Below, piece after piece: positions 1 to 64,000 of a stretch of DNA of 64,000 nucleotides. Within the stretch, counting starts at the first letter, position 1; every line of letters begins with the position of its first letter. Source of the stretch: Alphaproteobacteria bacterium (lineage in GTDB: Bacteria > Pseudomonadota > Alphaproteobacteria > CACIAM-22H2); NCBI GenBank assembly GCA_017308135.1, contig JAFKFM010000009.1, positions 496,001-560,000 on the forward strand, read 5' to 3'. Both the position numbers and the translations under genes were made by a program. Under the pieces are notes generated by a model. That model searched no databases. It was given only the letters and a program-made list of their open reading frames with translations, and had not been told where the DNA came from.

Positions 1-1290
1 ATCTTCGCCAATGAAGGCGAGCGCTTCACGGTCGCGGTCGAGAACCGCATCGACGACGGCTTGATCCTGCATTGGCACGGCCAGACCAAGGCGGACGCGA
101 CGCAAGATCGCGCGCGGCCCGACGGCGGCGCGCTTCAGCCCGGCGGCATCGACCGTCACGATTTCGAACTCACACCCGGCTCGCATTGGATGCACGCGCA
201 CACGCTGCACGAGCAATTGCTGCTCGCCGCCCCGATGATCGCGCGCGAGAAGGATGCGGGCGACGTGCAAGACGTGGTCGTGATGCTGCACGATTTCAGC
301 TTCAAATCGCCCGACGAAATCCTGATGGGCCTGACCGGCGGGACCGGCGGCGCGCATGGCGGTCACGGCGCGCATGGCGCCACGGGCGGCAACGCGCCGG
401 GCATGATGGCGCGGCTGCGCGGCATGATGGGCGGTATGATAGGCGGCGGCCATGCGGGTCACGGTAGCGGCGGCATGTCGATGGCGCCGCACGCCAACGA
501 CGTCGCCTACGACGCGTTCCTCGCCAACGACCGCACGTTGGACGATCCGGAGATCGTGCGCGTCGAACGAAAGGGCCGCGCGCGCTTGCGCGTTATCAAC
601 GGCGGCACGGCGACGGCGTTCTTCGTCGATACCGGCGCGCTGCAAGCGAGCTGCATCGCCGTCGACGGCACGCCGTGTCTGCCTTATGCGGGCACGCGCT
701 TTCCGATCGCGCAGGGTCAGCGTTTGGATCTGCTGGTCGAAATCCCGGCGGGCGGCGGCGCCTTCCCGATCTTCGCCCAGGTCGAGGCCGCGAAGATGCG
801 CACCGGCATCGTGTTGGCGACATCGGGCGCGGTGATCGCGAAGCTCGACGGCGAAGCGGCAACAGCCGCCGCACATACCGATCTTTCGCTCGACGCGGCC
901 TTGCGCGCGCGAGATCCGTTGTCCGACAGGAAGGCCGATCGCGTGCTGCCGATGGTGCTGGGCGAAGGCGCGAATTACCGCTGGACGATCAACGACCGCA
1001 TCCATGGCGAAGCCGCACCCATTCCGGTCAAGCGCGGCGAGCGGATCGAATTCCGCTTCATGAATCCGACGACGATGATGCACCCCATGCATCTGCATGG
1101 GCATCATTTCCAAATCGTCGAAATCGCGGGCAAGCGCCTATCGGGGCCGATGCGCGATACGGTGATCGTGCCGCCGCATGTGTCCGTCGCCGTTGCCGTC
1201 GAATTCGACAAGCAAGGCGATTGGTACATGCACTGCCATCACCTTTATCATATGGCGACGGGCATGATGACGGCCGTGGCCGTATCCTAG
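1..1290 (+). CDS. Multicopper oxidase, copper-resistance (CopA/PcoA-like) type, 5' truncated by window
   Basis: The reading frame is open from base 1, so the N-terminus and any signal peptide lie outside the window. Copper sites are clear: HWHG (visible residues 24-27), H-W-M-H-A-H (62-67), the C-terminal HPMHLHGHH block, and the type 1/3 motif HCHxxxHxxxxM at residues 411-422 with Cys412, His417 and Met422. These are the ligands of periplasmic multicopper oxidases that oxidise Cu(I) or phenolics with O2. A Met/His/Gly-rich insert at about residues 110-163 resembles the metal-binding region of CopA-type enzymes. Family and copper binding are firm; the role in copper tolerance is inferred. The stop codon overlaps that of the convergent DUF1194 gene. 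Confidence 0.9.
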   Translation: MFANEGERFTVAVENRIDDGLILHWHGQTKADATQDRARPDGGALQPGGIDRHDFELTPGSHWMHAHTLHEQLLLAAPMIAREKDAGDVQDVVVMLHDFSFKSPDEILMGLTGGTGGAHGGHGAHGATGGNAPGMMARLRGMMGGMIGGGHAGHGSGGMSMAPHANDVAYDAFLANDRTLDDPEIVRVERKGRARLRVINGGTATAFFVDTGALQASCIAVDGTPCLPYAGTRFPIAQGQRLDLLVEIPAGGGAFPIFAQVEAAKMRTGIVLATSGAVIAKLDGEAATAAAHTDLSLDAALRARDPLSDRKADRVLPMVLGEGANYRWTINDRIHGEAAPIPVKRGERIEFRFMNPTTMMHPMHLHGHHFQIVEIAGKRLSGPMRDTVIVPPHVSVAVAVEFDKQGDWYMHCHHLYHMATGMMTAVAVS

Positions 1291-1997
1291 GAAATCTCGC
1301 GGATCAATTTGTTGAAGATCGCGTAGGCGAAATCCTGGCGGTCTTTCGCCGTCGCGACGAACGCGCCGGGCCCGCCGATCACGTTGGCTTCGTAGAAATC
1401 GCGCAATGGCCCGGTGCGCATCGCCTGGCCCGAGCCTTCGGCCTGGATCGCCAGCGCGTTGATGGTGATGCCCAACGCCACCGCGCGGTCGCGCGCGACG
1501 GAAGCGGGCGTGTGGCTGCGCATATCGGGCCCGTCGCCCGCGAGGTCGATCGTCGCGCGTTGCGCGCGGAACGGGGCGACGCGGATCAGATCGGTTGCCA
1601 TCGTCAGCGCGTCGCCGATCGCGTTGTAGGATTGGAATTCGCGCGGGGCCGCAACCAGCCGGTCGGCGAATTCCTCGGCGTCCGCCGCCGACGCAATACG
1701 CGTCCACGGCAATATCAGCTTCGGGGCACCCGGCGATCCCCATTCGCCATAGGCAACCGCGATCGCGCCCAGCCGCATGCCCAGGATCGATTGCACGACA
1801 CGCGGATGTTCGATGGCGGCGGCGGTGCCCTCGCGCTGGAGCTTGTATTCCTCCGGATCGATCGAGCCCGAGCCGTCATTGAGCAGTACCAGCAGCAATT
1901 CGACGTCGTTCGATTGTGCGCGGGCCGATTGCGCCAAAGCGGGCGCCGAAACCGCGCCCAAAACACCCATTCCGAAAGCCCGTCGCGTCAACGCCAT
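1287..1997 (-). CDS. DUF1194 family secreted protein with von Willebrand factor A-like fold
   Basis: 236 residues from the Met preceding A-L-T-R-R-A-F; an upstream in-frame ATG five codons earlier is less likely. The N-terminus has a twin-arginine-like RRAFGMGV signal ending near ALAQSARA, so export, possibly by Tat, is inferred. The mature protein opens with a hydrophobic beta strand followed by NDGSGSID, matching the MIDAS-like DxSxS position of DUF1194/VWA proteins; here the first residues read N-D rather than the usual D-x. DUF1194 proteins are of unknown function and common in alphaproteobacteria. The gene is convergent with the multicopper oxidase and shares the 4-bp CTAG that carries both stop codons. 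Confidence 0.82.
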   Translation of the reverse strand: MALTRRAFGMGVLGAVSAPALAQSARAQSNDVELLLVLLNDGSGSIDPEEYKLQREGTAAAIEHPRVVQSILGMRLGAIAVAYGEWGSPGAPKLILPWTRIASAADAEEFADRLVAAPREFQSYNAIGDALTMATDLIRVAPFRAQRATIDLAGDGPDMRSHTPASVARDRAVALGITINALAIQAEGSGQAMRTGPLRDFYEANVIGGPGAFVATAKDRQDFAYAIFNKLIREIS

Positions 1998-2148
1998 CGA
2001 CCCGCCTCCCAAGGAAAATCGAGCATAGCAGACGAGATATTCATATCGCGTGCCGGGCGCTTGACATATCAGGCTTCAGGGACCCAATTTGTGCCCCCGG
2101 CGCCGAGGGCGGAGCCGTAAAACCGCCGCGCCGAGTTGGGGGAACGCT

Positions 2149-3327
2149 ATGAATCGATTGAATTTCAGCGCCGCGCTGCCGGTCGACGCCGATACCGCGA
2201 GTCTGGTCGGCCGCGTTTGGCTGCCATCCGTAAACGGGCCCAGCGTCGTCGCCATTCGAAACGGCGAGGCGATCGACATCACCGCGACCTACCCGACCGT
2301 GCGCGATTTGTGCGAAACGCCCGACCCCGCCGCCGCTTTGCGCGCCGCCAAGGGCAGTTCGGTCGGCAGCGTCGCCGATCTGCTGGCGAATTCCGACGAA
2401 GCCTTCCGCGATCCCAAGAAGCCCTGGCTTCTCGCCCCCATCGACGTGCAGTCGATCAAGGCGGCCGGCGTGACCTTCGTCGCGTCGATGCTGGAACGCG
2501 TCATCGAAGAACGCACGCGCGGCGTGCCCGAACTCGCGGCGGCCGCGCGCGCGGAAGTGCTTGCCCTCGTCGGCGGCGATCTCGCGCGCTTGAAGCCGGG
2601 CTCGGAAGAGGCCGCGAAGCTCAAGGACTGGCTCGTCGCCAAGAACGCATGGAGCCAGTATCTCGAAGTCGGCATCGGGCCGGACGCCGAGGTCTTCACC
2701 AAATCGCAGCCGATGTCGGCGGTCGGGATCGGCGCCTATGCCGGCCTGCACCCGATGTCGCGCTGGAACAACCCGGAGCCCGAAATCGTGCTGGCGATCG
2801 CGTCCTCGGGCAAGATCATCGGCGCCACGCTTGGCAACGACGTCAACCTTCGCGATGTCGAAGGCCGCTCGGCGCTGCTGCTGGGCAAGGCCAAGGACAA
2901 CAACGCGAGCTGCTCGATCGGGCCGTTCCTGCGGTTGTTCGACGCCAATTACACGCTCGACGACGTGCGCCAATGCGACGTGTCGCTGGTCGTGCAGGGC
3001 CAGGACAATTTCCGCATGGAAGGCAATTCGTCGATCAAGCTGATCAGCCGCGACCCCGCCGATATCGCGGGCCAGACGATCAGCGCCAATCATCAATATC
3101 CGGACGGCTTGGTCCTGTTCCTGGGCACGATGTTCGCGCCCACGCAGGATCGCGGCGCGCCGGGCCAGGGCTTCACCCATAAGGTCGGCGACGTGACCAC
3201 GATCGCCACGCCGAAGCTGGGCTCGCTCATCAACCGCATGACGCTGACGAACGAGGCGCCGCCTTGGATTTTCGGCATCAGTCACCTTTATCGCAATCTC
3301 GCCGCGCGCGGATTGTTCAAGGGTTAA
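2149..3327 (+). CDS. Fumarylacetoacetate hydrolase-family protein, likely 2-keto-3-deoxy sugar-acid dehydratase
   Basis: 392 residues from the ATG preceded by TTGGGGGAACGCT. The C-terminal half has the FAH fold signatures: GPDAEVFTKSQPM, a metal-site region around NNPEPEIVLAI, GNDVNLRDVEGRSALLLGKAKD, and a terminal KVGDVTTIATPKLGSLINRM. The long N-terminal domain is typical of FAH-family dehydratases found in non-phosphorylative pentose pathways, for example 2-keto-3-deoxy-arabinonate dehydratase. The next gene, 16 bp downstream, is a semialdehyde dehydrogenase of the type that takes the next step (alpha-ketoglutarate semialdehyde to 2-oxoglutarate), which supports this role. The exact sugar acid cannot be read from sequence. 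Confidence 0.8.
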   Translation: MNRLNFSAALPVDADTASLVGRVWLPSVNGPSVVAIRNGEAIDITATYPTVRDLCETPDPAAALRAAKGSSVGSVADLLANSDEAFRDPKKPWLLAPIDVQSIKAAGVTFVASMLERVIEERTRGVPELAAAARAEVLALVGGDLARLKPGSEEAAKLKDWLVAKNAWSQYLEVGIGPDAEVFTKSQPMSAVGIGAYAGLHPMSRWNNPEPEIVLAIASSGKIIGATLGNDVNLRDVEGRSALLLGKAKDNNASCSIGPFLRLFDANYTLDDVRQCDVSLVVQGQDNFRMEGNSSIKLISRDPADIAGQTISANHQYPDGLVLFLGTMFAPTQDRGAPGQGFTHKVGDVTTIATPKLGSLINRMTLTNEAPPWIFGISHLYRNLAARGLFKG

Positions 3328-3343
3328 TCAGGAGAATATCGAC

Positions 3344-4789
3344 ATGACTTTCATCGGCAAGAATCTGATCGGCGGCGAGTGGAAAGCCGGCGCGAACGAA
3401 GGCAAGGACGTCAACCCGTCCAACACCAACGAAGTCGTCGGCACCTACGCGCAAGGGGCCGCCGCCGACGTGGACGCGGCGGTCGACGCCGCCAAGGCCG
3501 CGTTCCCGGCGTGGAGCCGCTCGAACCCGCAGGTTCGCTACGAGATTCTGAAGAAAGCGTCGGACGAGGTGTTGGCGCGCCGCGAGGAACTGGGCACGCT
3601 GCTGTCGCGCGAAGAAGGCAAGACCAAGGCCGAGGGCATCGGCGAAGCGACGCGCGCGGGCCAAATCCTGGCGTTCTTCGCGGGCGAAACCGTGCGCTTC
3701 GGCGGCGAGAGCGTGCCGTCGATCCGCCCGAATATCGGCGTGGAAATGACGCGCGAGCCCGTCGGCGTCGTCGGCATGATCACGCCGTGGAACTTCCCCA
3801 TCGCCATTCCGGCGTGGAAGATGGCCCCGGCGCTGGCCTACGGCAATTGCGTGGTCATCAAGCCCGCCGACCTCACGCCCGGCAGCGCCTGGGCGCTGGT
3901 CGATATTCTGCAACGCGCGGGCCTGCCCAACGGCGTGCTGAACCTCGTCATGGGCCGCGGCTCGGTCGTGGGTCAGCGCATCCTCGAACATCCCGGCATC
4001 TCGGCGATCACCTTCACGGGCTCGGTCGGCACGGGCCGCAACGTCGCGGCGGCGGCCATCGCCTCGCGCCCGATGAAGAAGGTGCAGCTCGAAATGGGCG
4101 GCAAGAATCCGATGGTCGTGCTCGACGACGCGGATCTGGCCATCGCGGTCGAATGCGCGGTCAACGGCGCGTTCTTCTCGACCGGTCAGCGTTGCACGGC
4201 CTCGTCGCGCTTGATCGTTCAGGAAGGCATTCACGACAAGTTCGTGGCCGCTGTGGTCGAACGCCTGAAAGCGTTGAAGGTCGACGACGCGCTGAAGGCG
4301 GGGACCGATATCGGCCCGGTCGTCGATGCTTCGCAGCTCAAGACCGATCTCGATTACATCGACATCGCCAAGAAGGAAGGCGCGAAGTTGGCTTGGGGCG
4401 GTGAACTCCTCAACCGCGAAACGCCCGGCTTCTATCTGCAGCCGGCGTTGTTCACCGAAACGACCAACGCGATGCGCATTTCGCGCGAGGAAGTGTTCGG
4501 GCCGGTCGCCAACGTCATCCGCGTCAAGAGCTACGACGAAGCTTTGGCGGTGGCGAACGACACCGAGTTCGGCCTGTCGGCCGGCATCTGCACGACCAGC
4601 CTGAAGCACGCGACGCATTTCAAGCGCAACAGCGAAGCGGGCATGGTGATGGTCAATCTGCCGACGGCGGGTGTCGACTATCACGTGCCGTTCGGTGGCC
4701 GGAAGGGCTCGAGCTACGGCTCGCGCGAACAGGGCAGCTACGCGCGCGAATTCTTCACCACGGTGAAGACCGCCTACACGCTGGCCTAA
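3344..4789 (+). CDS. NAD(P)-dependent aldehyde dehydrogenase, probable alpha-ketoglutarate semialdehyde dehydrogenase
   Basis: 481 residues, full length for the ALDH superfamily. Visible motifs are the cofactor-binding PWNFPIAIPAWK, GSVGTGRNVAA, the general base Glu in QLEMGGKNPMVVLDDAD, and the catalytic Cys in FFSTGQRCTASSRL. It ends with a VPFGGRKGSSYGSREQG-type C-terminus seen in semialdehyde dehydrogenases of sugar-acid catabolism. It sits 16 bp after the FAH-family dehydratase with its own AGGAG ribosome site, so the two probably form an operon that funnels a deoxy-keto sugar acid into 2-oxoglutarate. Succinate semialdehyde is an alternative substrate. A strong terminator follows. Confidence 0.87.
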   Translation: MTFIGKNLIGGEWKAGANEGKDVNPSNTNEVVGTYAQGAAADVDAAVDAAKAAFPAWSRSNPQVRYEILKKASDEVLARREELGTLLSREEGKTKAEGIGEATRAGQILAFFAGETVRFGGESVPSIRPNIGVEMTREPVGVVGMITPWNFPIAIPAWKMAPALAYGNCVVIKPADLTPGSAWALVDILQRAGLPNGVLNLVMGRGSVVGQRILEHPGISAITFTGSVGTGRNVAAAAIASRPMKKVQLEMGGKNPMVVLDDADLAIAVECAVNGAFFSTGQRCTASSRLIVQEGIHDKFVAAVVERLKALKVDDALKAGTDIGPVVDASQLKTDLDYIDIAKKEGAKLAWGGELLNRETPGFYLQPALFTETTNAMRISREEVFGPVANVIRVKSYDEALAVANDTEFGLSAGICTTSLKHATHFKRNSEAGMVMVNLPTAGVDYHVPFGGRKGSSYGSREQGSYAREFFTTVKTAYTLA

Positions 4790-4814
4790 CCGCCCGCGAA
4801 TTCCGCGAAGACGG

Positions 4815-4845
4815 GGCCGGGTTCCGCGAGGGACCCGGCCTTTTT
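4815..4845 (+). terminator. Rho-independent terminator after aldehyde dehydrogenase
   Basis: Stem GGCCGGGT / ACCCGGCC closed by a short loop and followed by TTTTT. It ends three bases before the stop codon of the convergent regulator gene. The same hairpin recurs almost unchanged at 6303-6335. Confidence 0.88.
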
Positions 4846-4848
4846 CGT

Positions 4849-5313
4849 TTATGCGTCGTGCCCGCGCGCGGGCATGCTGCGTTGGACCGCATCGCGCAGT
4901 TTTTTGACCAGACCGTTCAGCTCGCCCAAATAGGCCGGCGTTTCGCCCGACGCCGCCAGCAGCGCATCGCCCAAGCAACCCGCGCGCGCTTTGAGTTCGC
5001 GCCCTGCCGGCGTCAATTCGATGAAGACCTGACGCTCGTTCGCGGGATTGCGCGTCCGCCGCACGAACCCGGCCGATTCCAAACGCTTCAACAACGGCGT
5101 CAGCGTGCTCGATTCCAGCGTCAAACGCGCAGCGATCGCGCCGACGGTTTGCTTGTCGGCTTCCCACAGCACATTGAGCACGAGGTATTGCGGGTAGGTC
5201 AGGCCAAGGCCTTCCAAGAGCGGGCGATAGGCCCGCTGGATCGCGATTTCCGCCGAGTAGATGGTGAAGCAAAGCTGGTCGTCGAGCGGGACCGGGCCTT
5301 TTTCCGATGCCAT
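4849..5313 (-). CDS. ohrR: MarR-family transcriptional regulator, OhrR type
   Basis: 154 residues. The N-terminal LDDQLCFTIYSAEIAIQRAY matches the OhrR subgroup, with the peroxide-sensing Cys in QLC (about residue 15). A winged helix-turn-helix follows (PQYLVLNVLWE, then LESSTLTPLLKRLESAGFVRR). Known OhrR proteins repress genes until the Cys is oxidised by organic hydroperoxide. The divergent neighbour here is an alpha/beta hydrolase, not the usual Ohr peroxidase, so the target may differ. The shared intergenic region carries repeated TATCGC half-sites, the probable operators, and the gene is likely autoregulated. Confidence 0.85.
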   Translation of the reverse strand: MASEKGPVPLDDQLCFTIYSAEIAIQRAYRPLLEGLGLTYPQYLVLNVLWEADKQTVGAIAARLTLESSTLTPLLKRLESAGFVRRTRNPANERQVFIELTPAGRELKARAGCLGDALLAASGETPAYLGELNGLVKKLRDAVQRSMPARGHDA

Positions 5314-5359
5314 TTCAATCTCCTAGCGGTTCAATGCTTGCTTAATCCGCAATAAAATA

Positions 5360-5434
5360 TATCGCGATAAATAAGTGATTGACAAGAGTTCAGGCGATAT
5401 GCGAGATAATGATTATCGCGATAACTGATATCGC
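5360..5434. promoter_or_regulatory. Divergent promoter region with repeated TATCGCGATA operator-like palindromes
   Basis: In this AT-rich gap TATCGCGATA occurs at 5360-5369 and TTATCGCGATAA at 5413-5424. Single half-sites lie at 5394-5400 (GCGATAT) and 5427-5434 (GATATCGC). A TTGACA at 5379-5384 with GAGATA/GATAAT near 5403-5410 could form a plus-strand promoter for the hydrolase, lying between the two full palindromes. Perfect dyads of this size between a MarR gene and its divergent neighbour are the expected operator arrangement; binding by the adjacent regulator is inferred. Confidence 0.75.
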
Positions 5435-5482
5435 AACAACAAAATTACTCGAACCCGACGATCAAGCCAGAGGAGATCCGAT

Positions 5483-6277
5483 ATGACCACCAACATCCGC
5501 ACCACCCTGCTCGCCGCCGCCACCGCGATCGGCGTTGCCGCTTCGGCCGGCGCGCAATCGCCCCAACCGGCCGCGAATACCCAGGCCGTGAAGAATGTCG
5601 TGCTCGTCCATGGCGCGTTCGCCGACGGTTCGGGCTGGCGCGGCGTCTATGATCGCCTGACCGCGCGCGGCTATCGCGTGACGATCGTGCAGAACCCGCT
5701 GACCTCGCTCGCCGACGACGTGGCCGCCACGCGCCGCGTGCTGGCGCGCCAGCAAGGCCCCAGCCTGCTGGTCGGCCATTCCTATGGCGGCACGGTGATC
5801 ACCGAAGTCGGCACCGACGCGAATGTCGCGGGGCTCGTCTATGTCGCCGCTTTGGCGCCCGACACCGGCGAGACGACCGGCGGTCAGTTCAAGGAAATCC
5901 CGCCGCCGGCGGAATTCGTGATCGAACCCCAAGCCGACGGCTTCGGCTTCGTGAATCTGGAGAAGTTCAAGATCGGCTTCGCCGGCGACACGACCGACGC
6001 CGACGCCGCCTTCCTGCGCGACTCCCAGGTGCCGATCGCCATGGCCGCGTTCGATGCGAAGATCACGCTGGCTGCGTGGCGCGCGAAGCCGAGCTGGTTC
6101 ATCGTCGCGACGAAGGACAACGCGATCGATCCGCGCCTGCAACGCCAGACGGCCCAGCGCATCGGGGCACGGACGGTCGACGTCGAAGCCTCGCACGTGC
6201 CGTTCCTGTCGCGGCCCGACGAGGTCGCCAACGCGATCGACAATGCGGCGCGCGAGCTGAGCCGTCCCGCGCGCTAA
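5483..6277 (+). CDS. Secreted alpha/beta hydrolase
   Basis: 264 residues beginning with a Sec signal peptide (T-T-N-I-R then a hydrophobic stretch ending ASAGAQ). The alpha/beta hydrolase core is clear: VVLVHGAFADGSGWR (oxyanion strand), nucleophile elbow GHSYGG with the catalytic Ser, and a late His in EASHVPFLSRPDEVA. The pattern matches small esterase-like hydrolases (AHFL subfamily) often induced with oxidative-stress regulators. The substrate is unknown. It is transcribed divergently from the OhrR-type regulator across the TATCGC operator region, so hydroperoxide-dependent derepression is a reasonable inference. A terminator follows. Confidence 0.85.
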   Translation: MTTNIRTTLLAAATAIGVAASAGAQSPQPAANTQAVKNVVLVHGAFADGSGWRGVYDRLTARGYRVTIVQNPLTSLADDVAATRRVLARQQGPSLLVGHSYGGTVITEVGTDANVAGLVYVAALAPDTGETTGGQFKEIPPPAEFVIEPQADGFGFVNLEKFKIGFAGDTTDADAAFLRDSQVPIAMAAFDAKITLAAWRAKPSWFIVATKDNAIDPRLQRQTAQRIGARTVDVEASHVPFLSRPDEVANAIDNAARELSRPAR

Positions 6278-6302
6278 GGCGGCGACGGTCGCGAAAAGTA
6301 CG

Positions 6303-6335
6303 GGCCGGGTTCCGTGAAGGGACCCGGCCTTTTCT
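6303..6335 (+). terminator. Rho-independent terminator after alpha/beta hydrolase
   Basis: GGCCGGGT / ACCCGGCC stem with a 10-12 nt loop followed by TTTTCTTTT. It is nearly identical to the hairpin at 4815-4845 and ends just before the convergent RraA-family gene. Confidence 0.87.
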
Positions 6336-6337
6336 TT

Positions 6338-6982
6338 TCAGAACACCCGATAGCGCAGATAGGCCGCTTGCGGATCTTCGCCCGCGCGGATCGCCTTCAC
6401 CATCTCGCCCTCGGTCGACATTTTCTTTTCCGACGCGGCGATGACTTCCTCCAGCTGCGCGCGCGGCACCAGAATGATCCCGTCGCGATCGGCGAGGATG
6501 TAGTCGTCGGGCAGCACCTGATGCGAACCGATCGAGATCGGTTCGCCGAACGCCTCGGCCCGCCACGCGCAGACGATATCGATCGGCGTGGCGTAGCGCG
6601 CGAAGACCGGAAAACGTTCGTCGCAGATCGCCTGGATGTCGCGACAGCCGCCGTCGACGATATACCCGCGTACGCCCTTCTTCTTCAGCGCCTCGGCGGA
6701 CAATCCACCAAACAGAGCGCGCAAATCGTCTTGCGGTTGAACGACGACGACATGGCCCGACGGCGATTTCGACAACACGCCCGCCCATTCGTACAACGAC
6801 GTATGCTTGTCGAGCGTGGGATCGGGCCGGCCGCGCACCGTAAACACGGGCCCCGCGCATTTCATCCAGGGCTCCAAACCGAGGATACCGCGCGGCAGAA
6901 CGCGAATCGGCAGGCCCATATCCTTCATCACGTCGTGCACGACCGACGCGAAGCAGGCGTGGAGTCGATCGGCCAAGTTCAT
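6338..6982 (-). CDS. RraA-family protein (4-hydroxy-4-methyl-2-oxoglutarate aldolase / demethylmenaquinone methyltransferase-like)
   Basis: 214 residues covering the whole RraA fold. The key loop GYIVDGGCRDIQAI contains the G-x-R-D signature that in HMG/CHA aldolases binds the divalent metal and substrate, and the C-terminal DDYILADRDGIILVPR segment is typical. Family members include metal-dependent aldolases, oxaloacetate decarboxylases and the RNase E inhibitor RraA; many are mis-named methyltransferases. Its location next to a sugar importer and oxidative enzymes suggests an aldolase or decarboxylase role, but this is inferred. It is transcribed away from the ABC operon. Confidence 0.82.
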   Translation of the reverse strand: MNLADRLHACFASVVHDVMKDMGLPIRVLPRGILGLEPWMKCAGPVFTVRGRPDPTLDKHTSLYEWAGVLSKSPSGHVVVVQPQDDLRALFGGLSAEALKKKGVRGYIVDGGCRDIQAICDERFPVFARYATPIDIVCAWRAEAFGEPISIGSHQVLPDDYILADRDGIILVPRAQLEEVIAASEKKMSTEGEMVKAIRAGEDPQAAYLRYRVF

Positions 6983-7056
6983 CGCGGCAGGCCCGCGATA
7001 AAATTGATGGAATTTTGAGCGTTCACCCGCATTGGCCGGTTCCCCCTATCGCTTAC

Positions 7057-7071
7057 TTAAGCCGAGCTTAA
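7057..7071. promoter_or_regulatory. Inverted repeat TTAAGC-N3-GCTTAA upstream of ABC importer operon
   Basis: A perfect 6-bp inverted repeat with a 3-bp spacer, in an otherwise GC-rich 236-bp gap between the RraA-family gene and the substrate-binding protein gene. The size suits a GntR- or LacI-type operator, but no such regulator gene is nearby, so the assignment is tentative. The rest of the gap shows no other convincing structure. Confidence 0.4.
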
Positions 7072-7218
7072 AGGCCGCGCCGCGACGATCGCAATTCCAA
7101 AAACTTTGGATCGACATGCCGATGCGCCGGAATGTATAACGTCGCGGTCGCGCATCCATCGACGGTATCGGACAAGCATCCGGACCGCGACTTGCGCGGA
7201 CGACAGGGAGGAAATGGA

Positions 7219-8589
7219 ATGAAGCGTATTCTCGCATACGCCGCTGCGGCGGGTATTTTGGCCGCGGCCGCCATGCCGGCGACGGCGCAGGAAAAACTCG
7301 AAGTTTGGTGGGTGAAGGGCTTCTACAAGGCCGAAGACGACGCGTTGTTCGAAGCGATCCGCAAATTCGAAGGCAAGACCGGCGTCAAGGTCGAGCTTTC
7401 GCAATACGCCATTCAGGACATGATTCCGAAGACCGTCGCCGCACTCGATGCGCGCACGGTGCCGGACGTGGCCTATGCGGACGTCTACGATTTCCAAGTC
7501 ACCAGCAAATGGGCCTTCGAAGGCCGCCTGGAGGATATCAGCAGCGTCATCACGCCGATGCTGAACACCTTCGCGCCCAACACGGTCGAAACGACCTTGC
7601 TGTGGAACGACGCGGCGAAGAAGCGCGCCTATTACGCCTTCCCGCTGAAGCAGCAGACGATGCATGTCCAATACTGGCGCGATCTGCTGACCCAGTCCGG
7701 CTTCAAGGAAAGCGACATTCCGAAGAACTGGGCCGAGTACTGGTCGTTCTGGTGCGACAAGGTGCAGCCCGGCTATCGCCGTGCCACGGGCACGCGCGGC
7801 TTCGCCATCGGCCAGCCGATGGGCGTGGACTCGTCCGACAGCTTCTATTCGTTCCTGACCTTCATGGACGCTTATGGCGTCAAGCTGGTCGACGACGACG
7901 GGAAGCTGCTGGTCGATCAACCCAATGTCCGCCAGGGCCTGATCAGCGCGCTGACCGACTACACGGCGCCCTACGCCAAGGGCTGCGTGCCGCCGTCGGC
8001 GACCAGCTGGAAGGATCCCGACAACAACGTCGCCTTCCACAACCGCACGAACGTGATGACGCATAACGCGACCATCTCGATCGCCGCCAAGTGGCTCGAC
8101 GACATGAACAACGCGTCGCTCACGGCCGAGCAGCGCGCCGAAGCCAAGAAGCACTACGAAGAAAACATCGCCACGGCCGGATTCCCGAACCGTCCCAACG
8201 GCCAGCCGATGGTCTATCGCGCCGCCGTCAAGACCGGCGTCGTGTTCTCCGAGGCGCGCAACAAGAACCGCGCCAAGGAGTTCGTGGCCTTCCTGCTGCA
8301 GGAAGAAAACCTGACGCCGTACGTGGAAGGCGCGCTGGGCCGCTGGTTCCCCGTCACCAAGAACGCGCAGCAAGCCGCGTTCTGGCGCGCGGACAAGCAT
8401 CGCCAAGCGGTGCAGGCGCAGTTCGCGGCGGGCACCGTGCCCTTCGAGTTCACCAAGAACTGGAAGTTCACGATCCTCAACAACGAAAACGTCTGGGCCA
8501 AGGCGATGAACCGCGTCGCCAGCGAAAAATGGGCGGTCGATCGCGCGGTCGACGAGATGATCGCGCGCATCAAGCAAGTCGCCGGCTGA
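7219..8589 (+). CDS. ABC transporter extracellular solute-binding protein (family 1, carbohydrate type)
   Basis: 456 residues from the ATG after a GGGAGGAAATGGA ribosome site. A Sec signal peptide ends at PATAQ-E. The mature sequence starts KLEVWWVKGFYKAEDD, the usual beginning of family 1 sugar-binding proteins, and continues with FEGKTGVKVEL and a PDVAYAD hinge. It is lysine- and aromatic-rich, with a C-terminal all-helical lobe. It is followed by a terminator hairpin and then two MalF/MalG-type permeases, so it is the capture component of a CUT1-like importer. The ligand is not evident; glycerol-phosphate, oligosaccharides or polyols are possible. Confidence 0.9.
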   Translation: MKRILAYAAAAGILAAAAMPATAQEKLEVWWVKGFYKAEDDALFEAIRKFEGKTGVKVELSQYAIQDMIPKTVAALDARTVPDVAYADVYDFQVTSKWAFEGRLEDISSVITPMLNTFAPNTVETTLLWNDAAKKRAYYAFPLKQQTMHVQYWRDLLTQSGFKESDIPKNWAEYWSFWCDKVQPGYRRATGTRGFAIGQPMGVDSSDSFYSFLTFMDAYGVKLVDDDGKLLVDQPNVRQGLISALTDYTAPYAKGCVPPSATSWKDPDNNVAFHNRTNVMTHNATISIAAKWLDDMNNASLTAEQRAEAKKHYEENIATAGFPNRPNGQPMVYRAAVKTGVVFSEARNKNRAKEFVAFLLQEENLTPYVEGALGRWFPVTKNAQQAAFWRADKHRQAVQAQFAAGTVPFEFTKNWKFTILNNENVWAKAMNRVASEKWAVDRAVDEMIARIKQVAG

Positions 8590-8603
8590 GCCGGAACACG
8601 CGG

Positions 8604-8641
8604 GGCCTCCGCCATCCGCAAGGATGGTGGAGGCCTTTTTT
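8604..8641 (+). terminator. Strong hairpin terminator/attenuator between binding-protein and permease genes
   Basis: A 14-bp stem (8604-8617 pairs with 8622-8635, one G-T pair) with a GCAA tetraloop and a run of six T. It lies inside the operon, 18 bases before the permease start. Such intra-operon terminators lower permease expression relative to the abundant binding protein and protect the upstream mRNA end. Confidence 0.9.
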
Positions 8642-8659
8642 CCAGATGCGAGCGACGCC

Positions 8660-9535
8660 ATGACCACCGCCGCCAACACCGCACCGATCGTTTCCGCCGC
8701 TGCGTCGCCCAAAAAGGACGACGGCGGCTGGCAATGGTGGGGCACGCTTTTGGTGGCGCCCTATCTCGTCGTGTTCGTCGTGTTCGTGCTCTACCCGGTC
8801 GGCTACGGCTTCTGGCTCGGCCACAATATCGAGAGCTACGTCGAGATTTTCCACGACCCGATCTTCCTGCGCGCGGCGGTGAACACGGTCTTGTTCCTGC
8901 TGATCGCCGTGAACCTGAAAATGTTCGTGGCGCTGCTGCTATCGGGTTTCTTCGCCATTCCGCGCTGGTGGATCCGCATTCTGGGGCTGTTGTTCATCCT
9001 GCCCTGGGCCGTGCCGTCGATCCCCACGATCCTGTCGTTCCGCTTCATGCTGAATCCGGAATGGGGCGTCATCAACCAGCTTTATTTCAATCTGACCTTC
9101 GAAGACGGGCCCAATTGGCTCAACGATCCGATCCTGGCGATGAGCCTCGCCATGGTCGTCCATATCTGGAAGTCGCTGCCGTTCTGGACGCTGATCCTGC
9201 TCGCCGGGCGCCTCGCCATCGCCAAGGAATTGTACGAGGCCGCGTCGATCGACGGCGCCTCAAACGCGCAGAAATTCGCGCACATCACCTGGCCGTCGAT
9301 GCGCCAGCTTTACGTGACCTGCACGATCCTTTCGATGTTCTTCACGCTGGGCGATTTCAACAGCGTCTATCTGCTGACCGGCGGCGGCCCCGCCGACCTC
9401 ACGCATGTGCTGGCCACGCTCGGCATCCGCTATATCCGGCTCGACCGCGTCGATCTCGCCATGGCGTCGATCATGTGCGCGCTGCCGGTGATGCTGCCGA
9501 TGATGGTCTACATGATGCGCCGCTTGTCGAAGTAG
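8660..9535 (+). CDS. ABC transporter permease, MalF/UgpA type
   Basis: 291 residues; I chose the ATG at 8660 because an earlier ATG lies inside the terminator hairpin. Six membrane segments are visible, starting LLVAPYLVVFVVFVLYPV. The cytoplasmic EAA loop reads ELYEAASIDGASNAQKFAHI, which contacts the ATPase in CUT1 importers. The C-terminus has the conserved DFNSVYLLTGGGP segment of sugar permeases. It pairs with the next gene, 10 bp downstream, as a heterodimeric inner-membrane channel. No ATP-binding subunit gene is present in the locus. Confidence 0.9.
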   Translation: MTTAANTAPIVSAAASPKKDDGGWQWWGTLLVAPYLVVFVVFVLYPVGYGFWLGHNIESYVEIFHDPIFLRAAVNTVLFLLIAVNLKMFVALLLSGFFAIPRWWIRILGLLFILPWAVPSIPTILSFRFMLNPEWGVINQLYFNLTFEDGPNWLNDPILAMSLAMVVHIWKSLPFWTLILLAGRLAIAKELYEAASIDGASNAQKFAHITWPSMRQLYVTCTILSMFFTLGDFNSVYLLTGGGPADLTHVLATLGIRYIRLDRVDLAMASIMCALPVMLPMMVYMMRRLSK

Positions 9536-9545
9536 GAGCCGGGAA

Positions 9546-10382
9546 ATGCGCAAAATCGTCGGCGAAGCCCGCCTGCTGCTGATCGGCATTCCCGTCTTCC
9601 TGTGGACGGCGATTCCGCTCTACCACATGATGCTGTTCGCCCTGTCGCCCAAGGAAGCCGCGTTCAAGGGCAAACTTTGGCCCGACAATCCGACCTTGCG
9701 CAATTTCGAACTCGTCTTCGGCCAGAAGCACTATTATCTCAACAATCTCTGGCACCAGATGTGGAACTCGCTGATCATCGCGCTGGCGGTCGGCCTGCTC
9801 ACGCTCTTCGTGGCGACGGCGGCGGCCTTCGCGATCAGCCGCCTGCGCGTGCGCGGCGGGCGCATCATCATGAACATGGCGCTGCTGACCTATTTCGTGC
9901 CCGCCGCGTTCCTAGCGCTGCCGATGTACAAGGCGATGGCGACCTACGGCCTGCTCAACACCCAATGGGCGCTGATCCTGGCGATGGTGACGATCGCCAC
10001 ACCCTATGCGATCTGGGTGCTGAAACAGGCGGCCGACAAATTGCCGCTGGAATTGGACGAGGCCGCGATCGTCGACGGCGCCACAGCGCCGCAATTGTTC
10101 CGCCATGTTTTCGTGCCGCTGATGGCGCCGTCGATGGTGGCCGTGGGCACCTATGCGCTGCTGCTGGCGTGGAACGAATATCTCTACGCCTTCCTGCTGT
10201 TGTCGCGCGACGTGGACACGACGCTCGCCGTGGCGCTGGGCGCGTTCCTGTCGGCCGACGATTCGCCGTGGGAGTTGCTGATGACCACCGGCGTCATCTA
10301 CGCGCTGCCGCCGGCGGCGATCTACTACACCTTCCGCCGCTATATGGCCGCCGATCTCACCTCCGGCTCCGTCAAGACGTGA
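9546..10382 (+). CDS. ABC transporter permease, MalG/UgpE type
   Basis: 278 residues with six predicted membrane spans, beginning LLLIGIPVFLWTAIPLYHMM. The EAA loop ELDEAAIVDGATAPQLFRHV and the downstream LLLAWNEYLYAFLLL are diagnostic of the MalG-type half of carbohydrate importers. An AGGAGCCGGGAA ribosome site precedes it. Its TGA stop overlaps the ATG of the next gene (TGATG), coupling translation to the dioxygenase-like enzyme. It works with the 8660-9535 permease and, presumably, a shared ATPase encoded elsewhere. Confidence 0.9.
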   Translation: MRKIVGEARLLLIGIPVFLWTAIPLYHMMLFALSPKEAAFKGKLWPDNPTLRNFELVFGQKHYYLNNLWHQMWNSLIIALAVGLLTLFVATAAAFAISRLRVRGGRIIMNMALLTYFVPAAFLALPMYKAMATYGLLNTQWALILAMVTIATPYAIWVLKQAADKLPLELDEAAIVDGATAPQLFRHVFVPLMAPSMVAVGTYALLLAWNEYLYAFLLLSRDVDTTLAVALGAFLSADDSPWELLMTTGVIYALPPAAIYYTFRRYMAADLTSGSVKT

Positions 10383-11182
10383 TGCTCAGCGACGCCGAGA
10401 TTTCGCATTACCACCGCGAAGGCTATGTCGTCCCCGGCTTGCGTCTGCCGCCCGCGCGGCTCGAAAGCCTGCGCGGCACACTCGATCGTTTGATCGCCGA
10501 GAATCCCGGCATTCGCCCCGAACGTCTGGTCAGCGCGCATATCGAAGGCAAGAACGCCGAAGGCGTCAAAGGCAGCGCCGATTTCCTGGACATGGCGCGC
10601 GATCCCGCGATCGTCGACGCCGTGTCGCAACTGATCGGCCCCGACGTGATCTTGTGGGGCTGCCAGATTTTCTGCAAACCCGGCGGCAACGGGATGGAAG
10701 TGCCCTTCCATCAGGACGGGCATTACTGGCCGATTCGGCCGCTGGCGACCTGCACGGTCTGGGTGGCGCTGGACGATTCGAAGGTCGAGAACGGGTGCCT
10801 GCGCATCGTGCCGCGCTCGCACGCGTCGCGCACGCTGATGCCCCATATGCGCGAAGACCGCGACGACGTCGTGCTCAACCAGCGCGTCGCCGATCCCGGC
10901 TTCGATCCCGCGACCGCCGCGGATATCGAGTTGGAAGCCGGGCAAATGTCGATGCATGATATTTTCGCGATCCACGGCTCCAACCCCAATCGCAGCCCGA
11001 AGCGGCGCGCGGGCGTGGCCATCCGCTATATGCCCGGATCGTCGGTGTTCGGGCGCGACATCATCGAGCCCGGCGACGCCAGCGGCTACCGCGTCGATTT
11101 CTCGACACGGCCGATTTGGCTGCTCAAAGGCCAGGACCGCACCGGCCGCAACGATTTCAACGTCGGCCACGCGCATTCCTGA
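10382..11182 (+). CDS. Phytanoyl-CoA dioxygenase (PhyH)-family Fe(II)/2-oxoglutarate oxygenase
   Basis: 266 residues, starting on the ATG that overlaps the permease stop. The iron-binding facial triad is visible as FHQDGHYW (His and Asp) and a distal His in FAIHGSNPN, followed by the 2-oxoglutarate-binding Arg in the RRAGVAIRYMP segment. PhyH enzymes hydroxylate small molecules or demethylate/oxidise substrates using O2 and 2-oxoglutarate in the cytoplasm. Translational coupling to the importer implies that it acts on the imported solute. The product is unknown. The stop is followed by a 76-bp gap to an aldo/keto reductase. Confidence 0.85.
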   Translation: MLSDAEISHYHREGYVVPGLRLPPARLESLRGTLDRLIAENPGIRPERLVSAHIEGKNAEGVKGSADFLDMARDPAIVDAVSQLIGPDVILWGCQIFCKPGGNGMEVPFHQDGHYWPIRPLATCTVWVALDDSKVENGCLRIVPRSHASRTLMPHMREDRDDVVLNQRVADPGFDPATAADIELEAGQMSMHDIFAIHGSNPNRSPKRRAGVAIRYMPGSSVFGRDIIEPGDASGYRVDFSTRPIWLLKGQDRTGRNDFNVGHAHS

Positions 11183-11258
11183 GTTGCGCCGCGCGTGATT
11201 GCCGGTTCCGCCCGGCCCTCGCTATCGTGACCGCCGCAATCGCAGGGAGGATCGACCT

Positions 11259-12281
11259 ATGGAATATCGGCGTCTCGGTCATTCGGGGCTTCGCGTCCCG
11301 GCCTTGAGCTTCGGCACGGGCACGTTCGGCGGCAGCGGCGATTTCTTCAAAGCCTGGGGCTCGACCGACGCGGCGGGTGCGTCGCGTCTCGTCGATATCT
11401 GCCTCGATCACGGCCTCACCATGTTCGACAGCGCGTCGGGCTACTCGGCCGGCCTCGCCGAGGAAATTCTCGGCCAGGCGATCAAGGGTAAGCGCGACAA
11501 GGTGCTGATCTCGACCAAGGCGACCTTCCCCACCGGCCCCGGCCCCAACGATTACGGCTCGTCGCGGCAATACCTCACCGAAGCGGTCGACAAAGCGCTG
11601 AAGCGTTTGCAGGTCGATCATATCGATCTGTTCCAGTTGCACGGCCAGGACTACAACACGCCGGTCGAGGAAACGCTGGCCACACTCGACGGCTTCGTGA
11701 AGGCGGGCAAAATCCGCTATATCGGCTGCTCGAATTTCTCGGGCTGGCATTTGATGAAATCGCTGGCCGCGTCCGATCGCTATGGCTATCCGCGCTACGT
11801 GGCGCATCAAGCCTATTACTCGCTGCTCAACCGCGACTACGAATGGGAATTGCTGCCGCTGGGCCAGGACCAGGGCGTGGGCGCGGTGGTGTGGAGCCCG
11901 CTGGGCTGGGGCAAGCTGACCGGCCGCATCCGGCGCGGCCAGCCCGTGCCGGCGGGTACACGCGCTGCGCAGATTCCGGGGACGGGCCCGCGCTACGAGG
12001 AAGAGCGCCTGTTCCGCATCGTCGATGCGCTCGACATCGTGGCGAAGGATACGGGCAAGACGATCCCGCAGATTGCGTTGAACTGGCTGTTGCAGCAGAA
12101 GACCGTCTCGACGCTGATCATCGGCGCGCGCGACGAGAAACAGTTGCAGGACAATCTCGGCGCCGTGGGCTGGAGCCTGTCGGCCGAGCATCGGGCGGCA
12201 CTCGAGGCGGCGAGCGATGTGACGCCCGCCTACCCCGTGTGGCACCAGCGCGGCTTCCCGATGCTGAACGAGAAGCGCTGA
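11259..12281 (+). CDS. Aldo/keto reductase
   Basis: 340 residues from the ATG after CGCAGGGAGGATCGACCT; a longer reading is possible but lacks a good ribosome site. It is a typical AKR TIM barrel: EYRRLGHSGLRVPALSFG start, catalytic Asp/Tyr region MFDSASGYSAGLAEEILG, Lys in VLISTKATFP, and His in LFQLHGQDYNTP. The NADPH-binding C-terminal part is LIIGARDEKQLQDN. It is related to the IolS/YajO-like group. It probably belongs to the importer/dioxygenase locus and oxidises or reduces a sugar-derived carbonyl. It converges on a second AKR gene with one base between the stops. Confidence 0.87.
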   Translation: MEYRRLGHSGLRVPALSFGTGTFGGSGDFFKAWGSTDAAGASRLVDICLDHGLTMFDSASGYSAGLAEEILGQAIKGKRDKVLISTKATFPTGPGPNDYGSSRQYLTEAVDKALKRLQVDHIDLFQLHGQDYNTPVEETLATLDGFVKAGKIRYIGCSNFSGWHLMKSLAASDRYGYPRYVAHQAYYSLLNRDYEWELLPLGQDQGVGAVVWSPLGWGKLTGRIRRGQPVPAGTRAAQIPGTGPRYEEERLFRIVDALDIVAKDTGKTIPQIALNWLLQQKTVSTLIIGARDEKQLQDNLGAVGWSLSAEHRAALEAASDVTPAYPVWHQRGFPMLNEKR

Positions 12282-12282
12282 A

Positions 12283-13296
12283 TTAAGCGCCGCCCGGCAG
12301 GGGTGCGGCGACGTCGATCACGCCCGACGCGCGCAGCTCCTGCCAGAACGCGGCCGGCACTTTTTCGTTGAGCGCCGCGCGATCCTCGGCGATGCGCCCC
12401 GGCTGGCTTGCGCCCGGGATCACCGCCGCGACGGCCTTATGGGCCAGCGCGAACTGCAAACCCGCCGCCTTCATGCTCACGCCATGGCGGTCGGCGAGCG
12501 CCTTGATCGCCGCGACTTTGGCGCGGATTTCCGGCGTCATCGGCGCGTATTCGAAATTGGGGCCGCCGACCAAAGCACCCGAGCTATAGGGCCCGCCGAC
12601 GACGATCCCCAATCCGCGCGAAGCCACCTGCGGCATCACGCGCTGCAAGGCGCGGCCGTGATCGAGCAACGTATAGCGCCCGGCGAGCAGGAATCCGTCG
12701 GGACGGTTCTTCTCCAGGCCCAGCAGCAATTCGATCGGCTCGACGCGGTTGACGCCCAAGCCCCAGGCCTTGATGACACCTTCGTCGCGCAAGCGATCCA
12801 GCGTCTTGAAGGCGCCCTTGCGCGCCGTTTCGAAAACGTCGAGCCATTCGTCGCCGTAGAAATCCTGCGCGACGTCGTGGACCCAGACGATCTCGATCCG
12901 GTCGGTCTTGAGGCGCTTCAAGCTGTCCTCGATCGAGCGCAACGTCGCGTCGGCCGAGTAGTCGTTGACGATCTTGTTCGGACGGCCATGCTTGAACACG
13001 TCGCCCTTCTCGCCCAGGTCGCGCGCGCTGACGTCCTCGATTTCGTCGAGGATCAGGCGCCCGACCTTGGTGCTGATCACGTAATCGTCGCGTTTGCGCC
13101 CGGCGAGCGCTTCGCCCATGCGGATTTCCGCGAGACCCGCCCCATAGAAGGGCGCGTTGTCGAAGTAGCGGATCCCGTCGTTCCACGCGGCATCGACGGT
13201 CGCGCGCGCTTCCGCTTCGGGTATCGCGCGGAACATGTTGCCGAGCGGTGCGGTACCGAAGCCGAGCTTGCCGGGAAGGATGTCTTTGAGAGCCAT
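12283..13296 (-). CDS. Aldo/keto reductase, D-threo-aldose 1-dehydrogenase (L-fucose dehydrogenase)-like
   Basis: 337 residues. The sequence begins LGFGTAPLGNMFRAI, followed by the catalytic Asp/Tyr region YFDNAPFYGAGLAEIRMGEAL, STKVGRLI (Lys) and IVWVHDVAQD (His). The long insertion after the Lys and the C-terminal VIPGASQPGRIAED are typical of pyridoxal/fucose dehydrogenase-type AKRs that oxidise aldoses to lactones. It heads a minus-strand group whose upstream neighbours are a GST and a PfpI protein, with 36 bp between it and the GST stop. Together with the plus-strand AKR it suggests sugar-oxidising capacity here. Confidence 0.85.
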   Translation of the reverse strand: MALKDILPGKLGFGTAPLGNMFRAIPEAEARATVDAAWNDGIRYFDNAPFYGAGLAEIRMGEALAGRKRDDYVISTKVGRLILDEIEDVSARDLGEKGDVFKHGRPNKIVNDYSADATLRSIEDSLKRLKTDRIEIVWVHDVAQDFYGDEWLDVFETARKGAFKTLDRLRDEGVIKAWGLGVNRVEPIELLLGLEKNRPDGFLLAGRYTLLDHGRALQRVMPQVASRGLGIVVGGPYSSGALVGGPNFEYAPMTPEIRAKVAAIKALADRHGVSMKAAGLQFALAHKAVAAVIPGASQPGRIAEDRAALNEKVPAAFWQELRASGVIDVAAPLPGGA

Positions 13297-13332
13297 TGTC
13301 GTAACCTTTTGGGAGAGAGGGGGCGGCCGCGC

Positions 13333-13980
13333 TTACGCGGCCATCGCGGGGGCGGGAAAATCGGGCAGCTTGTTGGGCGTGACCAAACCTTGGCGCACGG
13401 CATCGCGCGTCAGCATCCGGTCGAACCACGCCTTCAGCTTCGGATAGGCGTCGATCGGGAAGTGCATCTGCACGGCGGTCCACACCCAGCCCATGAAGGC
13501 GATGTCGACGATCGAATACTCGTCGCCCAGGAACCACGGCTTGTCGTCGGGCAGGATCGTCTCGATCACGCGGTTCAGGCGCTCGGCCTCGGCCATATAG
13601 CGCTTGATCGCATAGGCCGGCTTCTCGGGCGCGAAGATCGTGAACCAAGCGCGCTGGCCGTACATCGGCCCCACGCCCGACGCCTGGAAGAACAGCAATT
13701 CCAGCGCGCGTTGACGCTTCTTCGCGTCGGTCGGCAGCAGCTTGCCGGTCTTCTCGGCGAGGTAGAGCAGGATCGCGTTGGATTCCGAGATCGTCAGCCC
13801 CGATTCGTGATCGACGATCACCGGCACCTTGCCGTTGGGGTTGAGCGCCAGGAATTCGGGGGACTGGCCCTCGCCTTCCCAGATTTTAACGATCTTCGTT
13901 TCGTGTTCGAGACCGAGTTCGTTGAGCGCGATCTGAACCTTGTAGGGGTTCGGGGCGCCATAGGCATAGAAGGTGATCAT
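13333..13980 (-). CDS. Glutathione S-transferase family protein (YfcG/Ure2p-like)
   Basis: 215 residues. The N-terminal thioredoxin-like domain reads TFYAYGAPNPYKVQIALNEL, with NPNGKVPVIVDHE (cis-Pro) and the glutathione-binding SESNAILLYLAEK. The helical C-terminal domain follows with FLGDEYSIVDIAFMGW. This pattern fits bacterial Ure2p/Nu-class GSTs such as YfcG, which have disulfide reductase and peroxidase activity. It lies 18 bp downstream of the PfpI-type gene in the same orientation, so the two are probably co-transcribed, and both are plausible electrophile- or stress-response proteins. Confidence 0.87.
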   Translation of the reverse strand: MITFYAYGAPNPYKVQIALNELGLEHETKIVKIWEGEGQSPEFLALNPNGKVPVIVDHESGLTISESNAILLYLAEKTGKLLPTDAKKRQRALELLFFQASGVGPMYGQRAWFTIFAPEKPAYAIKRYMAEAERLNRVIETILPDDKPWFLGDEYSIVDIAFMGWVWTAVQMHFPIDAYPKLKAWFDRMLTRDAVRQGLVTPNKLPDFPAPAMAA

Positions 13981-13998
13981 GGGGTTGGTTCCTTTTCG

Positions 13999-14655
13999 TT
14001 AGATCAGGGAGAGAACTTCCGCGGCGACGGCCGCCGAGGATTGCGGGTTCTGGCCAGTGATAAGGCGGCCATGGCGATAGACGTTCGGCGTCCAATCGGG
14101 GGCGGCGTGATGGATGGCGCCGAGTTCCTTGAGGCGCGTTTCCAGCAGGAACGGCACCTTGTCCGTGCCGTCGACCGCGCGTTCCTCCGCATCGGTGAAG
14201 GCGGCGACATGGCGGCCCGCGATGAAGGGCGTACCGTCCGCGCGGCGCATCCCGGCGAACACGGCGGGCGCATGACACACGGCCGCGATCAGGCGGTTCG
14301 TCGCATCGAAGCGGAACAGCAGATCGTGCAGCTTGCGGTCATAGGGCATGTCGAACACCGTGCCGTGACCGCCGGGCAGGTAGACGACGTCGAAGGCCTC
14401 GGCGTCGAGCGTGTCGAAGGCGGGCGTATCGGCAAGTTGCGCGATCGCATCGCGCCATTCGACGATCTGCGCGGGCGTGGGATCGCTTTTCGGATCGACC
14501 GGCACCTTGCCGCCGGCCATCGACGCGACCGTCACTTGGTGGCCCGCCTTGGTGAAGGCGAGATAGGGAACGGCGTGTTCTTCCAGCCAGATTCCGGTCG
14601 GTGTGCCGTCGAGCATCCGGTCGTGGCTGGTGAGGACGAAGAGGATCTTGGACAT
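13999..14655 (-). CDS. DJ-1/PfpI superfamily protein (Hsp31-like type 1 glutamine amidotransferase domain)
   Basis: 218 residues from MSKILFVLTSHD; an ATG three codons upstream is also possible. The fold markers are TGIWLEEHAVPYLAF, FDVVYLPGGHGTVFDMP, and the nucleophile elbow AAVCHAPAVFAG carrying the reactive Cys. The conserved early Glu (GIWLEE) is also present. Hsp31/HchA-like members act as glyoxalase III or deglycase-type proteins and chaperones. It is divergent from the LysR gene at 14756 across a 100-bp AT-rich gap and probably under its control. Confidence 0.87.
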   Translation of the reverse strand: MSKILFVLTSHDRMLDGTPTGIWLEEHAVPYLAFTKAGHQVTVASMAGGKVPVDPKSDPTPAQIVEWRDAIAQLADTPAFDTLDAEAFDVVYLPGGHGTVFDMPYDRKLHDLLFRFDATNRLIAAVCHAPAVFAGMRRADGTPFIAGRHVAAFTDAEERAVDGTDKVPFLLETRLKELGAIHHAAPDWTPNVYRHGRLITGQNPQSSAAVAAEVLSLI

Positions 14656-14755
14656 GTGGGGCAACTCCTTTTGGATGCCCCGATCATGTTCCCGCCCCAG
14701 CTATTCTAAAAATTTATTATTTTGATTTTAGATATTCACGCAGCAATATAACTGG

Positions 14756-15667
14756 ATGCGCTACGACCTGAATCTGCTGCCCGTGTTCCTGGCCTTGATG
14801 GAGGAGCGCAACGTCACGCGCGCCGCCGTCCGGCTCGGCATCACCCAGCCCGCCTTGTCGAACGCCTTGAGCCGGCTGCGCGTCACGCTCAACGATCCGC
14901 TGTTCGTGCGCGAGCGTTACGGCATGCAGCCCACGCCCAAGGCGCTGGAATTGGCGCCCGCGATCTCCGGCGCCCTCGCCCGGCTCGACGATCTGATTTT
15001 GGGCCAGCGCGATTTCGATCCCGCCAAGGCGGCGCGTCAGATCGTCATGGCGCCCAACAGCTACGTCGAATTCGCGATCGTGCCGTCGATCGTCACGCGG
15101 CTGCGCGATCTAGCGCCGAAGATGAGCCTGCGCCTCGTGCCCTACGGCACCGATCTCGCCGAAACGGGCGTGATCTCCGGCCAGACCGCGATGGCGCTGG
15201 GGCGCATCATCGACCCACCGGACAATCTGATCGTCCAGCATTTGATGAGCGACAGTTTACAATGCGTCGTGCGCGCCAACCATCCGCGCATCGGCAAGCG
15301 CATCACCAAGCGCGAATACGAAGGGATGAAGCACGTCAACGTGCTGCCGCCCGGGCGTTTGCGCGCCGGGTTATTCCAAGCGCTGCAACGCCAAGGCTTG
15401 AAGCGCGAGGTGGCCGTGTCGGTCACGCATTTCCTGGCGGTGCCCGAAATGATCGCGGCGACGGATTATTGCGCGACCTTGCCCACGCAGATCTGCCGGC
15501 GCCTGACGCACGACAAGCGCCTCAAATTCATGCCCGCCCCGGTCGATCTGGGCACGTTCCCGGTGCAGATGGCGTGGCATGTGCGCTATCGCAACGACCC
15601 GGCGCATCGCTGGCTGCGCCAAGTCGTCGCCGACGTGTGCCGTGAGATCGCGGCGGCGGTTGAGTAG
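14756..15667 (+). CDS. LysR-family transcriptional regulator
   Basis: 303 residues. The N-terminal helix-turn-helix is classic: DLNLLPVFLALMEERNVTRA followed by QPALSNALSRLR and DPLFVRERYGMQPT. A periplasmic-binding-protein-like effector domain follows. The RYDLNL start places it near the NodD/NahR/LeuO branch, which typically responds to aromatic or small organic inducers. It is divergent from the PfpI-GST pair; the intergenic region (14656-14755) is notably AT-rich (ATTCTAAAAATTTATTATTT), consistent with a LysR-type operator and shared promoter, though I cannot define a T-N11-A box with confidence. Confidence 0.88.
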   Translation: MRYDLNLLPVFLALMEERNVTRAAVRLGITQPALSNALSRLRVTLNDPLFVRERYGMQPTPKALELAPAISGALARLDDLILGQRDFDPAKAARQIVMAPNSYVEFAIVPSIVTRLRDLAPKMSLRLVPYGTDLAETGVISGQTAMALGRIIDPPDNLIVQHLMSDSLQCVVRANHPRIGKRITKREYEGMKHVNVLPPGRLRAGLFQALQRQGLKREVAVSVTHFLAVPEMIAATDYCATLPTQICRRLTHDKRLKFMPAPVDLGTFPVQMAWHVRYRNDPAHRWLRQVVADVCREIAAAVE

Positions 15668-15676
15668 AGGGGCCGC

Positions 15677-16330
15677 CTAGAACTCGACGTCGAGTTCTTC
15701 GACTTCCTCGGGCTCGGCCTTCGCCGCTTCGGTCCATTCGACCAGCGGCGGGAATTTCAGCATCGTGTCGCGATAGGCGGCGCAAGGCCCGTCGAGCTTC
15801 ACGTTATACGTGGCGAAGCGCGTGCACACGGGCGCGTACATCGCGTCCGCCGCCGTCGGCTTCTTGCCGAACAAATACGGCCCGCCATATTGCTTCAGGC
15901 ATTCGCGCCAGATCGCGGCGACGCGTTCGATGTCGGCCTGCGCGCCCGCCCAGACCTTGAATTGCTCGTGGCGGGTTTTGAGATTCATCGGCAGTGCCGA
16001 CCGCAGATTCGCGAAACCCGAATGCATTTCGCCGCAAACCGCGCGGCAATGGGCGCGCGCGGCTTGGTCGGCCGGCCACAGACCCGCATCCGGCTTCACC
16101 TCGTGCAAATATTCGGCGATCGCCAGCGTGTCCCACACCTTGACCGGCCCATGTTCCAGGCACGGCACGAGGAAAGACGGCGATAAAAGCAGCAATTCCG
16201 CGCGGGTGGACGGATCGTCCAGCGACGCGACCTTCTCGGTAAATTCCAGCCCGGCCATCTTGCACAGCAGCCAGCCGCGCAAAGACCACGAGGAATAGTT
16301 CTTGCTACTGATGGTCAGAGTACTGGTCAT
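15677..16330 (-). CDS. Glutathione S-transferase family protein
   Basis: 217 residues from MTSTLTISSKNYSSW; an ATG seven codons upstream is possible. The N-terminal SKNYSSWSLRGWLLCKMAGL and the SPSFLVPCLEHGPVKVWDTLAIAEYLHE segment form the glutathione-binding thioredoxin-like domain. The C-terminal helical domain contains LFGKKPTAADAMYAPVCTRF. The SSWSLR start is typical of the YfcF-like/maleylacetoacetate isomerase-related bacterial GSTs. The C-terminus is acidic (EEVEELDVEF). It is divergent from the PHB depolymerase with only about 50 bp between the starts. Confidence 0.85.
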   Translation of the reverse strand: MTSTLTISSKNYSSWSLRGWLLCKMAGLEFTEKVASLDDPSTRAELLLLSPSFLVPCLEHGPVKVWDTLAIAEYLHEVKPDAGLWPADQAARAHCRAVCGEMHSGFANLRSALPMNLKTRHEQFKVWAGAQADIERVAAIWRECLKQYGGPYLFGKKPTAADAMYAPVCTRFATYNVKLDGPCAAYRDTMLKFPPLVEWTEAAKAEPEEVEELDVEF

Positions 16331-16382
16331 GGGCGCTTTTGCCATGACCATTCTGAAAGCAAAATTCGAGCCGATCGCCGTG

Positions 16383-17594
16383 ATGCTCTACTCGCTTTAT
16401 CAATCGGCTGCCGATTCCTTTCTCCCGGCGCGGGCCTTCGCGGCGGCGGCGGGTCGCGGCTTCTCCTTCGGGGAGACCGAAACCGCCGATAATTGGCGGG
16501 CGGCCGGGGCGTTGTGCGAGATGATGAGCCGCGCGGCGTTGAGCCATCGCCGCCCCGCTTTCGGCATCGACCAAGTCATGCTCGGCAACGAGATGGTGCC
16601 GGTCGTCGAGGAAAAAGTGACGGCCACGCCGTTCGGCACGCTGTTGCGCTTCGTCAAAGAAGGCGCGCCCGTTCAGCCCAAAGTTCTGGTCGTGGCCCCG
16701 CTCTCCGGGCATTTCGCCACGCTGCTGCGCGAGACGGTGCGCGTGCTGCTCCCCGATCACGACGTGCATATCACCGATTGGGCGAATGCCCGCGACGTGG
16801 GCGTGTGGAACGGCCGTTTCGGCTTCGACGAATATGTCGAGCACATCATCAAGTTCCTTGAGAAAATGGGCCCCGGCTCGCATGTGTTGGCCGTGTGCCA
16901 GCCTTGCGTGCAGACGCTGGCCGCCGCCGCGATCATGGCGGAGGACGACAATCCCGCCCAGCCCGCCAGCATGACGCTGATGGCCGGGCCGATCGATTGC
17001 CGGGTCAATCCCACCAAGGTCAATCACCTGGCCACCAGCAAACCGATGAGCTGGTTCGAGCGCAATCTGATCAGCTATGTGCCGCTGCGCTTCGCGGGCG
17101 CCATGCGCCGCGTCTATCCCGGTTTCCTGCAACTCACCGCGTTCATGAGCATGAATGCCGAGCGGCATTTGAAAGCGCAATCCGATTTGCTGCGCGCCCT
17201 CGCCAAGGGCGATACCGAGCAGGCGAACACGATCAAGAATTTCTACGACGAATACTTCGCCGTGCTGGATTTGACGGCCGAGTTCTATTTGGAAACGGTC
17301 GAGCGTGTGTTTCAGAAATACGAACTGGCGCGCCGCGAACTCAAATGGCGCGGCCGCAAGGTCGACACCAAGGCGATCCGCCGCACGGCGCTGTTCACGG
17401 TCGAGGGCGAGCGCGACGATATCTGCGCGCTGGGCCAAACGGTCGCGGCGCATGATCTGTGCGACGGGTTACGGCCCTATCGCAAGAAGCACTATATGCA
17501 AGCCGGCGTGGGGCATTATGGCGTGTTCGCCGGGCGGCGCTGGGCGGGGCAGATCTACCCGCTGGTGCGCAACACGATCCTGTCGAACGAGTAA
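16383..17594 (+). CDS. phaZ: Intracellular polyhydroxyalkanoate (PHB) depolymerase
   Basis: 403 residues from MLYSLYQSAADS, the usual start of this family; the frame is open further upstream but overlaps the divergent GST. The central alpha/beta hydrolase region has VLVVAPLSGHFATLLRETV, HDVHITDWANARDV and the lipase-box-like VLAVCQPCVQTLA, in which Cys replaces Ser as nucleophile, as in characterised intracellular PhaZ enzymes. A late acid and His (VEGERDDICA and GVGHYGVFAGRRW) complete the triad. The enzyme mobilises intracellular PHB granules. A phasin at 57 kb shows that the genome handles PHA granules. Confidence 0.9.
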   Translation: MLYSLYQSAADSFLPARAFAAAAGRGFSFGETETADNWRAAGALCEMMSRAALSHRRPAFGIDQVMLGNEMVPVVEEKVTATPFGTLLRFVKEGAPVQPKVLVVAPLSGHFATLLRETVRVLLPDHDVHITDWANARDVGVWNGRFGFDEYVEHIIKFLEKMGPGSHVLAVCQPCVQTLAAAAIMAEDDNPAQPASMTLMAGPIDCRVNPTKVNHLATSKPMSWFERNLISYVPLRFAGAMRRVYPGFLQLTAFMSMNAERHLKAQSDLLRALAKGDTEQANTIKNFYDEYFAVLDLTAEFYLETVERVFQKYELARRELKWRGRKVDTKAIRRTALFTVEGERDDICALGQTVAAHDLCDGLRPYRKKHYMQAGVGHYGVFAGRRWAGQIYPLVRNTILSNE

Positions 17595-17663
17595 ACGCAC
17601 GCCACCGCTCCAAAATTTGGGCGTCGATTTCCTAAAGAATGCACAATCTTTGACGTTGCAGTG

Positions 17664-17688
17664 CGCCATTGTGCACTGCACAATGGCG
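17664..17688. promoter_or_regulatory. Perfect 25-bp palindrome upstream of cupin gene, probable operator
   Basis: Arms 17664-17675 and 17677-17688 are perfectly complementary around a single central base. A nested repeat GCAGTGC / GCACTGC overlaps it, and a further TGCACAAT copy lies at 17640-17647. No T-tract follows, so it is unlikely to be a terminator. It ends 23 bp before the ATG of the cupin gene, a good place for repression. The cognate regulator is not adjacent. Confidence 0.7.
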
Positions 17689-17711
17689 GTATCCCAATCG
17701 TGGAGACCGCC

Positions 17712-18854
17712 ATGAATATGCAGGTTATCGACGCTGCGAAACTGGCCTCTCTCGAACACCCCGCCGGCGACCCCTTGCGGCTGAACCGCAGCGCTTTCGT
17801 CGCGGTCGATCGCCACCGCGACGCGCCCTATAACGCGACCTATCGCCCGCAAGCGCTGTATAGCCGCGCGGAGAACGGGTTCCAGGCGAACAACGAGACC
17901 TTTCTGCTGCACGAAGTCGCGACCAATCTGCCGATCCATCGGCCCGATACCGGCCCGACCGATTTCCATATGCATCTGCCGCCGGGCGGATTCCAATTCG
18001 TGCTGGTGACGTCGGGGATGTTCACCTTCGATTACGACGGGCGGCTGCATTATGTCGGGCCCGGTGCCGTGATGCTGCAAAGCGCCATCGTGCATCGCCA
18101 ATTGTTCTATACGTGGTCGGGGCTCGACACCGAAGCGAACCTCGCCACGCCTCAATCGGCGGTGCCCGACGCGATGACGATGGGTTATTCGGGCAAGTTC
18201 CTCGAAGCCTTCATCACCGACCCGACCAGCTTCCCCAACCCGACGATCGTGCCGAGCGACGCGGTCAACGAAGCCGAAACGCCGCGCACGGCGTTCGGGC
18301 ATGCGCTGCACGATCGGCCGAAGGGCGCCGATTTTTGGGTGCAGGACGCGCTATCGCTCGATGCGCTTTACAAACCGTTGCCCCTCGGCGCGCCGATCAA
18401 GTCGGACGCGCCGGTCTATGTCCGCGATCTGAGGATCGAGGCGCCAAGCGGAAATCTCGTGACCGGCCATATCATCGCGACCGATCCGCGCGAACATTCG
18501 CTGCTGCCCAAATCGTCGAGCGGCGGCGCCGATCCAGCGATCCTCGCCAAAGGCGCGGTCGCGATGTATCGCGTCATCCGCGGCACGGCGCGTTTCAAAG
18601 ACGCCGACGGCAAGACGATCGATCTGAGCGCGGGCGACGTCGTCACCACCGGCGCCAACGCGGCGACACTCGTCGAACTCGGCGAAGACAGCCAAGTGCT
18701 GCGCCTGGGCTTGCTCGACGGCATGGACAATCTGCGCAAATGGACGCCGGCCCAGCGCGACGCGATCGACGGGCTGGGCGGCAAGATCATCGCGCGCACG
18801 CAAGTGCGGCCGTTGCGCCTCGACGGTAATCCGGTCGGCTATCTCTACACTTGA
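17712..18854 (+). CDS. Uncharacterised bicupin-like protein
   Basis: 380 residues from the ATG after TGGAGACCGCC. I do not recognise a named family. A first cupin barrel is visible around residues 80-135: FHMHLPPGGFQFVLVTSG gives an H-x-H pair, and GPGAVMLQSAIVHRQ gives the second cupin motif with a His, so a metal site is likely. A second barrel near residues 250-335 (MYRVIRGTARF, IDLSAGDVVTTG) lacks the His ligands. Bicupins include aromatic-ring dioxygenases and sugar-acid isomerases. It lies directly upstream of a TIM-barrel protein and behind a perfect palindrome, so the two probably act in one inducible pathway. Confidence 0.72.
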   Translation: MNMQVIDAAKLASLEHPAGDPLRLNRSAFVAVDRHRDAPYNATYRPQALYSRAENGFQANNETFLLHEVATNLPIHRPDTGPTDFHMHLPPGGFQFVLVTSGMFTFDYDGRLHYVGPGAVMLQSAIVHRQLFYTWSGLDTEANLATPQSAVPDAMTMGYSGKFLEAFITDPTSFPNPTIVPSDAVNEAETPRTAFGHALHDRPKGADFWVQDALSLDALYKPLPLGAPIKSDAPVYVRDLRIEAPSGNLVTGHIIATDPREHSLLPKSSSGGADPAILAKGAVAMYRVIRGTARFKDADGKTIDLSAGDVVTTGANAATLVELGEDSQVLRLGLLDGMDNLRKWTPAQRDAIDGLGGKIIARTQVRPLRLDGNPVGYLYT

Positions 18855-18887
18855 TAAACACGCCGATGCTGGGAGGATACGCGTCTT

Positions 18888-19877
18888 ATGACGCGTATTC
18901 CCCAGTTGAAATTCGGTTGTACCGGCGGCGGCGCCACGCATTCCGATGCGGCGATCCCCGACATCGCCACCAAAGTGCGGATGATCAAGGATGCGGGCGT
19001 GTTCGACTATATCGACCGCTCGCCGCCCGACGAGGAATTCCGCGACCTGCTGAAGGCGAGCGAGCAATGCGATCTGCCCGTGCTCGCCAGTGGCTGGTTT
19101 TACACGGCGGGCCGGGACGAGGCGTTGTTCGAGCGCAATATCGTCAAGGCGCGCCTGCTCGGCAGCCTTGTCCATAACGTGCAATTGATGACGCAGCACG
19201 CCGACGGCCATGTGCTGACCGACGCGGAAGTCGCGGAATTCTACCTGCGCGCCCATGATTTCGGCATGCGCCACGGCGTGACGCCGTGTTTCGAAGTCCA
19301 CGTCAATATGTGGTCGGAGCATTACGGCCGCGTGGCGCGCGTCGCCGCCTTGGTCGAAGCGCGCGGGATTCCGTTCCGCATGACGCTCGACCACAGTCAC
19401 GTCATTTTCAAGATCGACAATCCGGTCGAGCAGGACGTGCAAGCCATGCGCGAGGACGTCGAAACCGGCAAGGTCGTGCTCGACCCCGCGAAACCGGGGA
19501 ATGTCTGCGCGCAATGGATCGCGGCGAATTACGTGGCGCACGCCCATGCGCGCGCGACGATCCCCGCCAACCCGATCAATACGCGCGCCAAACATCCCGA
19601 CGGCAGCTATGGGCGCGGCATCCAATATCCGTTCGTGCGGCCGGAACCCGGCCAATATGTCGCCGATTGGGACGAAGCGAAGCTCGAACCGTGGAAGCGC
19701 GTCCTGCGCGAACTGTTCGCGCATCACGCGGCGGACGAGAAGAGCCCGCTCGCCATGATCTCGTGCGAGTTCATCCCGAATATCGATTACGGTGCGGGAC
19801 ACGGTTATTCGATCTTCGCGAACAACGTCGCTTGCGCGCACTGGATGCGCGCCGAATGGGCCAAGGCTTCCGCGTAG
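18888..19877 (+). CDS. Uncharacterised TIM-barrel protein, xylose isomerase-like/AP endonuclease 2-like
   Basis: 329 residues, starting after TGGGAGGATACGCGTCTT. The pattern of short strands with charged C-terminal ends suggests a TIM barrel: KFGCTGGG, FDYIDRSPP, CFEVHVNMWSEHYGRVARV, FRMTLDHSHVIFKID and MISCEFIPNIDYG. The Glu, His and Asp-His residues at these ends resemble metal-binding sites of the xylose isomerase-like superfamily, but I cannot name an enzyme. It begins 33 bp after the cupin gene and is probably co-transcribed, suggesting a shared sugar or polyol pathway. Confidence 0.7.
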   Translation: MTRIPQLKFGCTGGGATHSDAAIPDIATKVRMIKDAGVFDYIDRSPPDEEFRDLLKASEQCDLPVLASGWFYTAGRDEALFERNIVKARLLGSLVHNVQLMTQHADGHVLTDAEVAEFYLRAHDFGMRHGVTPCFEVHVNMWSEHYGRVARVAALVEARGIPFRMTLDHSHVIFKIDNPVEQDVQAMREDVETGKVVLDPAKPGNVCAQWIAANYVAHAHARATIPANPINTRAKHPDGSYGRGIQYPFVRPEPGQYVADWDEAKLEPWKRVLRELFAHHAADEKSPLAMISCEFIPNIDYGAGHGYSIFANNVACAHWMRAEWAKASA

Positions 19878-19969
19878 TTTCCGAGGCTACGGCGCGTCGG
19901 GGCTTTTTCCTAAGTTCGATGGTGATCGGCGGCGACATGCCGTCGCCCCACCCGAACAGGAGAAAGCCC

Positions 19970-20152
19970 ATGGACAAGGATCGCGTCGAAGGCATCGCCA
20001 AGCAGATCAAGGGCGGCGTCAAGGAAGCCGCCGGCAAGGCGCTGGGCGACAGCAAGCTGGAAGTCGAAGGCCGCGCCGAGAAGGCGGTCGGCAAGGTTCA
20101 AAACGCGATCGGCGGCGCCAAGGACAAGCTGCGCGACGCCGTGAAGCATTGA
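19970..20152 (+). CDS. CsbD-family small stress-response protein
   Basis: 60 residues. The start MDKDRVEGIAKQIKGGVKEA and the repeated GDSKLEVEGRAEKAVGK pattern are characteristic of CsbD/YjbJ proteins: small, highly charged, helical and abundant in stress or stationary phase, with unknown molecular function. A clear AGGAG ribosome site precedes the ATG. It lies 26 bp upstream of a BON-domain lipoprotein gene, a pairing that suggests co-expression in an envelope or osmotic stress response. Confidence 0.88.
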   Translation: MDKDRVEGIAKQIKGGVKEAAGKALGDSKLEVEGRAEKAVGKVQNAIGGAKDKLRDAVKH

Positions 20153-20178
20153 GCCTTCGCGCCGAAAGGAGAATCACG

Positions 20179-20493
20179 ATGCAACGATCCGCGAAATTCG
20201 CCGCGGCGCTGATGCTGGCGCTGGCCGGTGCCACGATGGCCGCGTGTACGGCCACCCCGACCCGCGAAAGTGCGGGCGAATATATCGACGATTCGGTGAT
20301 CAGCACCAAGGTCCGCGCGCAGATCCTGGGCGATAAGGATCTGAAGCTGACGCAGATCGACGTCGAGACGTTCAAAGGTGCGGTTCAGCTCAGCGGCTTC
20401 GTCGACAGCACGGCGGCGAAGGCGCGCGCGGGCGAAGTGGCCGCGCAGGTCGCGGGCGTGACCCGCGTCCACAATAATTTGGTCGTCAAATAA
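20179..20493 (+). CDS. BON-domain lipoprotein
   Basis: 104 residues. An N-terminal lipoprotein signal ends in the lipobox ATMAAC, so the mature Cys is at about residue 23. The rest is one BON domain: YIDDSVISTKVRAQILGDKD, LTQIDVETFKGAVQLSGFVD, then AGEVAAQVAGVTRVHNNLVV. BON proteins (OsmY-like) bind phospholipid and sit in the periplasm or outer membrane during osmotic stress. The ribosome site is AAAGGAGAATCACG. It is probably co-transcribed with CsbD, and a bidirectional terminator follows. Confidence 0.9.
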   Translation: MQRSAKFAAALMLALAGATMAACTATPTRESAGEYIDDSVISTKVRAQILGDKDLKLTQIDVETFKGAVQLSGFVDSTAAKARAGEVAAQVAGVTRVHNNLVVK

Positions 20494-20517
20494 TCCCGCC
20501 CGAATACGCGGGAAGCA

Positions 20518-20543
20518 AAAAGGGGCGGCCAAGGCCGCCCCTT
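20518..20543. terminator. Bidirectional terminator between BON lipoprotein and cold-shock gene
   Basis: AAAGGGGCGGCC / GGCCGCCCCTTT is a perfect stem with a 2-base AA centre, A-rich on the left and T-rich on the right, so it can terminate transcripts from both convergent genes. Confidence 0.85.
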
Positions 20544-20549
20544 TCGATC

Positions 20550-20756
20550 TCAGACGGCGCGGATGTTGACCGCCGACGTCTTGCCGTTGCGGCCCGTCTC
20601 GAGCTCGTAGCTCAGCTTCTGGCCTTCGCCGACGCTCTGCATGCCAGCGCGTTCGACCGCCGAAATGTGCAGGAACACGTCAGCCTTGCCGTCTTCCGGT
20701 TGAATGAAGCCGTAGCCCTTGGTGGCGTTGAACCACTTGACCGTACCGATCGCCAT
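20550..20756 (-). CDS. Cold-shock protein, CspA family
   Basis: 68 residues, full CSD length. RNP1 is KGYGFIQP and RNP2 is VFLHISAVE, the aromatic single-strand nucleic acid-binding surface of CspA proteins. MAIGTVKWFNATKGYG is a standard start, with a TTGAGGAAAAATAC ribosome site; the frame is open further upstream but without family similarity. The protein acts as an RNA chaperone; whether it is cold-induced cannot be judged. A long gene-free leader (20757-21126) lies upstream, as is common for csp genes. Confidence 0.95.
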   Translation of the reverse strand: MAIGTVKWFNATKGYGFIQPEDGKADVFLHISAVERAGMQSVGEGQKLSYELETGRNGKTSAVNIRAV

Positions 20757-21126
20757 GTATTTTTCCTCAACGATAAACAACTCGCCGCGACCATCGCAGC
20801 AAGCATCAATTTCGGTTCCGGGGAATTCTTCGAGGGCACCAGGGGGGCCATCAGGAAATACGCCCAACCTGCTTGACGAAGCGCAACATGCCCGACAATC
20901 GCGTTTCGGGCAATCCGATTCGTTCGCAGCGCATTCGCCGGTATCTATTCGGGCCCGCTTCGGGTAGGGTGCGTTTCGTTCTTGCCCGAAGAATTTCCCG
21001 GTGCTGTCCGTTGCCATCGAAAGGTCGGACGCCGGAAAATCGAAAAAAATCAAAGACTTCGACGCGCGCACGCATCGACGATGCGTCGTGCGATGCGGAT
21101 TTTCGTCATTTACGAAAGGTATCTTC
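20757..21126. other. Gene-free divergent region between cold-shock gene and conserved small protein
   Basis: About 370 bp without a credible gene. It holds the leader of the minus-strand csp gene and the promoter side of the plus-strand small protein. A perfect 8-bp inverted repeat with a one-base centre (ACGCATCG-A-CGATGCGT) lies at 21070-21086, 40 bp before the small protein start. A short GCCCGA/TCGGGC dyad lies near 20893-20915. I see no clear promoter boxes or RNA gene. Confidence 0.5.
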
Positions 21127-21423
21127 ATGAGCTTCGCCGCCGCCCGTAAACCCGCCGCCTTCCCCAAGCGCCCCGTGATCCATGTTTTCAAGATCGGCCA
21201 GGCCGTGAAGCTGATGCGCGGCTTCGGGCATCATCCGCAGAACACCAATCTCTACCGCGTCGTCGGCGCGCTGCCGCCGCTGGGCGCTTCGTTCCAGTAC
21301 CGGATCCGCAGCGACCACGAACGCCACGAGCGCATCGCGCTGGAAGACGATCTGGAAGCGGTGCGCATGCCCGCCCACGGCAAAGGCGGCGCGCACGCCG
21401 CCGCCGTGTTCGGCGCCGAGTAA
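21127..21423 (+). CDS. Conserved hypothetical small protein
   Basis: 98 residues, basic. The segment KIGQAVKLMRGFGHHPQNTN followed by YRVVGALPPLGASFQYRIRS and ERHERIALEDDLEAV resembles a small conserved alphaproteobacterial family with a YRV-x-LPP...QYRI core. No domain of known function is recognisable. The N-terminus is short and Ala/Lys/Pro-rich with no signal peptide, so it is probably cytoplasmic. It stands alone, with a perfect palindrome upstream and a GC-rich hairpin downstream. Confidence 0.72.
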   Translation: MSFAAARKPAAFPKRPVIHVFKIGQAVKLMRGFGHHPQNTNLYRVVGALPPLGASFQYRIRSDHERHERIALEDDLEAVRMPAHGKGGAHAAAVFGAE

Positions 21424-21435
21424 GTCACGACGCTC

Positions 21436-21458
21436 GCCGGCCGGTCCCCCCGGCCGGC
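21436..21458. terminator. GC-rich hairpin between convergent genes, terminator-like
   Basis: GCCGGCCGG and CCGGCCGGC form a perfect 9-bp stem with a 5-base loop, 12 bases after the small protein stop. No T-run follows, so termination efficiency is uncertain; it may act as a bidirectional mRNA 3' end. Confidence 0.5.
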
Positions 21459-21471
21459 GGGCGCCGAACGT

Positions 21472-21942
21472 TCAGCCGCGATAGTTGAATTCCGGCAGCG
21501 CCTTCAGACTATCCTTGGTGGCGCCGCGCAAGACCAGGCGATCCTCGCGCTTTTCGATCGCGCTGTAGGGCACCAGCACATAGCGCGTGCCGATGCCGAG
21601 GAACCCGCCCACCGACAGCACCGCCACCGGTGCGCGATCCGTGGACGTGACGATCAGATCGTCGACCTTGCCCACCGTCTCGTTCGCCTCGTTGACCACA
21701 TTGCTGCCCACGACCTCCGACGAGCGTTGGCCGCCGGCGACGGTCGCCGCATCGACGCGCGTCAACGGGCCGGAAGACTGCGTGGCGGGCGATTGCGAGA
21801 GCGGTGCCGGCGCCGAAGGCGCTGTCATCGGCGCCGTCGGCGATTGCTGGATCGGCGGCTGGGGCGTAACGCTTTGCGCCGAAGCCGGTGCGGCAAGCGC
21901 GATCGCGGCGGCGACCAGAACGGCGTGAGATGCGTAGCGCAT
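21472..21942 (-). CDS. Exported PRC-barrel domain protein
   Basis: 156 residues from MRYASHAVLVAAAI after an AAAAGGAGACACATT ribosome site. A Sec signal peptide ends at ASAQ. A Pro/Ser/Thr/Gln-rich linker (about residues 24-60) leads to a PRC-barrel: SEVVGSNVVNEANETVGKVD, VAVLSVGGFLGIGTRYVLVP and SAIEKREDRLVL. PRC-barrel proteins with this layout are periplasmic and of unknown function. It is the downstream member of a minus-strand pair with DUF2938, but a 253-bp gap separates them, so it likely has its own promoter. Confidence 0.87.
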   Translation of the reverse strand: MRYASHAVLVAAAIALAAPASAQSVTPQPPIQQSPTAPMTAPSAPAPLSQSPATQSSGPLTRVDAATVAGGQRSSEVVGSNVVNEANETVGKVDDLIVTSTDRAPVAVLSVGGFLGIGTRYVLVPYSAIEKREDRLVLRGATKDSLKALPEFNYRG

Positions 21943-22195
21943 AATGTGTCTCCTTTTCGGGGAAGTTCGGCCGGCGATCGTCGGGCGGCTTTGCCGCCGC
22001 CGCCGGCGCGAGCCGATCGAATCCGCAACCGGCGGACCGATCGAAATCGGGCGCGTCCGAATGACGGCCCATTCCCGAAAGACTAGAAGCTCGATCGCAA
22101 AACCGGCAGCCTCGGATTCCACGTGCCGCACGCGGCTTCGCGCGGAAATTTACGGCGCGCGCTTGCCGTCACGCGCAATTTTGGCGTGTGTGCCG

Positions 22196-22684
22196 CTAAC
22201 TCAAGCGCGCGACGACCAAGGCCGAGCCGTAGAGCCCGATCGCGAAGACGGTGTGGGCGAGAATATTGAAGAGCCGCACTTGCATCGGATTGGGGCGTTT
22301 GGACGCGGCCCAGCCCGCCCCCATGCCCGGCTGCAACAGGAACCACCCGGCGCCGATCGTGACCATGCCGAGAATCCACGCCGGCAGGAAAGCCGGCGCC
22401 GCCAGCCATTCGGACCCGGCGAAGAAAATCAGTGCGCCCGCGTAGAGAATGCCGATCGCGTAATGCGCGATCCAACCGATCGCCAATTCGTGGGGCCAAG
22501 GTGCGGCGGCGGTGATGTCGTCGTGAAAGACTTTGCCGCCCGTCAACCCGCAGAACCAACGTCCGACCAGCGCCCAATTCGGCAACGGCATCTTGAACGC
22601 GACGTTGAGGAAGATCGCCCAGAGATCCATCAGCGCGGTGGCACCAACGCCGATCACGATCGCTTTGAAAATCAGTTCCAGCAT
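22196..22684 (-). CDS. DUF2938 family integral membrane protein
   Basis: 162 residues with four hydrophobic segments (IFKAIVIGVGATALMDLWAI, GWIAHYAIGILYAGALIFF, FLPAWILGMVTIGAGWFLLQ, LFNILAHTVFAIGLYGSALV). The GATALMDLWA start, the RWFCGLTGGKVFHDDI segment and the PGMGAGWAASKRPNP loop match DUF2938, a bacterial inner-membrane family of unknown function. It lies between the tRNA-Glu and the PRC-barrel gene. The ATG at 22684 is chosen because the longer frame runs through the tRNA. Confidence 0.85.
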   Translation of the reverse strand: MLELIFKAIVIGVGATALMDLWAIFLNVAFKMPLPNWALVGRWFCGLTGGKVFHDDITAAAPWPHELAIGWIAHYAIGILYAGALIFFAGSEWLAAPAFLPAWILGMVTIGAGWFLLQPGMGAGWAASKRPNPMQVRLFNILAHTVFAIGLYGSALVVARLS

Positions 22685-22741
22685 CGCGCGCTTCCCCTTC
22701 GACGTGATCGCGTTCGCGTTATTTTTGAAGCGGCGTGCCGC

Positions 22742-22817
22742 TGGCGTCCCCACGGGGATTCGAACCCCGGTCTGCACCGTGAGAGGGTGCCGTCCTGGGC
22801 CTCTAGACGATGGGGAC
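22742..22817 (-). tRNA. tRNA-Glu (anticodon CTC)
   Basis: Read on the minus strand, the acceptor GTCCCCA/TGGGGAC, D-arm (CGTCTAGAGGCCCAGGACG), anticodon arm GCACC-CTCTCAC-GGTGC, and T-arm CGGGG-TTCGAAT-CCCCG all pair. The loop CTCTCAC places CTC at positions 34-36, reading GAG codons. A genomic CCA end is present at 22742-22744. Confidence 0.96.
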
Positions 22818-22894
22818 AGGCCTTCGGAAGGGCTGAGCATGTAGCCCATTGGCGCGCGCGACGCAAGCCGCCGCCGGGCCCCGCGATTTGCCCT

Positions 22895-23926
22895 TTAAAT
22901 CGCGGCTTTGGCGGTGGCGACCAGGCGTTCGGCGTCGGCTTCCAGGCTGTTCCACGACGCGACGAGGCGCAAACGCTGCGTGCCCGGCCCGAACCAGCGA
23001 TAGACGTTGAAGCCCGCTTGCTCGATCGCGACGATCGCCGCCTCGGGCAGATCGACGAAAACCTCGTTGGCCTGCACGGGGTGCGCGAGCTTCGCCCCCG
23101 GCAACGCCGCAAGCCCGGCCCCCAGCTTCGCCGCGACCGCGTTCGATTGGCGCGCGAGGGCGAGCCACAAATCGCCGTCGAGATAACCCGCCATCTGGGC
23201 GGCGAGATAGCGATGCTTGGAGAACAGATGCCCCGCGCGCTTGCGCCGGAAGGCGAGCGTGGCCGCGAGCGCTTCGTCGAACACGACGATCGCTTCGACC
23301 GCGAGACAGCCGTTCTTGGTGCCGCCGAACGACAGGATGTCCACGCCCGCTTTCCATGTCGCTTCGGCGGGCGTGCAACCGCTTGCGACCAGCGCGTTGG
23401 CGAAGCGCGCGCCGTCGAGATGGACCTTCAGCCCGTGCTTGCGCGCGATGGCCGATAGCGCGGCGATTTCGGCCGGCGAATAGATCGTGCCGGCTTCCGT
23501 CGCGTTGGTGAGCGATACGGCGGCGGGCTGCACGTGATGCACCACGCCCGCCCCCGCCGCGTTCAACGCCGCGTCGAGATCGGCGGCGGCGATCTTGCCG
23601 TGTTCGCCGTCGAGCCCAACGAGCTTGGCGCCGCCGGTGTAGAATTCCGGCGCACCACATTCGTCTTCTTCGATGTGTGCGGCCGCGTGGCAATAGATCG
23701 AGCCCCAGACCGGCGTCATCGCGGCGAGCGACAGCGCGTTCGCCGCCGTGCCCGTCGATACGAGGAACACTTTCGCGGGCCGTTCGAAGATCGCGGCGAT
23801 TTTCGCTTCCACGTCGCGCGACAGCGCGTCGTTGCCATAGGGCATCGACGGGGCCGCGTTGGCGGCATTGATCGCCGCCATCACTTGCGGATGGACGGGC
23901 GCGGTGTTGTCGGACGCGAAATTCAC
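22895..23926 (-). CDS. ltaE: Low-specificity L-threonine aldolase
   Basis: 343 residues from a GTG whose G-T-G-A overlaps the upstream gene's stop. The start NFASDNTAPVHPQVMAAI, PLP-site features (FLVSTGTAANALSL, HLDGARFANALVASG) and the Schiff-base Lys in SFGGTKNGC are diagnostic of the beta-eliminating threonine aldolases that cleave L-threonine or L-allo-threonine to glycine and acetaldehyde. The C-terminal NVYRWFGPGTQRLRLVASWN closes the fold. It is the last gene of a two-gene minus-strand unit with a small membrane protein. Confidence 0.9.
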   Translation of the reverse strand: MNFASDNTAPVHPQVMAAINAANAAPSMPYGNDALSRDVEAKIAAIFERPAKVFLVSTGTAANALSLAAMTPVWGSIYCHAAAHIEEDECGAPEFYTGGAKLVGLDGEHGKIAAADLDAALNAAGAGVVHHVQPAAVSLTNATEAGTIYSPAEIAALSAIARKHGLKVHLDGARFANALVASGCTPAEATWKAGVDILSFGGTKNGCLAVEAIVVFDEALAATLAFRRKRAGHLFSKHRYLAAQMAGYLDGDLWLALARQSNAVAAKLGAGLAALPGAKLAHPVQANEVFVDLPEAAIVAIEQAGFNVYRWFGPGTQRLRLVASWNSLEADAERLVATAKAAI

Positions 23927-24264
23927 GGGCGGGCCCCCAGCAGAATGCGGCCGGTCACGCGCCCGGCTTTCGGGTCGATCACGACCAGAAACGGCGCGGC
24001 GTCCGGTGGGTTCACATGCACCACGATCTGATCGCCCGCCGCGAACGCGCCCGCGAGGACCGAGCCTTCGGGTGCGGAAATCGCGACATCGCCCCAGCTC
24101 AAACCCGCGATCGGCGGGCGGGGGGCGGGCGAAGATGTCGCGGCGACCGGCGTCTCCGGCGATGAAGGCTTGCCCACACCGCCGATAACCACATAAATCA
24201 GAAAGGCGAAGGCGGCGATGCAGAGCACGCCGAGGAAAATCACGATCGTCTTCAAGGCGCGCAT
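23923..24264 (-). CDS. Small single-pass membrane protein of unknown function
   Basis: 113 residues from MRALKTIVIFLG. One N-terminal membrane anchor (IVIFLGVLCIAAFAFLIYVV) is followed by a Pro/Ser-rich linker and a small beta-rich periplasmic domain (SWGDVAISAPEGSVLAG, DQIVVHVNPP, PFLVVIDPKAGRVTGRILLG). I do not recognise a function; similar small proteins sit next to rluD in other alphaproteobacteria. Its ATG overlaps the rluD ATG on the other strand (CATG at 24262-24265). It is translationally coupled to the threonine aldolase through a GTGA overlap. Confidence 0.72.
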   Translation of the reverse strand: MRALKTIVIFLGVLCIAAFAFLIYVVIGGVGKPSSPETPVAATSSPAPRPPIAGLSWGDVAISAPEGSVLAGAFAAGDQIVVHVNPPDAAPFLVVIDPKAGRVTGRILLGARP

Positions 24265-25213
24265 GTCGGAATCCAGCGTAATCGAGATCGGACCGGAATT
24301 GGCGGGAACGCGGCTGGATCGCGTGCTGGCCGACGGGTCGACCGCCGGCACTTCGCGCAGCCGCGTGAAGGCGTTGATCGAAGCGGGCCATGCCCGCATC
24401 GACGGCGCGACCGTACAAGACCCCTCCCGCAAGGTCAAAGCGGGCGAAACGGTGACGCTGGAAATCCCCGATCCGGTCGCTTCCAGCCAAGCGGCCGAGG
24501 AAATTCCGCTGAATGTCGTCTACGAGGACGCGCATCTGATCGTGATCGACAAGCCCGCCGGCCTGGTCGTGCACCCCGCTCCCGGCCATTCGGGCGGCAC
24601 GCTGGTCAATGCGCTGCTGGCGCATTGCAAAGGCTCGCTGTCGGGTATCGGCGGTGTGGAGCGCCCCGGGATCGTCCATCGGCTGGACAAGGATACGAGC
24701 GGCCTGATGGTCGCGGCGAAAACCGACGCGGCGCATCGCGATCTCGCCGCGCAATTCGCCGAACATTCGGTCGAGCGCGTTTACGCCGCCATCGTCAAGG
24801 GCGTGCCCCGCCCCGCCTCGGGCGAGATCGAGGGCAATATCGGCCGCAACCCGCGCGACCGGAAAAAAATGGCCGTCGTCAAAAGCGGCGGCAAGGAAGC
24901 GCTGACGCGCTATCGCACGCTCGAGATTTTGGCGAAAAGCAGGGCTGCGTTGATCGAATGCCGCTTGGCGACCGGCCGCACCCATCAAATCCGCGTGCAT
25001 CTCGCCTCGATCAACTGCCCGCTGCTGGGCGATCCGACTTATGCCCGCAAAGTCGCGGGCTTACCCGATTTCGGCCGGCAAGCGTTGGATGCGTTCACGC
25101 TGGGGTTCCGCCATCCGGAAAGCGGAGAAACCTTACGGTTCGTGCGGCCATACGCGCCGGATTTTCTACGGTATCTCGCACTTTTGCGCGGCCCTTCGCG
25201 CGTGCAAGAATAG
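24263..25213 (+). CDS. rluD: RluA-family pseudouridine synthase, RluD type (23S rRNA)
   Basis: 316 residues. An N-terminal S4-like RNA-binding domain (LAGTRLDRVLADGSTAGTSR, SRVKALIEAGHARIDG) is followed by the catalytic domain: VVYEDAHLIVIDKPAGLVVHP and GIVHRLDKDTSGLM with the catalytic Asp in HRLDKDTSG. The RTHQIRVHLA motif near the C-terminus completes the RluA family signature. With S4 plus this core it matches RluD, which modifies helix 69 of 23S rRNA. It is followed 45 bp later by rpoH in the same direction, a common alphaproteobacterial order. Confidence 0.92.
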   Translation: MSESSVIEIGPELAGTRLDRVLADGSTAGTSRSRVKALIEAGHARIDGATVQDPSRKVKAGETVTLEIPDPVASSQAAEEIPLNVVYEDAHLIVIDKPAGLVVHPAPGHSGGTLVNALLAHCKGSLSGIGGVERPGIVHRLDKDTSGLMVAAKTDAAHRDLAAQFAEHSVERVYAAIVKGVPRPASGEIEGNIGRNPRDRKKMAVVKSGGKEALTRYRTLEILAKSRAALIECRLATGRTHQIRVHLASINCPLLGDPTYARKVAGLPDFGRQALDAFTLGFRHPESGETLRFVRPYAPDFLRYLALLRGPSRVQE

Positions 25214-25258
25214 CGTCGCGCGGGGCGCTCGACCCCGCGCATCAGGAGCACAGCACAC

Positions 25259-26152
25259 GTGAAGTCGCGATTGCCCGCGCCGGACGGGAACCTGACGCGA
25301 TATCTGCAGGATATCCGCAAGTTCCCGCTGCTGGAGCCGGAAGAGGAATTCATGCTCGCCAAGCGTTGGCGGGAAACCGGTGATGCCGATGCGGCGCACC
25401 GGCTGGTGACCGCGCATCTGCGCTTGGTCGCGAAAATCGCCATGGGCTATCGCGGCTATGGCTTGCCGCTGTCCGAACTCGTGTCCGAAGGCAATGTCGG
25501 CATGATGCAGGCGGTCAAGCGCTTCGATCCCGATCGCGGCTTCCGCCTGTCGACCTATGCGATGTGGTGGATCCGCGCCGCGATCCAGGAATACATCCTG
25601 CACTCCTGGTCGCTGGTGAAGATGGGCACCACGGCCGCGCAGAAAAAGCTGTTCTTCAATCTGCGCCGGATGAAGGCGCAGATGCGCCAGCTCGACGAAG
25701 GCGATCTGCCGCCCGAAGCGGTCGAAAAGATCGCGACCCAGTTGGGCGTGCCCGAGCAAGACGTGGTGCAGATGAACCGGCGCCTCGCCGCCCCCGACAA
25801 TTCGCTGAATGCGCCCGTACGCAGCGACGGCGACGGGGACGGCGAATGGCAGGATTGGCTGGTGGACGAGACGGACAATCAAGAAGTCCGCCTCGCCGAG
25901 GACGAGGAAGGCAAGCGCCGTCAGGCTTTGCTCGACAGGGCGCTGGTGACGCTCAACGAGCGCGAGCGCGACATCCTGACCGAGCGGCGTTTGAAGGACG
26001 AGCCCGCCACACTCGAGGATCTCTCGCAGAAATTCGGCATCAGCCGCGAACGCGTGCGGCAGATCGAAGTGCGGGCGTTCGAAAAGCTTCAGCGCGCGGT
26101 GAAGCAGAACGTGCTGGACGAAGAAGGCGCGAAGGAAACGGCTTCGTCTTAG
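25259..26152 (+). CDS. rpoH: RNA polymerase heat-shock sigma factor (sigma-32)
   Basis: 297 residues from a GTG preceded by CAGGAGCACAGCACAC. Region 2 is intact (LVTAHLRLVAKIAMGYRGYG, RFDPDRGFRLSTYAMWWIRAAIQEYI with the sigma 2.3/2.4 tryptophans). The RpoH box QKKLFFNLRR, which distinguishes sigma-32 from sigma-70, is at residues 128-137. Region 4 contains LSQKFGISRERVRQIEVRAFEKL. The protein directs transcription of heat-shock genes. The stop codon overlaps that of the convergent DUF1244 gene by 4 bp. Confidence 0.95.
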   Translation: MKSRLPAPDGNLTRYLQDIRKFPLLEPEEEFMLAKRWRETGDADAAHRLVTAHLRLVAKIAMGYRGYGLPLSELVSEGNVGMMQAVKRFDPDRGFRLSTYAMWWIRAAIQEYILHSWSLVKMGTTAAQKKLFFNLRRMKAQMRQLDEGDLPPEAVEKIATQLGVPEQDVVQMNRRLAAPDNSLNAPVRSDGDGDGEWQDWLVDETDNQEVRLAEDEEGKRRQALLDRALVTLNERERDILTERRLKDEPATLEDLSQKFGISRERVRQIEVRAFEKLQRAVKQNVLDEEGAKETASS

Positions 26153-26442
26153 TGCTTCTGCGCGTCGGCGAATTTCGCCTTCTGGTCGCTCGACGCTTCC
26201 TTCTGGTGCTTGGCCTTCCATTCGTCATAGGGCATGCCGTAGACGATTTCGCGCGCCTGCGGATCGGTGAGTTCGACGCCCTTGTCCTTCGCCGCGGCGA
26301 GATACCATTTCGACAGGCAGTTGCGGCAGAACCCGGCCAGATTCATCAGGTCGATATTCTGCACGTCGGTGCGTTCGCGCAAATGCGCGACCAGACGGCG
26401 GAACGCGGCGGCTTCGAGTTCGGTGCGGGTTTTGTCGTCCAT
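26149..26442 (-). CDS. DUF1244 domain-containing protein
   Basis: 97 residues. The whole length matches the alphaproteobacterial/gammaproteobacterial DUF1244 family: FRRLVAHLRERTDVQNIDLM, then NLAGFCRNCLSKWYLAA with the conserved CRNC pair, then MPYDEWKAKHQKEA. The two Cys could bind metal, but the function of the family is unknown. It is soluble and helical. It overlaps the rpoH stop codon from the opposite strand. The ribosome site on the minus strand reads CAAGGAGACCCGCC. Confidence 0.9.
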   Translation of the reverse strand: MDDKTRTELEAAAFRRLVAHLRERTDVQNIDLMNLAGFCRNCLSKWYLAAAKDKGVELTDPQAREIVYGMPYDEWKAKHQKEASSDQKAKFADAQKH

Positions 26443-26477
26443 GGCGGGTCTCCTTGGTCCCTAATATAGGGTCGGGG

Positions 26478-27623
26478 TCACAGCCCCGCCACCGTGCCCG
26501 CGATCAAATCGTCCACGACCGCCGCCAGCGCTTGGGCCTTGTCCGCCCCGGCGGCCACGGCCTTGGCGTAAGCGCGGCGTTGGCGATGCGCCGACGTGCC
26601 GTCGCGCAGGATATTGCGGACGTTCTCGACTTCCGCGAGGCAGCCCAGACGCTCGGCATCGGCGCGCACCAGCGCGATCATTTCTTCGACGAGGTCCACG
26701 ACGGGCACGACCTTGCCCTTGCCGAAATCGACCAGGCCTTCGTCGGTGCCATAGCGCTGCGCGCGCCAGCGATTTTCCTTCACCAGCATATGCGGATAGA
26801 TGCGCCAGCGCTGGTTCGCGGTCTTCAAACGCCACAGCATGGAGATCAGCGACCGGTACAGCGCCGCGATCGAGATCGCGTGATCGAGCGACGTGCACAT
26901 ATCGGTCACGCGCATTTCCAATGTCGGGAAGCGCGCCGAGGGGCGGATGTCCCACCACAATTTCGACGCGTCGTCGATCAGCCCGGCGGCGACGAGCCGA
27001 TCGACTTGGCGGCGATATTCGCCCCAGCTTTCGAAATGATCGGGCAAGCCGGTGCGCGGAAGTTCGTTGAAAATGGCAACCCGATACGACGCGAGCCCCG
27101 TATCCTCGCCGCGCCAGAACGGCGACGATGTGGACAGCGCCAGAAGATGCGGCAGGAAATACCCGGCCTGATTCATCAGATCGACGCGCAATTCCTCGTC
27201 CGCGATACCGACATGGACATGCAGCCCGCAAATCACCAAGCGGCGGCCGACACCCTGAAGATCGCGCTCCAGCGCGCGATAGCGTTCGCGGTCGGTGGCA
27301 CCGATCCCGCGCCATTCGGCGAAAGGATGGGTCGACGCGGCGATGGGGGCGAGCCCATGCCGCGCGGCGACTTCCGCCACCGTCTTTCGCAACGTGACAA
27401 GCTGGGCGCGCGCATCGGCCACGCTGGTACACACGCGCGTCTGCACTTCGATCTGGGCGCGCAGGAATTCCGGTGACACTTGACCCGGCATGCCGCGCGC
27501 AGCCAGCGCCGTTTCGGTCTGCGCCACCAGATCGGCCGGCGGGTCACGCGCGATATCGCGCGTGACGGGATCGACCAGGAGATATTCCTCTTCGATCCCG
27601 ATGGTGAAATCCGGCGCGGTCAT
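26478..27623 (-). CDS. Carboxylate-amine ligase, glutamate-cysteine ligase type 2 (YbdK-like)
   Basis: 381 residues from MTAPDFTIGIEEEYLLVD, the standard start of the YbdK/GCS2 family. The ATP/Mg-binding and substrate motifs are SPEFLRAQIEVQTRVC, GLHVHVGIADEELRVDLMNQ and LWWDIRPSARFPTLEMRVTD. Family members ligate glutamate and cysteine weakly or make other amide bonds, so gamma-glutamylcysteine synthesis is not certain. Its start overlaps the stop of the N-formylglutamate amidohydrolase gene by 4 bp (ATGA), so the two are translated together and likely share a pathway. Confidence 0.88.
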   Translation of the reverse strand: MTAPDFTIGIEEEYLLVDPVTRDIARDPPADLVAQTETALAARGMPGQVSPEFLRAQIEVQTRVCTSVADARAQLVTLRKTVAEVAARHGLAPIAASTHPFAEWRGIGATDRERYRALERDLQGVGRRLVICGLHVHVGIADEELRVDLMNQAGYFLPHLLALSTSSPFWRGEDTGLASYRVAIFNELPRTGLPDHFESWGEYRRQVDRLVAAGLIDDASKLWWDIRPSARFPTLEMRVTDMCTSLDHAISIAALYRSLISMLWRLKTANQRWRIYPHMLVKENRWRAQRYGTDEGLVDFGKGKVVPVVDLVEEMIALVRADAERLGCLAEVENVRNILRDGTSAHRQRRAYAKAVAAGADKAQALAAVVDDLIAGTVAGL

Positions 27624-28420
27624 GCGTAGACCTGAATCCGATCGAGATCGGGCGCGGCCAGCGCCTGCGCCAGCGCATCGCCGAAAATCGCCGCCCATTT
27701 CGCCACACCGGTCGGCGTGTCGATCAAATCCTGGCGCAATTCGATCAGCGCATGCGGAATGCCGGCCAATTCGCAATGCGTGCGCATCGTGTAGCCGTGG
27801 CCGTCGCGCGCGTCGTAAGGCTGGTTGTCGCCGACCGCAACGCCCGGCTGCGCCGCGCACGCCTTCATCAACGGGACCGGCAAGCGCGGATCGGATTTCC
27901 ACAACACGCCGATATGCCAGGGCCGTTCGAACCCATTGAACACCGGCGTGCAGGAATGCATCGACAGCACGATCGGCACGCGGTCTTGATCGCGGTAGCG
28001 CCGGATCATCGCCGCGACGGCTTCATGATAGGGCGCATGAAGTGCGGCCAAGCGCTTGGCGCGCGCATCGTCGGGCAGGCCCAAATTGCCGGGGATCGGC
28101 GTGCCGTCCGACACTTCGGGCATGCAGGTGCGATCGTCGGGCCGCCGGTTGCAATCGACGACCAGGCGCGAATAGCCCGAATGGACCAAGGGGGCGTCGA
28201 AGCGCGCCGAAAGAATTCTGGCGACCGCTTCGGCGCCGATATCGAAGGCGATGTGCCGGTCCCATTCGGCGCGCGGCACACCCAGATCGCCCAGCGCTTT
28301 GGGCACGTCGCGGCGCGCGTGATCGCAGATCAGCAACAGATCGGCTTTGCCGTCCGGGTTGACGGTTTGGGCGGCGGGGGCGTCGTCGACGCCCAACAAA
28401 GGCGAAGAATCGAGGGACAT
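27620..28420 (-). CDS. N-formylglutamate amidohydrolase family protein
   Basis: 266 residues. The family core is clear: LLICDHARRDVPKALGDLGV, AFDIGAEAVARILSARFDAP, HSGYSRLVVDCNR and IVLSMHSCTPVFNG, followed by NQPYDARDGHGYTM and IPHALIELRQDLI, supplying the His/Glu metal ligands. In histidine degradation such enzymes hydrolyse N-formylglutamate, but no hut genes are present here. Many homologues sit beside YbdK-type ligases, as here with a 4-bp overlap, and probably hydrolyse another N-acyl amino acid. Confidence 0.88.
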   Translation of the reverse strand: MSLDSSPLLGVDDAPAAQTVNPDGKADLLLICDHARRDVPKALGDLGVPRAEWDRHIAFDIGAEAVARILSARFDAPLVHSGYSRLVVDCNRRPDDRTCMPEVSDGTPIPGNLGLPDDARAKRLAALHAPYHEAVAAMIRRYRDQDRVPIVLSMHSCTPVFNGFERPWHIGVLWKSDPRLPVPLMKACAAQPGVAVGDNQPYDARDGHGYTMRTHCELAGIPHALIELRQDLIDTPTGVAKWAAIFGDALAQALAAPDLDRIQVYA

Positions 28421-28483
28421 GGCGGAAAACGACTATAGCCGCTTTTGCGATTTCGCCGCCAAAACTGCTAACGTGGCTTCACG

Positions 28484-29719
28484 ATGAGTCCACAAGAACA
28501 ACTGCGCGCCCTGTTCAAGGCCGCGATCGACGCCGCCCAGCCCTCGCTCCGGGTCCCCGCCTTTCTGCCGCCCCGCCCCAAGGGCCGCGCGGTGGTGATC
28601 GGTGCCGGCAAAGCCTCCGCCGCCATGGCCAAGGCGGTCGAGGATCATTGGGACGCCGACATGTCCGGCCTGGTCGTCACGCGCTACGGCCATGGCGCGC
28701 CGTGCAAGAAGATCGAGATCGTCGAAGCCGCCCATCCCGTGCCCGACGCGGCGGGGATGAACGGGGCCGCGCGGATGCTCGACCGCGTGAAGGGCCTCGG
28801 CCCCGACGATCTGGTGCTGGCGCTGATTTCCGGCGGCGGTTCGGCGGTGTTGAGCTTGCCCGCCGCCCCCGTGACGCTCGAAGCGCTGCGTGAGCTGACG
28901 CAAGCCTTGCTGAAATCGGGCGCCAACATCGTCGAGATGAACACGGTGCGAAAGCATTTGTCCTCGATCGCCGGCGGGCGTTTGGCCCAGGCCGCCGCTC
29001 CGGCGCGCGTGCTGACGCTGGCGATATCGGACGTGCCCGGCGACGATCCCTCGACCATCGGCTCCGGCCCCACGGTCGCGGACCCGACGACGCTCGCCCA
29101 AGCGCGCGCCGTGCTGGCCAAATACAAGATCGATCCGCCGGCGGAAATCGCCGCGCGCTTGGCCGATCCGGCGTCGGAAACGCCCAAGCATTTGCCCAAT
29201 GCCGACTACAAGCTGATCGCCGCCCCGATCCAGTCGCTCGACGCGGCGGCGGCATTGGCGAAGACATTCGGCTATGCCGTGCATTCGCTCGGCCCCGATC
29301 TGGAAGGCGAAAGCCGCGACGTGGCGCGCGATCAGGCCGACCTCGTGCGCGCGATCCGTGCCGGCAAGGGCCCCGTACAAGCGCCCTGCGTCATCCTGTC
29401 GGGCGGCGAGACGACCGTGACGGTACGCGGCAAGGGCCGCGGCGGGCGCGACGCGGAATTCGCGCTGGGCCTCGCCGTCGCTCTCGACGGGATGAAGGGC
29501 GTCTATGCGATCGCGGGCGATACCGACGGAATCGACGGCACCGAGGACAATGCCGGCGCCATCGTCACGCCCGACACGTTGAAACGCGGGCCGGACGCCG
29601 CCGCCTATCTCGCCAATAACGATGCCTATACGTATTTCGCGAAACTCGGCGATCTGGTCGTAACCGGTCCGACGCATACGAACGTCAACGATTTTCGCGC
29701 TATACTGATCGAGAGATAA
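28484..29719 (+). CDS. Glycerate 2-kinase (type II, TtuD/GckA, DUF4147)
   Basis: 411 residues. The N-terminal DUF4147 domain has GRAVVIGAGKASAAMAKAVE, VVTRYGHGAPCKKIEIVEA and LALISGGGSAVLSLP, and the C-terminal MOFRL domain contains PCVILSGGETTVTVRGKGRGG and AGDTDGIDGTEDNAGAIV. These are the hallmarks of GckA/TtuD glycerate kinases, which form 2-phosphoglycerate from D-glycerate and ATP. It precedes pyruvate kinase by 7 bp, so the pair can carry glycerate carbon via 2-phosphoglycerate and PEP (enolase being elsewhere) to pyruvate. Confidence 0.9.
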   Translation: MSPQEQLRALFKAAIDAAQPSLRVPAFLPPRPKGRAVVIGAGKASAAMAKAVEDHWDADMSGLVVTRYGHGAPCKKIEIVEAAHPVPDAAGMNGAARMLDRVKGLGPDDLVLALISGGGSAVLSLPAAPVTLEALRELTQALLKSGANIVEMNTVRKHLSSIAGGRLAQAAAPARVLTLAISDVPGDDPSTIGSGPTVADPTTLAQARAVLAKYKIDPPAEIAARLADPASETPKHLPNADYKLIAAPIQSLDAAAALAKTFGYAVHSLGPDLEGESRDVARDQADLVRAIRAGKGPVQAPCVILSGGETTVTVRGKGRGGRDAEFALGLAVALDGMKGVYAIAGDTDGIDGTEDNAGAIVTPDTLKRGPDAAAYLANNDAYTYFAKLGDLVVTGPTHTNVNDFRAILIER

Positions 29720-29726
29720 GAACCGG

Positions 29727-31157
29727 ATGGGAAGGAAAACGGCTTTGCGCCGCAATTGTGCCACCAAGATCGTCGCCACGCTGGGCCCGGCCACGTCGGA
29801 CCCCGCGACAATCGAAGCCCTGTTCCGCGCGGGCGCGGATGTGTTCCGGCTGAATTTCAGCCACGGCGCACCCGAGGATCACCGCAAGCGTTACGATACG
29901 CTGCGCGACATCGAGAAGCGCACCGGACGGCCGGTCGCGATCCTCGCCGATCTGCAAGGGCCCAAGCTGCGCGTCGGCACGTTCAAGGACGGACCGGTCA
30001 AGTTGCAGAAGGGCCAAAAGTTCCGCTTCGAACTGGCCAAGGGCGACGGTAACGCGGATCGCGTGACGTTGCCCCATCCCGAGATTTTCGCGGCCCTGTC
30101 GCCTGGCCAGGATCTGCTGGTCGATGACGGGCGCGTGCGCTTGCGGGCGCTCGAAACCTCGCTGGAGCACGCGCTATGCGAGGTGATCGTCGCGGGCACG
30201 ATTTCCGACCGCAAGGGCGTGAACGTGCCCGGCACCGTGCTGCCGATTTCCGCGCTGACCGATAAGGATCGCCGCGATCTCGCCTTCGCGCTGGATCTGG
30301 GCGTGGATTGGGTCGCGCTGTCCTTCGTGCAGCGCCCCGACGATATCGCCGAGGCGAAGAAGATCATTCAAGGCCGCGCGGGCGTTTGCGCGAAGCTGGA
30401 GAAACCCTCCGCGATCGACCGGTTGGACGAGATCGTCGAACTGACCGACGCCGTGATGGTCGCGCGCGGCGATTTGGGTGTGGAAATGCCACCGGAGGAC
30501 GTGCCGACCTTGCAAAAGCGCATCGTGCGCAGCTGCCGGCGTTTCGGCCGCCCGGTGATCGTGGCCACGCAGATGCTGGATTCGATGATCCATGCGCCCA
30601 CCCCCACGCGCGCGGAAGCGTCGGACGTCGCCACCGCCGTCTATGACGGTGCCGACGCCGTGATGCTGTCGGCGGAAACCGCGTCGGGCGATTATCCGCT
30701 GGAAGCGGTCGAAATGATGGGCCGCATCATCGCGCGCGTCGAACGCGATCCTTCCTATCGCCCGATCATGGACGCCGATCACGCCAAGCCGGAAGCGACC
30801 GCGTCGGACGCGATCACGGCGGCGGCAGCGCAAGTCGCCGCGACGATCAAAGCGGCGGCGATCGTCACCTTCACCACGTCGGGTTCGACCACGCTGCGCG
30901 CGGCGCGCGAGCGGCCGGAAGCGCCGATCCTTTGCCTGACGCAAAATCAGCGCACGGCGCGCCGCATGGTGCTGTGCTGGGGCACGCATTGCGTGGAGTC
31001 GGAGGAATTTTCGGTGTTCGACCATATGGTCGAAAAGGCCGTCAGCGTGGCGCGCGAGGAAGGTTTCGCCGATCCCGGCCAGACCATCGCGATCACCGCC
31101 GGCGTGCCCTTCGGCACGCCGGGGGCGACCAATATTCTACGTATCGCGTGGGTGTGA
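29727..31157 (+). CDS. pyk: Pyruvate kinase
   Basis: 476 residues, full length. N-terminal KIVATLGPATSDPATIEALF and VFRLNFSHGAPEDH carry the substrate-site Arg and Asn-x-Ser. The barrel has CAKLEKPSAIDRLDEIVE, VMVARGDLGVEMPPEDVP (metal-binding Glu/Asp), the signature QMLDSMIHAPTPTRAEASDV, and SAETASGDYPLEAV. The C-terminal allosteric domain is present. It converts PEP and ADP to pyruvate and ATP in lower glycolysis. Tight linkage to glycerate kinase resembles the ttuD-pyk arrangement of glycerate and tartrate catabolic loci. Confidence 0.95.
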   Translation: MGRKTALRRNCATKIVATLGPATSDPATIEALFRAGADVFRLNFSHGAPEDHRKRYDTLRDIEKRTGRPVAILADLQGPKLRVGTFKDGPVKLQKGQKFRFELAKGDGNADRVTLPHPEIFAALSPGQDLLVDDGRVRLRALETSLEHALCEVIVAGTISDRKGVNVPGTVLPISALTDKDRRDLAFALDLGVDWVALSFVQRPDDIAEAKKIIQGRAGVCAKLEKPSAIDRLDEIVELTDAVMVARGDLGVEMPPEDVPTLQKRIVRSCRRFGRPVIVATQMLDSMIHAPTPTRAEASDVATAVYDGADAVMLSAETASGDYPLEAVEMMGRIIARVERDPSYRPIMDADHAKPEATASDAITAAAAQVAATIKAAAIVTFTTSGSTTLRAARERPEAPILCLTQNQRTARRMVLCWGTHCVESEEFSVFDHMVEKAVSVAREEGFADPGQTIAITAGVPFGTPGATNILRIAWV

Positions 31158-31170
31158 GCGTCGCTCTCGC

Positions 31171-31659
31171 TTAGGAAAGGTGCGCGCGCAGCATCCACGC
31201 GGTCTTGCCGTGTTCCTTCATGCGGCCGACCATCAGGTCGCCTGTTTCCGTATCGCCGACTTCCTCGACAATGCCTTGCGTTTCGCGCGCGAGGCGCGTC
31301 AGCGCTTCGTGATCGGCGACGAGTTCGGCGAGCATCTTCTCGGGCGGCAGGATCGAAGTCTGCTCTTCGATCACCGACAGCTTCTTGAATTGAGCGTAGG
31401 AGCCGGGGGCCGGTTCGCCGAGCGCGCGGATACGCTCGGCCAATTCGTCGATCGCGGCGGCGAGTTGGGCGTATTGCGCGCCGAACATCTCGTGCAGCTG
31501 GATGAATTGCGGGCCGGTCACGTTCCAGTGGAAGCCCTGCGTCTTCAGGTACAGGACATAGGTCGAGCCCAGAACCTTGCTCAACGCGGCAGCAACCGCC
31601 TTGCGCGAATTGTCCTTCAAGCCGATATCGACCTTCATTTTTCCATCTCCATCAGACAT
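31171..31659 (-). CDS. dps: Dps/ferritin-like DNA-binding stress protein
   Basis: 162 residues. The four-helix bundle is recognisable: LSKVLGSTYVLYLKTQGFHW carries the His of the inter-subunit ferroxidase site, and FIQLHEMFGAQYAQLAAAID (His plus Asp) and ELAERIRALGE complete it. Dps dodecamers oxidise and store iron and shield DNA from peroxide. The C-terminal DLMVGRMKEHGKTAWMLRAHL is typical. The start is preceded by an AAGGAG ribosome site sequestered in an inverted repeat (31669-31698). The gene is convergent with pyk with a 13-bp gap. Confidence 0.93.
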   Translation of the reverse strand: MSDGDGKMKVDIGLKDNSRKAVAAALSKVLGSTYVLYLKTQGFHWNVTGPQFIQLHEMFGAQYAQLAAAIDELAERIRALGEPAPGSYAQFKKLSVIEEQTSILPPEKMLAELVADHEALTRLARETQGIVEEVGDTETGDLMVGRMKEHGKTAWMLRAHLS

Positions 31660-31668
31660 TTAGAAATC

Positions 31669-31698
31669 TCCTTGGAATAATTCCGGTTACTCCAAGGA
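31669..31698 (-). promoter_or_regulatory. Inverted repeat overlapping the dps ribosome-binding site
   Basis: TCCTTGGA (31669-31676) and TCCAAGGA (31691-31698) are perfect 8-bp arms separated by 14 bp. On the mRNA the downstream arm contains the AAGGA of the Shine-Dalgarno, nine to fourteen bases before the ATG. It may be a protein operator or an RNA hairpin limiting translation. Confidence 0.5.
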
Positions 31699-31766
31699 TA
31701 TAAGGAGCCAAGTCCGGCGCGCAAAGGGCACCGGATCAGCGCCGCCATGCGGTATCAGCATAGGCG

Positions 31767-32531
31767 TCAAACGAAGGCGACTTCAACGCTCCCCAAGGGC
31801 CCATGATCGGCCTTGATGGTGCAGGGGCCCGGAATTTTTACGACGCCCGTGCACGACCCGGTCGTGACGATCTGGCCCGCGCGCAAATTCGTCCAGGGCG
31901 GCGGCGCGTTGGCGAGATCGACGACCGCGAGCAGCGGATCGCCCTTGATCGCGGCCCCGGTCCCGCGCGCGGCTTCCTTGCCGTCGATCGTCAGCACGAT
32001 TTCCGACGCGCCGAAATTGAGATCGCCGCCGGGCGTCACCGGCTTGCCGAACACGAAACCGCCGCTCGCCATGAAATCGGAGAAAGCTTCGACAGGCACC
32101 GCCGGCACGACGCGCTTGTCGATGAATTCGATCGCCGGACGCACGCTGGCGATGCGCGCGACGATTTCGGCGCGGGTATAGGGCGTCGCGCGCGGCGGAA
32201 TATCCACGCCGAGTTCGAACGCGAATTCGCATTCGACCATGAACGCGTCGGTGAACGCGGCGCGCGGAAACTTGCCCGGCGAAGGTTGCGACCATTCGGC
32301 CATCAGGGGCGCGCAGACCGGGCGGCCGATGCCGCTGCCCTTCTGCTGCTGCGGCGTGATATTGGCGACCTTCCAGCCGGTGATGGGCTTGCCGGAGATG
32401 CGCGCGGCCGCGTCGTGGATCGCATAGACGTTGGCGGGCGTGCCGGGCGCGCCGCCGGGCCAGCCGGAAATGCGCTTGCCCGCAAGGCGCGCGGTCCACA
32501 GGGCTTGGGCGTTGGCGAAGGCGTCGGTCAT
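31767..32531 (-). CDS. 2-keto-4-pentenoate hydratase/fumarylacetoacetase-like hydratase (MhpD family)
   Basis: 254 residues. The FAH-superfamily hydratase fold is visible: GWKVANITPQQQKGSGIGRP, the metal-binding VECEFAFELGVDIPP (E-x-E), IASVRPAIEFIDKRV and the C-terminal ATTGS-like IVTTGSCTGVV. MhpD-type enzymes hydrate 2-hydroxypenta-2,4-dienoates in meta-cleavage pathways, and related ones are decarboxylases. Its start overlaps the stop of the ABC exporter by 4 bp. No ring-cleavage genes lie nearby, so the substrate is unknown. Confidence 0.85.
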   Translation of the reverse strand: MTDAFANAQALWTARLAGKRISGWPGGAPGTPANVYAIHDAAARISGKPITGWKVANITPQQQKGSGIGRPVCAPLMAEWSQPSPGKFPRAAFTDAFMVECEFAFELGVDIPPRATPYTRAEIVARIASVRPAIEFIDKRVVPAVPVEAFSDFMASGGFVFGKPVTPGGDLNFGASEIVLTIDGKEAARGTGAAIKGDPLLAVVDLANAPPPWTNLRAGQIVTTGSCTGVVKIPGPCTIKADHGPLGSVEVAFV

Positions 32532-34261
32532 AGGGTCGCTCCCGTTTCTTTGGGCGTTTCGATCATTTCGACGATGCCGCCGCGCCGCACGCGGATCATC
32601 CGCGTGAACAGCGTGGCGACGTGCTTGCGGTGGGAAACGCAGATCACCGTTTTCTCGGCGTATTCGTCGAGCAGACGGCCGAGCATGAACATCTCGGTAT
32701 CCTCGTCGAGCGAGGCCAGCGTTTCGTCCAAAATCAAACAGGGCGCGTCGGTCAACAACGCGCGCGCGAAGGCCACGCGCTGCTGCTCGCCGCCCGAAAA
32801 CGGCTCGCCCTTGTCGCCCATGGCCATGTTCACGCCCTCGGGCTCAGCGGCGACGCGCTTGTCCATCTTCACGCGGTCCAGCGTGCGATCCCAGGTCTCG
32901 CGGTCGAGAACGCGATGGATCGCGATATTGTCGGCGACCGTGCCTTGCACGAAGGCGGTCGAGGCGCGGCCGAAGAAGAACAACCGCTTGCGGTCGGTCA
33001 GCGACAACGTGGTCACGTCGCGCCCGTCGATGGTCACGCGGCCGGAACTGGGCCGATGCATGCCCAGCAACAGGAACAGCACGGTCGTTTTGCCCGCCCC
33101 CGAATCGCCGAACAGGCCGATCTTGTCGCCCGGCCGGATCGTGAAGCTGAAGGGTTGCAGCAAAACTTCGCCGCGATCGGACAGCAGCGACACGTCCTCG
33201 AAGCGGATCTCGCCCCAGGTCGCGGGCGCGCGCGCGCCCTTTTCCGCCGTCACGGCGTCAAGCCCGTCGGTCGAGGCCGAAATGCGCTGCAACGCGAGCC
33301 GCGCGTCGTTGATCATCGGCCAGGCTTCGCCGATGCGGCTCAAATTCGGGAAGATCAGCATCGTGTAATAGGCGAAGACCAGGAACTTGCCGATCGGCGG
33401 CGGGCCGTCCTTCGACGTGACGATCAGCAGCACGAGGCAGATCGCCGCCGACATACCGATCACGAATTCGATGATGCCGTGATAGGTGCCGTGGCGGCGC
33501 CACAGCAGCAGATTCAGGCCCATCAGCTTGCGCGCGGTCGTGAGCAAGCGCACGAGATAGGCCGAGCCCAGCCCCGTGAAGCGCAGATCGAGATTCTTGG
33601 AATAGAGCGACGCGAGATAGCCGAGATAGCCCTGATCCAGCGCCATCTTGATCAGGTACTTCTTCTTGCGCCAATTGGCGTAGAGCGCGATGGCGCCCGC
33701 CAGAATCGCGATCTCGATCGCCAGAATGTAAAATAGCCATTTCTCGACGAAGAAGATGATCGTCAGCATCAGGCCGAGCTGCAACACGGCCACACCCGCA
33801 TGCACCAGCGCTTCGCGCAGCAAACGCTGCACCGCTTCCACGTCGCCCGACGCGGCGGCGAGCACGCCGCCCGCCCCCATCTTCGACAGTTTTTGATAGG
33901 GCCCGCGCAGCAAGTTCAACGCGATCGAGCCGCGGATCGAGCGGATGATGCGTTCCGACAAACGCGAGGTCCGGTATTCGGATAGCAGGAAGAAGGACAG
34001 CACCACCGCTTCGGCGACGAAGACCAGCGCCACGTAGAACCAGACGCGGTCGATGCTGCCGAACGGCGTGGCCAGCGCCCAGGCCTCGACCTGGCCCCAC
34101 CAGGAATCGGGCGGCGGCGGTGTGACCAGCGCGTTGATCGGCAAAGGCCGCGTGACCACCGCGATCGACTGCACGCAGGCGATCAGAAAAATGATCAGCA
34201 GGCCCGTGCGCCAGCGCGGATCGTGTTTGCGCAGCAGCGTGTCGATCTCGCGCAGAAACAT
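32528..34261 (-). CDS. ABC transporter, fused permease and ATP-binding protein (exporter type)
   Basis: 577 residues: an N-terminal six-helix membrane domain (residues about 20-320) and a C-terminal nucleotide-binding domain. The NBD has Walker A LFGDSGAGKTTVLFLLLG, signature FSGGEQQRVAFARALL, Walker B CLILDETLASLDE and the switch His in VICVSHRKHV. As a half-transporter it would act as a homodimer. The cargo is unknown; lipid, drug and peptide exporters share this layout. The gene overlaps the downstream hydratase and follows the ketopantoate reductase by 9 bp. Confidence 0.88.
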   Translation of the reverse strand: MFLREIDTLLRKHDPRWRTGLLIIFLIACVQSIAVVTRPLPINALVTPPPPDSWWGQVEAWALATPFGSIDRVWFYVALVFVAEAVVLSFFLLSEYRTSRLSERIIRSIRGSIALNLLRGPYQKLSKMGAGGVLAAASGDVEAVQRLLREALVHAGVAVLQLGLMLTIIFFVEKWLFYILAIEIAILAGAIALYANWRKKKYLIKMALDQGYLGYLASLYSKNLDLRFTGLGSAYLVRLLTTARKLMGLNLLLWRRHGTYHGIIEFVIGMSAAICLVLLIVTSKDGPPPIGKFLVFAYYTMLIFPNLSRIGEAWPMINDARLALQRISASTDGLDAVTAEKGARAPATWGEIRFEDVSLLSDRGEVLLQPFSFTIRPGDKIGLFGDSGAGKTTVLFLLLGMHRPSSGRVTIDGRDVTTLSLTDRKRLFFFGRASTAFVQGTVADNIAIHRVLDRETWDRTLDRVKMDKRVAAEPEGVNMAMGDKGEPFSGGEQQRVAFARALLTDAPCLILDETLASLDEDTEMFMLGRLLDEYAEKTVICVSHRKHVATLFTRMIRVRRGGIVEMIETPKETGATL

Positions 34262-34270
34262 GGCGCTATC

Positions 34271-36441
<2,171 letters not shown>

Positions 36442-36556
36442 CTAGTCCCCTGGGCCGCCCGAGGCAACGCCCAAACGGCGCAAATTGTCCCGGAACAAGG
36501 CCTTCCGCCCCGATTTGGAACGTGGCGTGACGCCCGGTCCACAGGCTGGACAGGAT

Positions 36557-37246
36557 TCACGCCGCCATGAAGCGATAGCCGATCCCCGGCTCGGTCACGA
36601 TCCGCTTGGGCTCGGCCGGGATCGCTTCGATTTTCTGGCGCAACTGGCCGACGAAGACGCGCAAATAGGCGACGTCTTCGACATGCGCCTTGCCCCAAAT
36701 CCGTTCCAGGATTTGGCGGTGGGTCATCACGCGATCCGCATTCGCCATCAGCAAGGCGAGCAGCTCGAATTCCTTGGGCGTGAGGCGCAGCGTTTCGCCA
36801 TCGCGCATCGCCTTGTGTGCGGCGAGGTCGAGCGCGATCCCGCCCACTTCCAGCCGTTCCTGCGCCGCGGCGTTGCCCGGGCGTTTGCGTAAACACGCCC
36901 GCACGCGCGCGAGCAATTCGCCGATACCGAAAGGCTTGCCGACGAAATCGTCGGCGCCCATGTCGAGCGCTTCGATCTTGCGATCCTCGGTGTCGTTGGC
37001 CGACAGCACGATGATCGGCAGATCGGATGTCTGGCGGATCTGGCCGATCACGGTCAGACCGTCGATTCCGGGCAGGCCCAGATCGACGATGGCGAGATCG
37101 AAGCCGCCGCTCGCGAACAGCTTCAGCGCCGCCTTGCCGTCCAGCGCCGCCGCGACCGTATAGCCCGACGCGGTCAGCGCATGGCCGAGGAAACGCTGGA
37201 TCTGCGCTTCGTCGTCGACGACCAGGATATGCGCCTGCGCGTTCAT
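36557..37246 (-). CDS. kdpE: KdpE-like response regulator (OmpR family)
   Basis: 229 residues. Receiver domain: HILVVDDEAQIQRFLGHALT with acidic pocket, phospho-acceptor Asp55 in AIVDLGLPGIDGL, and Lys in DFVGKPFGIGELLARV. The winged-helix output domain ends RKIVTEPGIGYRFMA. The segment VDDEAQIQRFL and the spacing are KdpE-like. It overlaps the sensor kinase by 4 bp. The nearby potassium gene is a divergent kup rather than kdpFABC, so kup is its likeliest target. Confidence 0.9.
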   Translation of the reverse strand: MNAQAHILVVDDEAQIQRFLGHALTASGYTVAAALDGKAALKLFASGGFDLAIVDLGLPGIDGLTVIGQIRQTSDLPIIVLSANDTEDRKIEALDMGADDFVGKPFGIGELLARVRACLRKRPGNAAAQERLEVGGIALDLAAHKAMRDGETLRLTPKEFELLALLMANADRVMTHRQILERIWGKAHVEDVAYLRVFVGQLRQKIEAIPAEPKRIVTEPGIGYRFMAA

Positions 37247-38685
37247 ACGGAGGGCATTCTCGCTTGCGGCAGGCGGATCGTCACGCTGGTCGCGGCCCCA
37301 TCCGCTCCCGGGCTCGCCGCGGACGCATCGCCGCCCAAGGCGCGCGCGATCCCGGCGACGATGGCGAGGCCCAGCCCCGTGCCGTCCGCACCCGTGCCGG
37401 GGCTGCGGAAAAACGGTTCGAACACATGGGCGAGATCGCCCGGCACGATGCCAGGGCCGGAATCGTCGACCCGGAAGACCAGACCTTCGCCGTCGCCGCG
37501 CACGACGACGCGCACGGCATCGCGCGAAAACTTCGCCGCGTTGTCGATCAAATTGAACACGGCTTGCTCCAGCAATGTCGCATCGGCCTTGACCAGCGGA
37601 TGCGCCGGATCGGGATTCAAATTTATCGTCCGATCCGGAAACGCGCGACGCGCCCGCGCGACGGCGCCATGCGCCACGTCGTTGGCGTCGATCCAATCGG
37701 GGCGCAGATCGAGGCCCGCGCGCAGCCGCGTCATCTGTAAAAGATTGTCGACATGGCGGGCGAGGCGTGCCGCTTCCTCGTCGATCGCGACGGCAAGATC
37801 GAAGCGTGCGGCATGCGGCAGCTTTTCGCCCAATTCGCGCAAGGTGGACGCCGCCCCGCGGATCGTCGCCAACGGCGTGCGCAGATCATGCGAAAGCGAG
37901 GACAGCAACGCCGCGCGCAGTTTCTCGCGCTCGGCCTCGCCCGCCAGCGCCAAGCGATCGATCGCGGCATCGGCCTGGGCGGCGATCGCGGCGAGCATGG
38001 CGCCGCCGGCGGAATCCGCGCGCGCACCCAGCGCGCCGCCGTGGATCGGCACGAAATCGAAGCGGCTGCCCGCCCAGCCGCGCGCCGCCCCTTCTTGCGT
38101 TACATGCCGGCGATGGACGCGCTCGGCGGCGGCAAGATCGTCGGCGGTCAATGTCGCCGCATTTTGCACTTCCAAGCGGCCGTCGCGTTCGAGCAGCAGC
38201 ACCGGATCGGCCCCCGCCGCCGAAAGATGCGCAAGCGCACGCGCGCGTATTCCGGCGGCATCGCGCGCGCGCCCGACTTCCTCGGCGAAAGCGGCGAGTT
38301 CGGCCAGCATCGACGCGCGCGACTGGGCGCGATTGGCTTGTTCGCGCGCGCGCCCCGCGAGCAAGCCGGTCGCCGCCCCCGCGATTAGCAACACACCCAA
38401 GGCCAGCGCGTCATGCGCGTGATCGACGCGCAGCGTGTAGCGCGGTTCGACGAACAGGAAATTGCACACGACGAAACCGAGCAGCGCCGTTCCGATCCCG
38501 GCGCGCAGGCCCAACTGCGCAGCCGCCGCGATGACCGCGACCAGGAACAACATGGGCACGCTCGCCGGCGGCAACGCGTCGTCCGCCGCGAACGCCGCCA
38601 GGGCCGCAAGCGCCACGTAAAGGATCGAGTATCCGACGATACGCTTCATCGGGGGATTTCGCCCGGTTGGGGGCCGCGAGTCCAT
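37243..38685 (-). CDS. kdpD: KdpD-like sensor histidine kinase lacking the N-terminal KdpD and USP domains
   Basis: 480 residues from MDSRPP (AAGGA 13 bases upstream); MKRIVG at 38649 is an alternative. Four membrane helices of a DUF4118 domain ([20 protein letters not shown], then [11 protein letters not shown]) occupy residues about 15-110. A GAF-like region, the H-box [10 protein letters not shown] (His266) and the HATPase boxes ([25 protein letters not shown]) follow. Full KdpD is near 900 residues with an N-terminal ATP-binding KdpD domain and USP domain; both are absent here. Turgor/potassium sensing is inferred from the DUF4118 domain, KdpE partner and kup neighbour. Confidence 0.85.
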
Positions 38686-38790
38686 CGTCTTTACGCGTTC
38701 CTTATGCGGATGCCCTTGCATCCCCATCGCGGCTTTATGCGCATCGGCGCGAGGGTGAACCCGCCACTTCACCCCAAGGCAGGTTCAACC

Positions 38791-40659
38791 ATGTCCGCGT
38801 CCGCTTCCGTTTCACCCAAAACCGGTTTCCTCGCGCTGTCGCTCGGCTCGATCGGCGTCGTCTACGGCGATATCGGCACCTCGCCGATTTACGCGCTGCG
38901 CGAAACGCTCGCCGTCGGCGGCCATACGGCGGGGCCGCTGGGTGCGGTCTCGCTCATCTTCTGGGCGCTGAGTTTCATCGTCACGCTGAAATACGTCGTG
39001 CTGTTGCTGCGCGCGGACAATGCGGGCGAAGGCGGCACGCTGTCGCTGCTGGCGCTGGCCAAACGCGTGTCGGGCCCGCGCGCGGCCTCGGGGCTCGTGA
39101 TCCTCGGCGCGCTGGGCGCCGCCTTGTTCTACGGCGACGCGATGATCACGCCGGCGATCTCGGTGCTGTCGGCGATCGAAGGCTTGAATCTGGTGACGCC
39201 GGCTTTCGAGCCTTACGTCGTGCCGATCACGCTCGCGATCATCGTGCTGCTATTCGCCGCGCAAAGCCACGGCACGGCGGCCGTAGCGGGCTGGTTCGGC
39301 CCGATCACGCTGGTGTGGTTCGCGGTGCTGACGATCGGCGGGATCGTATCCATCGCCGCCGAGCCCGCGATCCTCGCCGCCCTCGATCCGCGCCACGCGG
39401 TCGCCTTCGCCAAGGAAGGCCCGATCGTCGCCTTCGCCATTCTGGGGGCCGCGTTCCTGGCAGTGACGGGCGCGGAGGCGCTCTACGCCGATCTGGGCCA
39501 TTTCGGACGCGGGCCGATCCGCTTCGCGTGGTCGAGCGTCGTGTTCCCGGCCTTGGCGCTGAATTATTTCGGCCAGGGCGCCTTGGTGCTGCGCGACCCG
39601 CAAGCCGCCGCGAATCCCTTCTTCCTGATGTATCCCGAATGGGCGCTGATCCCGGTCGTGGCGATCGCCACCGCCGCGACGATCATCGCCAGCCAAGCCG
39701 TGATCACCGGCGCCTATTCGATCACGCGCCAGGCGATCCAGCTCAAACTTCTGCCGCGCATGGATGTGCGCCACACGTCGGAATCGCTGGAAGGCCAGAT
39801 CTACATGCCGCTGGTGAACGGGCTGCTGCTCGCCGGCGTGATCGCGCTGGTCCTCGCCTTCCGCTCGTCCTCGGGGCTTGCCGCCGCCTACGGAATCGCG
39901 GTGACCGGCACGATGATCGTGACGGTACTGCTCGCCTTCGTCGTGGCGCGCGGGCTGTGGCGCTGGCCGCTTTGGGCCGCCGCCGCGGTGTTCCTGCCTT
40001 TCCTCGCGGTCGACGCGATTTTCCTGGGGGCCAATATGACCAAGGTTCTGGAAGGCGGTTTCGTGCCGCTGCTGGTCGCCGTTGCGCTGGTCGCGATCAT
40101 GCGCACCTGGATGCGCGGCACGGCGGTGCTCGCCGCGAAGGACAAGGAAGCCTCGCTGCCGCTCGACACGCTGATGCGTTCGATGCGCGAGCGCCCGCCG
40201 CTGACCGCGCCGGGCACGGCCGTCTATTTGACCGGCAACCCCGACGCCGCTCCGGTCGCGCTGCTGCACACGCTGAAGCATTTCAAATCGCTGCATGCGC
40301 GCGTGGTGATCTTGACCGTGGCGACTGCGTCGATTCCGCGCGTCGCGCCCGCCGATCGCGCGAAGGTCAAAATCCTCGACGACCGTTTCGCTTCGGTCAC
40401 GCTGAATTTCGGCTTCATGGAGGCGCCCGACGTACCCAAGGCGCTGGCCGAACTTTCGGGCCACGGAATCGATTTCGACGTGATGACGACCTCGTTCGTG
40501 CTGTCGCGCCGCGCACTGACCGCCGCCGAGCGCGGGTCCCTGCCGGGCTGGCAGCGCAAGATTTTCATGTTCCTGTCGCGCAACGCCGTCGGCGCCACCG
40601 ATTATTTCCGCATTCCGGCGGGGCGCGTGGTCGAAATCGGCGCGCAGGTCAGCTTGTAG
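38791..40659 (+). CDS. kup: Kup-family low-affinity potassium uptake protein
   Basis: 622 residues. The opening [20 protein letters not shown] is the strongest Kup signature, followed by about twelve membrane spans ([53 protein letters not shown]-like [10 protein letters not shown]) and a soluble C-terminal domain. Kup proteins import K+ with H+. The start ATG is at 38791 after an AGGTTC sequence. It is divergent from the KdpDE-like two-component genes with about 105 bp between starts, suggesting direct regulation. Confidence 0.94.
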
Positions 40660-40681
40660 AAAACGACACGTTGACCGGCGC

Positions 40682-40707
40682 GGCCCGGGGGTTACATTCC
40701 CCGGGCC
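40682..40707 (+). promoter_or_regulatory. Perfect hairpin immediately upstream of the uvrB start codon
   Basis: GGCCCGGGG (40682-40690) pairs perfectly with CCCCGGGCC (40699-40707) around an 8-base loop, ending two bases before the ATG at 40710. No conventional Shine-Dalgarno is visible outside it and no T-run follows. It may fold over the translation-initiation region or end the kup transcript. Confidence 0.5.
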
Positions 40708-40709
40708 CC

Positions 40710-42928
<2,219 letters not shown>

Positions 42929-42932
<4 letters not shown>

Positions 42933-44128
42933 ACGGCATCGTCGCGATCGTCGCGGTCACCTTCGCCATTCAAGCCGCGGTGTCGGGTGCGGGCTTGTCC
43001 GGCCCCGTGATCGCGCCCTTGGCGACCGACGCGCTGGGCCTGCCGCCCGCTTTCGTCGGCATCTACGTCGCCTATGTCTACGCGCTGTCCGCGATCGTGA
43101 CGGCGACGTCGGGCGCTTGGCTGCAGCGTTTCGGCGCGATGGGAACGAGTCAGCTTTGCCTGGTGTTTTCGGCACTGTCGCTGTTCGCGATCGCCATCGG
43201 CACGGTCTGGGGCTTCGTGCTGGCGGGAATCTTCGCGGCGTTGGGCTACGGGCCGACGACGCCGGCCTCGTCGGTGATCCTGTCGCGCACCGGCGCGGAC
43301 CGGTATCGCAATCTGATTTTCTCGATCAAGCAAACCGGCGTGCCCGCCGGCAATATGCTGGCGGCGGCGGCGTTGCCGTCGCTCGCTTTGGCACTGGGCT
43401 GGCGCGAAGCCTGCGCCGTCGCGGGCGCCTTGGTGCTGGCGATGGCGCTGGCCGTGGCGCCCTTGCGCCGGAAGATGGACGAAGGCGCGTTGATCGCGCG
43501 CGCCCCGTCGTTGCGCGCGGCGTTGATCCAGCCGATGCGCACATTGCTGACCGATCGCGATCTGCGCCGCCTGTCGATCCTGTCGGTCGCCTATGGCGGG
43601 CTGCAAGGCGTGATGTCGACCTTCACCATCGTGTTCCTGATCGAAGCCGCGGCTCTCGATATCGTCACCGCCGGTTTCGTGCTGGCCGTGGCGCTGACGA
43701 TGGGGGCGGTCGGACGCATCGTCTGGGGTATCGTCGCCGATCGCACCGGCAAACCGGCGCAGGTGATCGGCTGGCTTGGCATCGCGATGGGCGTGTTCGG
43801 CGTGATCATCGCGTTCGGCGCGGGGCATCTGCCGCTTCCCGTCTTGACGCTGTTCGCCGCGTGTTTCGGCGGCACGGCGATGGCTTGGAACGGCGTGTTC
43901 CTGGGCGAGGTCGCGCGTCTGGTGGGTCCCGCCCGCGCGGGCGAGATCGTGGGGGCGAGCGGCTTGTTCACCTTCGGCGGCGTGGCGATCCTGCCCTCCG
44001 CCTTCACCGGGATCGTGCTGGCGACGGGCAGTTACGCGAGCGCCTACGCGCTGGCGACGATCCCCGCGATCCTGATCGGCGTTTGGCAGTTGCGCGCATC
44101 GCTGCCAGCGGCTAATTCCGGCGCATGA
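42929..44128 (+). CDS. Major facilitator superfamily transporter
   Basis: 399 residues from the GTG overlapping the uvrB stop. About twelve hydrophobic segments are visible in two six-helix halves. The loop [20 protein letters not shown] between halves resembles the MFS G-x-L-a-D-r-x-G motif. It begins [20 protein letters not shown]. The substrate cannot be read. It sits between uvrB and a pteridine reductase/folB pair, with ATGA overlap on both sides, so it is co-expressed with them; uptake or efflux of a pteridine or folate-related compound is possible but unproven. Confidence 0.85.
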
Positions 44129-44880
44129 TTTCCCCCGCCATCCCCCGGACCGCCCTCGTCACCGGTGCGGCCAAGCGCCTGGGCGCCGTTTTCGCGCGTA
44201 CGCTGGCGCAAGACGGCTTCAAGGTCGCGATCCATTATTCGACCAGCCGCACGGAAGCCGAAGCGTTGGCGCGCGAAATCGGCGGCGTGGCGCTGCAAGC
44301 CGACCTCGCCAAGGAATCCGACGTTCAGAATCTCGCAAACGCGGCGCAGGAAGTGCTCGGGCCGCTGGGCGTCGTGGTCAACAACGCCTCGCTGTTCGAA
44401 CGCGACGAGATCGGCGACGCGACGCGCGCCAGCTGGGACGCGCATCTCGAAGCGAATTTGCGCGCGCCCTTCGTGCTGATCCAGGAACTCGCGCGGCGCT
44501 TACCGGCGAACGCGGAAGGTGTCGCGATCAATCTGCTGGATCAGCGCGTGTGGAATCTCACCCCGCATTTCGTCAGCTATACGCTGTCGAAGGCCGGGCT
44601 GTGGACGCTGACGCAAACTTTGGCGCTGGCGCTGGCCCCGCGCGTGCGCGTCGCCGCGATCGGCCCGGGCCCGACCTTGCCCAGCCCGCGCCAAAGCCAG
44701 ACGCAGTTCGACGCCCAAGTCGCCTCCGTGCCGCTGAAGCGCGGCGCCACGCTCGACGAAATGGCGGCGGGGTTGCGCTTCATTCTGGCGAGCCCGTCCT
44801 TCACCGGCCAGATGCTGGCGCTGGATGGCGGCCAGCATTTGAATTGGAGCCCGGCGGGCAAAGCGGGTCTCGACGAATGA
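44125..44880 (+). CDS. Short-chain dehydrogenase, probable pteridine/dihydrofolate reductase (FolM-like)
   Basis: 251 residues. NADPH-binding Rossmann start TALVTGAAKRLGAVFARTLA, the NNAS motif in VVVNNASLFERDE, and the catalytic YTLSKAG (Tyr-x-x-x-Lys) are present. The AAKRLG variant and the QxxxWNLTPHF segment before the active Tyr are seen in pteridine reductases and FolM dihydromonapterin reductases. The gene is followed by folB, whose start overlaps its stop (ATGA), which strongly supports a folate or pterin role. The ordinary SDR assignment is certain; the substrate is inferred. Confidence 0.86.
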   Translation: MISPAIPRTALVTGAAKRLGAVFARTLAQDGFKVAIHYSTSRTEAEALAREIGGVALQADLAKESDVQNLANAAQEVLGPLGVVVNNASLFERDEIGDATRASWDAHLEANLRAPFVLIQELARRLPANAEGVAINLLDQRVWNLTPHFVSYTLSKAGLWTLTQTLALALAPRVRVAAIGPGPTLPSPRQSQTQFDAQVASVPLKRGATLDEMAAGLRFILASPSFTGQMLALDGGQHLNWSPAGKAGLDE

Positions 44881-45236
44881 GCACGCGTCTGCTGCTGATC
44901 CGCGATCTGGTGCTGCAAGCGAATATCGGGGTGTTCCGTCGCGAGAAGACCGGCAATCGCCAGCGCGTGCGGATCAATATCGAGCTCGCCGTCGTCGATC
45001 ACCCGATCGCCGACGATAAAATCGGCGAAGTCGTGCGCTACGATTTCCTGATCGACCACATCCGCGCCTTCGTCGATGCCGGGCATATCAATCTGGTGGA
45101 GACGCTGGCCGAGCGCGTGGCGCAAATTTGCCTGACGCCGGCCGATGCGCGCGACGTCCGCGTGCGGGTCGAAAAGCTGGATATCGTTCCCGATGCGGCG
45201 GCCGTTGGCGTGGAAATCCAACGAAAACGCGGATAA
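44877..45236 (+). CDS. folB: Dihydroneopterin aldolase
   Basis: 119 residues, typical length. LLLIRDLVLQANIGVFRREK matches the FolB N-terminus with the conserved L-Q-A-x-I-G-V-F. VRYDFLIDHIRAFVDAGHIN and LVETLAERVAQICL carry the conserved Glu that binds the pterin, and VRVEKLDIVPDA closes the tunnelling fold. The enzyme cleaves 7,8-dihydroneopterin to 6-hydroxymethyl-dihydropterin in folate synthesis. The ATG overlaps the stop of the SDR gene. It ends the uvrB-led operon before the long uvrC leader. Confidence 0.9.
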   Translation: MSTRLLLIRDLVLQANIGVFRREKTGNRQRVRINIELAVVDHPIADDKIGEVVRYDFLIDHIRAFVDAGHINLVETLAERVAQICLTPADARDVRVRVEKLDIVPDAAAVGVEIQRKRG

Positions 45237-45575
45237 TCCGGCCCTCTTTCAGTTGTGCACACGGGGCGGCGACTGTCACAAAAACGGCGGAAAACCGCCA
45301 ATTCTGAATCAAAGGTTACCATTCGCTGACATAAATTGAGACGGGTATTCAGGAATTTCAACAGCTTAGAAATTACTGCCTAAAAACGTAGCAAGTCGTT
45401 GAGAGCCGTTGAGAACGGCCGATTCGACGGGTTCCGGGCGGCATTCTCCACAAACTTATCCACAGGTTCCGTGGATAGCGAAAGCACCGCAAATTCGCTG
45501 CTTCAGGAACGTGCAGCGCTGCGGCCCATCGGCCACAGCTTGAACCAAGCGGCTGAGAAGGCTAACGCAAACGCC
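45237..45575. other. AT-rich intergenic leader of uvrC with DnaA-box-like sequences
   Basis: A 339-bp gap, visibly more AT-rich than its surroundings between about 45290 and 45400. A perfect DnaA box TTATCCACA is at 45456-45464, a one-mismatch TTCTCCACA at 45444-45452, another one-mismatch TTGTGCACA at 45253-45261, and a weak inverted copy (CGTGGATAG) at 45470-45478. GANTC methylation sites lie at 45307 and 45421. An open frame runs into uvrC from 45399, but it looks non-coding. It may be a promoter, a DnaA-binding locus or an origin-like region; function is unproven. Confidence 0.5.
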
Positions 45576-47483
45576 ATGCGCGAGACCGACGCCGACGACA
45601 TCGTCTTCGACGAGCCGCCCGCCGCCGCCGCCCAAGGGGCGACGGTGCTGCGCGACGCGTTGACGACGATGCCCGGCACGCCGGGCGTCTATCGCATGCT
45701 CGACGCCAAGGGCGACGCGCTTTACGTCGGCAAGGCGCGCAATCTCAAACGCCGCGTCTCGCAATATCTGCAGTTCCACCGCATGCCGCACCGTCTGCTG
45801 CGCATGGTGGCGGAGACGCGCAAGATGGAGATCGTCTCGACCCATACCGAGGTCGAGGCGTTGCTGCTGGAAAGCAACCTCATCAAGCGCCTGAAGCCGC
45901 GCTTCAACGTGCTGCTGCGCGACGACAAGTCGTTTCCCTATATCGCGCTGATCGAGGATCACGATTTTCCGCAAGTGACCAAGCATCGCGGCAGCCGCGA
46001 TCGCAAGGGCAGCTATTACGGCCCCTTCGCCTCGGCCGGGTCGGTCAATCAGACGCTGACGGCGATGCAGCGCGCGTTTCTATTGCGCAGCTGCAACGAT
46101 TCGATCTTCACCACGCGCACGCGGCCGTGCCTGCTTTATCAGATCAAGCGCTGCTCGGCACCCTGCGTGGGCCGCATCAGCAAAGCGGATTACGCGACGC
46201 TGATCGGCGAAGCCAAAGCGTTTCTCGACGGGCGCAGCCGCGACGCGCAGGAAAAGATCGCCGCGAAAATGCAGGCGGCCAGCGACGCGATGGATTTCGA
46301 AACGGCCGCGATGTATCGCGACCGCATCCGCGCGCTGACCGCCGTGCAGGCGCGCCAGGACATCAATGTCGACGATCTGGGCGATTGCGACGTGATCGCG
46401 TTGGCGTCGGAAGGCGGCCAGACCTGCTTGCAGGTGTTCTTCTTCCGCGGCGGGCGCAATTACGGCAACCGCGCCTATTTCCCGCGCCACGACAAATCGC
46501 AGGACGAGGCCGATATCGTCCAGGCGTTCCTGGGCCAGTTCTACGACGACAAGCCGCCCCCGCCCTTGCTGGCGTTGAGCCACGAACCGCCCGAGCGCGA
46601 ATTGATCGAAGAAGCGCTGACCGCCAAAGCCGGGCGGCGCGTGCGCATTCTGGTGCCCGAGCGCGGGACCAAACGCAAACCCGTGGAACATGCGCTGGCC
46701 AACGCACGCGAGGCCTTGGCGCGGCGCATGGCGGAGACGGGTGCCCAAGCCAAACTGCTGGCCGGTGTGGCCGAAGTCTTCGGCCTGGACGCGCCGCCCA
46801 AGCGCATCGAGGTCTACGACAACTCCCATATCCAGGGCGCGCATGCGATCGGCGGCATGGTCGTCGCGGGACCCGAAGGCTTCATCAAGAACCAGTACCG
46901 GAAATTCAACATCAAGGGCGACGGCAAGTCGGACGTCGCGGCCGGCGGCGACGATTTCGCGATGATGCGCGAAGTGTTCGAACGGCGCTTCGGCCGCGCG
47001 TTGCGCGAAGATCCCGATCGCAGCGGCGGCACGTGGCCCGATCTGGTGCTGATCGACGGCGGCGAAGGCCAGTTGAACGCCGCGATCGGCGTGCTGACCG
47101 AACTCGGCATCGACGACCTGAATCTGGTCGGCGTGGCGAAGGGGCCGGACCGCAACGCGGGCCGCGAGCGGTTTTTCGTGCCGGGCCGCGCGCCCTTCCA
47201 ACTCGAACCGCGCGACCCCGTTCTTTACTATCTGCAACGCTTGCGTGACGAAGTGCATCGTTTCGCCATCGGCAGCCATCGCACGCGCCGGGCGGGGGCG
47301 ATTCAACGCTCCGCCCTCGACGACATCCCGGGGATCGGGCCGCGCCGCAAAAAAGCCCTTTTGCTGCATTTCGGTTCGTCCGCGGCGGTCAAACGCGCCG
47401 GTTTGGCCGATCTCGCCGCCGTACCGGGTGTGGGGCCCGACGCCGCCAAAAAAATCTATGACCACTTCCATAGCGGCGGGTAA
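45576..47483 (+). CDS. uvrC: Excinuclease ABC subunit C
   Basis: 635 residues from MRETDADD; a longer reading to 45399 is open but non-family. GIY-YIG nuclease: [13 protein letters not shown] and [14 protein letters not shown] (residues about 32-60). A UVR domain follows ([20 protein letters not shown]), then the RNase H-like C-terminal nuclease with [34 protein letters not shown] and SHRTRR. Two helix-hairpin-helix repeats end it ([35 protein letters not shown]). With UvrAB it makes both incisions. The next gene, pgsA, is 33 bp away. Confidence 0.95.
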
Positions 47484-47516
47484 ACTCCCGGCGCCTTAAC
47501 GCCCGGGACACGCACG

Positions 47517-48152
47517 ATGTATTACTCGCTGCCGATGTGGCTGACCTTCTCGCGGATCGCCGCGATTCCGGTCATTGCGGCGTTGTTCTGGGTCGATGGC
47601 GACGAATGGCGCTATGTCGCCTGCGCGATCTACGGCATCGCCGCTGCCACCGATTGGCTCGACGGCTATCTCGCCCGTGTCTGGGCGCAGCAATCGAAGC
47701 TCGGCCGGATGCTCGACCCGATCGCCGACAAGCTGCTGGTCGCGGCCGTAATCCTGCTGCTGGTCGCCTTCGGCCGGATGAGCCACATCACCGTGGTCGC
47801 CGCGCTGATCATCCTGCTGCGCGAAGTGCTCGTCTCGGGCTTGCGCGAATTCCTGGCCGAGTTGCGCGTGGGCTTGCCGGTCTCGGCGCTGGCCAAATGG
47901 AAGACCACCGCGCAGATGGTGGCGCTGGGCTTCCTGATCGTGTCGGACGCGGAGGCGACCGCGTTCATCCCGTCGCAGGCGATCGGCGAAGTGCTGTTGT
48001 GGATCGCGGCGGCCCTCACGCTCTATACCGGCTACGATTATTTGCGCATCGGCCTGAAACACGCCGACGACACGCCCGTTCCCCAACAGGATACGAAGCC
48101 TGAGCCGGGACCCGAATCCGGTCCGGACGTCGCCCGGCGCCGTTCGGCGTGA
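47517..48152 (+). CDS. pgsA: CDP-diacylglycerol-glycerol-3-phosphate 3-phosphatidyltransferase
   Basis: 211 residues with four to five membrane spans. The CDP-alcohol phosphatidyltransferase motif DGx2ARx8Gx3Dx3D is perfect: D49, G50, A53, R54, G63, D67, D71. Further signatures are LREVLVSGLREFLAELRVGLPVS. The enzyme makes phosphatidylglycerol phosphate at the inner membrane. The tail is Pro/Asp-rich. pgsA after uvrC is a common order in proteobacteria. Its TGA overlaps a GTG that could start mobB. Confidence 0.93.
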   Translation: MYYSLPMWLTFSRIAAIPVIAALFWVDGDEWRYVACAIYGIAAATDWLDGYLARVWAQQSKLGRMLDPIADKLLVAAVILLLVAFGRMSHITVVAALIILLREVLVSGLREFLAELRVGLPVSALAKWKTTAQMVALGFLIVSDAEATAFIPSQAIGEVLLWIAAALTLYTGYDYLRIGLKHADDTPVPQQDTKPEPGPESGPDVARRRSA

Positions 48153-48160
48153 GGGCGCCG

Positions 48161-48658
48161 ATGCGCGTGTTCGGCCTAGCGGGCTGGAGCGGTGCAGGCA
48201 AAACGACGCTGCTGTCGAAGCTGATCCCGGCGCTGACCGCGCAGGGCTTGCGCGTCTCCACCCTTAAACACGCGCATCACGCATTCGACCTCGACACGCC
48301 GGGCAAGGATTCCTGGGTGCATCGCCAATCCGGCGCCACCGAAGTCGCGATCGTGTCGGCCAATCGCTACGCGATCCTGCACGAATTGCGGGGTGCCGCC
48401 GAACCGACGATCGAGGAATTGCTGCCGCGCTTGGCGCCGGTCGATCTGCTGCTGATCGAAGGCTTCAAGCGCCACAAGCACGACAAGCTGGAAATCCATC
48501 GCCCGGCTTTGGGCAAGGCGCTGCTGGCGCCCGACGATCCCGATATCGTCGCGGTCGCGTCGGACGCGAAGATCGCGGGCCTTGGCGTGCCGCTGCTCGA
48601 TTTGAACGACATCGCCGCGATCGCCGCCTTCGTGCGGCAACGCACGGGGCTGGGCTGA
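48161..48658 (+). CDS. mobB: Molybdopterin-guanine dinucleotide biosynthesis protein B
   Basis: 165 residues from MRVFGLAGWSGAGKTTLL; a GTG four codons upstream, overlapping the pgsA stop, is an alternative start. Walker A GWSGAGKTT and the VSTLKHAHHAFDLDTPGKDS segment, with the LLLIEGFKRHKHDKLEIHRP Walker B region, are typical of MobB GTPases, which assist MobA in attaching GMP to molybdopterin. It leads the molybdenum cofactor genes mobB-moeA-moaD-moaE, all closely packed and co-directional. Confidence 0.92.
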   Translation: MRVFGLAGWSGAGKTTLLSKLIPALTAQGLRVSTLKHAHHAFDLDTPGKDSWVHRQSGATEVAIVSANRYAILHELRGAAEPTIEELLPRLAPVDLLLIEGFKRHKHDKLEIHRPALGKALLAPDDPDIVAVASDAKIAGLGVPLLDLNDIAAIAAFVRQRTGLG

Positions 48659-49914
48659 TGGGCCGCCTCGCCGACGATTGTTTCGCGTCGGGCGGCGACG
48701 TTTTGCGCGCCGACGAAGCGCTGCGCATCCTGTCGGCGCGCCTCAAACCCATCGCTTCGGTCGTGACATTGCCGTTACGGCAATTGCGCGGCCGCGTGCT
48801 CGCCGAGGATATCGTGTCGCCGCGCAACGTGCCGCCGCACGACAATGCCGCCGTCGACGGCTACGCCGTTTATTTCGACGACCTGTCGGCGGACGGCGAA
48901 ACGCGATTGAAGATCGGCCCGCGCATCGCCGCCGGGCATCCGCATAGCGGCGAAGTTCCGCACGGGATCGCCGCGCGCATCTTCACCGGGGCCGCGATGC
49001 CGCAAGGCCCCGACACGGTGTTCATGCAGGAAGACGTGCGCGTCGAGGGCGATGTCGCGATCTTCCCGCCGGGTCAGAAGCGTTTCGCCAATCGCCGCCA
49101 AGCCGGCGAGGACATCCACACGGGCAAGACGATCCTGCACGCCGGGCATCGTTTGCGCGCCGCCGATATCGGCTTGATCGCGTCGGTCGGCCTGACGCAA
49201 GCGAAGGTGTTCGCGAAGTTGAGGATCGCCGTGTTCTCGACCGGCGACGAATTGCGCGAACCCGGCACCGCGACGCCGCCGGGATCGGTTTACGATTCCA
49301 ACCGCTATGCGCTGATGGCGCTGCTGGAACAGGCGGGTGCGATCGTCTCCGATCTCGGCATTCTGCCCGACAACGCGGCGGCCTTGCGCGACGCGCTGGC
49401 CAGTGCCGCCGGCGATCACGACGCGATCGTCACCTCGGGCGGCATGTCGACGGGCGAGGAAGATCATGTGCGCGCCGCCGTCACGGCCAATGGCGCGCTG
49501 GATTTCTGGCGCCTCGCCATCCGTCCCGGCCGCCCGGTGGCGCTGGGCAATGTGAAGGGCACGGCCTTTATCGGCCTGCCCGGCAATCCGGTCGCGATGA
49601 TCGTGACCTATCTGCGCTTCGCCCGCCCGGTGCTGTCGCGCTTGGGGGGTGCGGCCGATGCGGCCCCGTTGCGCTTCAAGCTGGCCTGCGAAACGGCGAT
49701 CAAGAAAAAGCCCGGACGGCGCGAATGGGTGCGCGCGTCGGTTACATACGCCGCCGATGGTTCGCCGATTTTGCGCCCCTTCCCGCTCGACGGGGCGGGT
49801 ATATTGACCTCGCTGGTCGAAAGCGACGGGTTGATCGAACTCGCCGAAGACACCGCCGACGTCGCCCCCGGCACGCGCGTCGAATTCCTGCCCTTCTCGG
49901 AGCTGCTGGCATGA
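48658..49914 (+). CDS. moeA: Molybdopterin molybdotransferase
   Basis: 418 residues; the ATG overlaps the mobB stop (TGATG). The MoeA core is clear: PPHDNAAVDGYAVYF, RIFTGAAMPQGPDTVFMQED, IAVFSTGDELREPG, VYDSNRYALMALLEQAG and TSGGMSTGEEDHVRAA, with GLPGNPVAMIVTYLRF at the substrate site. The enzyme inserts molybdate into adenylated molybdopterin. It is followed by moaD through an ATGA overlap. An early extension (residues 1-20) is longer than in E. coli MoeA. Confidence 0.94.
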   Translation: MGRLADDCFASGGDVLRADEALRILSARLKPIASVVTLPLRQLRGRVLAEDIVSPRNVPPHDNAAVDGYAVYFDDLSADGETRLKIGPRIAAGHPHSGEVPHGIAARIFTGAAMPQGPDTVFMQEDVRVEGDVAIFPPGQKRFANRRQAGEDIHTGKTILHAGHRLRAADIGLIASVGLTQAKVFAKLRIAVFSTGDELREPGTATPPGSVYDSNRYALMALLEQAGAIVSDLGILPDNAAALRDALASAAGDHDAIVTSGGMSTGEEDHVRAAVTANGALDFWRLAIRPGRPVALGNVKGTAFIGLPGNPVAMIVTYLRFARPVLSRLGGAADAAPLRFKLACETAIKKKPGRREWVRASVTYAADGSPILRPFPLDGAGILTSLVESDGLIELAEDTADVAPGTRVEFLPFSELLA

Positions 49915-50162
49915 AGGTCTTGTGGTTCGCTTGGTTGCGCACGCGCGTCGGCACGGGCGAGGAAACCATCGCCTTGCCCGATGGCGTGACCGACGTGGGC
50001 GGCTTACTCGATTTCCTCGCCCAGCGTTCGCCGGGCCATGCCGAAGCGCTGAAGAACCGCAACGTCGTGCGCGTCGCGGTCAACCAGACCTATGTGAAGC
50101 CGGATCACGCGGTCACCGACGGCGACGAGATCGCGATTTTCCCGCCGGTCACGGGGGGCTGA
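49911..50162 (+). CDS. moaD: Molybdopterin synthase small subunit (sulfur carrier)
   Basis: 83 residues with the ubiquitin-like fold ending in the VTGG double-glycine tail, where the terminal Gly is thiocarboxylated and donates sulfur to precursor Z. Core features are LWFAWLRTRVGTGEETIALP, LLDFLAQRSPGHAEAL, VRVAVNQTYVK and GDEIAIFPPVTGG. The start overlaps the moeA stop, and the moaE ATG follows one base after the stop, so MoaD and MoaE are made together as the MPT synthase heterotetramer. Confidence 0.92.
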   Translation: MKVLWFAWLRTRVGTGEETIALPDGVTDVGGLLDFLAQRSPGHAEALKNRNVVRVAVNQTYVKPDHAVTDGDEIAIFPPVTGG

Positions 50163-50163
50163 C

Positions 50164-50622
50164 ATGGCCGTACGCGTCCAACGCGAGGATTTCGATATCG
50201 GCGCCGAGCTCGCGGCGTTGACGCGCGACCGGCACGATATCGGTGCGGTCACCAGCTTCGTCGGGCTGGTGCGCGATATCGCGGGCGATTCCAAAATCGG
50301 CGCGATGACGCTGGAGCATTATCCCGGCATGACGGAGAAGGAGCTTGCGCGCGTCGAGGCCGAGGCGCATGCGCGCTGGCAACTTTCCGCGACGTTGATC
50401 GTGCATCGCTATGGCCGCTTGGAACCGGGCGACCGGATCGTGTTGTGCGCCGCCGCCTCGCCCCATCGCGAACAAGCGTTCGAGGCGTGCCATTTCCTGA
50501 TCGATTGGCTGAAGACTAGCGCGCCGTTCTGGAAGCTGGAAGACACCGACAAAGGCCCGCAATGGGTCGATGCGAAGACAACCGACGACGCGGCCGCCGC
50601 GCGTTGGAACAAATCCCAATAG
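50164..50622 (+). CDS. moaE: Molybdopterin synthase catalytic subunit
   Basis: 152 residues. The family signatures are GAVTSFVGLVRDIAGDSKI, LEHYPGMTEKELARVEAEA, VHRYGRLEPGDRIVLCAAASPHREQAFEACHF (given in part as YGRLEPGDRIVL and SPHREQAF), and the C-terminal LKTSAPFWKLED, in which the conserved Lys contacts the MoaD tail and substrate. It converts precursor Z to molybdopterin using MoaD thiocarboxylate. It is the last molybdenum cofactor gene in the operon; a membrane protein gene follows after 10 bp. Confidence 0.93.
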   Translation: MAVRVQREDFDIGAELAALTRDRHDIGAVTSFVGLVRDIAGDSKIGAMTLEHYPGMTEKELARVEAEAHARWQLSATLIVHRYGRLEPGDRIVLCAAASPHREQAFEACHFLIDWLKTSAPFWKLEDTDKGPQWVDAKTTDDAAAARWNKSQ

Positions 50623-50632
50623 GAGTCCGCCA

Positions 50633-51103
50633 ATGCCCGCCGGAGTCTCGTTCGCGCCGCGCACGCTGCTGATCGGTTTCGCCGCCGCGTATCTGTCGGT
50701 GCTGACCTTCCATCAGGGCACGATCCTGGTTCTGCACCTGCTGGGCTTCGCGCCGAATTTTCCGTGGAGTACCCGCCCGGTGCCGGCCTTCGGCCTGCCG
50801 GCGATCGTCCAGCTCGCGTTCTGGGGCGGGTTGTGGGGCTGCTTGATCGCGGCGTTTCGCGGCATGTTCAAGCCGGGCCGCCCGCGCTTGATCTACGGCT
50901 TCCTGTTCGGCGCGATCATCTGCAACATCGTCGGTTGGTATGTCGTCGCGCCGATGAAGGGCAATCCGTCGCCCGCGTTCGGCCTTGCCACGATGTGGCG
51001 CGGGCTGACGATCAACGGCGTGTTCGGCCTGGGAACGATCGTGTTCCTCGACCTCGCCGACATCTATCTCGGCAAGCGCGCGCGCGTGTCCAGCGACGCT
51101 TAG
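50633..51103 (+). CDS. Small integral membrane protein of unknown function
   Basis: 156 residues with about four membrane segments (LLIGFAAAYLSVLTFHQGTI, IVQLAFWGGLWGCLIAAFRG, LIYGFLFGAIICNIVGWYVV, and a C-terminal ITINGVFGLGTIVFLDLADI-like span). An AGGAGTCCGCCA ribosome site supports the ATG. FHQGT near the first helix and PGRPRLIYG before the third are the most conserved-looking parts. I do not recognise a named family. It may be co-transcribed with moaE, but a functional link to molybdenum is not evident. Its stop overlaps that of the convergent mipA gene. Confidence 0.75.
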   Translation: MPAGVSFAPRTLLIGFAAAYLSVLTFHQGTILVLHLLGFAPNFPWSTRPVPAFGLPAIVQLAFWGGLWGCLIAAFRGMFKPGRPRLIYGFLFGAIICNIVGWYVVAPMKGNPSPAFGLATMWRGLTINGVFGLGTIVFLDLADIYLGKRARVSSDA

Positions 51104-51894
51104 AACAAGCGATAGCTGATCCCGAGCCCGACGCGGAATTGGTTGGGCGTGCCGCGATCCTTGACCAGCGGCGAGTCCGCCGCGTCGCCGATCAAGCGCT
51201 TGTAGCCGCCGAAGCCGGTTAGCGCCCAATTGCCGCCGAGCGGGTGCATCGCGTTGGCGGACAGGCCGACATCCTTGAAGCCCGACGACGGCGAATAAGC
51301 GCGCATCCCCGACGCGGTCGCTTGTGCGGCCGTCACGCCGAAATAGCTTTGCATGTAATCGGAATCGGCCCAGGTCGCGCTGGGCCCGAAGCCGAACATC
51401 GTGCGGCCGATCGGCGGCAAGCGATAGCGCAGGCCCAGATCGATCGTGCCGCCGAGTTCCGAATGCGACACGTTGCGCCGCCCCGCGACGCGCAAGCCCA
51501 GCGGCCCGAAATCGTAGCTGGCGAAAGCGCCGAGATCGACGCCGTCCTTCACGTCGCCCATGCCGCGCAGATCGTCGTCGTCGCCTTCATCGCGCGAGAA
51601 GCGATAATTGACGAACGGCCCCGCCCGGAAGGCGCCGCGCCCGCCCGGATCGCGCAACGTGACGACATTGGCGCCCAGGCCGCGCTCCGCGCTCAAAAAC
51701 ACCGTGTCGCGCCATTCGATATCGACCAGCGGCAAGGCGCGCGCCTTGTAGCTGTTCGAACCTTCGTAGGACGGCGTGGCGAAGCCGATGGCGCCGAGAT
51801 TGACGCGCCAATCGCCGCGCGTTTCGGCCGGCGCCTGCGCGAGCGCGGGCATGGCGGCGGCGGCGAAAATTACGGCGGCGAACAGACGGCGCAT
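51100..51894 (-). CDS. MipA/OmpV family outer-membrane protein
   Basis: 264 residues from MRRLFAAVIFAAAAMPALAQ, a Sec signal peptide cleaved after ALAQ. The mature part is a beta-barrel: alternating strands such as NLGAIGFATPSYEGSNSYKA, VTLRDPGGRGAFRAGPFVNY and a terminal QFRVGLGISYRLF ending in Phe, the outer-membrane insertion signal. The family includes MipA, a scaffold for peptidoglycan synthesis enzymes, and OmpV. Family membership is firm; the role here is not. The start is near a 96-bp gap downstream of a small hypothetical gene. Confidence 0.87.
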   Translation of the reverse strand: MRRLFAAVIFAAAAMPALAQAPAETRGDWRVNLGAIGFATPSYEGSNSYKARALPLVDIEWRDTVFLSAERGLGANVVTLRDPGGRGAFRAGPFVNYRFSRDEGDDDDLRGMGDVKDGVDLGAFASYDFGPLGLRVAGRRNVSHSELGGTIDLGLRYRLPPIGRTMFGFGPSATWADSDYMQSYFGVTAAQATASGMRAYSPSSGFKDVGLSANAMHPLGGNWALTGFGGYKRLIGDAADSPLVKDRGTPNQFRVGLGISYRLF

Positions 51895-51990
51895 GGAGGG
51901 CAACCTCGATCGGGAACGACAAGCGGGATATGGCGCCGGGACGTGCACCTTCAAGGCGCAATCGGCGAATCCGCCACGAATCACAAATCG

Positions 51991-52260
51991 TTACGCCGAT
52001 GGCGAATCCCGCAGTTCCGCCACGCGGATCGCGGCTTCGTCCGGGGCCATTCCTTCGGCAACCAATTCGGCTTTGAGATAAGCGCGCGCCGAATTGGCGA
52101 TCTCGCGCTTTCGCTCGATCTCGGCCAGCGTGCCGGAATCGAGGCCGAAAACCCGCCACAGCGGATCGAGCACCCGCCCCCCTTTTGCGGCGGGAGCGGT
52201 CGCCGCCGTCAGCGCCGCGACGCGCGCTTCGTAACGCGCGCGCAGCGCTTCCGGCGTCAT
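51991..52260 (-). CDS. Hypothetical small protein
   Basis: 89 residues, with no signal peptide, membrane segment or recognised domain. Sequence features are a helical, Ala-rich N-terminus (MTPEALRARYEARVAALTAA), a central VLDPLWRVFGLDSG, and a helical LAEIERKREIANSARAYLKAEL. It lies 4 bp after the ilvE stop on the same strand, so it is probably co-transcribed. No functional call is possible; its close linkage to ilvE suggests that it is a real gene. Confidence 0.6.
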   Translation of the reverse strand: MTPEALRARYEARVAALTAATAPAAKGGRVLDPLWRVFGLDSGTLAEIERKREIANSARAYLKAELVAEGMAPDEAAIRVAELRDSPSA

Positions 52261-52264
52261 CTTA

Positions 52265-53152
52265 TCAAGCGATCGGCACGTCGATTTCGCCGCGCGTCGC
52301 CCGGCCGAAATCGTCCATCAGCGCGCTGGTGATCGCACCCGGCGTGAATTTGTATTCGCCGATTTCCGACACCGGCGTGATCTCCGCTGCCGTGCCGGTC
52401 AGGAACACTTCCTGGGCACGGGCGAGTTCGTCCGGCCAAATCGCGCGTTCGACGACCTGGATCTGACGGTTCTTGGCGAGGCCGATCACCGTGCGGCGCG
52501 TGATGCCGTCGAGGAAGCAATCGGGCTTGGGCGTGTGCAGCACGCCGTCGATGGCGAGGAACACGTTCGCGCCCGTCGCTTCCGCGACCTGGCCGCGCCA
52601 ATCGAGCATCAGCGCGTCGGCATAGCCGGCCGATTCCGCTTCGTGCTTCGAGATCGTGCAGATCATATAAAGCCCGGCGGCCTTCGACTTGGTCGGCGCG
52701 GTGTTGGGGGCGGGGCGCGAATACTTCGCCCAGGTCAGGCGAATGCCCTTGTCCTTGTCGGCGAAGTAATTGCCCCAGGCCCAGGTCGCGATGGCGAGAT
52801 GGATCTTCGATTGCTGGGCGGACACGCCCATCATCTCCGACCCGCGCCAGGCGATCGGGCGGACATAGCAATCCGGCGCGCCGTTCGCGGCGACGACTTC
52901 GTTGGTCGCGGCGTCGATCTCGTCGACCGTATAGGGAATCTCGAAGCCCAGGATGCGGCCGGAATCGATCAAGCGCTGCGAATGCTCGCGCAGCTTGAAG
53001 ACCTTGCCGCCATAGGCGCGCTCGCCCTCGAACACCGCCGAGCCGTAGTGAATGGCGTGGGTGAGGACGTGGAACTTGGCGTCGCGCCACGGAATCATTT
53101 TGCCGTCGTACCAGATCCAGCCGTCGCGATCGTCGAAGGGCACGAGTGCCAT
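52265..53152 (-). CDS. ilvE: Branched-chain amino acid aminotransferase (class IV)
   Basis: 295 residues. The fold type IV motifs are WYDGKMIPWRDAKFHVLTHA at the start, GSAVFEGERAYGGKVFKL, the PLP Lys in TKSKAAGLYM, and DWRGQVAEATGANVFLAIDG, with ITRRTVIGLAKN and FLTGTAAEITPVSEIG near the end. It makes or degrades valine, leucine and isoleucine by transamination with glutamate. It is divergent from the MarR-type gene at 53294; this order (ilvE then MarR, response regulator, kinase) recurs in alphaproteobacteria. Confidence 0.92.
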   Translation of the reverse strand: MALVPFDDRDGWIWYDGKMIPWRDAKFHVLTHAIHYGSAVFEGERAYGGKVFKLREHSQRLIDSGRILGFEIPYTVDEIDAATNEVVAANGAPDCYVRPIAWRGSEMMGVSAQQSKIHLAIATWAWGNYFADKDKGIRLTWAKYSRPAPNTAPTKSKAAGLYMICTISKHEAESAGYADALMLDWRGQVAEATGANVFLAIDGVLHTPKPDCFLDGITRRTVIGLAKNRQIQVVERAIWPDELARAQEVFLTGTAAEITPVSEIGEYKFTPGAITSALMDDFGRATRGEIDVPIA

Positions 53153-53293
53153 GGGTCACTCCCGATATTGGTAACTTCGTTGCGTTTCGCCCTTATGTTA
53201 CGCAATGGAGCGTATATTCAGGCTTGCGCTAAGAAACACTCTTGCGTCATATATGTCAACATCACTGTCGTATCTTTTTCATGCCGAGTGGTC
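53153..53293. promoter_or_regulatory. Divergent ilvE/MarR promoter region with nested dyads
   Basis: A 141-bp, comparatively AT-rich gap. TTGCGT (53180-53185) and ACGCAA (53200-53205) form an inverted repeat, nested with GTAAC (53171-53175) and GTTAC (53197-53201). The size and position suit a MarR-type operator controlling both genes. No clean -10/-35 pair was identified. Confidence 0.45.
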
Positions 53294-53803
53294 ATGCCTG
53301 AATTGCGTCCCGGAATGCAGCACCTGTTTCTGCGCGACGAGGATCTCCGTCTCGGGATCGAGTTGCTGTTCTACGCCTATCGCGATTTCACCGGCGAGCC
53401 GGACCGGATGCTGGCGCAGATCGGGCTGGGCCGGGCGCATCACCGCGTCGTCTATTTCGTCGGACGCTATCCCGGGATCAGCGTAGGCGAATTGCTGGCG
53501 ATTTTGCGCATCACCAAGCAAAGCCTGTCGCGCGTGCTGGGGGAATTGGTGCGCGAAGGCTATATCGCGCAGAAGCAGGGCCCGGTCGATCGCCGCCAGC
53601 GCCGCCTGGAATTGACCGAAAAGGGCGCGGAGCTGGAGCGCCGCCTGACCGAAAACCAGCGCAAACGCATTGCCACCGCCTATCGCGCCGCCGGGGCCGG
53701 GGCGGTCGATGGGTTCCGCCGGGTCATGCAGAACCTGATCGACGAGCGCGACCGCGCCAAAGTCGCGGATATCGACACCACGAAGCCGCCCAAGCGGCCA
53801 TGA
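53294..53803 (+). CDS. MarR-family transcriptional regulator (PetP-like)
   Basis: 169 residues from MPELRPGMQHLFLRDEDLRL; the ATG seven codons later is also possible. Winged helix: RAHHRVVYFVGRYPGISVGE, LLAILRITKQSLSRVLGELV and RREGYI-like VREGYIAQKQGPVDRRQRRL. The IT-x-KQSLSRVL recognition helix is typical of MarR. Immediately downstream are an OmpR-family regulator and a histidine kinase, resembling the petP-petR arrangement known from Rhodobacter. The ligand is unknown; autoregulation through the divergent dyads is inferred. Confidence 0.83.
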   Translation: MPELRPGMQHLFLRDEDLRLGIELLFYAYRDFTGEPDRMLAQIGLGRAHHRVVYFVGRYPGISVGELLAILRITKQSLSRVLGELVREGYIAQKQGPVDRRQRRLELTEKGAELERRLTENQRKRIATAYRAAGAGAVDGFRRVMQNLIDERDRAKVADIDTTKPPKRP

Positions 53804-53839
53804 CCGCGACACCGGAAGCGTAGTATCCTCGATTCGCAA

Positions 53840-54526
53840 ATGAGCGAAGGCGCCCATCTCCTCGTCGTCGACGACGACACGCGAACCCGCGAACTGCTGC
53901 GGCGGTTCTTGGCCGATCGCGGCTATCGCGTGGCCACGGCCGCCGACGCGAAGGAAGCGCAGGCGCAGCTCGACGCCGTGGAATTCGACTTGGTCGTGCT
54001 CGACGTGATGATGCCCGGCGAAGACGGGATGAGCTTCACCAAGCGCCTGCGCGACGCCAAACGCCAAACGCCGATCGTGTTGCTGACCGCACGCGCGGAA
54101 TCGGCCGATCGCATCGCGGGGCTGTCGATCGGCGCCGACGATTATCTGCCCAAACCGTTCGAGCCGGAGGAGCTGCTGCTGCGCGTGCGCAACGTGCTGC
54201 GCCGCGCCCCGCCGCCCGGCCCGCCCGCCCCCAAAAGCGTGACCTTCGGCCCGTTCAAATTCGACCTGACGCGCGACGAACTGACGCGCGGCGGCGAGGT
54301 CGTGCGTTTGACCACCGCCGAAATCTCGCTGCTGGAAGTGCTCGCCGCGTCGCCCAACGTGCCGGTGGCGCGCGAGGAATTGCTGCGCCGCTCGCGCCTG
54401 ACCGGCGGGGCGCGCGCGGTCGATGTGACCGTCACGCGCCTGCGCCCGAAAATCGAAGACGATCCGCGCAACCCGCGCCATCTGCAAACCGTGCGCGGGG
54501 CCGGCTACGTATTGAGGGCCGAATAA
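53840..54526 (+). CDS. OmpR-family response regulator (PetR-like)
   Basis: 228 residues. Receiver domain HLLVVDDDTRTRELLRRFLA with phospho-acceptor Asp55 in LVVLDVMMPGEDGMSF, Thr/Ser in VLLTARAESADR and Lys in DYLPKPFEPEELLLRV; a Pro-rich linker (PPPGPPAPK) leads to a winged-helix output domain ending QTVRGAGYVLRAE. Its stop overlaps the kinase start by one base (TAATG), so they are a cognate pair. The best-known relative is PetR; EnvZ/OmpR-like envelope control is another possibility. Confidence 0.9.
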   Translation: MSEGAHLLVVDDDTRTRELLRRFLADRGYRVATAADAKEAQAQLDAVEFDLVVLDVMMPGEDGMSFTKRLRDAKRQTPIVLLTARAESADRIAGLSIGADDYLPKPFEPEELLLRVRNVLRRAPPPGPPAPKSVTFGPFKFDLTRDELTRGGEVVRLTTAEISLLEVLAASPNVPVAREELLRRSRLTGGARAVDVTVTRLRPKIEDDPRNPRHLQTVRGAGYVLRAE

Positions 54527-55851
54527 TGGGGCCGCTGAGCCAAGCCATCCGCCAATTCCTGCCGCGCACGCTTTACGCGCGCACGCTGATCATCATCGTG
54601 GCGCCGCTGATCCTGGTGCAGATCGTCGCGGGTTTCGTGTTCTACGAACGCGTCTGGCAGACCGTGTCGCGCCGCCTGTCCAACGCCGTGGCGGGCGAGG
54701 TCGCGACCGTCGTCCAGGCGATGGGCCGCTATCCGGGCGATGCCGACCGGCGCTGGTTGTTCGAGACGATGCATCTGGCCACCGGATCGGTCTACACCTG
54801 GAAGCCCGGCGCGATCCTGGAACGCAAAGGCCCGGTCGATCCCGAAACGATCCTCGAGGATTATCTCGTACGCGCGTTGGACGAGCGCGTGCGCCGGCCC
54901 TATTGGCTCGACGCGTGGGGCGATCCCGCCGACGTGCATATCGAAGTGCAGCTGGCGGGGGGCGTGCTGGTGCTGGAAACCACGCGCCAGCGCGTGTTCA
55001 CCACCAATGTCTATGTCTTCCTGCTGTTCATGAGCGGAAGCTCGCTGATCCTGATCGCGATCGCGTCGATTTTCATGCGCAATCAGGTGCGCCCGATCAA
55101 GCGCCTGGCCGAAGCGGCTGAGGCTTTCGGCAAGGGCCGCGAGGACGCCGATTTCCGCCCGCATGGCGCGGCCGAAGTGCGCCAAGCCGCCGCCGCGTTC
55201 ATGACGATGCGCGAGCGTATCCGCCGCCATATCGCGCAGCGCACCGAAATGCTCGCGGGCATCAGCCACGATCTGCGCACGCCGCTCACGCGCATGAAGC
55301 TGGAACTCGCCATGCTGGGCGACCATCCGTCGGGGCCGGGTTTGAAATCCGACGTCGACGACATGGCGCGCATGGTCGAATCCTATCTCGCCTTCGTGCG
55401 CGGCGAAGGCGAGGAGAAGATCGAGGCGATCGACATCGAGCCGACTTTGCGCGAGATCGTCGAAAGCCATCGCCGGGCGGGCAATGCGGTCGCCTATGAA
55501 AGCCCGGGCGCGCTGCCTTGCGCCGGCCGGCCGCACGCGCTCAAACGCAGCCTCAACAACATGATCGCCAACGCCGCGCGCCACGCGGCACAGGTGCGCG
55601 TGACCGCCGAACGGCGCGAAACCGATATAGAAATCGTCATCGACGACGACGGCCCCGGCATTCCCGCCGAATCGCGCGAGGACGTGTTCAAACCCTTCTT
55701 CCGCCTGGACCCGTCGCGCAACGCGGAAACGGGCGGCGTGGGTCTCGGCCTCACCATCGCGCGCGACGTGGTGCGCGGCCATGGCGGCGATATCCGCCTG
55801 GAAGAATCGCCGATGGGCGGCTTGCGCGCCCGTATCCGAATCCCAGTTTAA
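54526..55851 (+). CDS. EnvZ-like membrane sensor histidine kinase
   Basis: 441 residues. Two membrane helices (LIIIVAPLILVQIVAGFVFY and VFLLFMSGSSLILIAIASIF) flank a periplasmic sensor of about 125 residues. HAMP-like RPIKRLAEAAEAFGKG, the H-box [17 protein letters not shown] (His248) and the ATPase boxes (LNNMIANAARHA, DDDGPGIPAE, GVGLGLTI) follow. The order and DHp sequence are EnvZ-like. It is the partner of the upstream regulator. The next gene, a 2-oxoglutarate oxygenase, starts 4 bp later and may be co-transcribed. Confidence 0.9.
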   Translation: MGPLSQAIRQFLPRTLYARTLIIIVAPLILVQIVAGFVFYERVWQTVSRRLSNAVAGEVATVVQAMGRYPGDADRRWLFETMHLATGSVYTWKPGAILERKGPVDPETILEDYLVRALDERVRRPYWLDAWGDPADVHIEVQLAGGVLVLETTRQRVFTTNVYVFLLFMSGSSLILIAIASIFMRNQVRPIKRLAEAAEAFGKGREDADFRPHGAAEVRQAAAAFMTMRERIRRHIAQRTEMLAGISHDLRTPLTRMKLELAMLGDHPSGPGLKSDVDDMARMVESYLAFVRGEGEEKIEAIDIEPTLREIVESHRRAGNAVAYESPGALPCAGRPHALKRSLNNMIANAARHAAQVRVTAERRETDIEIVIDDDGPGIPAESREDVFKPFFRLDPSRNAETGGVGLGLTIARDVVRGHGGDIRLEESPMGGLRARIRIPV

Positions 55852-55855
55852 GACC

Positions 55856-56494
55856 ATGACGCCCGAACAGATTTTCGACTTCGCCAAGCTCGACGCCACG
55901 CCGAAGAACGCCGTGCCGTTCGATCATGCGCTCGTCCCCGCTTTCGTGAACGCGGACGCCCTCGACGCGATCAACGCGGATTGGCCGGCGATCGGCAAGC
56001 CCGGCTCGTTCCCGCTGTCGGAAGTCGGCCCGCTCAAACCCGCGGTGAAGGATTTCGTCGCCGCCCTTGAATCCGACGCGTTCCGCGCGGCGATCGAAAC
56101 CAAGTTCGGCCTGAACCTGAAGCCGCATCCCACGATCATCACCTTCCGCGACCGCTGCCGCGCGCGCGACGGCAAGATCCATACGGATTCGAAGGACAAG
56201 GTCGTGACGGTGCTGGTCTATATGAACAAGCGCACCGGCGGTTGGCAGGACAAGGGCGGCAAGCTGCGTTTGCTGCGCGGGCCCGAAACGCTGGAGAACT
56301 TCACGGCGGAGATCGAGCCGGTGGATGGCAACATGCTCGCCTTCCGCTGCACGCGCGACGCCTGGCACGGCCACGAAAGCTACGAAGGCCCGCGCCATGT
56401 GATGCAAATGAACTGGCTGGTCGACGACGCGGCCTTGCGCAAGAACACGACGCGGCACCGCGTCTCGGCGTTCTTCAAGAAGCTGTTCGGTTAG
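55856..56494 (+). CDS. 2-oxoglutarate/Fe(II)-dependent oxygenase family protein
   Basis: 212 residues from MTPEQIFDFAKLD. The double-stranded beta-helix has the iron ligands H-x-D in GKIHTDSKDKVVTVLVYM and a distal His in RDAWHGHESYEGP, followed by a basic segment for 2-oxoglutarate. LRLLRGPETL and NMLAFRC form the intervening strands. The architecture resembles prolyl-hydroxylase-like oxygenases. The substrate is unknown. It starts 4 bp after the kinase stop and shares overlapping stop bases with the convergent csaA gene. Confidence 0.83.
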   Translation: MTPEQIFDFAKLDATPKNAVPFDHALVPAFVNADALDAINADWPAIGKPGSFPLSEVGPLKPAVKDFVAALESDAFRAAIETKFGLNLKPHPTIITFRDRCRARDGKIHTDSKDKVVTVLVYMNKRTGGWQDKGGKLRLLRGPETLENFTAEIEPVDGNMLAFRCTRDAWHGHESYEGPRHVMQMNWLVDDAALRKNTTRHRVSAFFKKLFG

Positions 56495-56832
56495 AAAAGC
56501 TTCCCGCCATTCGGCACCGAAAGCGACGGGCCGATCAGCACGACCGCGCCGTTGGCGTCGGGGAAGCCGAGCGTCAAAACCTCGCTCATGAACGGGCCGA
56601 TTTGGCGCGGCGGAAAATTCACCACCGCCGCGACCTGACGGCCGACCAGCGCGTCGGGCGCGTAATGCACGGTGATCTGCGCCGAGGATTTCTTGACGCC
56701 GAGTTCGGGCCCGAAATCGATTTTCAACTTGATCGCGGGCTTGCGCGCTTCGGGGAACGGGACCGCTTCGATGATCGTGCCCACCCGAATATCGACGCGC
56801 TCGAAATCTTCGTACTTGATCGTGTCGCCCAT
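56491..56832 (-). CDS. csaA: tRNA-binding/chaperone-like protein CsaA
   Basis: 113 residues from MGDTIKYEDFERVDIRVGTI; the alternative upstream ATG lies in the phasin terminator. One OB-fold EMAP/tRNA-binding domain is visible: VDIRVGTIIEAVPFPEARKP, FGPELGVKKSSAQITVHY, and GRQVAAVVNFPPRQIGPF, ending in VLTLGFPDANGAVVLIGP. CsaA binds tRNA and was reported to act as a protein chaperone for export. It is convergent with the oxygenase gene. It lies just downstream of the phasin terminator on the same strand. Confidence 0.9.
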   Translation of the reverse strand: MGDTIKYEDFERVDIRVGTIIEAVPFPEARKPAIKLKIDFGPELGVKKSSAQITVHYAPDALVGRQVAAVVNFPPRQIGPFMSEVLTLGFPDANGAVVLIGPSLSVPNGGKLF

Positions 56833-56844
56833 CGCCTCGCTCCA

Positions 56845-56880
56845 ACGAAAAACCCCGGCCGCGCGAAAGCGACCGGGGTT
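56845..56880 (-). terminator. Rho-independent terminator of the phasin gene (minus strand)
   Basis: On the minus strand AACCCCGGTCGC pairs with GCGGCCGGGGTT (one mismatch) around a short loop, followed by TTTTT. It lies just downstream of the phasin stop and upstream of csaA. Confidence 0.88.
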
Positions 56881-56917
56881 CATTCGTTAGCCTGCCGGGC
56901 GCTTGCGCGCCAGGGGC

Positions 56918-57364
56918 TTACTTCTTCTTCGCGATCAGCGACTTGATCTCGTCCAGGCTTTCCAGCACGCGCTTCTGGACGACGTCCAAAGCTTCGTACT
57001 GCGACTTGGCGAGCAGTTCGCTCATTTCGCGGGTGTTCGAAATCGCGCGCTGGAAGGCGTCCTTCATCAGGTCGGCCTGCTTGGCGGCCTTTTCTTCCGG
57101 CGAGCCGGCGGCCATCACTTCGCGCGCGGCGACCGAGGCTTCCTCGAGCACCGAGCGGAAGATTTCCGACTGGCGGCGCGCGACGGCCTGGAAGCTTTCG
57201 ACGGCGAGCTGATTGGCCTGGGCCAAGGCTTCCATATTCTTGCGCTGGGCGGCGACGAGGCCTTCCATATCCAGCGGCGCGAATTTGAAGTCGCCCATCT
57301 GCTTGGGCATCTCGAACATCTTGGCGAGGTCGAATTCACCGAACGGCATCTTGGTTCCCTTCAT
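56918..57364 (-). CDS. Phasin family protein (PHA granule-associated)
   Basis: 148 residues, highly helical with no membrane segment, from MKGTKMPFGEF after TAGGAGGAATCAGC. The Phasin_2 features are KFAPLDMEGLVAAQRKNMEA, LAQANQLAVESFQAVARRQS, and the amphipathic tail ISNTREMSELLAKSQYEALD followed by SLDEIKSLIAKKK. Phasins coat polyhydroxyalkanoate granules. It has its own strong promoter and terminator, so it is monocistronic, as expected for an abundant protein. The intracellular depolymerase at 16.4 kb is the matching mobilising enzyme. Confidence 0.92.
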   Translation of the reverse strand: MKGTKMPFGEFDLAKMFEMPKQMGDFKFAPLDMEGLVAAQRKNMEALAQANQLAVESFQAVARRQSEIFRSVLEEASVAAREVMAAGSPEEKAAKQADLMKDAFQRAISNTREMSELLAKSQYEALDVVQKRVLESLDEIKSLIAKKK

Positions 57365-57491
57365 GCTGATTCCTCCTACCCCAGGCAGCTGCACGCTGCG
57401 GTTCGAGCCGGCCTGGAGCACACCCGATTACGGGCACAACGGAGGCAAACCCGTTTCTGTCGCGGCGGCGGAAAACCGCTGCAATGGGCGA

Positions 57492-57520
57492 ATTCTGTCC
57501 GGCGGAATACCGAAAGTCAA
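57492..57520 (-). promoter_or_regulatory. Sigma-70-type promoter for the phasin gene
   Basis: On the minus strand TTGACT, a 17-bp spacer and CAGAAT form a near-consensus promoter about 130 bp upstream of the phasin ATG. It is the cleanest promoter in the window and fits a highly expressed gene. Confidence 0.75.
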
Positions 57521-57548
57521 GTGAAATTGTGCGCCGCAAAAAGACAAT

Positions 57549-58175
57549 TCAGCTTTTGGCTTGTTCCGTCCGGCGCTTCAGAAATGCCGAAAAACTCGAT
57601 GCTAAAGCTTCGAGGCGGCCGAGCGATTTATCGAGGGCCGCCATCGTTTTTGCTGCATCTGCGCTGTCATCGTCCAGCCAGATACGCAGGGTCGCAAGAT
57701 AGGCGGCGGCTAGCGCGTTGATCTTCAACGGTGCGAGCGGCGTGGTGGTCCGCACCCCGGCCGCCTCGGCCGCCCAGCGCATCGACCGCAACAAAGACGG
57801 CAGCGCGCACAGCGCCGCGACCGGCGCGCGCGGCAAATCGGCCAGGATGTTTTTCACCGCCGCCTTGTGGGGGGCGAGCGCGTCGAAACGCCGCATCAGG
57901 ATTTCGAAGAGTTTGTCCTTCACCGAGCCGTCGGCGTCGATTTTGGCGGCGAGCATCGCGCTGTCGATCCGCCGCGCGAAGGCCGCCATCAAGGCGGGCT
58001 TCGATGGGGCCGCGCGCAGCATGTCGGCCAGCGACAGCCCGGCTTCTTCGGCGATTTCGGGCAGCGCGATCTCCGACCATTTGCGCGTTTCGGCCAAACG
58101 CAGCGCGGCATCCAGCGCCGCGTCTTCGGGCGTCGCAGGCGGTGCGGCGTCGATCTTCTTGCGCTTGGCGGCCAT
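57549..58175 (-). CDS. TetR-like/COQ9-like helical protein, probable transcriptional regulator
   Basis: 208 residues from MAAKRKKIDAAPP. The N-terminal part reads as a TetR helix-turn-helix: ALRLAETRKWSEIALPEIAE, EAGLSLADMLRAAPSKPALM. The C-terminal helices, with LATLRIWLDDDSADAAKTMA, resemble the C-terminus of COQ9 proteins, which share the TetR fold. It could be a DNA-binding regulator or a lipid-binding COQ9-like factor. Its location just upstream of the phasin gene on the same strand suggests a link to PHA or fatty-acid metabolism. Confidence 0.75.
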   Translation of the reverse strand: MAAKRKKIDAAPPATPEDAALDAALRLAETRKWSEIALPEIAEEAGLSLADMLRAAPSKPALMAAFARRIDSAMLAAKIDADGSVKDKLFEILMRRFDALAPHKAAVKNILADLPRAPVAALCALPSLLRSMRWAAEAAGVRTTTPLAPLKINALAAAYLATLRIWLDDDSADAAKTMAALDKSLGRLEALASSFSAFLKRRTEQAKS

Positions 58176-58247
58176 GGCGATCTCCGTCCGGGGGAACGCC
58201 AATTAGGTAGGCGCCCGCGCGGCGATGTCAAACCCGTAGCTTTACGC

Positions 58248-59096
58248 TTATTTCGGCGCGACGCGATTGCGCTCGACGATTTCGCGGATCGCCTCGGCCG
58301 AAGCGGCGGCGATCTGGAACGAAATCTCGGCCCATTGGCGTTCGATCATGCGCAGCGGCAAGGGGTTGGCCATGTCGACGCGGCCGAGTTCGTCCGCCCC
58401 GTTCGCCACGCGCCAGACGACCGCGAGGCGCCGCGTCTCCTGCCCTTGCACCGGTGCGACGGGCGTTTGCGTCACCTGCCCCGTCACGTCCAGCGCCGCG
58501 ATGCGCTTGTCGTCGGTCACCTTCACGCCAGCGCGGTCGAGGTGATAGGCCAAGGCCTGCGCCAGCGCCAAGCCGCCCTGGCCGGGCGCACCTTCCGGTG
58601 TTGCGATGCGCACCGGCAGCAACTCGCGCTGCGCCAGCGTTTCGGGCTTGATCGCCTGCACGATGGCGGTCGCCACGCGTTTGGCGATGCCCATCCAATC
58701 GGCGGGCGCATCGCCGCCGCGCGGGCGCGCATCGGTCAGCGTATCGTCGGTCAACAATTTGCCGTCGGCATCGACGAGATGGGTTTCGACCGAAACGCCC
58801 GCCCCCGGTCTGTCGGCGACGAAAAGATCGAGGATCAAGCTTTGCCGATTGCCGAGCCGCGTATTGGCGGGAATGTCGTTGGCGCGCAACGCCTCCGCCA
58901 CCGCATCGGCGAGGGCCCGGCCTTGCGCATCGGGCAGGCCCGCCGCCGGCGGCACGACGATGCCGCCCTGATCGGGAAGGCGCAGCAGCGGATTGCTGGT
59001 CGCATCCTTCTCGTCCTGCCGGAATGGGCGCGGGATCGGCCCGCAGGCGGCGAGCAGAACGGCGAAGCCCAGCAGCAAGGCGAGAACGCGCTTCAT
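58248..59096 (-). CDS. Hypothetical lipoprotein
   Basis: 282 residues. The signal peptide KRVLALLLGFAVLLAAC ends in a lipobox with acylated Cys18, so it is a membrane-anchored lipoprotein. The mature protein has an N-terminal Pro-rich stretch, then LPDAQGRALADAVAEALRAN, DLFVADRPGAGVSVETHLVD, and VVWRVANGADELGRVDMANP. The last part looks like an LPS-assembly or curli-type beta fold, but I do not recognise a named family. Its start overlaps the pgeF stop by 4 bp, and it ends the lgt-led operon. Confidence 0.72.
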   Translation of the reverse strand: MKRVLALLLGFAVLLAACGPIPRPFRQDEKDATSNPLLRLPDQGGIVVPPAAGLPDAQGRALADAVAEALRANDIPANTRLGNRQSLILDLFVADRPGAGVSVETHLVDADGKLLTDDTLTDARPRGGDAPADWMGIAKRVATAIVQAIKPETLAQRELLPVRIATPEGAPGQGGLALAQALAYHLDRAGVKVTDDKRIAALDVTGQVTQTPVAPVQGQETRRLAVVWRVANGADELGRVDMANPLPLRMIERQWAEISFQIAAASAEAIREIVERNRVAPK

Positions 59097-59866
59097 TTTT
59101 CGAGCGCGATCGCCGACAGGCCGCGGCCGTAATCCTTCTCCCCGCGCAGGCACGCGCGGCGATAGGAGAAGAAGCGATCCGCCTCGCCGCAGGTGTCGTT
59201 CGGCACGGCCTGGATTTCGCCGATACCCACGCGGCGCAAACGCGCGCCGACATAGCCGCGCAGATCGAACATGTGATGGCCGTCTTTGCGCGAGGGTGCA
59301 AAGAAGCGCGCGTTGGCCTCGTCCTCCGCAATGAACGGGGCCGGGAATTCGGGGCCGACTTCGTAGGAGCGTTGCGCGATGCACGGGCCAATACCCGCGA
59401 CGATACGCGCCGGATCGGCGCCGAGTTTCGCCATCGCCTCGACGGTCGCGTCGAGCACGCCGCCGATCGCCCCCTTCCAGCCCGAATGCGCCGCGCCGAT
59501 CACCTTGGCGTGGCGGTCGCAGAACAGCACCGGCACGCAATCGGCCGACAAGACGCCCAGCGCCACGCCGGGTGTGCGCGTCACCAGCGCATCGGCCTGC
59601 GGACGCGCGCCTTCCGGCAAGGGTGCATCGAGTTCGACGACCTTACTTCCATGGACTTGGTAGAGCGTCGTCAACGCGGTTTCCGGCAAATCGATCGCCG
59701 CCATCGCGCGTTTGCGGTTTTCGCGCACGGCATCGGGGGTATCGCCCGAGCCAAGGCCGCAATTGAGCGAGGTGTAGAGCCCTTCGCTGACGCCGCCCTC
59801 GCGCGTGAAAAACGCGTGACGCACGCCTTCGATGTCGTTGAACGCGCCGATCGTGATCGGGGCCAT
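59093..59866 (-). CDS. pgeF: Peptidoglycan editing factor PgeF (laccase-domain, YfiH family)
   Basis: 257 residues from MAPITIGAFNDIEGVRHAFF. The family core is HAFFTREGGVSEGLYTSLNC, YQVHGSKVVELDAP, GVLSADCVPVLFCDRHAKVI, GAAHSGWKGAIGGVLDATVE and IGPCIAQRSYEVGPEF. The His and Cys residues in HSGW, SADC and GPCI form a metal site. PgeF (YfiH) edits wrongly incorporated L-Ser in peptidoglycan precursors and was earlier called a laccase. It lies between the lipoprotein and the SAM methyltransferase genes, in the same operon. Confidence 0.92.
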   Translation of the reverse strand: MAPITIGAFNDIEGVRHAFFTREGGVSEGLYTSLNCGLGSGDTPDAVRENRKRAMAAIDLPETALTTLYQVHGSKVVELDAPLPEGARPQADALVTRTPGVALGVLSADCVPVLFCDRHAKVIGAAHSGWKGAIGGVLDATVEAMAKLGADPARIVAGIGPCIAQRSYEVGPEFPAPFIAEDEANARFFAPSRKDGHHMFDLRGYVGARLRRVGIGEIQAVPNDTCGEADRFFSYRRACLRGEKDYGRGLSAIALEK

Positions 59867-59868
59867 TG

Positions 59869-60903
59869 TCAGTGTCCGTCCATCGGTATCGGCGGCGCCG
59901 AACCCTTCGGCAGTAGCAGCAGAACGCGGAAGAGCGTGCCCATTTCCGTGGGCTCGATCAAGCGCCGCAGCGCCGTTTCGATATTCGTCCGCGCGGCCGG
60001 GTTGGCCGCACTCAACGACGCCGCGCGCGCATGCGCCCCGACGCGGCGCAGGAAATCGCCCTGCCCCACAGCGCCATGGGCCGCACAACCGCCTCGTTCC
60101 GCCGCGCGTGCCAACGCGGTGAAATCGACATGGGCGGTGAGGTCCGTCTCGCCCGGCCGGTCGAACACATCGACCTTCTTATGGTCGCGCACGGCTTGAA
60201 TCGTGTCGCCCCAGCCGGACACGGGCGATCCGTAGTCGACGATCAGCGCCGCCCCGCCCTGCTTGGCGATGCGCGACCCGATCGCGTGCGCGATCTTTTC
60301 GCCGGCCGGACAGGTCTCGACGATCGAACCATCGGGCACGTCGTGTGCGACGGGCGGCGGGACTTCGGCGCCATCGGCGAATTGGAAATCCGGCGTCACG
60401 ATCCGTTCGACCCATGTGGCACCGACGCGGCGGAACTGGCGCACCGGCAGCGCATCGAAGAATTCGTTGGCGAGCAACAGCACCGGCTTGTCGGGCAAGG
60501 CGGCGATATCGTCGTGCCACGCGGGCGCATACGCGGCGAGCTTGGCCGCTTGGGCCGCGCGGAAACTCTCGTTGATCTCGACCAGATGCACGGGCGGGCG
60601 CGTCTTGGTCGCCTTGGCGAAAGCGCGCGCGGCGTCGTGCATCAGCGTGCCGCGCCCCGGCCCCAACTCCGCGAGGATCGCCTTCGGGTCGGCGCCCTGA
60701 TCGAGCCAGATTTGCGCGAGAACGAGGCTCAGCATCTCGCCGAAGATCTGCGAGATCTCGGGGGCCGTCGTGAAATCGCCCTGCGCGCCGACGCGCAAGC
60801 CCCGCCGGTAATAACCGTGTTCGGGATCGGCGAGGCAGGCTTCCATCCAATCATGCACCGTCATCGGACAGCGCTTCGAAAGGATGTCGCGGAAGCCGCT
60901 CAC
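59869..60903 (-). CDS. Class I SAM-dependent methyltransferase (MidA/NDUFAF7 family)
   Basis: 344 residues from a GTG overlapping the lgt stop. The family features are ACLADPEHGYYRRGLRVG, GDFTTAPEISQIFGEMLSL, SAM-binding ILAELGPGRGTLMHDAAR, VHLVEINESFRAAQAAKL, LLLANEFFDALPVRQF and ALIVDYGSPVSGWGDTIQAV, each diagnostic of MidA/NDUFAF7 proteins, which in mitochondria methylate an arginine of complex I. The bacterial role is less clear. It follows lgt (GTGA overlap) and precedes pgeF by 2 bp; this order is common in alphaproteobacteria. Confidence 0.9.
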   Translation of the reverse strand: MSGFRDILSKRCPMTVHDWMEACLADPEHGYYRRGLRVGAQGDFTTAPEISQIFGEMLSLVLAQIWLDQGADPKAILAELGPGRGTLMHDAARAFAKATKTRPPVHLVEINESFRAAQAAKLAAYAPAWHDDIAALPDKPVLLLANEFFDALPVRQFRRVGATWVERIVTPDFQFADGAEVPPPVAHDVPDGSIVETCPAGEKIAHAIGSRIAKQGGAALIVDYGSPVSGWGDTIQAVRDHKKVDVFDRPGETDLTAHVDFTALARAAERGGCAAHGAVGQGDFLRRVGAHARAASLSAANPAARTNIETALRRLIEPTEMGTLFRVLLLLPKGSAPPIPMDGH

Positions 60904-61688
60904 GCGGGCTTGGGCGGGCGCGACATCAGCCACGCCCCGGCCGCCAGCATGGGCAGCGACAGCACCATGCCCATCGTGATGGGCCCGAGCAGATAGCCCA
61001 GATGCGCGTCCGGCTCGCGGAAGAATTCGCCGATGATGCGCGCGACGCCATAGCCCGCGAGGAAAGCGCCCGCGACGAACCCGTCGCGCGCGCGCGCATA
61101 TTGCGTGCGGCCAACGACGAACAACACGGCGAACAGCGCCAAACCTTCCAGCGAGGCTTGATAGAGCTGGCTGGGGTGGCGCGGTTCCGGCCCGCCATGC
61201 GGGAAGACCATCGCCCAAGGAACGTCGCCGGGCCTTCCGAACAATTCGCCGTTCACGAAATTGGCGAGGCGGCCGAAGAACAAGCCGATGGGGACCGCTT
61301 GCGTGACCAGATCGCCGAGGCGGAAGAGCGAGATCTTCTCTTTGCGCGCGAACAGCACGATCGCGACGATCACGCCCAAGGCGCCGCCATGGAAGCTCAT
61401 CCCGCCCTTCCACAGATACAGCGCTTCCAGCGGCTCGGCGATGTAGTAGCCGGGCTTGTAGAACAGCACATAGCCCAAGCGCCCGCCGGCGATCACGCCG
61501 AACGTCACCCAGACGACGAAATCGTCGAGCCTCTCCTTCGTCACCAGCGCCCAGGGCCCGGCGTTGAGATAGCCCGCATAACGCCAGCCGCCGAGAATGC
61601 CGGCGATATAGGCGAGCGCGTACCAGCGGATCGCGATCGGGCCGATGGCGATGGCGACGGGATCGATATCGGGAAAGGCGAGCGCCAT
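60900..61688 (-). CDS. lgt: Prolipoprotein diacylglyceryl transferase
   Basis: 262 residues, seven membrane spans. Diagnostic motifs are IRWYALAYIAGILGGWRYAG, GGMSFHGGALGVIVAIVLFA and the Lgt signature GRLANFVNGELFGRPGDVPW, followed by RHPSQLYQASLEGLALF and IIGEFFREPD. Lgt transfers diacylglycerol from phosphatidylglycerol to the lipobox Cys of prolipoproteins, and so acts on the BON and 58.2-kb lipoproteins encoded here. The ATG overlaps the hldD stop by one base. Confidence 0.95.
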   Translation of the reverse strand: MALAFPDIDPVAIAIGPIAIRWYALAYIAGILGGWRYAGYLNAGPWALVTKERLDDFVVWVTFGVIAGGRLGYVLFYKPGYYIAEPLEALYLWKGGMSFHGGALGVIVAIVLFARKEKISLFRLGDLVTQAVPIGLFFGRLANFVNGELFGRPGDVPWAMVFPHGGPEPRHPSQLYQASLEGLALFAVLFVVGRTQYARARDGFVAGAFLAGYGVARIIGEFFREPDAHLGYLLGPITMGMVLSLPMLAAGAWLMSRPPKPA

Positions 61689-62677
61689 CAGACGTAAGGA
61701 TCTTCTTTGACGAGATGATCGAGCACGTATTTTCGCACGCCGTCCTCCAACGAAGTGAAGGGCCGCGTGTAACCGGCGGCGCGCAGGCGCTCCATCTTCG
61801 CTTGGGTGAAATACTGATACTTGTCGCGGATCGCTTCGGGCGTGTCGCGCCAGGCGATCTGCGCGTTCTTGCCGAGTGCGGCGTACACGGCGGTCGCGAG
61901 GTCGAGGAAGCTGCGCGCGTGGCCCGTACCCAGATTGAACAGGCCCGAGACCTTCGGATGGTCGCGCAGCCACAGCATCACGTCGACCACGTCGCCGACC
62001 CAGATGAAATCGCGCTGCTGCCCGCCATCGGGAATGCCTTCGCGATGCGAGCGGAACAGCGGAAACGCCTCGCCCTTCGCCGCGACCGGCTGCACCTGAT
62101 GCACGACCGAGCGCATGCCGCCTTTATGGCCTTCATTGGGGCCGTAGACGTTGAAGAACTTCAAACCCACATGCTGGCGCGGGCGCGCGGCGCTTTTGTC
62201 GCGCAGCAGATCGGCCACGCGCCGATCGACCATATGCTTCGACCAGCCATAGGGATTCAACGGCTGGAGCTTCGCGAGGGCGGCGGGCGACGAATCGTCG
62301 TCGAAGCCTTGCGTGCCATCGCCATAGGTCGCGGCCGAGGACGCGTAGATGAACGACGCGCCGTTGGCCGCGCACCAATCCCACAGATCGAGCGTGGCGC
62401 GAATATTCGTGCGCACGATCGAGTCCACGTCGGTTTCCGTGGTCGCCGAATTGGCGCCCATATGGAAGATCGTCTCGATCTTGCCTTTGCGCGCGGCGAG
62501 GAAATCGCCGAGTTCCTCGGGGCGCACCACATCGGCCAGCACGCGCTTGGCGACGTTCTTCCATTTGTCGCCAGTACCAAACCAGTCGACGCAGACGAGT
62601 TCGCGTGCACCCTGCGCTTCGAGACCCGCGAGAAGATTCGAACCGATGAAGCCGGCGCCGCCGGTGACCACGATCAT
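61688..62677 (-). CDS. hldD: ADP-L-glycero-D-manno-heptose 6-epimerase
   Basis: 329 residues. Extended SDR fold: IVVTGGAGFIGSNLLAGLE (NADP-binding), FHMGANSATTETDVDSIVRT, YASSAATYGDGTQGFDDDSS and the catalytic NPYGWSKHMVDRRVADLLRD (Tyr-x-x-x-Lys), followed by VGLKFFNVYGPNEGHKGGM and QRDFIWVGDVVDVM. HldD makes ADP-L-glycero-D-manno-heptose for the LPS inner core. It heads the minus-strand operon with lgt and is divergent from ubiK across 65 bp. Confidence 0.93.
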   Translation of the reverse strand: MIVVTGGAGFIGSNLLAGLEAQGARELVCVDWFGTGDKWKNVAKRVLADVVRPEELGDFLAARKGKIETIFHMGANSATTETDVDSIVRTNIRATLDLWDWCAANGASFIYASSAATYGDGTQGFDDDSSPAALAKLQPLNPYGWSKHMVDRRVADLLRDKSAARPRQHVGLKFFNVYGPNEGHKGGMRSVVHQVQPVAAKGEAFPLFRSHREGIPDGGQQRDFIWVGDVVDVMLWLRDHPKVSGLFNLGTGHARSFLDLATAVYAALGKNAQIAWRDTPEAIRDKYQYFTQAKMERLRAAGYTRPFTSLEDGVRKYVLDHLVKEDPYV

Positions 62678-62742
62678 GGGCCGCTTATAGGCGCGACACG
62701 ATGGCCGTTGCAACGGCGCGGGGCCCTCGCCATATTTCGATC

Positions 62743-63009
62743 ATGCAGACCGACAATAAAATCCTCGACGATTTGTCGCGCGCGGCCACCGGCGCACTTT
62801 CCGCCTTCACGGCGATGCGCCAGGAAGTGGAAGGCCAGATGCGCTTGGTGCTGGAGCGCTGGCTGCAAACGCAAAATTTGGTGGCGCGCGAGGAATTCGA
62901 GGCCGTGAAGGAAATGGCGTCGAATGCGCGCATCGAGAACGAGCGCTTGGCGGCGCGTTTGGCCGAATTGGAATCGGAAATCAATCGGTTGAAGAGCAGC
63001 GGCGCCTAA
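62743..63009 (+). CDS. ubiK: Ubiquinone biosynthesis accessory factor UbiK (BMFP family)
   Basis: 88 residues, helical, ending in a coiled coil (EFEAVKEMASNARIENERLA, ARLAELESEINRL). The start MQTDNKILDDLSRAATGALS and AFTAMRQEVEGQMRLVLERW match the UbiK/YqiC family. UbiK binds UbiJ in the aerobic ubiquinone complex; in alphaproteobacteria the role is inferred. It is followed, after a 209-bp gap, by ybjN and proC. Confidence 0.88.
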   Translation: MQTDNKILDDLSRAATGALSAFTAMRQEVEGQMRLVLERWLQTQNLVAREEFEAVKEMASNARIENERLAARLAELESEINRLKSSGA

Positions 63010-63218
63010 GTTCGCCCCCCAAATCTAGCGTTCGATTCGCCGGACCCTGTGCAAGAATTCAAAATCTTGTGGGTCGTCCGGGCAAAGTGCTTGATCCCTT
63101 GACTCTCGTTTGGCACCCTAACCCTAGTGGTTGAACGTCGAGTCGCAAGCCCCCTCCATCGCGGACTTGCGCCTGACGGACGCCGAAAGGGTAAATCCCG
63201 ATTGGGAGTCTACAGGGC

Positions 63219-63722
63219 ATGGTCGACGTCTCGGTACAGACTTCCGAATACGCATCTAACCCTCTGGATATCATCGAAGAAATCGTCACCGCCAATGAAT
63301 GGCCGTTCGATCGTTCGGCCGAAGAGGAGTTGGTGGCGCAGGTTCCCGGGCGCTGGTGCGACTACCGCATCTACTTCGCCTGGAACGAGGATATGAGCGC
63401 GCTGCACTTCTCCTGCGCGCTCGACCTCAAACTGCCCAAACATCGCCGCGGCGTGGTCGCGGAGCTGCTGGCGCTGGCCAACGAGCGCCTGTGGCTCGGC
63501 CATTTCGACCTGTCGGGCGACGAAGGCCTGCCGACCTTCCGGCATGCGGTTCCGTTGCGCGGGGCGCGCGGCGCCACGGTCGAACAGATCGAAGATCTGG
63601 TCGATGTCGCCCTGTCGGAATGCGAGCGCTTCTACCCGGCGTTCCAATACGTCGTGTGGGGCGGCAAGGATCCGGCCGAAGCGGTCGCCGCTGCGTGCCT
63701 CGATCCGATGGGCGAAGCGTAA
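63219..63722 (+). CDS. YbjN-domain protein
   Basis: 167 residues with no signal peptide. The YbjN (type III secretion chaperone-like) fold is suggested by NPLDIIEEIVTANEWPFDRS, DYRIYFAWNEDMSALHFSCA, LDLKLPKHRRGVVAELLALA and RLWLGHFDLSGDEGLPTFRH. A GGGAGTCTACAGGGC ribosome site precedes the ATG. Such proteins usually lie beside ubiK and proC in alphaproteobacteria, as here; their function is unknown. A perfect hairpin spans its stop codon. A TTGACT at 63099-63104 may be a promoter element. Confidence 0.85.
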   Translation: MVDVSVQTSEYASNPLDIIEEIVTANEWPFDRSAEEELVAQVPGRWCDYRIYFAWNEDMSALHFSCALDLKLPKHRRGVVAELLALANERLWLGHFDLSGDEGLPTFRHAVPLRGARGATVEQIEDLVDVALSECERFYPAFQYVVWGGKDPAEAVAAACLDPMGEA

Positions 63723-63732
63723 AGCTTCGCCC
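63710..63732 (+). terminator. Perfect hairpin spanning the ybjN stop codon
   Basis: GGGCGAAGC (63710-63718) pairs perfectly with GCTTCGCCC (63724-63732) around a 5-base loop that contains most of the TAA stop codon. No T-run follows, so it may end or stabilise the mRNA rather than act as a classic terminator. Confidence 0.45.
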
Positions 63733-63790
63733 CTCGAAAGCACGCGAAGCCTAAGTTCGACGATTGATTTTCGCGCCTGCCTCGGCCACA

Positions 63791-63810
63791 CCCGTTCCGC
63801 ACGGAACGGG
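63791..63810 (+). promoter_or_regulatory. Perfect inverted repeat overlapping the proC ribosome-binding site
   Basis: CCCGTTCCG (63791-63799) and CGGAACGGG (63802-63810) are complementary around CA. The distal arm runs into GGGAG, the likely Shine-Dalgarno, with the ATG at 63820. It could be an operator or a translation-limiting hairpin. Confidence 0.45.
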
Positions 63811-63819
63811 AGTGAAGCG

Positions 63820-64000
63820 ATGCGCACCAGCATTCTGTTGATCGGCTGCGGCAAGATGGGCGGCGCCATGCTCGAAGGCTGGCGCGCCGATCCCGCGTTG
63901 GGACCGTTCGTAACGGTGGAACCCGGCGACGGCGACGCGCCGTTTCGCGGCAAGAAAGACGTGACGTGCGTGAAGCGCATCGACGAAATCCCGGTGGGAT
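63820..64000 (+). CDS. proC: Pyrroline-5-carboxylate reductase, 3' truncated by window
   Basis: Only the first 60 residues are in the window. The Rossmann start ILLIGCGKMGGAMLEGWRAD is the NADPH-binding motif of ProC, which reduces pyrroline-5-carboxylate to proline. The order ubiK-ybjN-proC supports the call. The start ATG follows GGGAGTGAAGCG, whose upstream part is buried in a perfect inverted repeat. Confidence 0.88.
   Translation, partial: MRTSILLIGCGKMGGAMLEGWRADPALGPFVTVEPGDGDAPFRGKKDVTCVKRIDEIPVG

Follow-up and report, generated by a model that had tools for sequence, protein, structure and literature searches.

The superfamily of xylose-isomerase-like TIM barrels (PF01261, AP_endonuc_2) includes IolE, the L-ribulose/D-tagatose 3-epimerases, UlaE and DgpC/CarC, which have a set of acidic residues and histidine at the C-terminal ends of the strands. 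Cupins carry the metal motif G(X)5HXH(X)3-4E(X)6G and G(X)5PXG(X)2H. Formaldehyde is oxidised to formate by AdhC (FrmA) together with FghA (FrmB). A further described system of relevance is the ndmABCDE cluster for the N-demethylation of caffeine. For Pseudomonas sp. NCIM 5235, Table 2 of PMC10380055 lists the gene between the purine permease gene and ndmC as 'orf5', a hypothetical protein of unknown function, and passages of PMC4408171 state that every methyl group is released as formaldehyde during caffeine degradation and that frmA and frmB flank the cluster.

In the present study a stretch of DNA of 64,000 nucleotides (the window) was analyzed, in which a gene for a two-domain cupin is followed on the same strand by a gene for a xylose-isomerase-like metal TIM barrel. 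A preliminary description of the locus had interpreted the two as a metabolic pair. The results point to another reading, which we regard, on balance, as probable: the two are independent genes and not a pathway pair, and the barrel serves the formaldehyde-releasing (demethylation) catabolism of sugar-like compounds as a metal-dependent isomerase or lyase, whose gene was moved behind an independently regulated cupin in one lineage. Both ORFs are real genes, because they are conserved as proteins in relatives (seven in the case of the cupin, 61 in the case of the barrel).

The cupin and its putative operator

The cupin gene (17712..18854, + strand) encodes a protein of 380 aa; the ORF is open at these coordinates, and the assignment is based on a Pfam match and an orthologue alignment. 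The match to Pfam Cupin_2 had a score of 30.2 bits (cut-off 27.2) and covered two stretches, and thus the profile places the protein in the superfamily. Orthologues with 67-94% identity were present in seven relatives. The residues H86-x-H88...Q95...H128 of the first cupin barrel were invariant in all eight aligned orthologues, whereas the same alignment revealed no comparable histidines in the second barrel (about residues 280-335). Compared with the cupin metal motif, H86, H88 and H128 are present, the glutamate is replaced by Gln95, the spacing is longer, and the second domain is devoid of the motif. Thus, the earlier characterization of the protein as having one intact metal site and one degenerate barrel is fair, as far as can be judged from its residues. 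The closest known kind are two-domain 3-His cupins, such as those of the gentisate-dioxygenase type. The window cupin resembles them in its Cupin_2 match above the cut-off and in its histidine-rich first domain, but it differs in having Gln95 at the place of the usual glutamate ligand. Profile and sequence searches yielded neither an NCBIfam relative nor a credible PDB match, and the structure model, which was built from three close sequences only, had a pLDDT of 28. None of 132 pattern matches in viral contigs could be confirmed as a cupin relative, and the plasmid collection contained no match. We infer that the cupin is probably a 3-His(+Gln) metal protein under the control of its own putative operator of the repressor type.

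This putative operator is a perfect palindrome, CGCCATTGTGCA-N-TGCACAATGGCG, with arms of 12 nt and a spacer of 1 nt, which is located at 17664..17688. It is one of only three perfect palindromes of this kind (gap 0-8) in the 64-kb window. Its core, TTGTGC-N3-GCACAA (17669-17683), is kept upstream of cupin orthologues, i.e., it was found at L002, L003, L107 and L111, and with one change (CTGTGC-N3-GCACAA) also at the more distant L110. A core-like site was absent upstream of the L108 and L109 cupins in the promoter alignment, and the outer arms of the window palindrome showed no conservation in the aligned promoters. Three elements are common to all five aligned same-genus cupin promoters, namely TGCACA at the upstream half-site TGCACAAT (17640..17647), the block TTTGACGTTGC that comes after this half-site (17649-17659), and TTGTGC-N3-GCACAATR. 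Two of the five same-genus cupins with the conserved core have no barrel behind them, and, therefore, the switch belongs to the cupin. Of the palindromic operator that had been proposed for the pair, the perfect palindrome itself is indeed present, but it applies to the cupin only.

A second copy of the full 25-bp palindrome with up to three mismatches was not found in the 5.2-Mb genome; a genome-wide regulon of the full palindrome was rejected because of this uniqueness. The core has exactly two copies in the genome, and ten at up to one mismatch, compared to one for the reversed control. A core regulon is not claimed, because a hand estimate of the number expected by chance at one mismatch was of the same order. 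The second exact copy of the core is located between glnK-like and amtB-like genes, and other copies lie near transport genes. A consensus scan for promoters and terminators resulted in zero sites. The conserved operator offers a starting point of its own in the search for the protein that regulates the cupin.

Fold and predicted metal site of the barrel

The barrel gene (18888..19877, + strand), likewise open at its coordinates, encodes a protein of 329 aa, which had 44-89% identity to proteins from 61 relatives. The window protein itself had no match in Pfam, NCBIfam or the PDB sequences, and a PDB profile search also did not result in a credible match. PF01261 was matched at E<=1 by 39 of the 62 family members (best value 1.2e-7), with no match for the window protein. 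An AlphaFold2 model based on 62 sequences had a pLDDT of 96.2 and a pTM of 0.93. Foldseek matched this model to UlaE with an E value of 1.9e-9, and VIA aligned it with the Art22 isomerase (Z 23.1, rmsd 3.1, 254 aligned), with IolE (Z 22.1, rmsd 2.9, 257 aligned) and with an L-ribulose 3-epimerase (Z 21.4, rmsd 3.0, 248 aligned). The top matches tie within about 1-2 Z, and no NCBIfam model matched for IolE or the 3-epimerases. By its modelled (beta/alpha)8 fold the barrel is a member of the xylose-isomerase-like TIM barrel superfamily. It shares this fold with IolE, the 3-epimerases, UlaE and DgpC/CarC (VIA Z 20-23 over 233-265 residues), but it is only 9-17% identical to them, has unlike neighbours and has no sequence relative in the PDB.

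The residues E136, D168, H220 and E294 were invariant in all 62 family members. Judged from conservation alone, they are the likely metal set of the barrel, and we take them to be equivalent to the metal ligands of sites of the IolE/3-epimerase type. The barrel forms an undescribed family that is characterized by this invariant, predicted tetrad. The preliminary description of a metal-site TIM barrel without a match to a named enzyme was borne out by the modelled fold, the invariant predicted tetrad and the database searches. The family was found in Alpha-, Beta- and Gammaproteobacteria, in the SAR324 cluster, in one MAG labelled Deltaproteobacteria, and also on conjugative plasmids.

Distribution and adjacency of the two genes

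The neighbourhood of the barrel was compared in 72 loci, i.e., the window and 71 relatives, with one genome per species. The cupin adjoins the barrel in only two of the 71 relatives (L002, L003), and thus in three of the 72 loci when the window is counted. In a sample of 385 genomes of the class the barrel was present in 25 (E<=1e-40), the cupin in five (E<=1e-5), and both in two. The latter two belong to the genus of the window, and co-occurrence outside of this genus was not observed. Eleven same-genus genomes were searched; nine contained the barrel and five the cupin. All five cupin genomes also have the barrel, which is adjacent in three of them (G000, G385, G392) and apart in the other two (G128, G390). 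In addition, three genomes outside of the genus have the cupin without the barrel.

In the window, the cupin gene is preceded by a glutathione S-transferase-like gene (15677..16282, - strand) and a gene for a PHB depolymerase, PhaZ (16329..17594, + strand). This conserved GST-PhaZ-cupin block is also found in G128 and G390, where no barrel follows the cupin and a barrel-AdhC-FghA operon is present elsewhere. In G390 the position of the barrel (L100/L004) was taken from tblastn, because the gene caller had missed the gene.

Lack of co-occurrence in relatives had been named beforehand as the observation that speaks against a metabolic pair, and exactly this was found (two of 385 class genomes). 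Together with the adjacency in two of 71 relatives, the separate loci in G128 and G390 and the three genomes with the cupin alone, it leads us to abandon the pair. A conserved cupin-barrel operon was likewise rejected, as co-occurrence and adjacency did not hold up across relatives. That cupin and barrel could nevertheless act in one inducible pathway is regarded as very unlikely: the two genes are only 33 bp apart on one strand, the adjacency is kept in three genomes, and the upstream operator would be shared if they were co-transcribed, but the separate loci in G128 and G390 and the lack of co-occurrence outside of the genus in the 385 class genomes argue against it. The neighbourhood of cupin and barrel is thus well supported as a lineage-specific juxtaposition. 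Given the short gap, the two genes may be co-transcribed and may have acquired a joint role in the lineage of the window.

Gene neighbourhoods and the possible role of the barrel

The most recurrent partners of the barrel are the two genes of glutathione-dependent formaldehyde oxidation. The gene for a class III alcohol dehydrogenase (S-(hydroxymethyl)glutathione dehydrogenase, AdhC) is located directly downstream of the barrel and that for S-formylglutathione hydrolase (FghA) follows at the second position in ten of the 71 relatives (L004-L010, L058, L060 and L067 in a neighbour clustering of the 72 loci). The identity of the partners is illustrated by one example each, with 609.8 bits for AdhC against TIGR02818 (cut-off 543.95) and 424.7 bits for FghA against TIGR02821 (cut-off 281.7). 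In L007, L008 and L067 the frames of barrel and AdhC overlap by four bases (ATGA-type). The link extends to lineages distant from the window: L058 and L060 of these ten loci are from MAGs labelled SAR324 or Deltaproteobacteria, an Aminobacter plasmid has a barrel-AdhC arrangement with a barrel that is 45% identical to that of the window, and a second barrel copy of G287 (L157, 43% identity) adjoins FghA alone. Several of the AdhC-linked loci come from a single genus and hence do not count as independent.

The remaining 61 of the 71 relatives have no adjacent AdhC or FghA within the available DNA, and their neighbourhoods vary widely; some contigs end close to the barrel gene, and thus adjacency is undercounted. 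In the class sample, AdhC or FghA is adjacent to four of 28 barrel genes from 25 genomes (G128, G231, G127 and the second copy of G287) and not to the other 24. The 71 relatives had been found with peptide patterns derived from the window protein, so that its own clade is over-represented. Genes were called with a simple codon-score caller trained on barrel genes, which overlooked the barrel gene at some few loci; there, tblastn coordinates were used. The list of operon partners does not include 20 of the 72 loci (the window, near-duplicates and one fragment), and no count rests on this list.

The best indication of what the barrel does is its link to formaldehyde oxidation, which could not be seen from the window. 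In the genome of the window the best AdhC is encoded elsewhere (G000:C10), with FghA behind it and without a barrel, in contrast to the linkage in sister lineages, and, therefore, a formaldehyde-linked function could be assigned to the window barrel by inheritance only. In a tree of 78 barrels, the barrel of the window grouped with those of L002 and L003 (100/99). The sister of this group consists of L004 and L007 (97/94), both with a barrel-AdhC-FghA arrangement. AdhC linkage is also seen in deeper branches (L006, L008/L067, L005/L009, L010) of the 21-member clade to which all of these belong. Two changes are sufficient to explain the AdhC linkage on the tree, compared to a mean of 5.7 after shuffling. 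With the usual reservations regarding gain and loss of genes, this is most simply explained by a barrel gene that was originally part of a formaldehyde operon and came to lie behind the cupin gene in a single lineage.

Further neighbours are consistent with a catabolic context. In the window, a dehydratase-like protein for 2-keto-3-deoxy-sugar acids of the fumarylacetoacetase superfamily, which we take to be XylX-like, is encoded at 2158..3327 (+ strand; PDB 9kkt, E 1.7e-123; 2q18, a 2-keto-3-deoxy-D-arabinonate dehydratase, E 1e-17). An aldehyde dehydrogenase of the alpha-ketoglutaric-semialdehyde type, with a score below the NCBIfam cut-off, follows at 3344..4789 (+ strand). The two genes lie upstream of the barrel, at a distance of about 14-16 kb. 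An orthologue of the first is part of the barrel operon of L007 (77%), an orthologue of the second directly precedes the barrel of L007 (84%), and at L058 and L060 a homologue of the first is located immediately before the barrel. Next, a sugar-type ABC transporter (solute-binding protein and two permeases) is encoded together with a PhyH gene at 7273..11182 (+ strand). The latter gene (10379-11182, + strand) encodes a PhyH-family Fe/2-oxoglutarate dioxygenase, and genes of this family were repeatedly found close to the barrel in other genomes. With a local profile, PhyH-type genes were detected within about 6 kb of eight of the 28 barrel genes of the class sample. Less than one would be expected at the density in the family of the window, for which 86 matches in 11 genomes (about 46 Mb) correspond to about 1.9 per Mb.

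These observations can be combined into a possible mechanism. The barrel would hold a divalent metal by E136, D168, H220 and E294 and would convert a hydroxylated carbonyl substrate by enediolate chemistry, i.e., by isomerisation, epimerisation or elimination/retro-aldol cleavage. In the pathway, a methylated sugar or sugar acid would be demethylated oxidatively, the C1 unit would leave as formaldehyde, and the formaldehyde would be burnt through glutathione by AdhC and FghA. In the genome of the window, AdhC and FghA would act from elsewhere, and the dehydratase and the semialdehyde dehydrogenase upstream would represent the same type of pathway. The reaction of the barrel is thus a proposal. 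The preliminary description had suggested a cofactor-free isomerisation or C-C cleavage of a sugar or polyketide-like acid; a metal-dependent and probably cofactor-free isomerase or lyase in sugar-type catabolism fits to the fold, the invariant residues and the neighbours of the barrel, but the pathway pair with the cupin had to be given up. Apiose, 4-O-methylglucuronate and branched sugars were considered as a specific substrate, but were not adopted, as nothing observed pointed directly to one of them. Other family members are adjoined by oxygenases capable of demethylation as well as by sugar-acid dehydratases and by transporters for sugars.

Alternatively, the barrel could be an ordinary isomerase or epimerase for sugars or sugar acids, similar to IolE or tagatose 3-epimerase, and the adjacency of AdhC and FghA would reflect co-regulated detoxification in the catabolism of methylated sugars, without direct C1 chemistry. 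This is a real possibility, which we nevertheless hold only tentatively. It is in accordance with the best folds, i.e., the Art22 isomerase, IolE and L-ribulose 3-epimerase (Z 20-23), and with neighbours such as sugar ABC/TRAP transporters, an IlvD-type sugar-acid dehydratase and an annotated IolG, as well as an L-fucose-mutarotase-like protein and Gfo/Idh/MocA-like oxidoreductases, the last two judged by eye. However, a pure sugar role leaves unexplained that a homologue is encoded directly before ndmC.

This homologue belongs to a group found in the plasmid collection, in which 53 records contained a barrel homologue (38 from Acinetobacter, six from Pseudomonas, four from Klebsiella and five others). 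The homologue of P. putida MT178 is 36.6% identical to the window barrel. Its gene has a nucleobase symporter gene on one side and, on the other, genes with the annotations Rieske oxygenase, Rieske reductase, glutathione S-transferase and fghA; nearby genes encode AdhC, a GntR regulator and two further oxygenases. Similar arrangements were found in K. pneumoniae MS6671, P. putida 1290 and Paraburkholderia caffeinilytica CF1. By gene order, and not by sequence, the MT178-type homologue corresponds to orf5 of the caffeine cluster, at the place between purine permease and ndmC given in the table cited above, and formaldehyde genes are part of the cluster in both cases. In contrast to the window barrel, two of the predicted metal ligands are changed in the caffeine-cluster homologues (H220 to Q and E294 to D in five of five), and no N-demethylase gene was seen beside the window barrel. 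The caffeine-cluster homologues form a separate branch of the tree (100/100). Membership of the window barrel in this branch was rejected, as it is placed apart and has kept H220 and E294. Because of the changed ligands and the separate branch, a function should not be transferred between the two without a test, and the caffeine-cluster homologue, as its residues suggest, may do something else than the window barrel.

The occurrence of the family in caffeine N-demethylation clusters as well as in sugar-type clusters, with no substrate in common, could also mean that the barrel has a general C1 role. It would then handle the hydroxymethyl or formaldehyde unit itself and serve unrelated demethylations, for example by the breakdown of N- or O-hydroxymethyl intermediates or by a faster formation of S-hydroxymethylglutathione. 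Formaldehyde oxidation is the recurrent common element, formate-tetrahydrofolate ligase is encoded next to the barrel in L030, as are 2OG-Fe(II) oxygenases in L161 and L162, and PhyH genes are found at several loci. We consider this role unlikely, because C1 genes are absent next to most family members, the predicted ligands are changed in the caffeine branch, and the hemiacetals from O-demethylation collapse unaided. Quite unlikely, in our view, is the further-reaching idea that the barrel founds an undescribed enzyme family that processes the C1 unit, or the compound that directly carries it, following the oxidative demethylation of sugars in Alphaproteobacteria and of methylxanthines on plasmids of Pseudomonas, Klebsiella and Paraburkholderia. 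If the C1-unit reading were true, a function would be assigned to the 'unknown' orf5 of the caffeine-degradation clusters.

Irrespective of the preferred reading as an isomerase or lyase of demethylation catabolism, the family is an unannotated and testable lead, as it recurs beside glutathione-dependent formaldehyde oxidation and in a caffeine N-demethylation cluster. A literature search retrieved no paper that ties xylose-isomerase-like barrels to demethylation, ndm genes, formaldehyde or 4-O-methylglucuronate, and in PMC10033563, retrieved for methylated sugar and formaldehyde, the words 'isomerase', 'TIM barrel' and 'epimerase' are absent. Once assigned, the reaction would close a gap in the demethylation pathways that are used for bio-decaffeination, and it might show how methylated sugars are consumed. 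A minor feature of the locus is a 9-bp inverted repeat that spans the start codon of the barrel gene (18877..18898), which could form an RNA hairpin and is imperfect in the two closest relatives.

Cupin block and operator core

Within the genus, the gene order GST, PHB depolymerase and cupin is kept, as seen in the window (15677-18854) and at two further cupin loci, L107 (4982-8232) and L111 (5487-8744). The operator core upstream of the cupin, TTGTGC-N3-GCACAA, contains the motif TGC-N3-GCA, which is similar to PhaR sites, and the cupin is therefore possibly connected with polyhydroxyalkanoate regulation. The second exact genome copy of the core (L122, 6157; G000:C6:653156) is flanked by a glnK-like and an amtB-like gene. 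At the more distant locus L110 (5202-8637), the cupin has as neighbours an amidohydrolase (Amidohydro_2) and a protein that, on visual inspection, looks like a Bug-type solute-binding protein; such a setting is typical of aromatic-acid breakdown.

Upstream genes and inverted repeats

A 2-keto-3-deoxy-sugar-acid dehydratase-like gene (FAA-hydrolase superfamily) and a semialdehyde dehydrogenase gene are found at window 2158-4789, and their orthologues lie immediately 5' of the barrel, AdhC and FghA genes at L007. The region 7273-13296 encodes a sugar-type ABC transporter and a PhyH dioxygenase, together with two aldo/keto reductases. From the transporter through PhyH to the first reductase inclusive, this block is 94-99% conserved in L003.

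A perfect 9-bp inverted repeat spans the barrel start codon (window 18877-18898), and its counterpart is imperfect at the closest barrel relatives, L002 and L003. A further perfect palindrome with 12-nt arms, AAAGGGGCGGCC (window 20519-20544), is flanked by convergent small genes and is possibly a terminator component.

Plasmid-borne barrel homologues

Barrel homologues were present in 38 Acinetobacter plasmid records; in the single one inspected, L084, the homologue adjoins 2OG-Fe oxygenase and Rieske genes. Whole or partial plasmid-borne caffeine-type N-demethylation clusters with a barrel homologue were seen at L082, L083, L084, L087 and L088, and a clinical K. pneumoniae conjugative plasmid is among the carriers.
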